Under the pieces are notes generated by a model, which was not told the origin of the DNA, did not search any database, and saw only the letters and a list, made by a program, of their open reading frames with translations. DNA of 36,879 nt from Wohlfahrtiimonas larvae (GTDB lineage Bacteria > Pseudomonadota > Gammaproteobacteria > Cardiobacteriales > Wohlfahrtiimonadaceae). The position numbers and the translations under genes were made by a program. Location of the stretch: contig NZ_MVDO01000113.1 of the NCBI RefSeq assembly GCF_002006755.1, forward strand, positions 1-36,879, written 5' to 3'. Below are positions 1-36,879 of this stretch, in pieces (the first letter of the stretch is position 1; each line of letters begins with the position of its first letter).

Positions 1-1552
1 TCGTCCATTGTAGATTATGTGAAAAAATACCTGTTGCGATTGTGCTCATCAATGTTGCTTGTGGTGCTGCCAATACTTGAGTAGGGTCCATATCCGCACG
101 CGGTAATGCACCTGTAAAACCATAAGCCTGATATAACACATCCAAGATTGGTGCAATCACCAATGCACCAATGATACAGCCGATCAATAATGCAGCTTGC
201 TGTTTCCATGGTGTTGCATGTACTAAATAACCTGTTTTTAAATCTTGCAAATTATCATTAGAAATACATGCGATCGCTAATACCGCCGTTGTTGTAAATA
301 ATGCCAAAGCAGTAGCAAAATGCTGACCACTTTCTGTTCCTAAAAAGCCATCACTTTCACCAATTACTAATAATATCAATGAAACAACGATGATGGAAAC
401 TATACCGATCCCTGAAATTGGACTAGCTGATGACCCCACTAAACCAGCCATATAACCACTTGCTGCTGCGATCAAAAAACCCATGATGAATGCAAAAATT
501 ACTGCACAAATGACCAATGTCCAAGCAATACCCGCAGATAATCCACTATCTTGTACAAATACATAAAATGTACCCACAAGGATCAACAACATTGCAAACA
601 TAATTGCAAAAATTGTTTTCGGTGATAAATCCTGCTCAGTACGGTCAACACCCTTGCCTTCTTCATCCTTCAAAGCACCCAAAGACATTTTGACCCCTTC
701 AATCACAGGCTTCAACAATGTAATTAAAGTCCATAAAGCTGCGATTGCCAGCATACCAGCACCAATAAAACGAACATCCTTTGCCCAAATCGTCATAGCA
801 TGATCAGCCAAGCTTGTGAAAGTACCATAATCTGCTGTGCTACTTAAAATTGGTACAACTATAAACCAAGCAATGATTGAACCCAAAATGATCGCGATGC
901 CTGAAACAATACCCACTAAGTAACCCGCACTTAACAATGCCAATGAAAAACCCATCGGTAATTGAAAAATTGCTTTACCTTGCGTAAACCATAATGACGC
1001 GCTACCTGCTAATACGCGAAAGCCGCTTGTGAAAAGTGTCACAATGGAAGCGACTAAACCACCGAATAAAATATCTTTTAAACCTTCTTTTGAAGACTCT
1101 GCACCTTCTTTGCTATCTGTATTACAACCAGCTTTTAAAATTTCAGCTGCTGCAACACCCTCAGGATAGGGCAAATTACTTTTCACAACCATCGCATGGC
1201 GTAATGGAATAGAAAATAAAACACCGAGCATTCCGCCTGCAGAACAAACAACAAAGGTTAGCCAAAATGGAAAATTTTGCCAATAACCTATCATCAATAA
1301 ACCTGGAATCACAAATATCACAGAAGATAATGTTCCAGCTGCTGATGCTTGAGTTTGTACCATATTATTTTCGAGAATTGTGGAGCCTTTGAAAAATCTT
1401 AAGACTGCCATTGAGATCACCGCTGCAGGAATTGCAGAGGAAAATGTCAAGCCAACCTTTAGGCCTAAATAAACATTAGATGCTGTAAAAACAACTGTAA
1501 TCAGTGCACCTAAAATAATGCCACGCACTGTTAATTCTTTTAAGTCCTTCAT
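1..1552 (-). CDS. OPT-family oligopeptide transporter (C-terminus off the left edge)
   Basis: Inner-membrane transporter of the OPT/YSL family, which takes up short peptides or metal chelates by proton symport. I translated this frame by hand: it starts MKDLKELTVRGIILGALIT at 1552 and stays open for 517 codons to base 1. Visible family features are the N-terminal RGxxLGxxxT/ASNVYLGLKVGLTF block, the LPYPEGVAAAEILKAG block and an SPISGIGI motif near residue 415, between many hydrophobic segments. Bacterial members are usually about 650 residues, so perhaps the last 130 or more lie outside. A GGAAA sequence precedes the ATG. The gene is divergent from the GntP gene, with 161 bases between them. 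The family is well supported; the substrate is unknown. Confidence 0.9.
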   Translation of the reverse strand, partial: MKDLKELTVRGIILGALITVVFTASNVYLGLKVGLTFSSAIPAAVISMAVLRFFKGSTILENNMVQTQASAAGTLSSVIFVIPGLLMIGYWQNFPFWLTFVVCSAGGMLGVLFSIPLRHAMVVKSNLPYPEGVAAAEILKAGCNTDSKEGAESSKEGLKDILFGGLVASIVTLFTSGFRVLAGSASLWFTQGKAIFQLPMGFSLALLSAGYLVGIVSGIAIILGSIIAWFIVVPILSSTADYGTFTSLADHAMTIWAKDVRFIGAGMLAIAALWTLITLLKPVIEGVKMSLGALKDEEGKGVDRTEQDLSPKTIFAIMFAMLLILVGTFYVFVQDSGLSAGIAWTLVICAVIFAFIMGFLIAAASGYMAGLVGSSASPISGIGIVSIIVVSLILLVIGESDGFLGTESGQHFATALALFTTTAVLAIACISNDNLQDLKTGYLVHATPWKQQAALLIGCIIGALVIAPILDVLYQAYGFTGALPRADMDPTQVLAAPQATLMSTIATGIFSHNLQWT

Positions 1553-1713
1553 AAATTTCCGATCATACTTTTTTACAAGCTATTGAATATACGCTTATGG
1601 ATAAAAATGTAAACCTCTTCTACTAATATCAATAGATTGCCAATTATTTTTCAATAAATTCAAGTACAAAATACGCTACAATCACACTACAACTTATCAC
1701 TCGGAGCTAAATC

Positions 1714-2994
1714 ATGACCATTACTTTAACGGGTGCACTTATTGCCCTCATACTCGCCATTGTTCTAATTCTCAGAAAAGTTCCACCAGTTTATGGCATG
1801 TTAATTGGTGCTTTTGTGGGTGGTTTTGTAGGATTAATATTCCAAACATCGATGGATACAGCACTCACAACTACTGTAAGCACAATGATGCAAGGCGCTC
1901 AAGGTATCATGCCAGCTGTTTTACGCATCATTGCAGCAGGCGTATTAGCAGGTGTTTTAATCGAATCTGGTGCTGCACTCATCATTGCAGAAACTATCAT
2001 TCGCAAAGTTGGTGAAGCTAAAGCCCTCTTAGCATTAATTCTTGCCACTTGTATTTTAACAATGTCTGGCGTATTCATTGATGTTGCAATCATCACTGTT
2101 GCACCGATTGCTCTAGCAATTGGCCATAAAGCTAATTTATCTAAAATGGCTATTTTATTGGCAATGGTTGGCGGTGGTAAAGCTGGCAATATTGTGTCGC
2201 CCAACCCTAATACAATTGCTGCTTCTGATTTTTTCAATATTGAAATGACAAGTTTAATGGCAGCCGGCATTATTCCTGCAATTTTTGGCCTAATTGCTAC
2301 ATACTTTTTGGCAAAGTGGTTAACCAAAAAAGGCAGTAACATTCATACCACAGATCTAACAACTGTTGATAATACTGATTTACCAAAGTTTTTATGCGCC
2401 ATTTCAGGCCCCATTGCTGCAATCTTATTGTTGGCACTGCGTCCAATCGCTAAAATCACCATTGACCCTATGATTGCATTACCTGTGGGCGGTTTAATCG
2501 GTGCAATTATGATGGGTAAAGTGAAACATATTAACCATTATGCAATCTCTGGCTTACATCGAATGTCAGGCGTTGCCATTATGTTATTGGGTACAGGCAC
2601 ATTAGCTGGCATCATTGGCTCTTCTGAATTGAAAACCACTATGGTGAATTTAATTAATGCAACTAATTTACCTGACTATATGTTGGCACCTATTTCAGGC
2701 TCATTAATGTCATTAGCAACAGCCTCTACCACTGCAGGCACCGCTGTTGCCTCCGGCTCTTTCGGTGAAATTTTATTAAGCTTAGGTATTCCTGCTTTGG
2801 CATCTGCTGCAATGATTCATGCAGGCGCAACAACATTAGATCATATGCCACATGGTAGCTTCTTCCACGCAACAGGCGGTGCTGTAAATATGGATATGAA
2901 AGAGCGTTTAAAATTAATCCCATATGAAACATTGATTGGTTTAGTTTTAGCAATCGTTTCTACTTTAATTTTCGGCGTATTCGCAATTTTCTAA
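1714..2994 (+). CDS. GntP-family permease, probably glycerate (or gluconate)
   Basis: Polytopic inner-membrane permease of 426 residues in the gluconate:proton symporter (GntP) family, whose known substrates include gluconate, fructuronate, D-serine and glycerate. The diagnostic segment around residues 143-167 reads GHKANLSKMAILLAM followed by VGGGKAGNIVSPNPN. About 12 hydrophobic segments span the length, which is near the family norm of roughly 440. CGGAG stands before the ATG. The next gene, 9 bases after the stop, is a glycerate kinase, so glycerate is the best substrate guess, but this rests on context only. The upstream region carries a TACAAT at 1677-1682 with no good -35, which may mean activator-dependent expression. 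Confidence 0.9.
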   Translation: MTITLTGALIALILAIVLILRKVPPVYGMLIGAFVGGFVGLIFQTSMDTALTTTVSTMMQGAQGIMPAVLRIIAAGVLAGVLIESGAALIIAETIIRKVGEAKALLALILATCILTMSGVFIDVAIITVAPIALAIGHKANLSKMAILLAMVGGGKAGNIVSPNPNTIAASDFFNIEMTSLMAAGIIPAIFGLIATYFLAKWLTKKGSNIHTTDLTTVDNTDLPKFLCAISGPIAAILLLALRPIAKITIDPMIALPVGGLIGAIMMGKVKHINHYAISGLHRMSGVAIMLLGTGTLAGIIGSSELKTTMVNLINATNLPDYMLAPISGSLMSLATASTTAGTAVASGSFGEILLSLGIPALASAAMIHAGATTLDHMPHGSFFHATGGAVNMDMKERLKLIPYETLIGLVLAIVSTLIFGVFAIF

Positions 2995-3003
2995 GGAGCC
3001 ATT

Positions 3004-4149
3004 ATGCACATTGTTATCGCCCCAGATTCATTCAAAGAGAGCTTGAGTGCTCTAGAAATTGCCAATATCGTTGAGCAAGGATTTCAGTCTGTTTTTCCTG
3101 AGGCAACTTTTTCAAAAATCCCAGTTGCGGATGGTGGCGAAGGAACATTACAAGCCATCGTTGATGCAAAAGATGGTCGATTAGTAGCGGTTGAAGTGAA
3201 TGATCCTTTACAACGCAAAGTAACTGCTCATTATGGTTTAATAGACAATGATTCAGTTGCCATCATTGAAATGGCAACGGCAAGTGGATTAACATTGTTA
3301 TCCACTCATGAACGTAATCCATTAATCACGACAACTTATGGTACAGGCGAATTGATTCGTCATGCTTTAGATCATGGTGCAAAAAAAATTATCCTTGCTA
3401 TTGGTGGCAGCGCGACCAATGATGGCGGTACAGGCATGTTACAAGCATTAGGCGCACAATTCCTTGATCACAACCAACAGCCTTTATCTGCGGGTGGTGC
3501 TGCATTGCAACAACTTCATACCATTGATCTCAGTAATTTTGATGCGCGCATTCAAGAATGTGAATTTGAAATTGCCTGTGATGTGGATAATCCTTTGGTT
3601 GGTGAGCGTGGTGCTTCTGCAATTTTTGGACCGCAAAAGGGTGCGACAGAAGAAAATGTACAAACATTAGATTCAGCCTTAGATCATTATGCAGATATCG
3701 CAACCACCCTATTCAATGAAGATCATCGCTTTGCGCGTGGTGCAGGTGCTGCTGGAGGTATGGGGTTTGCGGCACTAGCATTCCTAAAAGGGCAATTGAA
3801 ACCGGGCATTCGCATTGTGATAGATATTGTGAATCTTGCAGATGCAGTCAAAAATGCCGATCTTGTGATCACAGGTGAAGGTAAAATTGATCGCCAAACG
3901 ATCTTTGGCAAAACACCAATTGGCGTTGCTAAAACCGCCAAAAAATTTGGCAAGCCTGTGATTGGTATTGCAGGTTCACTTGGGCATGATGCGCATTATG
4001 TTCATGATCATGGCATTGATACAGTATTTACCGTGACACAGCGTCCAGAAACGCTAGAAAAAGCATTGAAAGATACCGCAGATAATCTGTTATCATTATC
4101 CAGAAACATTGCAATCCTTTATCAACTTGGAATGAAAACAAGAGGTTAA
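3004..4149 (+). CDS. glxK: Glycerate 2-kinase (GlxK/GarK family)
   Basis: Cytoplasmic kinase that phosphorylates D-glycerate with ATP, giving 2-phosphoglycerate for lower glycolysis. The protein has 381 residues, the usual family length. It opens MHIVIAPDSFKESLSA and contains PVADGGEGT, the IGGSATNDGGTGML block, GAAGGMGFAALAFL and VITGEGKIDRQT, all characteristic of the glycerate kinase type 1 fold. AAGGAG sits just before the ATG. The gene is sandwiched between the permease (9-base gap) and the acuI-like gene (1-base gap), so the three are almost certainly one transcript. The choice between the names glxK and garK cannot be made from sequence alone. Confidence 0.93.
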   Translation: MHIVIAPDSFKESLSALEIANIVEQGFQSVFPEATFSKIPVADGGEGTLQAIVDAKDGRLVAVEVNDPLQRKVTAHYGLIDNDSVAIIEMATASGLTLLSTHERNPLITTTYGTGELIRHALDHGAKKIILAIGGSATNDGGTGMLQALGAQFLDHNQQPLSAGGAALQQLHTIDLSNFDARIQECEFEIACDVDNPLVGERGASAIFGPQKGATEENVQTLDSALDHYADIATTLFNEDHRFARGAGAAGGMGFAALAFLKGQLKPGIRIVIDIVNLADAVKNADLVITGEGKIDRQTIFGKTPIGVAKTAKKFGKPVIGIAGSLGHDAHYVHDHGIDTVFTVTQRPETLEKALKDTADNLLSLSRNIAILYQLGMKTRG

Positions 4150-4150
4150 T

Positions 4151-5128
4151 ATGACTTACAAAGCAATCGTGATTGATAAAAATCCTGATTACATAGCAAC
4201 GTTAACAGATTTGAATGAAGATCAGCTCCCTGAAGGTGATGTAAAAATTGATGTGATTGCATCTACAATGAACTATAAAGATGCTTTAGCGATCACGAAT
4301 AAGAATCCTGTGGTTCGGACATTCCCATTAACACCGGGCATTGATTTAGTGGGTAAAGTCACAGAGAGTCAATCCAATCGTTTTAAAATAGGCGATACCG
4401 TTATACTAAATGGCTTTGGCGTAGGTGAAGTTCATTCTGGTGGATTGGCTGAAAAAGCATCATTAAAATCAGAATGGCTCATTCATTTACCAAAAGCAAT
4501 TTCACCAATCGATGCAATGACAATTGGTACAGCTGGCTACACAGCAATGCTGTCCATCATCGCACTAGAAAAACATGGCTTAACACCTGAATCAGGCAAA
4601 ATTTTAGTCACAGGTGCAACTGGCGGAGTTGGTAGCTTTGCAGTTTCTCTATTGACCAAATTAGGTTATGACGTGATTGCAGCAACAGGTAAAGCAAGCG
4701 AACATGAATACCTTTATCAATTAGGTGCAAAAGAGATCATTGATCGCCACGAGTTATCAGATAAAGGTAAACCATTACAAAAAATGCGTTGGGCTGGTGC
4801 GATTGATTCTGTGGGTAGCAATACGCTTGTGAATGTATTGGCTGCCACTGAATATGGCGGCTGTGTTGCTGCTTGTGGTTTAGCACAAGGCTTTGATCTC
4901 AATGGCACAGTGATGCCATTCATTCTACGTAATGTGACTTTACGTGGTGTAGATAGCGTAATGCGCCCACTGCCTGATCGCATTGAAGCCTGGAGCAGAT
5001 TAGCTGAGTTGATTGACCCTGCAACATTGGCAAATATTCGTACAGAAATCACATTGGATGAAGTGATTGAAAATGCTGATAAGATCATCAATGGTGAAAT
5101 TAAAGGTCGATTGGTTGTGAAGATCTAA
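4151..5128 (+). CDS. acuI: Acryloyl-CoA reductase / YhdH-AcuI family zinc-free MDR oxidoreductase
   Basis: NADPH-dependent medium-chain reductase of 325 residues, matching E. coli YhdH over its whole length. Shared blocks include STMNYKDALAITNK, FPLTPGIDLVGKV, GGLAEKASLKSEWL, the nucleotide-binding VTGATGGVGSFAVSLL, and VMPFILRNVTLRGVDSV with C-terminal GRLVVKI. The family reduces acryloyl-CoA to propionyl-CoA, which detoxifies a reactive intermediate. The ATG lies one base after the kinase stop, implying translational coupling. Why a glycerate uptake and phosphorylation pair should carry this enzyme is not obvious. A strong hairpin follows 59 bases downstream. Confidence 0.92.
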   Translation: MTYKAIVIDKNPDYIATLTDLNEDQLPEGDVKIDVIASTMNYKDALAITNKNPVVRTFPLTPGIDLVGKVTESQSNRFKIGDTVILNGFGVGEVHSGGLAEKASLKSEWLIHLPKAISPIDAMTIGTAGYTAMLSIIALEKHGLTPESGKILVTGATGGVGSFAVSLLTKLGYDVIAATGKASEHEYLYQLGAKEIIDRHELSDKGKPLQKMRWAGAIDSVGSNTLVNVLAATEYGGCVAACGLAQGFDLNGTVMPFILRNVTLRGVDSVMRPLPDRIEAWSRLAELIDPATLANIRTEITLDEVIENADKIINGEIKGRLVVKI

Positions 5129-5187
5129 TTCACAAACTTACCCACAGGATCTTTGGATAACCCAATTTATCTGTCCATACATAAACC

Positions 5188-5226
5188 AATAGAATAAAAC
5201 CGAGCAATGCTCGGTTTTATTCTATT
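5188..5226. terminator. Bidirectional intrinsic terminator
   Basis: Perfect 18-bp stem with a 3-base AAT loop: AATAGAATAAAACCGAGC (5188-5205) pairs with 5209-5226. The GC core is flanked by A and T runs on both sides. It lies between the converging acuI-like gene and the minus-strand 57-residue gene that ends at 5239, so it can serve both. Confidence 0.9.
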
Positions 5227-5238
5227 CACTACCATATT

Positions 5239-5412
5239 TTACAAAGTACATGCACCGCCTGCACAGCTCATATCTTCAACTTCTTCAAAATCATGTTTTT
5301 GAGTTCTCTCGAGCGTGATTCTATCATCAGCACAAAACACACAGTCATCACCAGATTGTTCATTGAAGAATGCAACCATCAGTTCTTTCCCACATGTATG
5401 ACATTTTTTCAT
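5239..5412 (-). CDS. 57-residue double-CxxC (zinc-ribbon-like) protein with CAGGAC tail
   Basis: A short frame read by hand. It starts MKKCHTCGKELMVAFFNEQS and ends SCAGGACTL, 57 residues in all. Cysteines 4/7 and 24/27 form two CxxC knuckles 16 residues apart, a spacing compatible with one zinc ribbon. A third cysteine pair (50 and 55) lies in the tail SCAGGAC, after an acidic stretch (DFEEVED). AGGGC precedes the ATG by a normal distance, and the stop sits just before the strong hairpin at 5188-5226, as expected of a real gene. I do not recognise a named family. A zinc-binding regulatory or redox role would be inference. It lies 149 AT-rich bases after the 610-residue gene on the same strand. 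Confidence 0.7.
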   Translation of the reverse strand: MKKCHTCGKELMVAFFNEQSGDDCVFCADDRITLERTQKHDFEEVEDMSCAGGACTL

Positions 5413-5561
5413 TTTATTTGCCCTGTTTATAGTATTTGAAAGTGCACTATTATATCGCTCAAAAACAACGACAGAGGGATTTTAATTTAATCATAGATAC
5501 ATATCACTTTTCTAATCATTAAATAATTCGTCATCAAATTGATATTTCAAATATTAAATTT

Positions 5562-7394
5562 TTAATATTTGGGAAAAATAACTTCAAAGTTTTTAATACT
5601 ACTATCATATAACCTAAGTGTTTTAATATGCACTGGTAAATATTTATTATTTTTAGGCAAAGGTGTGGAAAGTTTACCTGTATTGGGATCATACAAATAA
5701 GGATTCTTAGAAATCGTATGGCGCGCAATATCCCCTTTGTTTTGTAAAAACATAGGAATGTCTTTGGTAGGAATTTTATCCTTCATCACTAGATATTTTA
5801 AATAGACCATTTGATGATAATTTTGTTGTTCATACAGGCGCATCCAATAATGATTAAAATCACTATAAGCTGATAGTTTTTGTGCAAACTCTAGTGTTTT
5901 AGGCATCACTTTATCTTTTAAAGTTTCTTCTAAAAAAGTTGGAGAGAGATGCTGTTGTAGATATTTATCGGATGATAAGATCTGTAACAAATTAAAGTAA
6001 TCATTATAAAACTCAATGGATGGATAAATCTCATTCAGAGATAATAATGCTTCCTTAGGAGAAATACCTAATGTTTGAAAATAATCCTGATACCAGTCAG
6101 TTAAAACTTGCAAAAACCGCTCTTGGCGACTTTGTAATATATCTAAACCGCGTCTTCTATCTAAAGATCGTGATTGCGTATTATATGTAGCAGGGGCTGT
6201 GTTTAACCATGTTTTATCAACAGACTGAGTAGAACGTTTAAGACTGATTAATTTAGACCAGCTTTGCTCCTTCGCTGTCTGTGATCGTTTTGTATATATC
6301 TCCTCTAAAGCTGGTGAGAGAATCACACCAAAATCCTTCAAAAAAGATAAAATAATAAACTCATCTTCCTCGGTAAAAGTAAATTGATGAGCAGGTGATG
6401 TATAAATTCGAATATAAGGATAAGCCACATCCTTAAAATCCTGTTTCATTTCAAATAATACAACTTCATTAAGTTTTTTTCCTATTGTAGGCGCATACGG
6501 CCTAACAATCCATTGAAGACGAGCATCATTCATCATGGTATCCAAGAAACCACTGTCTAATAATGCATTCATACTTTGATCTAAAAATTGTGTCACAGAA
6601 ATATTAACAAAAAAATGTAATAACGCAGCTTTAGATTTTTCATGAAATATAAGATCAATCCACTGCCTAACAAGTACTAATTGATTTAACCCCTCATCAA
6701 CATCACCTTGAGTGATTTTCATTATGGCATCTGTTAAATATAGTTGAATTAATTTAATCATTCCTGAACTTGGCACAGTATCTGCTGAAGCATTAAAATC
6801 ATTATGAAATAATGCATAGTTATACTGAGAAGTTTCTACTAAGACTTGAAATCTATCTAAAAGCTGTTGATTTCTCTTAATTGTTTTTTGAATATAAGTC
6901 GATCGGCTCAACATTTTTGTTAAGCATAAGTTATCAAGGTACTCAGCACAGGCAAAGAAATCTTTTGTATAAAGGTATCGTTTATTATCTAGTGATTCCT
7001 GCTTAAAACTCAATAATTTTTGCCCACCTAAGTCATCTTTTAACTCAATCAATTTCGCATCATAACCAAAAAGGTCATTCAATATAGTTTTATTAGCGGA
7101 AAACTGAAAAATTGATTGTGTTGGATTGGCAAAATAATTTGTAATGAGACGGCCATCATGAGCTCGCTGATTTAAGGTTTCATCATTAATTTTAAAAATA
7201 TCACGATACGCGATTAACCAATCTTCTCTCGGATATGTTAGTCCCATCCATCCAATATAAGCATTATTTTCAAAATATTGATCAGATATCGGTTGTAAAA
7301 CCATAAACTCATTCAACTCAGATGAAAGCTCATCTGATGCTTTAGCATCAACTACATGAATTAATAACAATAAAAAGCATATGATTTTCATCAT
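5562..7394 (-). CDS. Secreted or periplasmic protein of unknown function (610 aa)
   Basis: I do not recognise this protein. It starts with a clear signal peptide (MMKIICFLLLLIHVVDAKA, likely cleaved after an A-x-A-like site near residue 19), so it should be exported. The rest is mostly alpha-helical in composition, rich in L, K, Y, N and Q, with no further long hydrophobic segment and no obvious catalytic motif. The C-terminal region has NPYLYDPNTGKLSTPLP, resembling the NPY/DPxTGK-type motif at the end of some secreted proteobacterial proteins. AAGGAA lies about 11 bases before the first ATG. Base composition is more AT-rich than in the neighbouring pnp gene, which may reflect weaker codon selection or acquisition by transfer. 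Its 3' neighbour is the 57-residue cysteine protein. Confidence 0.8.
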   Translation of the reverse strand: MMKIICFLLLLIHVVDAKASDELSSELNEFMVLQPISDQYFENNAYIGWMGLTYPREDWLIAYRDIFKINDETLNQRAHDGRLITNYFANPTQSIFQFSANKTILNDLFGYDAKLIELKDDLGGQKLLSFKQESLDNKRYLYTKDFFACAEYLDNLCLTKMLSRSTYIQKTIKRNQQLLDRFQVLVETSQYNYALFHNDFNASADTVPSSGMIKLIQLYLTDAIMKITQGDVDEGLNQLVLVRQWIDLIFHEKSKAALLHFFVNISVTQFLDQSMNALLDSGFLDTMMNDARLQWIVRPYAPTIGKKLNEVVLFEMKQDFKDVAYPYIRIYTSPAHQFTFTEEDEFIILSFLKDFGVILSPALEEIYTKRSQTAKEQSWSKLISLKRSTQSVDKTWLNTAPATYNTQSRSLDRRRGLDILQSRQERFLQVLTDWYQDYFQTLGISPKEALLSLNEIYPSIEFYNDYFNLLQILSSDKYLQQHLSPTFLEETLKDKVMPKTLEFAQKLSAYSDFNHYWMRLYEQQNYHQMVYLKYLVMKDKIPTKDIPMFLQNKGDIARHTISKNPYLYDPNTGKLSTPLPKNNKYLPVHIKTLRLYDSSIKNFEVIFPKY

Positions 7395-7531
7395 AAAGGA
7401 CTCATTCCTTTTATATCTTTGAGTATATAGGTAGATGATATCAATTATATTACAAATGTTTACATAAAAAATCTTATCGTAATGATTATAAAATTTAAAT
7501 CAATAATTTTAGATGAATTATTGACATAAAA

Positions 7532-7553
7532 AAACCGAGATTACTCTCGGTTT
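7532..7553 (-). terminator. Rho-independent terminator of rpsO-pnp
   Basis: On the minus strand, AAACCGAGA-GTAA-TCTCGGTTT forms a 9-bp stem with a 4-base loop, followed immediately by a run of seven T. It lies 14 bases after the pnp stop. Confidence 0.9.
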
Positions 7554-7567
7554 ATCATACTATCACA

Positions 7568-9673
7568 TTAATTTATTGAGCAGCCGGTATCTACATCTTT
7601 CATTGTTAAACGGATACGGCCCTGCTTATCAATTTCTAATACTTTTACACGTACAACTTGGCCAACTTTCAAGTGATCAGATACGTTTTGGATACGCTCT
7701 TCAGAAGGAATCTGAGAAACGTGAACCATACCATCACGGCCAGGCATTAAGTTAACGAATGCACCAAAGTCCATGATGCGAACGATTGGTGACTCATAAA
7801 TTTTACCCACTTCGATATCAGCTGTAATTTCTTCAATGCGCTTCTTAGCTTCTGCTGCTTGATCAGCGTTAGATGCAGCAATTTTAATTGTACCGTCATC
7901 TTCAATTTCGATTACCGCGCCAGTTTCTTCAGTGATACCACGAATTGTTACGCCACCTTTACCGATAACATCACGGATCTTATCAGGATTGATGCGGAAA
8001 ATTGTGAAACGTGGTGCAAATTCAGAAATTTCTTCACGTGAAGTATTCAACGTGCTGCTCATTTCGTTGATGATATGTAAACGTGCAACTTTAGCTTGTG
8101 CTAATGCTTGTTCCATAATTTCTTTCGTGATACCTGTGATTTTGATATCCATTTGAAGTGCAGAGATACCATCCGTTGTACCTGCTACTTTAAAGTCCAT
8201 ATCGCCTAAATGATCTTCATCACCTAAGATATCTGTCAATACAGCAAAACGATCACCTTCTTTGATCAAGCCCATTGCGATACCAGCTACTGGCGCTTTC
8301 AAAGGAACACCTGCATCCATCAATGACAATGATGCACCACAAACTGATGCCATTGAGCTTGAACCGTTAGATTCAGTAATTTCAGAAACAACACGTACTG
8401 TGTATGGGTATTCTTCCATACTTGGCAATACAGCTTGAACACCACGCTTTGCTAAACGACCATGACCAATTTCACGACGCTTAGGTGAACCAACCATACC
8501 AGTTTCACCTACAGAATATGGAGGGAAGTTGTAATGGAACAAGAATTTGTCTTTATATTCACCATCTAATGCATCAATGATTTGTGCATCACGATCTGTA
8601 CCCAAAGTTGTTACAACTAATGCTTGAGTTTCACCACGTGTAAACAATGCAGAACCGTGAGTACGAGGTAAAACACCAACTCGAGAAATGATTGGACGAA
8701 CAGTTGTTGTATCACGGCCATCGATACGTGGCTTGCCATCCAAGATATGATCACGAACTAAACGATAGCTCATATCATCAATTACAGCATTAATTGCATC
8801 TTTTGTGTAACCATTTTCTTCTGTAATCAATGCTTCAATTGCTTCAGCACGTAATGCATCAATTGCAGCATAACGATCTGCTTTCACAGAAATTGTATAG
8901 GCTGCTTCTAATTTATCTGTGGCAAATGCTTTAACTGCTGCTTCTAATTCAGCATTTTTCTCTACAGTTTCGTATTCAAATTTAGTAACACCAACTTCTG
9001 CACATAATGCATTGATATTATCTACCACAACTTGCATTGCTTCATGGCCGAACATTACTGCACCTAGCATTACATCTTCGCTCAATAATTCAGCTTCTGA
9101 TTCAACCATCAACACTGCATCTTTAGTACCCGCAACCACCAAATCTAATTTAGATGTTGCCAATTGTTCTTTAGATGGGTTCAACAAGTATTCACCATTG
9201 TCATAACCAACACGCGCAGCACCTAAAGGACCTTCGAATGGTAAACCTGCTAATGATACAGCCGCTGATGCACCAATCATTGCAGGAATATCTGGATTCA
9301 CTTCTGGATTAATTGAAACAACAGTTGCAATAACTTGAGTTTCGTTTGTGAAACCATCTGCAAACAATGGGCGCAATGGACGATCGATTAAACGTGCGAT
9401 CAATGTTTCACCTTCGGAAGGGCGTCCTTCACGACGGAAAAAACCGCCAGGAATTTTACCAGCTGCATATGTGCGCTCTTGGTAGTTCACAGTTAATGGA
9501 AAGAAATCACGAGTAGGATCAAACTTTGTAGAAGCAACACATGTAACGAATACAACTGTACCTTCTACATCAACCATAACTGCAGCATTTGCTTGGCGAG
9601 CAATTTCACCAACTTCTAAGACAACCTTTTGATTGCCATACATAAATTCTTTTTTAATAGCTTTTAATTCCAT
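7568..9673 (-). CDS. pnp: Polyribonucleotide nucleotidyltransferase (PNPase)
   Basis: Phosphorolytic 3'-to-5' exoribonuclease of the RNA degradosome, acting as a trimer in the cytoplasm. The 701 residues start at [10 protein letters not shown] (ATG at 9671-9673, AAAGGT upstream). An in-frame extension to 9739 lacks homology and is rejected. Two RNase PH domains come first ([12 protein letters not shown]; then [14 protein letters not shown] and [20 protein letters not shown]). A KH domain follows ([18 protein letters not shown]), then an S1 domain ([20 protein letters not shown]). The protein ends almost directly after S1, without the acidic/Ala-rich tail of E. coli PNPase. It is the second gene of rpsO-pnp, and its leader is probably the site of autocontrol. 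Confidence 0.98.
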
Positions 9674-9732
9674 TATTTTTACCTTTATAAGTTTTAAACA
9701 AATTTTGGTAAAAGTTTTTGATACCAAGGGAG

Positions 9733-9810
9733 CTGACAAAACATTCTCTGAATCACTTCATCACATATACTTTTTATGAAGCATCCTTTAATATAAAAAT
9801 GCTCTGTCAG
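9733..9810 (-). promoter_or_regulatory. Folded pnp leader (candidate RNase III/PNPase autoregulatory stem)
   Basis: Three nested complementary segments lie between rpsO and pnp: 9733-9738 with 9805-9810 (CTGACA/TGTCAG), 9742-9745 with 9798-9801, and 9756-9761 with 9776-9781 (CTTCAT/ATGAAG). Together they allow an interrupted stem-loop of about 78 bases in the pnp 5' leader. In E. coli the pnp leader forms a stem cut by RNase III and then degraded by PNPase itself. The position matches; the fold was only drawn by eye. Confidence 0.45.
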
Positions 9811-9845
9811 AACCCTTCAAAACCCTTTTACCACTCAATAATGAA

Positions 9846-9872
9846 AGCCCTTACAGATAAACTGCAAGGGCT
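9846..9872 (-). terminator. rpsO-pnp intergenic hairpin (weak terminator or processing site)
   Basis: AGCCCTT pairs with AAGGGCT (7 bp), with an inner CAG/CTG extension after one mismatch. It lies 34 bases downstream of the rpsO stop. The T-tract after it on the minus strand is poor (CTTTCATTATTG), so partial termination or 3'-end stabilisation of rpsO mRNA with read-through to pnp is likely. Confidence 0.6.
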
Positions 9873-9906
9873 ATTCACTACATATTCATACGCATAATAT
9901 TCAATA

Positions 9907-10173
9907 TTAGCGACGTAATTGTAAACGCTCAATCAAAGTTTGATAACGCGCTAAATCTTTACGCTTCAAGTAATCCAACAATTTACGACGTTGGTTAACC
10001 ATTTGCAACAAACCACGACGTGAGTGATGATCTTTTTTATGAGCATCAAAATGAGCACGCAATGCATTGATGTTATTAGTTAAAAGTGCAACTTGAACTT
10101 CAGGAGAACCTGTGTCGTTTTCGCCGCGTGCGAACTCAGCAACGATTGCTGCTTTTTTTTCTGTTGTTAACAT
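9907..10173 (-). CDS. rpsO: 30S ribosomal protein S15
   Basis: Primary 16S rRNA-binding protein of the small-subunit platform, 88 residues, close to the standard 89. Conserved blocks are [44 protein letters not shown] and the C-terminal [12 protein letters not shown]. The start is the ATG at 10171-10173, 11 bases after GGAG. An in-frame TTG nine bases upstream is too close to that Shine-Dalgarno to be used. It precedes pnp, the usual gammaproteobacterial order. A consensus -10 lies upstream at 10237-10242. Confidence 0.98.
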
Positions 10174-10236
10174 AAAGTACAAAACTCCAAATAAAATAAT
10201 ATTGTGTCAATGGCGATGACAGCATAATTGATGACA

Positions 10237-10265
10237 ATTATACCGATGTTTTTGTTAAAACAAAA
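10237..10265 (-). promoter_or_regulatory. rpsO: Candidate rpsO promoter
   Basis: On the minus strand TTTTGT (10260-10265) and a perfect TATAAT (10237-10242) are separated by 17 bases, about 64 bases upstream of the rpsO ATG. The -35 is weak. It overlaps a short AT palindrome (TTTTGTTAAAACAAAA) just after the DUF192 stop. Confidence 0.55.
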
Positions 10266-10267
10266 GC

Positions 10268-10744
10268 CTAATCTATCTTTTTCAACTGATCACCAATTTC
10301 AATGCCCAAGCGTTTACGCTCACCTTTACCAATTTCAAGCACATATTTGCCTTGTACTTTTGAAGGATAAGATGGACAAGGATCATTTAAACATGGCACA
10401 GCTTCTGCAAAATCAACCAATCTACCTTCTTCATCAAAATACAGAATATCTAAAGGTATCTTTGTATTCTTCATCCAAAAACTCAATGGCTGAGTTTGGT
10501 TAAATACAAACAACATCCCTTGATTTTCTGGCAAAATCAAACGATTCATTAAGCCATAAGCTTGCGTTCTTGTTGTGGTTGCTAACTCAACCTGAATGGT
10601 TTTATCATTGATCACAATATCCGCCAAAGGCAAATGTGATTGCCCATGCTGCTCATTGCGTTCTTGCCAAAACTCACCAGCCGTTGCAAATGTTAAAGAT
10701 AACGTCAATAGTGCTACTGATCTTTGTTTCCAATTAGTGATCAT
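10268..10744 (-). CDS. DUF192 family exported protein
   Basis: Small exported protein (158 residues from the chosen ATG) of the DUF192 family, whose function is not known. It starts MITNWKQRSVALLTLSL with a short basic N-region and hydrophobic core, consistent with a signal peptide ending near ATAGEF. The family core is clear: GLMNRLILPENQGMLFVF, LSFWMKNTKIPLDILYF and the VPCLNDPCPSYPS cysteine segment. The ATG at 10742-10744 is preceded by GAGGA and lies inside the last codons of roxA (11-base overlap). The longer in-frame start at 10789 reads a low-complexity stretch antisense-free but within the roxA tail and has no homology. It is the last gene of the spoT operon before the rpsO promoter. 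Confidence 0.88.
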   Translation of the reverse strand: MITNWKQRSVALLTLSLTFATAGEFWQERNEQHGQSHLPLADIVINDKTIQVELATTTRTQAYGLMNRLILPENQGMLFVFNQTQPLSFWMKNTKIPLDILYFDEEGRLVDFAEAVPCLNDPCPSYPSKVQGKYVLEIGKGERKRLGIEIGDQLKKID

Positions 10745-11951
10745 GATCGCAATCCTCATCGCATTCATGATCATGGTCATCTGCATCAAAAAATGCCAAG
10801 ATACCTTGGTTGACTAAATCCACCACAAACTCTGCTGCCACTTCATCTTTCAAAAATTGCAACATTTTACCTGGACTATATTGACGATTCTCACATAAGA
10901 ATTGAACCAATTTCGTATGTTTTTTATCTAATGCAAAACATTCCCCATTCGCATACATCACAACTTCATCTACTGTTTCTCTGAAATATAAAGAAACTGT
11001 TGGTACGCGTTCAATATCTGCGCCATCTTCCAATAATCCCTGAATTTCATCTTGGCTAAATTCTTCATCCAAAGTTTCAGGCTCTTGCCCTTCCTTACAT
11101 TCACTCATGAAACGGCCAAACCAATCCGCAACCAAATCACGATTATAAGATAAACCTTCTTGAATTACTTTCATCACACGATCAATGTCATCATCACTCA
11201 ACTCGGTTGAAAACTCGCGAGATACTAAGTCAGAATCTGAATAACGTACATCTGAACCGGTAAATTGAATAATATCTTCCACAAAATCATGAATCATCTC
11301 ACGATGCTTAGGCGCTCTAAAACCTACTGACCAAGTCATACTTTCACCAATTGCAACACCAAAGTGCCCAATTCTTGGCGGTAGATACAACAAATCACCC
11401 GGTTCTACAATCCACTCTTCATGAACATTAAACTTTTCAATCAAACGGATAGGTAAACCTTCTACAAAATCATTTTCAGAAACTTCATCATAACTAATTT
11501 GCCATTTCTTTTTACCCATACCTTGAATCAAAAATACATCATAATCATCCCAGTGTGCGCCTACAGTGCCTTCATCCACAGCATAGCTAACTTGAAGATC
11601 ATCCATGCGCCATTCAGGAATAAAATTAAAAGGATCAGATAAAACGCGCATTTGTGGCATAAATTTTTCCACATCATTCACCAACAATACCCATTTTTTC
11701 TCAGGTAAATTAGCAAAATCTTGCTCAGCAAAAGGTCCACATTTTAATTCCCAATTGCGCTCTTCAAATACAAAACGTGAGGGAACACCGTCTTCACAGC
11801 TTAATCCTGCAATTTCATCAGGAGTCATTGGATCTATAAAATCTTGAAATGCATTTTTCACAAATAAAGGTTTTTTCTGCCAATAATCTCTAAAAAACTC
11901 TTCAGCCGTCAACCCACCTAATACTTTCACAGGTTTGTTTGATTTGATCAT
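10734..11951 (-). CDS. roxA: 50S ribosomal protein L16 arginine 3-hydroxylase (RoxA/YcfD, cupin-4 JmjC) with metal-ligand tail
   Basis: Fe(II)/2-oxoglutarate-dependent oxygenase that in E. coli (YcfD) hydroxylates an arginine of ribosomal protein L16. The iron triad is visible as H133-x-D135 (in GAHWDDYDVFLIQG) and H196 (in PPRIGHFGVA). EEFFRDYWQKKPLFVKNAF is the typical N-terminus, and a winged-helix-like C-terminal region follows. The protein is 405 residues, longer than YcfD (373). The extra end is an acidic, His/Cys-rich tail, DADDHDHECDEDCDHDH, which looks like a metal-binding extension. The start overlaps the stop of the kinase gene by 4 bases (ATGA), and its end overlaps the DUF192 gene, so it is coupled on both sides. 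Confidence 0.93.
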   Translation of the reverse strand: MIKSNKPVKVLGGLTAEEFFRDYWQKKPLFVKNAFQDFIDPMTPDEIAGLSCEDGVPSRFVFEERNWELKCGPFAEQDFANLPEKKWVLLVNDVEKFMPQMRVLSDPFNFIPEWRMDDLQVSYAVDEGTVGAHWDDYDVFLIQGMGKKKWQISYDEVSENDFVEGLPIRLIEKFNVHEEWIVEPGDLLYLPPRIGHFGVAIGESMTWSVGFRAPKHREMIHDFVEDIIQFTGSDVRYSDSDLVSREFSTELSDDDIDRVMKVIQEGLSYNRDLVADWFGRFMSECKEGQEPETLDEEFSQDEIQGLLEDGADIERVPTVSLYFRETVDEVVMYANGECFALDKKHTKLVQFLCENRQYSPGKMLQFLKDEVAAEFVVDLVNQGILAFFDADDHDHECDEDCDHDH

Positions 11952-14284
11952 AAGAAAATATCCTTTTTCGCTTTTTGATCTGAAATATAATTTGTCACTT
12001 CTTCCATAGAAGCCAGTGGTAAATAGAAATAGAATGTTGTGCCAACATTTTCCACTGAATCATAGTGAATTGTGCCACCCATTCTTTCAATAAATGCTTT
12101 AGAAATACTCAATCCCAGCCCAGTTCCTTTAGAACGATGCTTAGCATCATCAGCTTGGGCAAATTTCATAAAGACTTTATCTTTAAAACTTTCTGGGATA
12201 CCTACACCATAATCTTGTATTTCTATACGAACTTTTTTGCCTTCTAATATAACGCGAACATCCACTTGACTTTCAGGCTTAGAAAATTTCGCTGCATTAG
12301 ATAGTAAGTTACTCATCACTTGTGTCAGTCGATCAGAATCACCCATAATATAAATAGGATAAGATGGTAATTCAGAAATAATTTTAACACCTAAATTTTG
12401 AGCATATAACTCATTTACTTCTACAGATTGACGTACAACAGTCACTATATCCACTGTTTTGAGATGAAAATCCAAAGTCCCTAATTGTATCTTTTGAATA
12501 TCCAAAATATCATTTACAAGACTTAATAAACGTTCACTATTACGGGAAGCTAGTTCTAATAGTTTTTGTGCCTTTGCAGGAATTTCCCCTGTAATACCGC
12601 TACTCATTAAACCTAAAGAACCTTTAATAGAAGTAATCGGTGTTCGCAACTCATGTGATACTGTTGCCACAAATTCTTGCGTGATAAATTCTGCCCGTTT
12701 TTGATCACTGATATCTCGGATGATACAAGCAAAACTGTTTTGACGATCTGATGAGCTTAAACGAGAAAATAATAATGCCGTTGGAATACCATTATATCGT
12801 GGGTTTTTTGAGACTAAAACACATTCTAATTGACTTGATTCTCTAGCATTTAACAATGTTCTAAAAATTTCCAAAGTATTAATCTGAGCGCCACCATGAG
12901 CAACATCAAATTTAAAATAATGTTCTAATGTTTCTGCCTCTTCAACCACTTGAAGATTAAAAAAATTCAAAGCAGTACTATTTGCAGTAATCAAATGACC
13001 TTCATCATCTGTTGATACAATACCTATCTGCAAACCATCCAGCAAAACCTTAAGTTGCTCTTCACTATCTCTCAAATCTGCCCAGATTTTCTCTTTCTCA
13101 TTCATTTCTTGAGCTAAACGCAAATTTGATATCACAAGCTTTTTAGTTCTATCTGCAACATTTAAATTCAGAGTACGATTTGCTTCTTTTAAACGCACAT
13201 GAATCTGGGCAATAGTATACAAAAAGATAATGCTGATCATAGCAAATGCCAATGCGATCGGCGAATACCAATAATTCTGGAAATAAAATAATAAGAATGT
13301 ACTACAAGTTAAAAAGCCAATATATAGTAATAAAAACCCTACAGTCACCAATGGAGAAGCAAAAATTGCTACCAATGCAATAATAACAATGGATACCATC
13401 GTGACAATGCTGTCAAATAAGCCACTAGAATACTCTGTAACAGCCTTACTACGTAATGCTTCAAAAATAGATGCCTGTACTTCAACGCCTGTTTTAAATG
13501 TACTGTTACGTAATGATGAGCTTCTCAAGCGTTCGCCAATACCTGTAGCACTTACACCAACAAAAACAATCTTATCTTTAAATTCTGAAGGGTCGATCCT
13601 TCCCATTAAAACATCAGAAAAAGAATAAGTAGGATATGTTCTTTCTGAAGAATAAATAAAACGAATCGGTTCATTTAAATTACCTGCATACAATTCTCGT
13701 GCAGTTTTCTGTTTAGGATCAACATCTGACAACGCATTCAATATAGCAAAAGAAAAACTGCGCATACCATCTAAATATGGATCGACAGATCTCACCACGC
13801 CATCACTATCAATATTCACTTCAACATGGCCAAAATGAGCGATATCTTCAAATGGTACTAGCCCATCCGATGAAAAAAATAAGGGTTTAGGCAGTACAAC
13901 TGCCCCATGTTTATCAATGGCTTTAGCTAAAATAGCATCGCTTGAGCTACTTTCAGTAAAAAGGATATCATAAGCAATAACCTTTACGCCCATACGAGTC
14001 AATTCAGTAATTAATCCTGCATGATATGCTCTAGGCCAAGGCCAAATCTTTTCTAGTGCTCGAATACTTTTATCATCAATCACGATCATAACAAGATCGC
14101 TATCTTTAACAGCAGGCTGAACTTTACTTTCTATAAAATAATCATATAAAGAGTATGAAAGGTTCTTGGTCACAGAAGATGATTTAAAAAACAAGTACAT
14201 GCCCATCATCATGATAATCAGGATGCAGGCGGTTACTACTAGTCGAAAGCGACCTTTATCTTTATCAAACCAATCACGAACCAA
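11948..14284 (-). CDS. CHASE2-PAS membrane sensor histidine kinase (orphan)
   Basis: Hybrid-free sensor kinase of 778 residues. One TM segment near 14-33 is followed by an extracytoplasmic CHASE2 domain (about 50-280; WPWPRAYHAGLITEL, AYDILFTE). Three clustered TM segments (about 282-358) come next, then a short coiled coil, a PAS domain (about 405-525) and HisKA with H544 in SHELRTPITS. HATPase_c follows with N-box NLLSNAAKFSK, G1 DYGVGIP and G2 GTGLGLS. CHASE2 senses unknown extracellular signals. No response regulator is encoded nearby, so the partner is unknown. The start lies 4 bases after the spoT stop and the end overlaps roxA, placing the kinase inside a stringent-response operon. Confidence 0.93.
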   Translation of the reverse strand: MVRDWFDKDKGRFRLVVTACILIIMMMGMYLFFKSSSVTKNLSYSLYDYFIESKVQPAVKDSDLVMIVIDDKSIRALEKIWPWPRAYHAGLITELTRMGVKVIAYDILFTESSSSDAILAKAIDKHGAVVLPKPLFFSSDGLVPFEDIAHFGHVEVNIDSDGVVRSVDPYLDGMRSFSFAILNALSDVDPKQKTARELYAGNLNEPIRFIYSSERTYPTYSFSDVLMGRIDPSEFKDKIVFVGVSATGIGERLRSSSLRNSTFKTGVEVQASIFEALRSKAVTEYSSGLFDSIVTMVSIVIIALVAIFASPLVTVGFLLLYIGFLTCSTFLLFYFQNYWYSPIALAFAMISIIFLYTIAQIHVRLKEANRTLNLNVADRTKKLVISNLRLAQEMNEKEKIWADLRDSEEQLKVLLDGLQIGIVSTDDEGHLITANSTALNFFNLQVVEEAETLEHYFKFDVAHGGAQINTLEIFRTLLNARESSQLECVLVSKNPRYNGIPTALLFSRLSSSDRQNSFACIIRDISDQKRAEFITQEFVATVSHELRTPITSIKGSLGLMSSGITGEIPAKAQKLLELASRNSERLLSLVNDILDIQKIQLGTLDFHLKTVDIVTVVRQSVEVNELYAQNLGVKIISELPSYPIYIMGDSDRLTQVMSNLLSNAAKFSKPESQVDVRVILEGKKVRIEIQDYGVGIPESFKDKVFMKFAQADDAKHRSKGTGLGLSISKAFIERMGGTIHYDSVENVGTTFYFYLPLASMEEVTNYISDQKAKKDIFL

Positions 14285-14288
14285 TGAG

Positions 14289-16475
14289 TCAAGCCTCGTC
14301 GTTTTGTCGTCCTATTCGTACGACATTTTCTAATTTTTTTAAATGTCGAAATACGTTCGCTAAGAAAATTCTATCAGGCACATGGATCAACATCCAAATA
14401 TGGCTAAAATCACCATTGATTGACTGCGTACGTAAGTCATTAATATTAACATCCATCTCTACTAATTCTTTAGTAATCTCTGCAATAACACCACGTTGAT
14501 TCTTAATGACAAAATAAAGTTGGACGGGGAATAAAGCTCTATCTTTATTATGATTCCAAACTAAAGGATAACAGCGCTCTAAATGTTTGAGTGCCTCTAC
14601 AGCGACATGACAATCGGTTCGATGTACAGCTAGTTCACCTTGGCGTGGATGCCAATAGCCCATAATATTATCACCTGGAATTGGATAACATTTATCACAA
14701 AAAACTAACTCACGACCACCAGCACCATCAACTGTATCACTATTTTGAACTGTATAATGCGAATGTTTAAATTCTTGTTCAACATCCAAGCCATGGGCTT
14801 CTAATCGATTGATAATGAATGACGCAGGGCGTTTGCCAGAACCAATCCCAGCATACATATCTTCAACAGATTCAACTTGTAACTCTTTTGCTAAACGTGC
14901 CAATACTGTATCTGTCAATTGTGTCAACGCAATATTTTTTTGCTTCATCGCATTTTCTAATAAGTTACGGCCAATCACAACTGTATCATCATAGCTTAAC
15001 TTACCAAGATAACCACGAATTGCCGATCTTGCTTTCGCTGTTCTCACAAACTCTAGCCACATAGGATTAGGCTGGGCACTTTGTGATGTTTGAATTTCTA
15101 CTGTTTGCCCAGTAATCAATACCTGAGAGATTGGTGCAAACTTTGCATCTACTTTAGCTGAGATACAATGATTACCAATATCAGAATGAATTGCATATGC
15201 AAAATCAACCGCAGTTGAACCTTTAGGCAATTCCATAATACGTCCATTAGGGGTAAAGACATAAATTTCTGAAGGAAAGAGATCCTCTTTCATAGAAGCC
15301 ATAAATTCTTCAGATGACAGCATGCTATTTTGCAATTCTGTTACATAATCTAGCCATTCGCGAGTCTTATTTTTTGTATAATTTTGTTCGCGATATGCCT
15401 CACCATAACGCCAATGCGCAGCTGCGCCTGCTTCTGCAATAATATGCATCTCTTTTGTGCGTATTTGTACTTCTACAGGTAGCATATTCGCGCCAAAAAC
15501 AACGGTATGCAAACTCTGATAACCATTGATTTTAGGAATAGCAATAAAATCTTTAAAGCGGCCAATGATTGGCTTATTCAAACTATGAACAATACCTAAT
15601 ACTCGGTAACATTCATCTGTACTATTAACAATTACTCTAATGGAGAAAATATCTGATAGCTGACTGGTGGAACCACGCTTTTGAAGTTTTTTATATAAAC
15701 TCCAACTGTGCTTTTCACGAATAGAGATTCGTGCAGAAATGCCAACAATGTCTAATTTTTCTTGAATGGCCTCACGAATCGTTTGAACTGTTGGACCTTG
15801 AGAGATACGCTTCTTATTCACAAACTCTTGCAAGACTCGATAGCGCATCGGATAAATATTTTCAAAGCATAGATTTTCTAACTCAACTTGTAATGCAAAC
15901 ATACCTAAGCGCGCTGCAATAGGCGTGTAAATATCCAAAGTATCACGAGCAATTCTACGTTTCTTATAAGGCGCTAAAGCACCTAATGTTCGCATATTGT
16001 GTAAACGGTCCGCCAACTTAACCATAATGACGCGCAAATCTTTGGTCATTGCTAAAATCATCTTTCTAAAATTTTCAGCCTTTGCCTCTAATTTAGAACT
16101 AAAACGAATTTTAGTCAGTTTACTGACACCATCCACAATTTCTGCTGTTTCTCGGCCAAATTTATCTTTAATTTCATCAAATGTGATATCTGTATCTTCG
16201 ATCACATCATGTAAAACAGCACCAACAATGGAATGAATATCCAATTGCACTAGCGTTAAAATTAATGCGACTTCAATGGGATGAAAAATATAAGGCTCAC
16301 CTGAGCTTCTAGATTGCCCTTGATGAGCCCACGCTCCAAAAATGCATGCCTCTCGAACCTTAGCTGTTTCAGCTTTGGTCATATATCGGCTTATACGAGC
16401 CTCTAACTCTGATACTTTTGCAAAAAATGCTTCGTTCCAGAGAGCCATTTCTTCAGGGAGCTTAATTGGTTCCAT
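14289..16475 (-). CDS. spoT: Bifunctional (p)ppGpp synthetase/hydrolase (SpoT/Rel)
   Basis: Makes and degrades the alarmone (p)ppGpp in the cytoplasm. It has 728 residues from the ATG at 16473-16475 (GGA seven bases before); an in-frame TTG four codons upstream is less likely. The N-terminal HD hydrolase is intact: H51 and H65 in the HQGQSRSSGEPYIFHP block, and H89 D90 with E93 D94 in AVLHDVIEDTDIT. The synthetase domain has GRFKDFIAIPKINGYQSLHT. TGS (EIYVFTPNGRIMELPKGST) and a C-terminal ACT domain (NQRGVIAEITKELVEMDVN) follow. The position after gmk and rpoZ is that of gammaproteobacterial spoT. Both activities look possible; a separate relA is not in this window. Confidence 0.96.
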   Translation of the reverse strand: MEPIKLPEEMALWNEAFFAKVSELEARISRYMTKAETAKVREACIFGAWAHQGQSRSSGEPYIFHPIEVALILTLVQLDIHSIVGAVLHDVIEDTDITFDEIKDKFGRETAEIVDGVSKLTKIRFSSKLEAKAENFRKMILAMTKDLRVIMVKLADRLHNMRTLGALAPYKKRRIARDTLDIYTPIAARLGMFALQVELENLCFENIYPMRYRVLQEFVNKKRISQGPTVQTIREAIQEKLDIVGISARISIREKHSWSLYKKLQKRGSTSQLSDIFSIRVIVNSTDECYRVLGIVHSLNKPIIGRFKDFIAIPKINGYQSLHTVVFGANMLPVEVQIRTKEMHIIAEAGAAAHWRYGEAYREQNYTKNKTREWLDYVTELQNSMLSSEEFMASMKEDLFPSEIYVFTPNGRIMELPKGSTAVDFAYAIHSDIGNHCISAKVDAKFAPISQVLITGQTVEIQTSQSAQPNPMWLEFVRTAKARSAIRGYLGKLSYDDTVVIGRNLLENAMKQKNIALTQLTDTVLARLAKELQVESVEDMYAGIGSGKRPASFIINRLEAHGLDVEQEFKHSHYTVQNSDTVDGAGGRELVFCDKCYPIPGDNIMGYWHPRQGELAVHRTDCHVAVEALKHLERCYPLVWNHNKDRALFPVQLYFVIKNQRGVIAEITKELVEMDVNINDLRTQSINGDFSHIWMLIHVPDRIFLANVFRHLKKLENVVRIGRQNDEA

Positions 16476-16495
16476 AGTAAGATCCAATCTGCTAA

Positions 16496-16756
16496 TTAAA
16501 ATTCAAAAGCTGTTTCAGGTTTAAAGCTTTCAACAATTACAGGTTTTGGCTTCACATTTAACTTTTTAATTTCATCCACTGTAATCAACTCCTCTGCAAT
16601 TTCACGTAGTGCCATCACTGTCACTTTTTCATGAGACGCAGGCAATTTAGTCTCTGCACCTAACGCTAGTTGATGAGCACGGCGAGAAGCCAATAAAACT
16701 AATTGGAAACGATTTTCTACTTTATCTAAACAATCTTCTACGGTTACACGTGCCAT
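16496..16756 (-). CDS. rpoZ: DNA-directed RNA polymerase omega subunit
   Basis: Small subunit that helps fold beta-prime and forms part of a ppGpp-binding site in proteobacteria. The 86 residues begin [20 protein letters not shown] and continue [29 protein letters not shown], all typical of omega. The gene lies between gmk (74-base gap) and spoT (20-base gap), so an effector site of ppGpp and the ppGpp enzyme are co-transcribed. Confidence 0.97.
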
Positions 16757-16830
16757 AAAATAAAACTCCTAAATTTTTACAGTATTCTGTCTTAATAATA
16801 ACTAAAATATTAACTTAGCGTATTGAAATA

Positions 16831-17463
16831 TTACGATTGCAATAATGATGAGATCAATAATTGATGTCGAACCTTTTGGTGATCTGCTTTCAAACGCTCT
16901 GCCATAATGATTGAACGTAAGTTTGCCAACGCAATATCAAAGTCATCATTCACTACTAAGTAATCAAAATCTTTATAATGCATAATCTGATTACTTGCAT
17001 CTTTCATTCGATTTTCTACAACTGCAACACTATCTTCATTACGCGCAAATAAGCGTGCTCGCAATGTTTCTAATGATGGTGGTAAAATAAAAATAGAGAT
17101 TGCTTCAGGATGACTAATGCGCACTTGTTCCGCACCCTGCCAATCAATCACTAAAATAACATCCATACCATGTCTTAACTTCGACTTAACTTCTTTCCAT
17201 GAAGTACCATAATGAGCATTAAAAACTTGGGCTGTTTCTACAAAACCACCTGATTCTTTCAATGCTAAAAAATCTTCCGCTGTCACAAAATGATAATGCA
17301 CACCATTTTTTTCGTTCGGTCTTGGTGGTCGTGTCGTGTGTGTTACCACTCGGCTAATATCTGGTGTACATTCAAGTAATTGGCTAACCAATGTCGTTTT
17401 ACCACCACCAGAAGGTGATGAAATGACGTAAAGATTGCCTAAGAACTTTTCGCGCTCACACAT
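16831..17463 (-). CDS. gmk: Guanylate kinase
   Basis: Converts GMP (or dGMP) to GDP with ATP in the cytoplasm. The protein has 210 residues. The P-loop is SPSGGGKTTL (residues 16-25), followed by THTTRPPRPNEKNGVHYHFV and VILVIDWQGAEQVR, which form the GMP-binding and core motifs. It is the first gene of gmk-rpoZ-spoT-kinase-roxA-DUF192. A good promoter at 17502-17530 lies upstream. The product feeds the GDP/GTP pool from which SpoT makes ppGpp, and in many bacteria guanylate kinase is itself inhibited by ppGpp. Confidence 0.97.
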   Translation of the reverse strand: MCEREKFLGNLYVISSPSGGGKTTLVSQLLECTPDISRVVTHTTRPPRPNEKNGVHYHFVTAEDFLALKESGGFVETAQVFNAHYGTSWKEVKSKLRHGMDVILVIDWQGAEQVRISHPEAISIFILPPSLETLRARLFARNEDSVAVVENRMKDASNQIMHYKDFDYLVVNDDFDIALANLRSIIMAERLKADHQKVRHQLLISSLLQS

Positions 17464-17501
17464 TTTTCACTCACTTTCTCTCATATATATAGGGAGAAAC
17501 T

Positions 17502-17530
17502 ATTATACAAAAATTAGCCACAACTTGTAA
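17502..17530 (-). promoter_or_regulatory. gmk: Candidate gmk operon promoter
   Basis: Minus-strand TTACAA (17525-17530), a 17-base spacer and TATAAT (17502-17507), 38 bases before the gmk ATG. Five of six -10-proximal features match sigma-70 consensus well; the -35 matches at four positions. Confidence 0.6.
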
Positions 17531-17572
17531 GACTCACCCCTCAGAATTCTTCTTCAATACAAAGGATTTACC

Positions 17573-17600
17573 TTGATTTAACAACAAATACGAGTAGAAT
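17573..17600 (+). promoter_or_regulatory. Candidate promoter of the IalB gene
   Basis: TTGATT (17573-17578), a 16-base spacer and TAGAAT (17595-17600), 45 bases before the ATG at 17646. It is divergent from the gmk promoter, 42 bases away. Confidence 0.5.
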
Positions 17601-17645
17601 AATCCAATAGTCGACAATTTTTAACTTCATTTTAATGAGGATATT

Positions 17646-18287
17646 ATGTTTAAAAAAGTAATGGCTGCAACATTGATCTCATCTGCTTTATTAGTAGGTG
17701 CAAATGCTCAGCAATCAAATGATTCAATTTATAAGAAAAAACATCAAGATTGGACGGTTGAATGTTTTGCTGCACCTAACAATCAGAAAGAGTGCCAAAT
17801 GTTTCATCAAACAACGATGACAGCACCCGCTGATAAAGATAAGAAAAAAGATGAACAACGCCAAGTACCTATCTTAAGAACATCAATCACTTTATTCGAT
17901 AAAACACCTGTAATGGTCTTTGCTGCACCATTAGATGTTCAATTAAGTGAAGGCTTGCAAATTCGTTTAAATAGTAATAATGACAAAGGTAAAATTTATA
18001 TCACTGTCAAAGGTACTGATGAAGCAGGTAAAGAAAAAGATATCGATACTGACATTGCACAAATCAATTTTGAACGTTGTACAAACTTTGGCTGTATCGC
18101 AGCGCTTCCAATGGATGTGGATGTAAAAGGAAAATTATTAGAGCAATTCCAAAAAGGCAGCAATTTATTTGTGAATTTCACATTTGATGCCAATGCTCCT
18201 AAAGATAGTCCATTACACATCAAAGCAACAACACCATTAAAAGGTTTTTCTGCTGCTTACACTGATTTGTTAGAACAATCTAAATAA
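17646..18287 (+). CDS. Invasion-associated locus B (IalB) family periplasmic protein
   Basis: Exported protein of 213 residues with a signal peptide (MFKKVMAATLISSALLVGANAQ, cut after ANA). The family pattern is present: DWTVECFAAPNNQKECQM with C40 and C50, the PLDVQLSEGLQIRL segment, and FERCTNFGCIAALP with C145 and C150. This suggests two disulfides. A charged insertion (about residues 58-73, TAPADKDKKKDEQRQ) separates the first strands. IalB was named in Bartonella, where it is linked to erythrocyte invasion, but most homologs in environmental bacteria have no proven role. A function in invasion must not be assumed here. It stands alone, with its own promoter and a terminator. Confidence 0.85.
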   Translation: MFKKVMAATLISSALLVGANAQQSNDSIYKKKHQDWTVECFAAPNNQKECQMFHQTTMTAPADKDKKKDEQRQVPILRTSITLFDKTPVMVFAAPLDVQLSEGLQIRLNSNNDKGKIYITVKGTDEAGKEKDIDTDIAQINFERCTNFGCIAALPMDVDVKGKLLEQFQKGSNLFVNFTFDANAPKDSPLHIKATTPLKGFSAAYTDLLEQSK

Positions 18288-18300
18288 TTTATAAACTTTA

Positions 18301-18331
18301 AAAAAACCTGATTTTCTAAATCAGGTTTTTT
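18301..18331. terminator. Bidirectional terminator between ialB-like gene and tcdA
   Basis: A 14-bp stem (18301-18314 with 18318-18331; core AACCTGATTT) with a 3-base loop and T-rich flanks on both strands. It lies between convergent genes, 13 bases after the plus-strand stop and 24 bases after the tcdA stop. Confidence 0.9.
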
Positions 18332-18354
18332 TATTATCTAATAATTTTATCCAC

Positions 18355-19095
18355 TTAGTTATCCACAATCTTATTCACAACATAACCCGCCATCATCATG
18401 CCCATCGTTGCTGTCATTGTCACAATAGAACCATAACCCGCACAATTAAGCCCCCCTTTACCTTTATGTGAGCCTTGCATGTTTTCTGTAGAAAAAACTG
18501 TAGGTACATTGAGTTTTGTGCCCTCTTTGCCTAAATTATATTTTTTCTTCAATGTTGCTTTTAAACTAGCACATAAAGGATCATGATAAGTTTTAGACAA
18601 ATCATCCAATTTAAAAGACTGTGGATCGATCTTTCCACCGGCAGCACCACTGACAATGATTTTAAACTTATGACGTTTTGCCCAAGCAATCAAGGCAGCT
18701 TTTACACGAACATTATCAATCGCATCAATAATCCATGTCTCTTTACGATCAAATTGTTGAAGTAATTCATCTAGATTATCTTCTGTCAAAAAATCATCAA
18801 TCAATGTAACCTGACAATTTGTATTGATCTCATAAATGCGCTGAGCCATAACTTCAATTTTAGATTCTCCTAAAGTTGAAGTTAATGCGGGTAACTGACG
18901 ATTAATATTGCTTTCAGCGACAACATCTAAATCAATCAAAATTAAATGGCCAATCCCAGAACGTGCTAAAGCTTCAACACACCAAGAACCGACACCACCG
19001 ACACCAGCAACAATCACATGTGATGCCTGTAAGATATCCGTAGCTTCTTTTTGATATAAACGATTCAAACCTGAGAAGCGACGTTCATAATCCAT
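18355..19095 (-). CDS. tcdA: tRNA threonylcarbamoyladenosine dehydratase (TcdA/CsdL)
   Basis: E1-like ATP-dependent enzyme that cyclises t6A37 of tRNA to ct6A. The 246 residues start MDYERRFSGLNRLYQ (ATG at 19093-19095, GGGAGA just upstream). An in-frame extension to 19119 would run through the upstream terminator stem and is rejected. The nucleotide-binding ThiF/MoeB core is VIVAGVGGVGSWCVEALAR with LILIDLDVVAESNINRQ and IDAIDNVRVKAAL. The C-terminal LNCAGYGSIVTMTATMG block is typical of the family. It follows pilU, separated by a terminator hairpin that ends only 18 bases from its ATG, so it depends on read-through or on a promoter inside that short stretch. Confidence 0.95.
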   Translation of the reverse strand: MDYERRFSGLNRLYQKEATDILQASHVIVAGVGGVGSWCVEALARSGIGHLILIDLDVVAESNINRQLPALTSTLGESKIEVMAQRIYEINTNCQVTLIDDFLTEDNLDELLQQFDRKETWIIDAIDNVRVKAALIAWAKRHKFKIIVSGAAGGKIDPQSFKLDDLSKTYHDPLCASLKATLKKKYNLGKEGTKLNVPTVFSTENMQGSHKGKGGLNCAGYGSIVTMTATMGMMMAGYVVNKIVDN

Positions 19096-19113
19096 AATAT
19101 TCTCCCAACAAAA

Positions 19114-19142
19114 AAGCACTAATAACTGCGCTATCAGTGCTT
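19114..19142 (-). terminator. Terminator after pilU
   Basis: AAGCACT (19114-19120) pairs with AGTGCTT (19136-19142), with an ATA/TAT extension after one mismatch. On the minus strand the stem is followed by a run of six T (AGTGCTTTTTTG). It is 21 bases past the pilU stop. Confidence 0.8.
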
Positions 19143-19163
19143 AGTCCATGACTTATTTTAGAG

Positions 19164-20282
19164 CTAGTATTGTTTTAATTTAAACTTAGATTCACCAACT
19201 AATTCTTCACGCGAAACACCACGAACATCGCCCATACGAATTTGTAGAGAAACATTATTTTTAGAATCGGCATTAGCAACAGCTTCTTCTGCAGAAATAA
19301 GCCCTTGCACATATAGATCATATAATGCTTGATCAAACGTGCGCATACCCGTTGTCCCACCATTCTCCATTGCATCAGGAATTGTATCTAATTTACCCTT
19401 CATAATCAGTTCCTGAATATAAGGAGTATTCAGCATAACTTCAACAGCAGGTACTAATTTTCCATCCAATCCTTTCACCAAGCGCTGTGAAATGATCGCT
19501 TTAATATTTAATGATAAATCTACTAATAACTGTGCACGAGCCGATTCAGGAAAAAAGTTCACAATTCTATCTAACGCACCAATAGCATTGTTGGCGTGTA
19601 ATGTTGTTAAACATAAATGCCCTGTAATAGAAAAGTTAATCACAGCCTTCATAATCTCAGTATTACGCACTTCACCCACCAAGATAACATCAGGTGCTTC
19701 ACGCATTGCAGATTCCAAAGCATTTTCATAACTATGAGTATCTAACCCAACTTCCCTTTGTCCAATAATTGATCGCTTATGCTCATACACAAACTCAATA
19801 GGGTCTTCTACAGTTAAAATATGCCCAGCTGTATGAGTCGCACGATAGTCAATCATAGAGGCTAAACTTGTCGATTTACCACTCCCAGTTGACCCTACCA
19901 CCAAGATCAATCCACGTTTTTCCATAATAATATCTTTAAATATTTCAGGAACACGCAAATCTTCCATTCGTGGAATAACAGCTTTAACATAACGAATAAC
20001 CATACCGTATTCATTACGTTGTTTAAAAATATTAACCCTAAAACGCGCACCATCATCTAGCTTAATCGCAAAGTTTAATTCCAACTCACGATTAAATTCT
20101 TCTGCTTGAGCCTCTGTTAATAAACTAAAAATTGCAGTTTTTACAGTATCTGCTGATAATGTTTCACGGCTCAACGGATGGACGATGCCATTTAATTTAA
20201 TACAAATTGGCGCATTCGGATACATGAATAAATCCGAACCATTTTTTTCTACCATGAAACGGAGAAAAGGAGATATGTCCAT
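19164..20282 (-). CDS. pilU: Type IV pilus retraction ATPase, PilU-like
   Basis: Cytoplasmic secretion-superfamily ATPase that helps PilT retract type IV pili. The protein has 372 residues. Walker A is GSTGSGKS (130-137) and the Asp box is LTVEDPIEFVYEH. Walker B reads VILVGEVRN (199-207) and the His box is GHLCLTTLHA (221-230). The GE in Walker B, instead of the DE of PilT, and the length point to PilU. The residue after the Walker-B arginine is N where PilU/PilT usually carry D. No pilT lies alongside, although pilT-pilU is the usual pair. The gene follows nusB with a 26-base gap. Confidence 0.92.
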   Translation of the reverse strand: MDISPFLRFMVEKNGSDLFMYPNAPICIKLNGIVHPLSRETLSADTVKTAIFSLLTEAQAEEFNRELELNFAIKLDDGARFRVNIFKQRNEYGMVIRYVKAVIPRMEDLRVPEIFKDIIMEKRGLILVVGSTGSGKSTSLASMIDYRATHTAGHILTVEDPIEFVYEHKRSIIGQREVGLDTHSYENALESAMREAPDVILVGEVRNTEIMKAVINFSITGHLCLTTLHANNAIGALDRIVNFFPESARAQLLVDLSLNIKAIISQRLVKGLDGKLVPAVEVMLNTPYIQELIMKGKLDTIPDAMENGGTTGMRTFDQALYDLYVQGLISAEEAVANADSKNNVSLQIRMGDVRGVSREELVGESKFKLKQY

Positions 20283-20308
20283 TATATTATTCTCAGATGA
20301 TTTAATGA

Positions 20309-20740
20309 TTATTGATAATCTATTCTAACCTTCTTCGCAACCTTATCAAGAACGCCATTAATAAATTTATAACTTTGATCACCACCGAATTTTTTTGCTA
20401 AATTGACTGATTCATTGATGATCACTTTATAAGGTGTCTCAGGATGTGTTAATAATTCATAACATCCCATCCATAATACAGCTTTCTCGACTAAATCCAA
20501 TTGCTCTATTGGACGATCTAATAATGGTTCAATCAAAGTATTAGCTTCTGCTTGCCCACGAATTGCACCACGCAACATATTAGAAAAAGACTCTCTATTT
20601 GCCTTTACAAAATCTGGATTTTCCGCAAGATGTCTCTCAATTTCTTCCACTTGGCTTTGTGATACTTGCCATTCATACAAACCTTGTAATGTAAAGCGTC
20701 TTGCCCACATCATACGTTCAAATTCACGTTTATTTGACAT
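20309..20740 (-). CDS. nusB: Transcription antitermination factor NusB
   Basis: RNA-binding antitermination factor that works with NusE (S10) at boxA of rRNA operons. It has 143 residues. Features of the family are RRFTLQGLYEWQVS, DFVKANRESFSNMLRG, LDLVEKAVLWMGCYELL, the PYKVIINESVNLAKKFGG motif and YKFINGVLDKVAKK. AGGAAATTAGG precedes the ATG. The usual neighbour is ribH; here it lies between rpoC and pilU, behind a strong hairpin, 70 bases after the rpoC stop. Confidence 0.95.
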   Translation of the reverse strand: MSNKREFERMMWARRFTLQGLYEWQVSQSQVEEIERHLAENPDFVKANRESFSNMLRGAIRGQAEANTLIEPLLDRPIEQLDLVEKAVLWMGCYELLTHPETPYKVIINESVNLAKKFGGDQSYKFINGVLDKVAKKVRIDYQ

Positions 20741-20759
20741 CCTAATTTCCTCATAAACA

Positions 20760-20789
20760 ATAAAAGCATCTATAAGTAGATGCTTTTAT
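20760..20789 (-). terminator. Hairpin/terminator between rpoC and nusB
   Basis: A 13-bp stem (arm core TAAAAGCATCTA at 20761-20772 with 20777-20788) and a 4-base loop, followed on the minus strand by TTGTTT. It lies 21 bases after the rpoC stop and 19 bases before the nusB ATG, and the nusB Shine-Dalgarno begins within about 10 bases of the stem. It could end the rpoBC transcript, attenuate nusB, or both. Confidence 0.75.
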
Positions 20790-20810
20790 AATTATATTTA
20801 CATTTTTGAA

Positions 20811-23800
20811 TTACTCAGCACTGATGAATAATTCAGTTCCTTCATGCTCTTGTTCTCTTTCTTTACGACGTTCATCATGGTAAGCCAAACCCGTACCAGC
20901 AGGAATCAAACGACCCACAATAACGTTTTCTTTCAAACCACGTAACTCATCACGTAAACCACGAACAGAAGCTTCTGTTAATACACGTGTTGTTTCTTGG
21001 AACGATGCCGCTGAGATAAAGCTTTCAGTTGCCAAAGAAGCTTTCGTAATACCCAATAAAATCGGTTCATACGTCGCAGGTACTTTACCTTCTTTGATTA
21101 AGCGAGCATTATCACGAAGCACTTGAGTTTTCTCAACTTGCTCGCCTTTAATGTATTCAGAATCATTCGCTTCCACGATTTCAACTTTGCGTAACATTTG
21201 ACGGATAATAACTTCAATGTGTTTATCAGAGATTTTTACACCTTGTAGGCGATAAACGTCTTGAATCTCTTTCACCAAATAAGCCGCTAATTCTTTAACA
21301 CCCAATAAACGCAAGATATCATGAGAGCTTAATTCACCATCAACGATGATCTCACCTTTCTCAACGCTTTCACCTTCGAACACGTTGATTGTACGCCATT
21401 TTGGAATTAACTCTTCGTAAGTATTACCTTCACGATCTGTTAATACCAAACGTTGTTTACCTTTAGTCTCTTTACCAAAGCTCACGATACCAGAAATCTC
21501 TGCCAAGATTGCAGCCTCTTTCGGGCGGCGCGCTTCAAATAAGTCAGCAACACGTGGCAAACCACCCGTGATATCACGAGTTTTTGATGATTCTTGTGGG
21601 ATACGAGCTAATACATCACCCACAGAAACAGCAGCATTATCACTCAATGAAACGATTGCACCGACTGGTAATGTATAAATTGCAGCAATATCTGTACCTG
21701 GTAATGTTAATGGATCACCATTTGCATCCACTACATGAATTGCAGGACGCTTATCTTTACCCGCACCACGTGATTTAGAATCTAATACGCTCAAATGAGT
21801 CAAACCAGTGATTTCATCTGTTTGTTTTTGAACATTGATGCCTTCATCAAAATCTTCAAATTTCACAAAACCTGATGCTTCTACAACAACTGGATATGTA
21901 TGTGGATCCCAAGTTGCAACGATATCACCAACGTTAACTTCTTCACCTTCATGAACCGCTAATGTTGCACCATAAGGTACCTTATAGCGCTCACGATTAC
22001 GACCGAATTCATCCGTAATAATGATTTCACCTGAACGAGATGTTGATACCAATTGGTTATCTTTATTTTTAACAGTTTTCATCTTAACAAGTTTCAACAA
22101 ACCTTTTGTTTTAACTTGTACGCTTGAAACTGCTGCAGCTCGTGATGCAGTACCACCGATATGGAACGTACGCATCGTTAACTGTGTACCTGGTTCACCG
22201 ATTGACTGAGCGGCAATAACACCTACTGACTCACCTGGGTTAACTAAGTGACCACGACCTAAGTCACGACCATAACATTTAGCACACAAACCGAATAAAT
22301 TCTCACATGTGATAGCAGAGCGAACGATCATTTCATCCACACCTTTATCATCTAGGATTTCAGCTGCTGCTTCATCGATCAACGTGCCTGCTGGGAACAA
22401 TACTTCATCTGAACCAGGGATATAAACATCTTGTGCAGTCACTAGACCTAATACTCGCTCACTCAAACGCTCAATAACATCACCACCCTCAACAGTTGGT
22501 GTCATTAATAGACCATCTGTCGTACCACAGTCTTCTGTTACAACCACTAGATCTTGTGCAACGTCAACCAAACGACGTGTTAAGTAACCTGAGTTAGCTG
22601 TTTTCAATGCCGTATCCGCCAAGCCTTTACGAGCACCATGTGTTGATACGAAGTATTGAAGAACGTCTAGACCTTCACGGAAGTTTGCTGTGATCGGTGT
22701 TTCGATGATCGAACCATCTGGTTTTGCCATCAAACCACGCATACCAGCTAGCTGACGAATCTGTGCCGCACTACCACGAGCACCTGAGTCGGCCATCATA
22801 AAGATTGAGTTAAATGAATCTTCTAAAATTTCATTACCATCAGCATCAATATTGCGGTCTTTACTCAAGTTTTTCATCATCGTTTTGGCAACTTCTTCGT
22901 TTGTACGAGACCAAATATCGATAACTTTGTTATAACGCTCACCGTTTGTCACCAAACCTTGCGCGTATTGTTCTTGAACTTCTTTCACTTCTGCTTCTGC
23001 TTCACGAATAATGCCAGCTTTTTCTTCTGGGATTACCATATCTTCATAACCAACAGAAGAACCTGAACGCATCGCATAATAGAAACCTGTATACATCAAG
23101 CGGTCAGCAAAAATTACTGTATCTTTTAAACCCAAACGACGATACGCTTGGTTAATTAAGCCAGAAATTACTTTCTTAGTTAAAGCGCGATCAATTAATG
23201 CAAAAGGTAAACCTTTTGGTAATACATCAGATAAAAGTACACGACCAACAGTAGTTGTTACACGACGTACCTTTTCACCCTCTTGTGCATCTTCAAACAT
23301 ATATGCAGGTAAACGCACTTGAATTTTTGCATGCACAGCAACTTGTTTAGATTGATATGCACGCAATACTTCGGCGTAATCAGCAAAGATCATACCTTCG
23401 CCTTTTACACGTGCACGATCACGAGTCATATAGTACAAACCTAATACAACGTCCTGAGAAGGAACGATGATTGGCTCACCATTTGCTGGTGATAAAATGT
23501 TGTTTGAAGACATCATCAATGCACGAGCTTCTAACTGTGCTTCGATTGATAATGGTACGTGAACAGCCATCTGGTCACCATCGAAGTCGGCGTTGAATGC
23601 TGTACATACTAATGGATGCAACTGAATCGCTTTACCTTCGATCAAGATTGGTTCAAATGCTTGAATACCTAATCTATGCAATGTTGGTGCACGGTTCAAT
23701 AATACTGGATGCTCTGAGATTACCTCTTCTAGAACGTCCCAAACTTCTGGCGCTTCTTTCTCAACTAATTTCTTAGCTGCTTTAATTTTTACAGCGATGC

Positions 23801-24965
23801 CACGAGAGATCAATTTAGAGAAAATGAATGGCTTAAATAATTCCAAAGCCATTTTCTTCGGTAAACCGCACTGGTGCAAACGCAATGTAGGACCAACCAC
23901 GATTACAGAACGACCTGAGTAGTCAACACGTTTACCCAATAAGTTCTGACGGAAACGACCTTGTTTACCTTTGATCATATCTGCCAAAGATTTCAATGGA
24001 CGTTTGTTAGTACCAGTGATTGCACGACCGCGACGACCATTGTCTAACAATGAGTCAACAGCTTCTTGCAACATACGTTTTTCATTACGTACGATGATAT
24101 CTGGCGCGCTTAATTCTAATAAACGCTTCAAACGGTTGTTACGATTGATAACGCGACGATACAAATCATTTAAATCTGAAGTTGCGAAACGACCACCATC
24201 CAAAGCAACTAATGGACGTAAATCTGGTGGTAATACTGGCAATACAGTCAAAATCATCCACTCTGGTTTGTTACCAGACTGAATGAAAGAGTCGATCAAT
24301 TTCAAACGCTTAGATAAACGTTTGAATTTAGTCTCTGAACCAGTTTCTTCCAATTCTTCACGTAGACGAGAAACTTCTTGCTCTAAATCTAAAGCTTTCA
24401 ATAGATCCAAAATTGCTTCTGCACCCATTTTTGCTTCAAATTCATCACCATGTTCTTCAATGATGTCTAAGAATTCTTCATCCGTTAAGATTTGACCGTG
24501 TTCTAACGGTGTCATACCTGGATCTGTTACAACAAATGATTCGAAATACAAGATTTTTTCGATATCACGTAATGTCATATCCAATAACAAACCGATGCGG
24601 CTTGGTAATGATTTTAAGTACCAAATATGTGCAACTGGTGATGCTAAGTCAATGTGACCCATTCTTTCACGGCGCACTTTAGCAACCGTTACTTCAACAC
24701 CACACTTCTCACATACAACACCACGGTGCTTCAAACGCTTGTATTTACCACACAAGCATTCGTAATCTTTCACTGGTCCGAAGATACGAGCACAGAATAG
24801 ACCATCACGCTCTGGTCTAAATGTACGGTAGTTGATTGTTTCTGGTTTTTTAACTTCACCAAATGACCACGAACGGATCATTTCAGGCGAAGATAAACCA
24901 ATTTTAATCGCATCAAAGTTCTTAACATTGTCCGAACTTTTAAATAAATTCATTAAATCTTTCAT
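20811..24965 (-). CDS. rpoC: DNA-directed RNA polymerase beta-prime subunit
   Basis: Catalytic clamp subunit of RNA polymerase, 1384 residues (E. coli 1407). The N-terminus is [20 protein letters not shown]. The zinc ligands C70, C72, C85 and C88 ([21 protein letters not shown]) match. The active-site magnesium loop NADFDGDQM is present near residue 460. The bridge-helix/trigger-loop area ([24 protein letters not shown] and [16 protein letters not shown]) and the second zinc site ([15 protein letters not shown]) are intact. It starts 28 bases after the rpoB stop and ends 21 bases before a hairpin. Confidence 0.99.
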
Positions 24966-24993
24966 TGTTCATTAGTTCCTATGCTTTAAGAGA

Positions 24994-27900
24994 TTACTCA
25001 CCGTCTAACTCTATATTGATACCAAGAGAACGAATTTCTTTAACGAGAACGTTGAAAGATTCCGGCATACCAGTATCCATACGATGCTCCCCATTCACAA
25101 TACTCTTATAAACTTCCGTACGACCAACAACGTCATCTGACTTAACAGTTAACATTTCTTGTAACGTATATGACGCACCATATGCTTGCAATGCCCATAC
25201 TTCCATCTCACCGAAACGCTGACCACCGAACTGAGCTTTACCACCCAATGGCTGTTGCGTTACTAACGAGTAAGGACCAGTAGAACGAGCATGCATCTTA
25301 TCATCAACCAAGTGATTCAATTTCAACATGTACATGTAACCGATTGTTACAGGACGATCGAATGCATCACCTGTACGACCATCAAACAATGTGATTTGAC
25401 CTGATTCTGGTAAATCAGCTAAACGCAACATACGACGCATTTCTTCTTCTGATGCACCATCGAATACTGGCGTTGCCATTGGCACACCATTTTTCAAGTT
25501 ATGGCACAATTCTAAGAATTGCTCATCATTGAAGTCATTCAAATCAACTTTCTGTGCGCTGTCATCTTTATTATAGATTTCATCAACAAAACTACGAAGA
25601 TCTGTCATTGCAGATTTTTCTTCTAACATTCTTTGGATCTTATTACCTAAGCCTTTTGCTGCCCAGCCCAAGTGAGTTTCCAAAATCTGTCCGATATTCA
25701 TACGCGAAGGAACACCCAGTGGATTCAAACAAATATCAACTGGCGTACCATCTTCCATGTATGGCATATCTTCTTCAGGAACAATCATAGAAACAACACC
25801 TTTGTTTCCGTGACGACCCGCCATCTTATCACCTGGTTGAATACGACGTTTAACAGCCAAGTAAACCTTAACCATTTTCAATACGCCAGGTGCTAATTCA
25901 TCACTTTGAATTAATTTTTCACGTTTTTCTTCAAATTGTTTATCGAATTCTTTACGTTGCTGTGACATCAATTCTTTTAATTGAGCCAAATCATTTGCTG
26001 CATCTTCTTCTTTCAATGCCAAGCTCAACCATTCTTCACGATTTAAACCTAACAAATACTCTTCAGTGAAGTTAGCGCCTGCTTTGAAACCTCTATTACC
26101 AGCAGCTGCAATATTTGACATTAACAAACGTTTTGCACGATCAAACAAGTCATCTTCTAAAATACGTAATTGATCATTCAAGTCTTTACGAACGCGCTTC
26201 AATTCAGCAGCTTCGATTTCACGAGTACGGCTATCTTTTTCGATACCATCACGTGTAAACACACGAACATCTATTACTGTACCATCCATACCTGTAGGAA
26301 CACGTAAAGAGGTATCTTTAACATCAGATGCTTTATCACCAAAGATTGCACGTAATAATTTTTCTTCTGGTGTTAATTGTGTTTCACCTTTAGGAGAAAC
26401 TTTACCCACCAAGATGTCGCCAGCTTTAACTTCAGCGCCGATGAATGCCATACCAGCTTCATCTAATTTTGTTAACGCAGCTTCTGATACATTAGGAATA
26501 TCCGCAGAAATTTCTTCTGGACCTAATTTAGTATCACGTGCCACACATGTTAATTCTTCAATATGAATTGTTGTGAAACGATCTTCACGAACAACACGTT
26601 CAGAGATCAAGATGGAGTCTTCGTAGTTATAACCATTCCATGGCATAAACGCTACCAAGATATTTTGACCCAATGCTAATTCACCTAAGTCTGTTGATGG
26701 GCCATCGGCCATAACATCTTTAGCAGATACACGATCACCTACTTTTACTAAAGTACGTTGGTTGATACATGTGCTTTGGTTTGAACGCATATATTTTGTT
26801 AAGTTATAGATATCAACGCCAGCTTCACCCGCTTTTGTTTCTTCTTCATTCACACGCACAACAATACGAGTTGCATCCACGTAATCCACAATACCGCCAC
26901 GTTTAGCAACGATACACACACCCGAGTCACGTGCAACAGTGCTTTCAATACCTGTACCTACTAATGGCTTATCAGAGCGCAATGTTGGTACCGCTTGACG
27001 TTGCATGTTCGATCCCATTAATGCACGGTTAGCATCGTCGTGCTCTAGGAACGGAATCAATGCTGCAGCAACTGACACGATTTGACGAGGAGAAACGTCC
27101 ATATATTGGATTTGATTTTGTGTCAATAGAATGAATTCACCATTCACGTGAGATGCAATCAAATCATCCATGAACTCGCCATTTTCATTCAATCGAGCAT
27201 TTGCTTGCGCGATACCAAATTCCATTTCTTCATATGCTGACAAGTATTCAATTTCATTCGTTACTTTGCCATCGATCACTTTACGATATGGTGTTTCTAA
27301 GAAACCATATTCGTTTGTTCGTGCATAACACGCCAATGAGTTAATCAAACCGATGTTAGGTCCTTCAGGTGTTTCGATTGGACATACACGGCCATAATGC
27401 GTTGTATGAACGTCTCGAACTTCAAAGCCTGCACGTTCACGTGTCAAACCACCAGGTCCTAATGCTGAAATACGACGTTTATGCGTAATTTCTGACAACG
27501 GGTTATTCTGATCCATAAACTGAGACAACTGAGAAGAACCAAAGAATTCTTTCATTGCTGCTGCAACTGGTTTAGCATTCACTAATTCGTGTGGTGTCAA
27601 ACCTTCAGCTTCAGCCAATAACAAACGTTCTTTAACAGCACGCTCGATACGAACCAAACCAATACGGAATGTATTCTCAGCCATTTCACCAACGCAACGT
27701 ACACGACGGTTACCCAAATGATCTACATCATCCACTGTGCCGTTACCGTTACGAATATCTACCAATGTTTTGATTACTTCAACAATATCTTCATTAGATA
27801 AAGTACCCTCACCAACATCAGTACCACGACCTAAACGACGGTTGAACTTCATTCGACCAACTGCTGATAAATCATAACGATCAATATCAAAGAATAAGCT

Positions 27901-29112
27901 GTGGAACAAACTTTCTGCTACTTCTTTCGCAGGTGGTTCACCAGGACGCATCATGCGATAGATTTCAACTTGTGCCTCTAATTGAGTTTTTGTTAAATCT
28001 GCACGCAATGTATCAGAGATATAAGATCCACGATCAACATCATTTGTGTATAACACATTAATGCGTTTAATGTTTTTCTGTGCTAAACGCTCAACGATTA
28101 AATCGTAAGTTAATACTTCGTTCGCTAACAACAATACTTCGCCTGTATCTTCATCAAAGATATCTTCAGCAATGACCTTGCCAATCAAATACTCAACAGG
28201 TACTTCTAATTTTTCAACACCCGCTTTTGTTAATTCGCGAATATGTTTTGCAGTAATACGACGACCACGTTCAGCCACCAATTGACCATCAACCATGATA
28301 TCAAATGCTGCGATCTCACCACGTAAACGATCTGCAATCAATTCTAAGTAAACTTTGCCATCTTCAAATGTAAAAGTGTTCTTTTCAAAGAAAGTATCTA
28401 AGATTTCAGTATCACTCATGCCTAAAGCACGCAATAAAATTGTTGCATGCAATTTACGACGACGGTCAATACGAACGAACAATAAATCTTTGATATCAAA
28501 TTCAAAATCTAACCATGAGCCACGGTAAGGAATCACACGTGCAGAGAATAATAATTTACCCGATGAATGACTTTTACCTTTATCATGATCAAAGAACACA
28601 CCAGGGGAGCGGTGCAACTGAGACACAACAACGCGCTCAGTACCATTGATCACAAACGTACCATTTTCTGTCATCAATGGTAATTCACCCAAGTAAACAC
28701 CACCGCGGCCAAAACGATCAATGCTAGCTTCACGAACTTCTTTGATCACACCTGTATCCGCATCAGAAATACGTAAACGCATGCCAACACGTAATGGCGC
28801 TGCATAAGTTACACCACGCAATTGACACTCACGAACATCAAAATCAGGCTCGCCAATATGATAATCAACATATTCCAAGCTTAAAGTATAGCCAGGTGCT
28901 GTTGGTGTTTTAGCTTTTGTTGTTGTAATAGGGAAAATAGATTCGAAGGCAGCTTGTAAGCCTTGGTTTTTGCGCTTCTTACGATTTTCACCTTGTTGAA
29001 GGAAGTTTTCGTATGAATCTAATTGAATCGATAAAAGATATGGAACATCCAGAACGCTTGATTGTTTCCCAAAATCTTTACGGATACGTTTTTTTTCTGT
29101 AAAAGAATACAT
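24994..29112 (-). CDS. rpoB: DNA-directed RNA polymerase beta subunit
   Basis: Core polymerase subunit of 1372 residues from the ATG at 29110-29112 ([16 protein letters not shown]). TTGAGGA precedes it, and an in-frame TTG two codons upstream is dismissed. It aligns with E. coli RpoB over the full length, including [19 protein letters not shown] and the C-terminal [21 protein letters not shown]. The rifampicin-binding cluster ([19 protein letters not shown] and [12 protein letters not shown]) is identical to wild-type E. coli, so no classical rifampicin-resistance change is seen. Expression is likely tuned by the hairpins at 29145-29202 and 29220-29247. Confidence 0.99.
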
Positions 29113-29144
29113 TATCAAATCCTCAAGGCTTACTTAGTTAAAGG

Positions 29145-29202
29145 GTAAACTAGAAAAAGGGCATCATCTTTATGTAGCTATAATGTACTTTTTCTAGTTT
29201 AC
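29145..29202 (-). promoter_or_regulatory. Long stem-loop in rplL-rpoB spacer (candidate RNase III site)
   Basis: A perfect 15-bp stem, GTAAACTAGAAAAAG (29145-29159) with 29188-29202, closing a 28-base loop. It lies 33 bases before the rpoB ATG, just after the attenuator-like hairpin. In E. coli the rplL-rpoB spacer also has an attenuator followed by an RNase III-cleaved hairpin, so processing is the likely role. This is an inference from position. Confidence 0.65.
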
Positions 29203-29219
29203 AATAGTGACAAGCTACT

Positions 29220-29247
29220 AAAGGCCAGTGGTTATCCACTAGCCTTT
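29220..29247 (-). terminator. rplL-rpoB attenuator hairpin
   Basis: AAAGGC/GCCTTT plus AGTGG/CCACT, separated by one C-A mismatch, form an 11-bp stem with a 4-base loop 70 bases after rplL. On the minus strand it is followed by TAGTAGCTTG, not a long T run, so partial termination is expected, as at the E. coli rpoBC attenuator. Confidence 0.65.
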
Positions 29248-29317
29248 GTCGTAAACATATCTCTAGATATAAATCATCAAATTACAAATTTCCTAAACAA
29301 TTTTAGAGAAACTGTAA

Positions 29318-29686
29318 TTATTTCAATTCAACTGTAGCACCAGCTTCTTCAAGTTGTTTCTTGATTTCTTCAGCTTCAGCTTTCTCAGCGCCTTCTTTAA
29401 CAGTTGCAGGAACACCTTCAACCATTGCTTTAGCTTCGCCTAAACCTAAACCTGTGATACCACGAACAACTTTGATTACGTTAACTTTGTTTGAACCAAA
29501 GCTTGTCATAACAACGTCAAAGTCAGTTTTTTCTTCTGCAGCAGCAGCGCCAGCAGCAGGACCTGCAGCAACAGCTACAGCAGCAGTTACGCCGAATTTT
29601 TCTTCGATTGCAGAAATCAATTCCATGATTTCAGCAGTTTTCATTTCTTCAATTGCATTTAAAATATCATCTTTAGAAATAGACAT
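29318..29686 (-). CDS. rplL: 50S ribosomal protein L7/L12
   Basis: Stalk protein that recruits translation GTPases. It has 122 residues: an N-terminal dimerisation helix ([20 protein letters not shown]), an Ala/Gly-rich hinge (about 36-52) and the C-terminal domain ([33 protein letters not shown]). It follows rplJ after a 51-base gap with GGAG before the ATG, as usual for a protein made in several copies per ribosome. Confidence 0.98.
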
Positions 29687-29737
29687 TTTAGACTCCTAAA
29701 AAATTAATAAATAATAATCTGTTTAAAACAAATAGCA

Positions 29738-30241
29738 TTAAGCCGCTTCTTTCTGATCGCGAACTGCTGCCAAAGTAGCTGCCAATTTTTGTACAGGCGC
29801 TTTGAGCACAGCAAGGAACATAGAGATAGCTTGATCTTTCGTTGGAAGAGATGCGATACGCTCAAGAGCGCTACCATCATAAAGCTCACCATCATGAACG
29901 ATTGCTTTCACAACCATTTTTTCGTTTGCTTTTTCTTTCAAGAACTCGTGAATCGCACGAACACCTGATACTGGATCTTCTTCATTCATAGAGAATGCAA
30001 GAATGATAGGACCAGTTAGTTGATCGTTAATACTTTCAAAACTGCTATTTGTTAACGCACGCTTAGCCAAGCTGTTTTTAACAACACGTAAATAAACGTC
30101 ACCTTGACGAGCTTTTTCACGCAAAGCTGTCAATTGTGATACTGTTAATCCACGGTATTCAGCTGCAACTAATGAATGCGCACGACCTGCAATTTCAGAA
30201 ACTTCAGCAACAACTGCTTGTTTCTCTTGTAAAGTTAACAT
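29738..30241 (-). CDS. rplJ: 50S ribosomal protein L10
   Basis: Base of the L12 stalk and translational repressor of its own operon. The 167 residues begin MLTLQEKQAVVAEVSEIAG and continue YLRVVKNSLAKRAL, with a C-terminal LAATLAAVRDQKEAA that binds L7/L12. The start is fixed by homology; the Shine-Dalgarno (GGTGA, only three bases before the ATG) is unusually close. That fits a start whose access is governed by the folded leader immediately upstream. Confidence 0.97.
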   Translation of the reverse strand: MLTLQEKQAVVAEVSEIAGRAHSLVAAEYRGLTVSQLTALREKARQGDVYLRVVKNSLAKRALTNSSFESINDQLTGPIILAFSMNEEDPVSGVRAIHEFLKEKANEKMVVKAIVHDGELYDGSALERIASLPTKDQAISMFLAVLKAPVQKLAATLAAVRDQKEAA

Positions 30242-30395
30242 ACGTCACCATAAGTAGTTATTAAACATCCCTTATTCGGGGCCTTACGGATCACTATTAA
30301 TTAGGTCACCGTCTACGTAGAACATTAAGCCTTACGGCATCTACGGTCTCAGACACTTCCTGCTATATTGCTACAGCAAGAAGTTCTAATCTGAA
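30242..30395 (-). promoter_or_regulatory. L10 (rplJL) mRNA leader
   Basis: The 154-base rplA-rplJ spacer is rich in secondary structure. Read on the minus strand, ACCGT and ACGGT arms (30343-30347 and 30308-30312) close a stem that contains a GCC-TTAC-GGC hairpin (30329-30338). A second copy of the 9-mer CCGTAAGGC lies nearer the rplJ start (30281-30289). A further hairpin (TGCT/AGCA) lies near 30361-30379. The position corresponds to the known L10 leader, where L10 or L10-L12 binds and represses translation. The assignment rests on location and structure, not a model score. Confidence 0.7.
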
Positions 30396-31088
30396 TTAGA
30401 TTGATGAAGCATCAACCATTAAGCCTGGACCCATCGTTGAAGATACAGTCACACGCTTCAAATAAACACCTTTAGCTGATGATGGCTTCAAACGGTTTAC
30501 TTCAGTGATCAATGCCTTCAAGTTTTCTTGCAATTTAACTGCGTCGAAATCTACTTTACCGATTGATGCATGAACGATACCATTTTTGTCAGTTCTGAAA
30601 CGAACTTGACCTGATTTAGCATTTTTTACTGCGCCAGCAACGTCTGGAGTTACTGTACCAACTTTAGGGTTAGGCATTAAACCACGTGGGCCCAATACTT
30701 GACCTAATTGGCCTACGATACGCATTGCATCTGGAGAAGCGATCACAACATCGAAATCCATGTTGCCAGCTTTGATGCTTTCTGCTAAATCTTCGAAACC
30801 TACTACATCTGCACCAGCAGCTTTAGCTGCTTCTGCGTTTGCGCCTTGAGCAAATACAGCAACGCGAACTGTTTTACCAGTACCGTTAGGCATAACTGTA
30901 GCACCACGAACCACTTGATCACTTTTACGTGGGTCTACGCCCAAGTTCAAAGCAACATCAACTGATTCTAAAAATTTTGCTTGTGGCAATTTAGCCAACA
31001 ATTCAAAAGCTTCTACTGCTGAGTAAACTTTTTGACCATCTACTAATTCGCTGATAGCTTTTGCACGCTTAGTTAATTGCTTAGCCAT
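30396..31088 (-). CDS. rplA: 50S ribosomal protein L1
   Basis: L1-stalk protein that binds 23S rRNA and helps release deacylated tRNA; in E. coli it also represses the L11-L1 mRNA. The protein is 230 residues from [14 protein letters not shown] (ATG at 31086-31088). The conserved signature [17 protein letters not shown] and the C-terminal [18 protein letters not shown] are present. The ATG lies one base after the rplK stop. An in-frame start seven codons upstream would overlap rplK and is rejected. Confidence 0.98.
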
Positions 31089-31089
31089 A

Positions 31090-31521
31090 TTATAGACCCT
31101 CCACTTCAATACCCATTGAACGAGCAGAACCCGCCAATGTACGTACTTTTGCTTCTAATGTTGCGCCAGAAAGATCTGCACCTTTAGTTTCTGCAATTTC
31201 CTCTAACTGTTGGCGAGTTACTTTACCAACTTTTTTAGTGTTAGGGTTTGAGCTACCAGATTTCAATCCTGCTGCCTTTTTCAACAAATAAGCTGCTGGT
31301 GGAGTTTTCTTGATGAACGTGAATGAACGATCGTTGTAAACCGTAATTACAACTGGCAATGGCATACCAACTTCCATTTGCTGAGTTTCAGCATTGAAAG
31401 CTTTACAGAATTCCATGATATTCACACCGTGTTGACCCAATGCTGGACCAATTGGTGGTGCAGGGTTAGCTTTACCAGCTGGAACCTGCAATTTGATATA
31501 AGCCGTTACTTTCTTGGCCAT
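31090..31521 (-). CDS. rplK: 50S ribosomal protein L11
   Basis: Protein of the GTPase-associated centre, 143 residues, starting [41 protein letters not shown] is the proline-rich helix switch, and the C-terminal RNA-binding domain ends [17 protein letters not shown]11 is also needed for ribosome-dependent ppGpp synthesis. The gene heads the rplKA pair. A terminator and a candidate promoter lie in the 104 bases after nusG. Confidence 0.98.
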
Positions 31522-31575
31522 GACTATCTCCTAAAAACGGGTCAACGCAATTTTCATTGCTCCCCAATAACAAAA

Positions 31576-31608
31576 GGTTTGAGATTATACATAATATATT
31601 CTCAAACC
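31576..31608 (-). terminator. Terminator after nusG
   Basis: GGTTTGAGA (31576-31584) pairs with TCTCAAACC (31600-31608); the AT-rich 15-base loop can pair further. On the minus strand TTTTGTT follows. It ends secE-nusG, 17 bases past the nusG stop. Confidence 0.7.
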
Positions 31609-31612
31609 ACAA
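31584..31612 (-). promoter_or_regulatory. rplK: Candidate rplK promoter overlapping the nusG terminator
   Basis: Minus-strand TTGTGG (31607-31612), a 17-base spacer and a perfect TATAAT (31584-31589), about 63 bases before the rplK ATG. Both elements lie within the terminator hairpin. E. coli also has a promoter before rplK. Confidence 0.5.
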
Positions 31613-31625
31613 TTTAAATATTTTA

Positions 31626-32153
31626 TTAACCTTTTTCGACTTGGAAAAATTCCAACTCAACGGGTGTGGCACGACCAAAGATCATAACCGAAACGATCAA
31701 ACGACCTTTTTCTGGCAACACCTCTTCCACCACACCATTAAATTCTGCAAATGGACCATCAATCACACGCACAGACTCACCCACTTCAAATAGAACTTTT
31801 AACTTAGGACCTTCTTCCGCCTCAGCCATTCTATCCAAAATACGATTCGCTTCTTTTGTCGTAATTGGCATAGGACGATCACCTGTACCGCCGATAAACC
31901 CGATAACCTTTGGCGTATTTTTAACTAAGTGCCATGTGTCGTCATTCATTTCCATCTCAACTAATACATAGCCTGGAAAAAATTTACGCTCGCTTTTACG
32001 CTTTTTACCATCACGAACATCAACGACTTCCTCAGAAGGCACAATGATCTCACCAAAAAAATCATCCAACCCAGCACGCACTACATATTCTTTGAGCGCC
32101 TTCATTACCTGATTTTCATAACCAGAATAAGCTTGAATCACATACCAGCGCAT
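31626..32153 (-). CDS. nusG: Transcription termination/antitermination factor NusG
   Basis: Binds the beta-prime clamp of elongating RNA polymerase, suppresses pausing and links to Rho or S10. It has 175 residues. The NGN domain is [20 protein letters not shown] through [13 protein letters not shown] and [19 protein letters not shown]. The KOW domain is [21 protein letters not shown]. It starts two bases after the secE stop, the standard arrangement. Confidence 0.98.
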
Positions 32154-32155
32154 TC

Positions 32156-32548
32156 TTAACCCCCAAAGCGTGCTAATAAAAATGATACTAACCAGCCCAA
32201 GATCCAGTCAGAAAATAACAAGAAAATTAAGAATAGCGCCATTACCACCAACACCATCAAGGTCATTTTCTTTGTCTCATCCCAACTCGGCCAAACTACG
32301 CGGCGCAATTCTATACGTGCTTCTTTAAAAAACAGAATCAAATTCTTACCCGTTACAGACGTCAAGAATACAGCTAAGAATAATGCAACACCCAAACCCA
32401 ATGATACAAACGCCAAAACAAGCTTTGTTTCCATCAGATAATAGTATCCAAAAACCCCTGCCAACAATAAACCGACAGAAGCCCAAACCTGCATCTTCCC
32501 TTTTTCAGCCTTTTCCTTGGCCACAACCTGATTCTCTTTCTTACTCAT
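32156..32548 (-). CDS. secE: Preprotein translocase subunit SecE
   Basis: Essential inner-membrane subunit of SecYEG. The 130 residues have three hydrophobic segments (about 22-41, 46-66 and 95-120), the three-TM gammaproteobacterial form. The conserved cytoplasmic amphipathic block is [20 protein letters not shown]. It lies next to nusG. A consensus -10 lies upstream at 32575-32580. Confidence 0.97.
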
Positions 32549-32574
32549 AGTTATTTCTCGGAACTAAATTATCC

Positions 32575-32603
32575 ATTATACATATTTTTCTGAAATTAAA
32601 AAA
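32575..32603 (-). promoter_or_regulatory. secE: Candidate secE-nusG promoter
   Basis: A perfect minus-strand TATAAT (32575-32580), 26 bases before the secE ATG. The only -35 at 17-base spacing is the T run of the tRNA-Trp terminator (32598-32603), so the -35 is weak. Confidence 0.4.
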
Positions 32604-32624
32604 GCAGCCTAGTGCTGCTTTTTT
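32598..32624. terminator. Terminator of the tRNA-tuf operon
   Basis: An 11-bp stem, AAAAAAGCAGC (32598-32608) with GCTGCTTTTTT (32614-32624), and a 5-base loop, six bases past the tRNA-Trp 3' end. T-rich on the minus strand. Confidence 0.85.
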
Positions 32625-32630
32625 AATAAA

Positions 32631-32706
32631 TGGCGGGCTGGGAAGGACTCGAACCCTCAACTTACGGTTTTGGAAACCGTTGCTCTACCAATTGAACTAC
32701 CAACCC
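32631..32706 (-). tRNA. tRNA-Trp (anticodon CCA)
   Basis: A 76-base cloverleaf. The acceptor GGGTTGG/CCAGCCC pairs, the anticodon loop is TTCCAAA within the ACGGT/ACCGT arm, and the T loop is GTTCGAGTC. The 3' CCA is encoded. It lies 9 bases after the tuf stop and is cut from the tuf transcript. Confidence 0.97.
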
Positions 32707-32715
32707 ATTATTTAA

Positions 32716-33906
32716 TTATGCAATGATCTTAGCTACAACACCAGCACCAACAGTACGACCACCTTCGCGGATTGCGAAACGTAAACCTTCATCCATTGCG
32801 ATTGGGTTGATCAACTCAACTACCATCTTGATGTTATCACCAGGCATAACCATTTCTACGCCTTCTGGCAATTCTACAGCACCCGTTACGTCAGTTGTAC
32901 GGAAGTAGAACTGTGGACGGTATCCTTTAAAGAATGGAGTATGACGACCGCCTTCATCTTTAGACAATACGTATACTTCAGCTTCGAATTTAGTATGAGG
33001 CTTAATTGAACCTGGTTTTGCTAATACTTGACCACGTTGAACTTCTTCACGCTTAGTACCACGCAATAAAACACCAACGTTATCACCAGCTTGACCTTGA
33101 TCCAATAATTTACGGAACATTTCAACACCAGTACAAGTTGTTTTCATTGTTTCAGTGATACCAACGATTTCTAATTCTTCACCAACTTTAACAATACCTG
33201 ATTCGATACGACCAGTAATTACTGTACCACGACCAGAAATTGAGAATACGTCTTCGATAGGCATCAAGAATGATTTATCAATTTCACGAGTTGGCTCAGG
33301 AATGTATGAATCCAAAGCGTCAACTAATTTAATAATAGCAGGAACACCGATATCTGACTCATCGCCTTCCAATGCTTTTAATGCAGAACCAACAATGATC
33401 GGAGTATCATCACCTGGGAAATCGTAAGTGCTTAACAAGTCACGAACTTCCATTTCAACCAATTCGATCAACTCAGCATCATCAACCATATCCGCTTTGT
33501 TCAAGAATACAACGATGTATGGAACACCAACTTGACGAGACAATAAGATGTGTTCGCGAGTTTGAGGCATAGGACCATCAGCTGCTGAACAAACCAAGAT
33601 AGCACCATCCATTTGAGCAGCACCAGTGATCATGTTTTTAACATAGTCCGCATGCCCAGGACAGTCAACGTGCGCATAATGGCGATTTTCTGATTCATAT
33701 TCTACGTGTGATGTAGAAATAGTAATACCACGCGCTCTTTCTTCTGGAGCCTTATCGATTTGATCGTATGCTTGAGAAGCGCCACCGAAACGGTCTGCAC
33801 CAACTTTAGTCAACGCAGCTGTTAATGTTGTTTTACCATGATCAACGTGGCCAATTGTACCTACGTTTACGTGTGGTTTACTACGACTAAATTTTTCCTT
33901 TGACAT
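32716..33906 (-). CDS. tuf: Elongation factor Tu
   Basis: GTPase that brings aminoacyl-tRNA to the ribosome. It has 396 residues from the ATG at 33904-33906 ([17 protein letters not shown]). The G1 loop is GHVDHGKT, switch I RGITI, G3 DCPGH, and G4 NKAD. Domains II and III follow with [19 protein letters not shown] and the C-terminal [17 protein letters not shown]. It sits among tRNA genes in the tufB position. Another copy may exist elsewhere. Confidence 0.99.
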
Positions 33907-33939
33907 AATCAAATCACTCTATGTAAAAAAGGGGATTAA

Positions 33940-34015
33940 TGGTGCTCATAGCCGGAATCGAACTGGCGACCTCACCCTTACCAAGGGTGTGCTCTACCAA
34001 CTGAGCTATATGAGC
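33940..34015 (-). tRNA. tRNA-Thr (anticodon GGT)
   Basis: A 76-base cloverleaf. The acceptor GCTCATA/TATGAGC pairs. The anticodon loop is TTGGTAA between CACCC and GGGTG, with D arm AGCTCAGTTGGTAGAGCA. The 3' CCA is encoded. It lies 33 bases before tuf. Confidence 0.97.
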
Positions 34016-34026
34016 GCTTAGAAAAA

Positions 34027-34100
<74 letters not shown>

Positions 34101-34119
34101 TTTTTTCAATCTTATAATT

Positions 34120-34204
34120 TGGTGGTGGGAGAAGGATTCGAACCTTCGAAGGCTTAGCCAGCAGATTTACAGTCTGCCCTCGTTGACCGCTTGAGTATCC
34201 CACC
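34120..34204 (-). tRNA. tRNA-Tyr (anticodon GTA)
   Basis: An 85-base class II tRNA with a long variable arm. The acceptor GGTGGGA/TCCCACC pairs, and the anticodon loop CTGTAAA lies within CAGA/TCTG. The 3' CCA is encoded. It is the first gene after the promoter at 34218-34245. The E. coli order also begins with a tRNA-Thr (thrU), which is absent here. Confidence 0.97.
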
Positions 34205-34217
34205 CGAGAGAGTTGCC

Positions 34218-34245
34218 ATTATATGGATTCTTTCTTTTGTGTCAA
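34218..34245 (-). promoter_or_regulatory. Consensus promoter of the tRNA-Tyr/Gly/Thr-tuf operon
   Basis: Minus-strand TTGACA (34240-34245) and TATAAT (34218-34223), both perfect sigma-70 hexamers, separated by 16 bases. The -10 is 13 bases upstream of the mature tRNA-Tyr 5' end. It starts 7 bases beyond the stop of the upstream L,D-transpeptidase gene. Confidence 0.9.
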
Positions 34246-34252
34246 ATTTTTT

Positions 34253-35887
34253 TTAAGGATTGATCGATAATTTAGCAATTTTAGTTTGCATTGCACCATC
34301 TCTATCATAAATATCAGAACGATAAACAGTCTTCCCATTCGCATCTACAGCGGCTGTCATGTAAATTGTATACACAGGAAATCGCATATTTTCTTTTAAT
34401 CGCACAGTTTGCTCCTTACTGCCATCATAAGCTTTTTGAATACGATCTACCTTCCAGTCCTGATCTTTTAAAAAATACTCTGCCAACTGAATAGGATTTT
34501 CAATGCGAATACAACCAGAACTAAATGTTCGCTCTGTTTTGCCAAACAAGCTTTTTTGTGGCGTATCATGCAAATAGATTGCATGCTCATTTGGAAACAT
34601 AAATTTCACTTTACCCAATGCGTTATAGCTTCCTGGGTCTTGGCGCAAACGATATGGAAAATTATTAGCGTTATATTGCGACCAATCAACCATAGTTGGA
34701 TCAATTTCGTTGCCTTCTCGATCTAAAATACGGATCTTTGATCGAGCTAATCGCTCTGGATCACGCTTTAATTGAGGTAGCTTATCCTTCACAGCCATTG
34801 AACGAGGAACATTCCAATATGGCGCAAAAACAATATGATTCATTGGTGCCATAAATACAGGTGTAGAGCGCTGTGCCATTCCAACAATTGTTTTGGCACG
34901 TACAGTTTCCACGCCATCCTTGACGACGTAATACTCAAAACTTGGAATATCTACAACTAAATAATGCTGCCCCAAATCTTTAGGCATCCAACGCCATCTC
35001 TCTATATTGGTCATTAATTGCGTGACACGATCTTTTTTAGTTTTATTTAACTCTTTCTGAGTTCTCACACCAACGACACCATCAGGCTCTAACAAATGTT
35101 CATTTTGGAATACCTGTACTGCCTTCTTAGTTTCTGAATCAAATAATTTTTGATCCTTTTTGGCTGTACCCAAATAACCCAATTCAATCAAACGATTATT
35201 CAGCAACTGAACTTTGTCATTCTGATCATTCAGCGACATTTTACCACCCACCGCCATTTTTGTTTCTATCTCGTCAGAAGATTCACTGTCCAAAACTTTG
35301 GCCAAACTATCTAATAACAATTGATACTGTTCATGCTTGGGCTCAATACTTACAATCTGAGCAGAAAGATCTGTCGCATTTAATAATGCTGTAAGCTGAG
35401 AAACACTATCAAACTTATCTCTTGGTAAAAGCCAATTCTTTTGCTCCACAACAATCAATTCAGGTTGACCAACAGAAACATCTCGCAAATAACTTAGCGC
35501 TGCATCGGTCATTAATAGGTCCAATAATTGCTGTTGTTCAACGCTAGTTAAATCAGAACTCATTAATTCATTAATCTTAACCACGTGATAGTTACGGGGA
35601 AACAGCCCCTTATAAGAACTTTTTTCTAAAAAAGATAACATTTCTTTAGAACGCGCTGTCACTTTGCCATTATCTAGCCATACAAATGGCTGCACAGAAT
35701 TTGTTGCATAGAAATTAGTATAAAAACGATTAACATCGCCCTTATTAGCACGCAATGTAATTTTGTTCTGCTGCGTTAAATCTTTAACAATATTTTGAGA
35801 TATATTGGCTTGTGCAGTATCTACACCGCTTGCCAAAACCATTGGTGACGCGAACGCCAATACACAGAATAATATAGTTCTTTTCAT
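34253..35887 (-). CDS. ldtD: L,D-transpeptidase (YcbB/LdtD-like, YkuD domain)
   Basis: Periplasmic enzyme that forms 3-3 (L,D) cross-links in peptidoglycan. The 544 residues start MKRTILFCVLAFASPMVLA (ATG at 35885-35887), a signal peptide. A scaffold region follows, then a peptidoglycan-binding domain (LLNNRLIELGYLG through VQVFQNEHLLEPDGVVG, about 225-285). The YkuD catalytic domain has HDTPQKSLFGKTERTFSSG with Cys459 in SGCIRI. The E. coli protein is 615 residues. An in-frame GTG three codons upstream is less likely. A TATAAT on the minus strand at 35929-35934 may belong to its promoter. No terminator separates it from the tRNA operon. Confidence 0.92.
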   Translation of the reverse strand: MKRTILFCVLAFASPMVLASGVDTAQANISQNIVKDLTQQNKITLRANKGDVNRFYTNFYATNSVQPFVWLDNGKVTARSKEMLSFLEKSSYKGLFPRNYHVVKINELMSSDLTSVEQQQLLDLLMTDAALSYLRDVSVGQPELIVVEQKNWLLPRDKFDSVSQLTALLNATDLSAQIVSIEPKHEQYQLLLDSLAKVLDSESSDEIETKMAVGGKMSLNDQNDKVQLLNNRLIELGYLGTAKKDQKLFDSETKKAVQVFQNEHLLEPDGVVGVRTQKELNKTKKDRVTQLMTNIERWRWMPKDLGQHYLVVDIPSFEYYVVKDGVETVRAKTIVGMAQRSTPVFMAPMNHIVFAPYWNVPRSMAVKDKLPQLKRDPERLARSKIRILDREGNEIDPTMVDWSQYNANNFPYRLRQDPGSYNALGKVKFMFPNEHAIYLHDTPQKSLFGKTERTFSSGCIRIENPIQLAEYFLKDQDWKVDRIQKAYDGSKEQTVRLKENMRFPVYTIYMTAAVDANGKTVYRSDIYDRDGAMQTKIAKLSINP

Positions 35888-35964
35888 AATATCCACATTC
35901 TAAAAGATAGCCCCTGATGAAGCATGTTATTATACGCGCATTTCATGCTTAACGGTTATTAACA

Positions 35965-36501
35965 ATGTCAAAACAACCAATTACCATAACAAAAGCCACT
36001 GCCATTAAACGAATTCTAGCTTTTGTTTATGACCTATTTTTAATCATTCCTCTGATGATGCTTGTTGCCCTAATTTGGCTACCCTTCAATAATGGTGTCG
36101 CTATTGAACCTGGGAACCCACTCCATCCTTTTATGATCTCCACCACTGCAATACTAACGCCTATACTCTTTTATACATATTTTTGGCATAAAGGTGGACA
36201 AACATTAGGCATGCGTAGCTGGAAACTTCGCATAGTTAATTTAGCAGGTAATTCCTTATCTCCCAAACAAAGTGCAACTCGTGCTGTTTTATTAATTTTA
36301 TCATTAGTCCTCATTATCGTTGGCTTTAGCACTGCCTTTACGCTAAATTTTACAGTACAAGCCATCATTCCATTAGGACTGGCATTAATTTCTCTCTTTG
36401 GTATGTGCCAAACTTTTACTAAAAGACGTACTTCACTCGTTGATTTATTAACACAAACAAGAATAGTCCAGCTACCAAAGGTTGAAAAAATCAAAAAGTG
36501 A
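35965..36501 (+). CDS. RDD family membrane protein
   Basis: Inner-membrane protein of 178 residues in the RDD family (named for conserved Arg and Asp). The signature AIKRILAFVYDLFLI opens the first TM. GGQTLGMRSWKLRIV follows the second, and RRTSLVDLLTQTRIV ends the domain. About four hydrophobic segments are seen. The function is uncertain; some RDD proteins have been linked to ion or proton transport. It is divergent from the L,D-transpeptidase gene, with 77 bases between them. Confidence 0.9.
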   Translation: MSKQPITITKATAIKRILAFVYDLFLIIPLMMLVALIWLPFNNGVAIEPGNPLHPFMISTTAILTPILFYTYFWHKGGQTLGMRSWKLRIVNLAGNSLSPKQSATRAVLLILSLVLIIVGFSTAFTLNFTVQAIIPLGLALISLFGMCQTFTKRRTSLVDLLTQTRIVQLPKVEKIKK

Positions 36502-36529
36502 CTACACTATATACTAGCTCGTTCCATTT

Positions 36530-36558
36530 TTGTTTAGTCATGCATTAACTGCTACACT
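36530..36558 (+). promoter_or_regulatory. Candidate sod promoter
   Basis: TTGTTT (36530-36535), a 17-base spacer and TACACT (36553-36558), 48 bases before the ATG at 36607. It lies in the 105-base gap after the RDD gene. Confidence 0.45.
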
Positions 36559-36606
36559 AGAGAATTTGGAACATCCACCAAAATTCATTTAACTGGAGAT
36601 TTAATC

Positions 36607-36879
36607 ATGGCTTTTACATTACCTGATTTACCATACGCTCACGATGCACTTGAGCCACACATTGATACTGAAACAATGCACTTGCATCATGACAAACATC
36701 ACAATACTTATGTTAACAACTTAAATGCAGCGATCGAAAAATACCCTGAATTAGCGGCAAAAGATATTGATACTTTAATCGCTGAATTAGACCAGGTACC
36801 TGCAGAGATCCGTACAGCCGTACAAAATAATGGCGGCGGTCATGCTAACCATACATTATTCTGGGAAATCATGGGACCT
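36607..36879 (+). CDS. sodA: Superoxide dismutase, Mn/Fe family (3' end off the right edge)
   Basis: The first 91 codons of a cytoplasmic superoxide dismutase. It starts [20 protein letters not shown] with GGAG upstream. The metal-ligand and substrate-channel histidines appear in [17 protein letters not shown] and in [14 protein letters not shown]. The GGGHANH block is typical of Mn-type enzymes; Fe enzymes usually have AAQxWNH. Full-length proteins are about 200 residues, so more than half is missing, including the residues that best separate Mn, Fe and cambialistic types. Confidence 0.93.

What the first reader, a model, noticed from the sequence alone, without database searches (positions are those of the whole stretch)
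5562..7394. Large secreted protein with no recognisable family
A 610-residue protein with a clear signal peptide, helical composition and a C-terminal NPYLYDPNTGKLSTP motif, but no motif I can tie to a function. It is AT-richer than the flanking core genes. Placed between a metabolic trio and rpsO-pnp, it looks like a lineage-specific insertion into a conserved neighbourhood.
Basis: partly seen in the sequence, partly recalled or inferred. Interest (0 to 1): 0.5.

Follow-up and report, generated by a model that had tools for sequence, protein, structure and literature searches.

The report
Fast-evolving exported protein family, uncurated
This is a real, probably exported, mostly helical bacterial protein that matches no named protein family; it belongs to a scattered, undescribed family, has multiplied at this spot in some Wohlfahrtiimonas species and is missing from the same spot in others, and what it does is unknown.

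Summary
In detail: 5562-7394 (-) encodes a 610-aa protein with a signal-peptide-like start. No Pfam, NCBIfam, PHROGs, PADLOC or PDB-sequence match reaches significance. The genus is Wohlfahrtiimonas. The acuI-pnp interval lacks this gene in 2 of 6 genus genomes; it holds one copy in the window, two in W. populi, two in one MAG and at least three in another. So "lineage-specific insertion" is right. Foreign DNA is not suggested: third-codon-position GC lies within the range of the window's other genes. "No family" is half right: profiles join it to an uncurated, patchy family elsewhere in the class (hhalign 99.2%, E 1.8e-19; a profile of distant members alone finds the window protein again at E 6e-10). 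AlphaFold models are confident, helical, with a small C-terminal beta unit and no convincing PDB match. Its dN against W. populi is 5-24 times that of six neighbour genes, under purifying selection. Best guess: a disulfide-stabilised, exported, non-enzymatic binding protein whose partner varies. Function is untested.

The parts
5562..7394 (-). 610-aa probably exported helical protein (the finding)
7335..7394 (-). signal-peptide-like segment, about residues 1-20, AKA|SD; in distant members the same place is a membrane-anchor-like segment
   Evidence: hydropathy; cleavage site read by eye
7405..7410 (-). AAGGAA, a plausible ribosome-binding site, 10 nt before the first ATG
   Evidence: sequence; by eye
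6924..6950 (-). conserved cysteine pair (residues 149 and 157), the only cysteines of the mature protein; inferred disulfide
   Evidence: both Cys in 20 of 21 rows of A1 (the other row lacks the region) and in 20 of 21 rows of A7 (the other lacks both); the two alignments share 3 rows
5814..5831 (-). EQQNYH block (residues 522-527), invariant in the 10-row subfamily A2, not conserved in the wider family
5661..5705 (-). NPYLYDPNTGKLSTP, in the C-terminal beta part; counterpart of NPYTGxPxxxD in the wider family
5239..5412 (-). 57-aa Cys-rich ORF, present in 6 of 6 genus genomes including the two empty sites; the inserts lie on either side of it
   Evidence: no Pfam match
7532..7553 (-). terminator-like hairpin after pnp, which separates pnp from this gene
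   Evidence: 3 such sites found in 5000-7800, 1.2 expected in shuffles
5188..5226 (-). terminator-like hairpin (19-nt perfect arms) between acuI and the 57-aa ORF

Best explanation
Shown: a lineage-specific, multicopy member of an uncurated gammaproteobacterial family of proteins that begin with a hydrophobic export or anchor segment and continue as a helical body with a conserved cysteine pair and a C-terminal beta unit. Inferred: the protein is exported by Sec, the two cysteines form a disulfide outside the cytoplasm, and it works by binding a partner rather than by catalysis. In Wohlfahrtiimonas the anchor looks like a cleavable signal peptide and extra segments have been added in the middle. 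Tandem copies next to pnp then diverge fast, which fits a variable partner: an envelope component, a competitor, a phage or an animal host. Which partner, and whether the protein leaves the periplasm, is not shown.
For: Family: A1 (own bacterial family only) against A5 (distant only) by hhalign, probability 99.2, E 1.8e-19, 398 columns; the A5 profile recovers the window protein at 6.1e-10 and its C102 paralog at 1.0e-6. Export: the N-terminal segment is the most hydrophobic stretch in 18 of 18 distant members and in 17 of 21 rows of A1, the window protein included; cysteine pair kept or lost together. One fold: models with pLDDT 82 and 89, pTM 0.82 and 0.88, and, by eye, the same order of helices and final strands. 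Multicopy and variable. Fast but constrained: dN 0.312 against 0.013-0.059 in six neighbours, dN/dS 0.16; three MAG-to-MAG pairs 0.22-0.23 against 0.03-0.05 for pnp and acuI.
Against: No experiment and no partner. Synonymous change is near saturation in the key pairs (pS 0.65-0.69), so dN/dS is rough. The members of A5 were found with profiles that started from A1, so the two alignments are not fully independent samples. Four A1 rows (one MAG copy with its start cut by my coordinates, L042, and the two short his-side copies) do not have their most hydrophobic stretch at the N terminus. An invariant polar block (EQQNYH) in the subfamily could be an active site. No recurrent neighbour hints at a partner: no Pfam family matched more than 2 of 61 neighbour ORFs. 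The G001-G003 his-side pair evolves slowly (dN 0.031), so speed is not a property of every member. Binding rather than catalysis rests mainly on the lack of a conserved catalytic set.
Confidence: 0.45

Rival explanations
1. A secreted factor aimed at a competitor or an animal host (effector or adhesin-like), expanded in a genus often found with flies and animals.
For: Fast divergence, tandem copies, presence and absence between species. One of 21 family rows has a weak hit to the Pfam model Pesticin, E 0.048.
Against: The window protein matches no toxin, effector or adhesin model and the Pesticin hit is a single row; relatives are scattered over many families of the class. A partner gene such as an immunity gene was not looked for beyond the 61 neighbour ORFs of distant members. 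By its name W. populi came from a plant (recalled).
Confidence: 0.2
2. An exported enzyme with its active site around the EQQNYH block and the near-invariant Arg 181.
For: EQQNYH and several other polar residues are invariant in 10 of 10 subfamily rows; the Arg is kept nearly throughout. One of 21 rows has a weak hit to the helical enzyme model Lyase_1, E 0.0025, and adenylosuccinate lyases appear in the Foldseek list at E 1.5-2.6.
Against: EQQNYH is not conserved outside the subfamily; the profile of all 21 rows matches no PDB sequence at E up to 10; the lyase rows have TM-scores near 0.1.
Confidence: 0.13
3. Dispensable duplicates that drift and decay.
For: Short copies exist: the G001 and G003 his-side copies (312 aa) lack the C-terminal unit. 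In G002 an N-terminal piece (C39) and a C-terminal piece (C77) lie near contig ends with stops beside them, either one broken copy or a gene cut by the assembly.
Against: Copies at acuI-pnp are full-length or nearly so, with dN/dS 0.16-0.23 in the three pairs compared there, and the cysteine pair is kept.
Confidence: 0.12

Closest known systems
Uncurated family of anchored helical proteins, mostly about 415-470 aa, in other Gammaproteobacteria (no name in the libraries searched)
   Same: N-terminal hydrophobic segment, N-x-Y/F motif, Cys pair, LL-x-R-Y, C-terminal NPYTGxP unit, similar order of secondary structure
   Different: The window protein has a cleavable-looking signal instead of an anchor, and inserts near residues 83-110 and 380-470 (by eye); identity is only 13-18%
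NCBIfam NF050028 cold adaptation protein ActJ
   Same: Weak match to residues 215-280, E 0.015
   Different: 15.8 bits against a cut-off of 150; only 1 of 21 members matches
LbcA, helical lipoprotein partner of the protease CtpA (PDB 7rqf)
   Same: Exported helical scaffold; first in the Foldseek list of the window model
   Different: E 0.15 and TM-score 0.09, which is no match; quoted only as an example of what an exported helical binder can do
Type IV pilins and type II secretion pseudopilins
   Same: Helix followed by a D-P-x-G-x-P-like beta unit (resemblance recalled)
   Different: No pilin leader motif at the N terminus; no pilin hit for the C-terminal piece in Pfam or PDB

Membership tests
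Uncurated gammaproteobacterial helical family | Profile similarity over most of the length | tested here: met
   hhalign over 398 columns; the distant-only profile finds the window protein, over residues about 132-240
Uncurated gammaproteobacterial helical family | Conserved cysteine pair and near-invariant Arg after it | tested here: met
Uncurated gammaproteobacterial helical family | N-terminal hydrophobic export or anchor segment | tested here: met
   cleavage itself not tested
Uncurated gammaproteobacterial helical family | C-terminal NPYTGxP beta unit | tested here: met
   the window copy reads TISKNPYLYDPNTG, a loose match
Cold adaptation protein ActJ | Score above the curated cut-off of 150 bits | tested here: not met
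   15.8 bits
Type IV pilin / pseudopilin | Prepilin-peptidase leader before the hydrophobic helix | tested here: not met
   the N terminus has no such motif, read by eye (motif recalled)
Type IV pilin / pseudopilin | Sequence match of the C-terminal unit to pilin models | tested here: inconclusive
   no pilin model listed for 19 members at E up to 5 nor a pilin in the PDB list; the whole-family profile gave only E 0.14 to a fimbrial protein
LbcA-like exported helical scaffolds | Same fold | tested here: inconclusive
   window model: Foldseek E 0.15; distant model: VIA Z 5.9, rmsd 8.5, 148 aligned

The most novel reading that the evidence does not exclude
The acuI-pnp interval in Wohlfahrtiimonas is a diversification site for a class-wide but undescribed family of exported proteins with a fold not yet seen in solved structures; copies are added on either side of a 57-aa Cys-rich gene and diverge under conflict with a host, phage or rival.
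Probability: 0.2. Interest if true: 0.5.

Novelty: new member of a known kind. Interest (0 to 1): 0.3.

Why it matters
Exported proteins without a family are usually left as hypothetical. Here single hypothetical genes from many Gammaproteobacteria can be joined into one family with a confident structural model and a short list of conserved residues, which makes it testable. The pnp-side copies give a ready natural experiment: empty, one-copy and multi-copy species of one genus.

Tried and rejected
Foreign DNA by composition: not supported, third-position GC is in the native range. Mobile element: only weak repeats around the gene (I2 and I4, about 80%, no control run); no phage match; one distant member, L099, had no plasmid match (the window protein itself was not searched there). 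Pilin-like C-terminal unit: no support. ActJ: far under cut-off. Cullin-3 in the PDB by sequence: E 0.09, taken as chance. Foldseek: nothing at E 0.001 or better in PDB for either model or in the viral set for the window model (the distant model was not tried there); VIA best Z 7.6 and 7.0, in the range its own note calls uninformative for helical proteins. So the fold is 'not matched', not 'proved new'. Conserved partner gene: none recurrent in 61 neighbour ORFs from 19 loci of 18 genomes (64 found, 3 long ones left out). The four weakest distant hits (G080, G095, G291, G370; E 1e-4 to 0.008) were not followed. Papers: 'Wohlfahrtiimonas' with 'genome' (15 of 101 listed), with 'secreted' and 'hypothetical protein' (1), and 'Wohlfahrtiimonas populi' (7) (listings and starts of abstracts), and 12 passages of PMC9301364; I saw nothing on this gene in them. 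The family was not searched for by name, since it has none.

Full report
Observation. The ORF at 5562-7394 (-) is real: 610 aa, ATG start, plausible ribosome-binding site, preceded by a terminator-like hairpin after pnp. It is conserved over its whole length at 60% identity in W. populi. GC is 31.4% against 40-42% for near neighbours, but third-position GC (24.1) is that of pnp (23.8) and within the range of the window genes measured (23.4-35.6). Two paralogs in the same genome show the same pattern, so I read the low GC as amino-acid make-up, not origin.

Where it comes from. A genome scan named the genus. The search of 57 relatives, own genome included, found matches in 8, from two genera of one bacterial family; 49 had none, including all 9 genomes of genus g4. 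The profile search of the 18 genomes of that bacterial family again gave 8. Copies lie beside hisG in the window genome, W. populi, G002, G007 and G009, and one gene away from it in G001 and G003 (hisG is named from recall). As this place is shared by two genera, I take it as the older one. Beside pnp the picture changes from species to species: pnp / this gene / 57-aa ORF / acuI in the window; copy A / 57-aa ORF / copy B in W. populi; 57-aa ORF / two copies in G005; 57-aa ORF and at least three copies in G002, across a contig break; and only the 57-aa ORF in G001 and G003. The tree puts the window gene with W. populi copy A (100/99), then with the five MAG copies at this site (96/98); copy B groups with two copies elsewhere in the MAGs (97/98). 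So inserts lie on both sides of the 57-aa ORF and are probably not all one event. Deep branches of that tree are long and unsure, as its own checks say.

Family. Single-protein searches of Pfam, NCBIfam, PHROGs, PADLOC and PDB found nothing above cut-off; Pfam and NCBIfam scans of the 21 relatives in A1 gave only weak hits, each in one or two rows, the strongest Lyase_1 at E 0.0025 in one row. The A1 profile matches no PDB sequence. Profiles against genomes did better. A1 matched 5 of 369 class genomes, the window's included; A3, with four distant ones added, 11 of 369; A5, distant rows only, 23 of 369 at E 0.01, the four weakest doubtful. The three sets bear the same handles, and each round was seeded by the one before. 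The stronger tests are these: A5 holds no row of the window's bacterial family and still finds the window protein (6.1e-10) and C102 (1.0e-6), and A1 against A5 gives hhalign E 1.8e-19 over 398 columns. Nine of 349 phylum genomes matched A7, the window's included, all in the same class; how many of the 349 lie outside the class is not shown. Four distant members have no Pfam match above cut-off; NCBIfam gave one weak hit among the 21 rows of A7.

Structure. The window protein modelled at pLDDT 82.2, pTM 0.82; a compact distant member at 89.1 and 0.88 (its alignment held 3 of 21 rows from the window's bacterial family). Nothing in PDB matches either model convincingly, nor do viral models match the window model.

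Evolution. Against W. populi copy A, dN is 0.312 with dN/dS 0.163; six neighbour genes give dN 0.013-0.059 and dN/dS 0.016-0.058. The C82 pair gives 0.278 and the his-side pair 0.359, the latter over 452 codons and perhaps not orthologous. Three MAG pairs of family copies give 0.22-0.23 against 0.031 and 0.050 for pnp and acuI. The leuS-side pair of G007 and G009 gives 0.132, and the G001-G003 pair only 0.06. Conservation in the 10-row subfamily is highest at residues 511-540 and 271-300 and lowest at 361-420 and 91-120.

Mechanism. The cysteine pair, kept or lost as a pair, and the hydrophobic start speak for a folded life outside the cytoplasm. Lack of a class-wide catalytic set, a helical body and fast divergence speak for binding. 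The partner is unknown. I put 0.45 on the binding reading.

Verdict. The interpretation needs two changes: there is a family, though none of the libraries searched has curated it, and the DNA is not foreign by composition. As a finding it is a modest one: a lineage-expanded, probably exported protein of unknown function.

Noticed in passing
window 5239-5412 (-): A 57-aa Cys-rich ORF (C-x2-C pairs, GGACTL end) found in 6 of 6 genus genomes; dN/dS 0.03-0.07 in four pairs, no Pfam match. It looks like a small metal-binding protein (inference).
   Followed up: partly
L030:3121-5762 (own genome, contig C102): A family copy overlaps by one base (TAATG) a second exported-looking protein of 337 aa whose first 68 bp, the signal-peptide code, are 97% identical to those of the copy; the rest shows no detectable similarity. 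It looks like a recent copying of the export signal onto another mature part.
   Followed up: partly
window 10120-10230 (-): Ribosomal S15 leader (Rfam RF00114, 52.9 bits) before rpsO.
   Followed up: no
L142:1112-1897: A distant member stands beside a protein that looks like a type IV pilin accessory protein (TfpX/TfpZ, recalled); no Pfam family recurred more than twice among the neighbours.
   Followed up: no
L143:6867-8174: In G117 the distant member's first frame loses the C-terminal match, which a second frame carries: a frameshift or a sequencing error.
   Followed up: no
L046 and L044 (G002 contigs C39 and C77): An N-terminal and a C-terminal piece of a family gene lie near contig ends with stops beside them: one broken copy, or a gene cut by the assembly.
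   Followed up: partly

Follow-up and report, generated by a model that had tools for sequence, protein, structure and literature searches.

The gene for a CHASE2 sensor histidine kinase that lies between spoT and roxA in a Wohlfahrtiimonas genome raises the question of which response regulator it serves, and of whether its location ties an extracytoplasmic signal to ppGpp metabolism. The original prediction for this region treated the kinase as an orphan and proposed such a tie. We analysed the window, a stretch of 36,879 nucleotides from Wohlfahrtiimonas larvae that is the whole contig G000:C17 of a 2.5-Mb genome, together with related genomes of the family Wohlfahrtiimonadaceae, in which four genera are referred to below: g1 (Wohlfahrtiimonas), g2 (the basal genus), g3, and g4, which by inference is probably Ignatzschineria. 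The term orphan holds only for the neighbourhood of the kinase. Gene pairing, co-occurrence, specificity residues and decay in g4 argue that the kinase is probably half of a two-component pair, whose partner would be RR-d, a receiver encoded elsewhere in the genome.

The operon and its kinase

The gene order on the minus strand is gmk, rpoZ, spoT, the CHASE2 kinase gene, roxA, a DUF192 gene, rpsO and pnp. The features of the window that are needed here are the following:

17502..17531, minus strand: promoter-like site 5' of gmk, with a -10-like TATAAT block (TTTTGTATAAT) invariant in six Wohlfahrtiimonas species
16831..17463, minus strand: gmk, first gene of the run
16496..16756, minus strand: rpoZ (reading frame and domain match)
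14289..16487, minus strand: spoT, bifunctional RelA/SpoT protein with HD_4, RelA_SpoT, TGS and ACT domains
11948..14284, minus strand: CHASE2-PAS sensor histidine kinase, 778 aa, TTG start (reading frame, Pfam, ortholog comparison, structure model)
10734..11951, minus strand: roxA, JmjC ribosomal oxygenase (putative), start overlapping the kinase stop (ATGA)
10268..10789, minus strand: DUF192 protein, overlapping the 3' end of roxA and belonging to the conserved block

Exactly 4 bases lie between the spoT stop and the kinase start (TGA-CTCA-TTG), and GAGG precedes the TTG; the junction in W. chitiniclastica reads TAATG. The kinase stop overlaps the roxA start by 4 bases, as originally described. 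The accompanying statements that trmH and recG are absent after spoT and that no response regulator lies nearby also proved correct for the window: roxA, DUF192, rpsO and pnp follow the kinase instead, and no receiver domain is encoded on the contig. The RoxA protein matches both JmjC_2 and the ROXA-like winged helix, which makes it a putative RoxA/YcfD ribosomal oxygenase.

Isolation of the kinase by an internal promoter and terminator, which had been named as a refuting case, was not observed. Inside the operon genes, promoter-like sites (26, with 34.5 expected) and terminator-like sites (7, with 4.5 expected) are about as frequent as chance would give, for which reason a terminator of the kinase's own was rejected; there is also no room for one, because of the 4-base gap upstream and the overlap downstream. 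Gene packing and the conserved TATAAT block 5' of gmk suggest a single transcript running from gmk through rpoZ, spoT and the kinase gene to roxA.

The predicted protein consists of a first transmembrane helix (TM1), an extracytoplasmic CHASE2 domain, three further TM helices (residues ~288-360), a coiled linker, a PAS-like region (~405-530), HisKA (His544) and HATPase_c. Matches to CHASE2 (PF05226; residues 29-305, E 1.5e-44, 153 bits against a curated cut-off of 26.3), HisKA (residues 536-601, E 1.1e-16, SHELRTP present) and HATPase_c (residues 648-758, E 2.4e-29) all lie well above the curated cut-offs, and none of the H, N, G1, F and G2 boxes varies across five Wohlfahrtiimonas orthologs. 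The PAS region of the window's kinase gave no Pfam match; the g2 ortholog matches PAS_9 above the cut-off at residues 438-546. A 405-residue structure model of fair quality (pLDDT 77) shows CHASE2 flanked by TM1 and the three TM helices. No usable fold relative of CHASE2 was obtained from this model (Foldseek best E 0.1, VIA best Z 5.4), PDB sequence matches for CHASE2 fell only onto the cyclase part carried by some relatives, and the model of the full-length kinase (pLDDT 39) was unusable. The dN/dS of the kinase gene (0.05-0.08) is close to that of spoT and roxA. Judged from its sequence, the kinase is a real and intact gene under purifying selection, of the predicted HisKA type.

Conservation of the gene order and history of the kinase in the family

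A search of 96 genomes found full-length kinase orthologs confined to the Wohlfahrtiimonadaceae, where they are present in all six g1 genomes, both g3 genomes (44% identity) and the single g2 genome (39%), and were not found in the nine genomes of g4. The expectation that the spoT-kinase-roxA order is conserved was upheld in part: it is constant in all eight g1 and g3 genomes (six Wohlfahrtiimonas, two g3), but not in g2, whose kinase gene lies downstream of the class 1 fructose-bisphosphatase gene (fbp), away from spoT and roxA, nor in g4, which has no kinase.

Nearest to the window's genome is W. populi (91% identity for the kinase, 97% for gyrB), in which the kinase frame is split (L003:9773-10405, NZ_MVDN01000004.1, inside G004:C34:244288-246938). 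At the split, the two copies of an exact direct repeat of 316 bp are linked by a single N; a mutation was therefore rejected and the split attributed to an assembly scar.

In g4, roughly 70 to 330 bases separate spoT from roxA, except where other genes lie between them. Relatives with neighbouring spoT and roxA and no kinase, the case that was to speak against the arrangement, are thus found in nine g4 genomes, but in view of the gyrB tree, (g2,(g1,(g3,g4))), the objection holds only in part. As this tree nests g4 with g3 (support is 100% for g3+g4, for g1+g3+g4 and for the whole family), the missing kinase of g4 is best read as a secondary loss. The simplest history suggested by these comparisons would place the kinase in the family ancestor, its placement in the spoT operon in the common ancestor of g1, g3 and g4, before the g1/g3 split, and its loss in g4, which would therefore make the arrangement old but dispensable.

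Two g4 genomes carry unrelated genes in the spoT-roxA gap: an inserted DUF3298 gene in G014 (L172:5706-6542) and IS3/IS481-type transposases in G015 (L173:6868-8850). In the Cardiobacteriaceae, a family of the same order, rpoZ-spoT-ridA is followed by an ORF of ~686 aa, which we take to be recG from its size; roxA was not found in the Cardiobacteriaceae examined.

We give an even chance to the view that the location is neutral, the kinase being merely co-expressed in a growth-linked operon and its pathway unrelated to ppGpp or ribosome hydroxylation. The kinase of g2 lies elsewhere, g4 lost the kinase yet kept spoT and roxA, and some g4 genomes have DUF3298 or IS elements where the kinase would be; on the other hand, the order and the tight junctions have been held across two genera despite a kinase identity of 44%. 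A neutral location is compatible with the pairing described below, which concerns the partner.

A candidate partner for the kinase

The window's genome encodes 15 receivers and 11 kinases that were used for best-match comparison, most of which form adjacent pairs. The receiver considered here is:

G000:C87:639-1022: RR-d, a 128-aa stand-alone receiver after hemE-NUDIX

Pairing of the two subfamilies was examined in both directions. At 20 loci of the kinase's closest relatives, the receiver next door best matches RR-d among the 15 in eight cases; the remaining 12 loci are without RR-d beside the kinase, and 11 of these lie in genomes with RR-d elsewhere. The reverse test used 29 relatives of RR-d from 274 gammaproteobacterial genomes. 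A kinase directly adjoins 16 of them, and every one of these 16 kinases best matches the CHASE2 kinase among the 11 (117-251 bits, against 82-105 for the runner-up), usually with a twofold lead in bits.

The phylogenetic profiling that had been suggested for finding the partner regulator also pointed to RR-d. In a sample of 64 gammaproteobacterial genomes, one per family, RR-d occurs in 12 of 13 genomes with a strong kinase relative and in 0 of the 51 others (Fisher 4e-12; the 51 negatives are partly inferred, and counting only those listed by name gives 1.5e-7). RR-d was not found in two kinase-bearing genomes that are incomplete (g2, 80% complete; G005, 81% complete). Inside g1 its identity is 93-98% in five of six genomes, the sixth being 81% complete, and between g1 and g3 it is 75%, higher than that of SpoT (54%) and RoxA (55%) at the same distance. 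A search of plasmid records for RR-d relatives returned only generic receivers below 60% identity.

Residues that determine partner specificity were compared at DHp positions H+4, +7, +8, +11, +12 and +15. The code TTSG[SA]L is common to g1, g2, g3 and 13 of the 16 kinases adjoining RR-d relatives; a fourteenth differs at one position, and the remaining two have another DHp type. This code is absent from all ten further kinases that the window's genome encodes. It tracks the kinase subfamily and is therefore not independent of the gene-neighbourhood evidence. Pairing elsewhere and a shared phylogenetic profile, two marks of a cognate pair, are both seen in the predicted kinase and RR-d.

Decay of RR-d in the genus without the kinase

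In g1 and g3, RR-d retains D12, D13, D57, T87 and K109. The syntenic gene is present in all nine g4 genomes at 30-39% identity, and in all nine the acidic pocket has been lost (D12 replaced by C, S or T; D13 by A or E), as has the proline after K109; in G014 the protein falls below the Pfam cut-off. Identity in beta1-alpha1 is 0.22 for g4 versus 0.92 for g3, and in alpha4-beta5-alpha5 it is 0.45 versus 0.82. No comparable acceleration is seen in gyrB (about 70%) or SpoT (about 54%), for which g1-g3 and g1-g4 are alike. Kinase loss and RR-d decay are a single event on one branch, on which Pil-Chp was lost too. Two sister genera, one with the kinase and one lacking it, form a natural before-and-after comparison, in which the pocket and the kinase-docking helix decay and the output face is partly kept.

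The pocket-less gene stays open in the nine g4 genomes (L197-L205), with a mean pairwise identity of 56%, and has the appearance of a conserved pseudo-receiver.

Proposed signalling and its probable ancestral output

We favour, with a probability of about 0.7, the reading that the kinase is the sensor half of a pair with RR-d, that the ancestral c-di-GMP output of this pair has been lost, and that loss of the kinase in g4 went with decay of RR-d. The kinase gene is probably expressed as part of the gmk-rpoZ-spoT message. A signal received by CHASE2 outside the membrane would pass through the last three TM helices and the coiled linker to PAS and to His544 of HisKA, from which the phosphoryl group would be transferred to Asp57 of RR-d. 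In g4, both the kinase and the phosphorylation pocket of RR-d are gone. The comparisons show the architecture of the kinase, its location, its conservation and its loss, as well as the pairing of the genes in other genomes; we infer the phosphotransfer, the single transcript and the direction of signalling, as we do any link to ppGpp.

The third gene of the related clusters in other genera encodes an Hpt-REC-GGDEF protein. As relatives of the kinase lie beside an RR-d relative and this protein, the pair probably served c-di-GMP synthesis in the ancestor. A search for GGDEF domains was negative in 11 Wohlfahrtiimonadaceae genomes, whereas it detected them in all of the 3 other genomes of the order that were searched and in 8 of 14 control genomes. 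The old output therefore appears to be gone, and RR-d would have to act through contact with another protein or through a phosphorelay. Pil-Chp genes are present in g1-g3, although the family genomes are without GGDEF. The system may thus represent a c-di-GMP signalling module that has outlived the loss of c-di-GMP, and the role of such a receiver is directly testable; for the kinase once called an orphan, there is now a specific candidate partner with which pairing can be tested.

Other readings of the locus

In a further reading, which we think unlikely, a pair that formerly served a diguanylate cyclase would have been rewired in this family without c-di-GMP: the kinase would have gained the CHASE2 sensor and the spoT-operon site, RR-d would now control a new target, possibly SpoT or translation, and the g4 receiver would be an unphosphorylated pseudo-receiver.

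We also regard it as improbable that, through the kinase, an extracytoplasmic signal governs how the genes for ppGpp metabolism and ribosome hydroxylation in the same operon are expressed. Such control would fit the tight gene packing in two genera and the purifying selection on the kinase. However, RR-d, the likely partner, has no DNA-binding domain and is therefore unlikely to control the spoT operon directly; moreover, g4 retains spoT-roxA without the kinase, the g2 kinase adjoins fbp, and no regulatory site was found. The signalling tie originally proposed thus found no support: the position in the operon gives at most co-expression with growth-linked genes, and the link to ppGpp is so far one of co-location only. 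Relatives of RoxA matter for translation at nutrient limitation (PMC4295552), so that a shared theme is conceivable.

We give little credence to a partner other than RR-d, that is, the NtrX-like receiver beside topA (L150, G000:C80) or a Pil-Chp receiver, even though no kinase gene adjoins these receivers either in the genome of the window. An NtrY-like kinase (L156, G000:C249, after rsmB-DUF4390) is likewise unpaired, and kinase and receiver of this type, which lie apart in the Wohlfahrtiimonadaceae examined, form an adjacent pair in the Cardiobacteriaceae; these names, and those of the neighbouring genes, are our assumption from gene size and gene order. The small receivers C54, C240 and C88 presumably belong to the Pil-Chp system (C240 and C88 by similarity, with less certainty), and Pil-Chp receivers are present in the Cardiobacteriaceae, where the CHASE2 kinase is absent. 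None of these candidates best matches the receivers adjoining relatives of the kinase. With the NtrX-like and Pil-Chp receivers assigned in this way, RR-d is therefore left as the unassigned receiver.

Finally, decay of the kinase itself, for which only the two frames in W. populi (G004/L003) could be cited, can be dismissed, given the assembly scar, the intact state of every box and the low dN/dS.

Comparison with known systems

In E. coli the corresponding region reads gmk/rpoZ-spoT-trmH-recG: gmk, rpoZ and spoT lie together, as here, whereas in the window kinase-roxA-DUF192-rpsO-pnp replaces trmH-recG. Our literature search found nothing on a histidine kinase in a spoT operon, on the kinase-RR-d pair or on two-component systems of Wohlfahrtiimonas.

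The BiofilmReg kinase of Burkholderia (PMC5192318), for which the CHASE2 ligands are described as unknown, has the same succession of TM, CHASE2, three TM, PAS and HisKA/HATPase regions as the window's kinase. Its operon holds genes for a CreB-type regulator and a substrate-binding protein, whereas the window's kinase belongs to a spoT-roxA operon and probably works with a distant stand-alone receiver; neither a CreB-like regulator nor a substrate-binding protein lies beside the kinase in the window or in its spoT-kinase-roxA relatives. The CHASE2 extracytoplasmic sensor is shared with CyaD1, CyaD2 and CyaK of Sinorhizobium meliloti, adenylate/guanylate cyclases whose output is cyclase rather than kinase activity; the CHASE2 cyclases of Sinorhizobium respond to a plant protein through the outer-membrane protein NsrA (PMC13001267).

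As a stand-alone receiver that would have to use protein contacts or a phosphorelay, RR-d resembles the receiver hubs MrrA of Caulobacter (PMC5964349) and DivK; this is a likeness in kind, and no orthology is claimed. In kinase module, specificity residues and receiver subfamily, the window's kinase and RR-d come closest to gammaproteobacterial clusters that combine a PAS-HisKA kinase, a stand-alone receiver and an Hpt-REC-GGDEF protein (L250, L253, L260). These have HAMP, GAF or MASE3 sensors, adjacent genes and GGDEF, whereas the system described here has CHASE2, genes that lie apart and no GGDEF. Compared with them, the kinase and RR-d probably form a two-component pair whose genes have separated, whose sensor has been exchanged and whose output has been lost.
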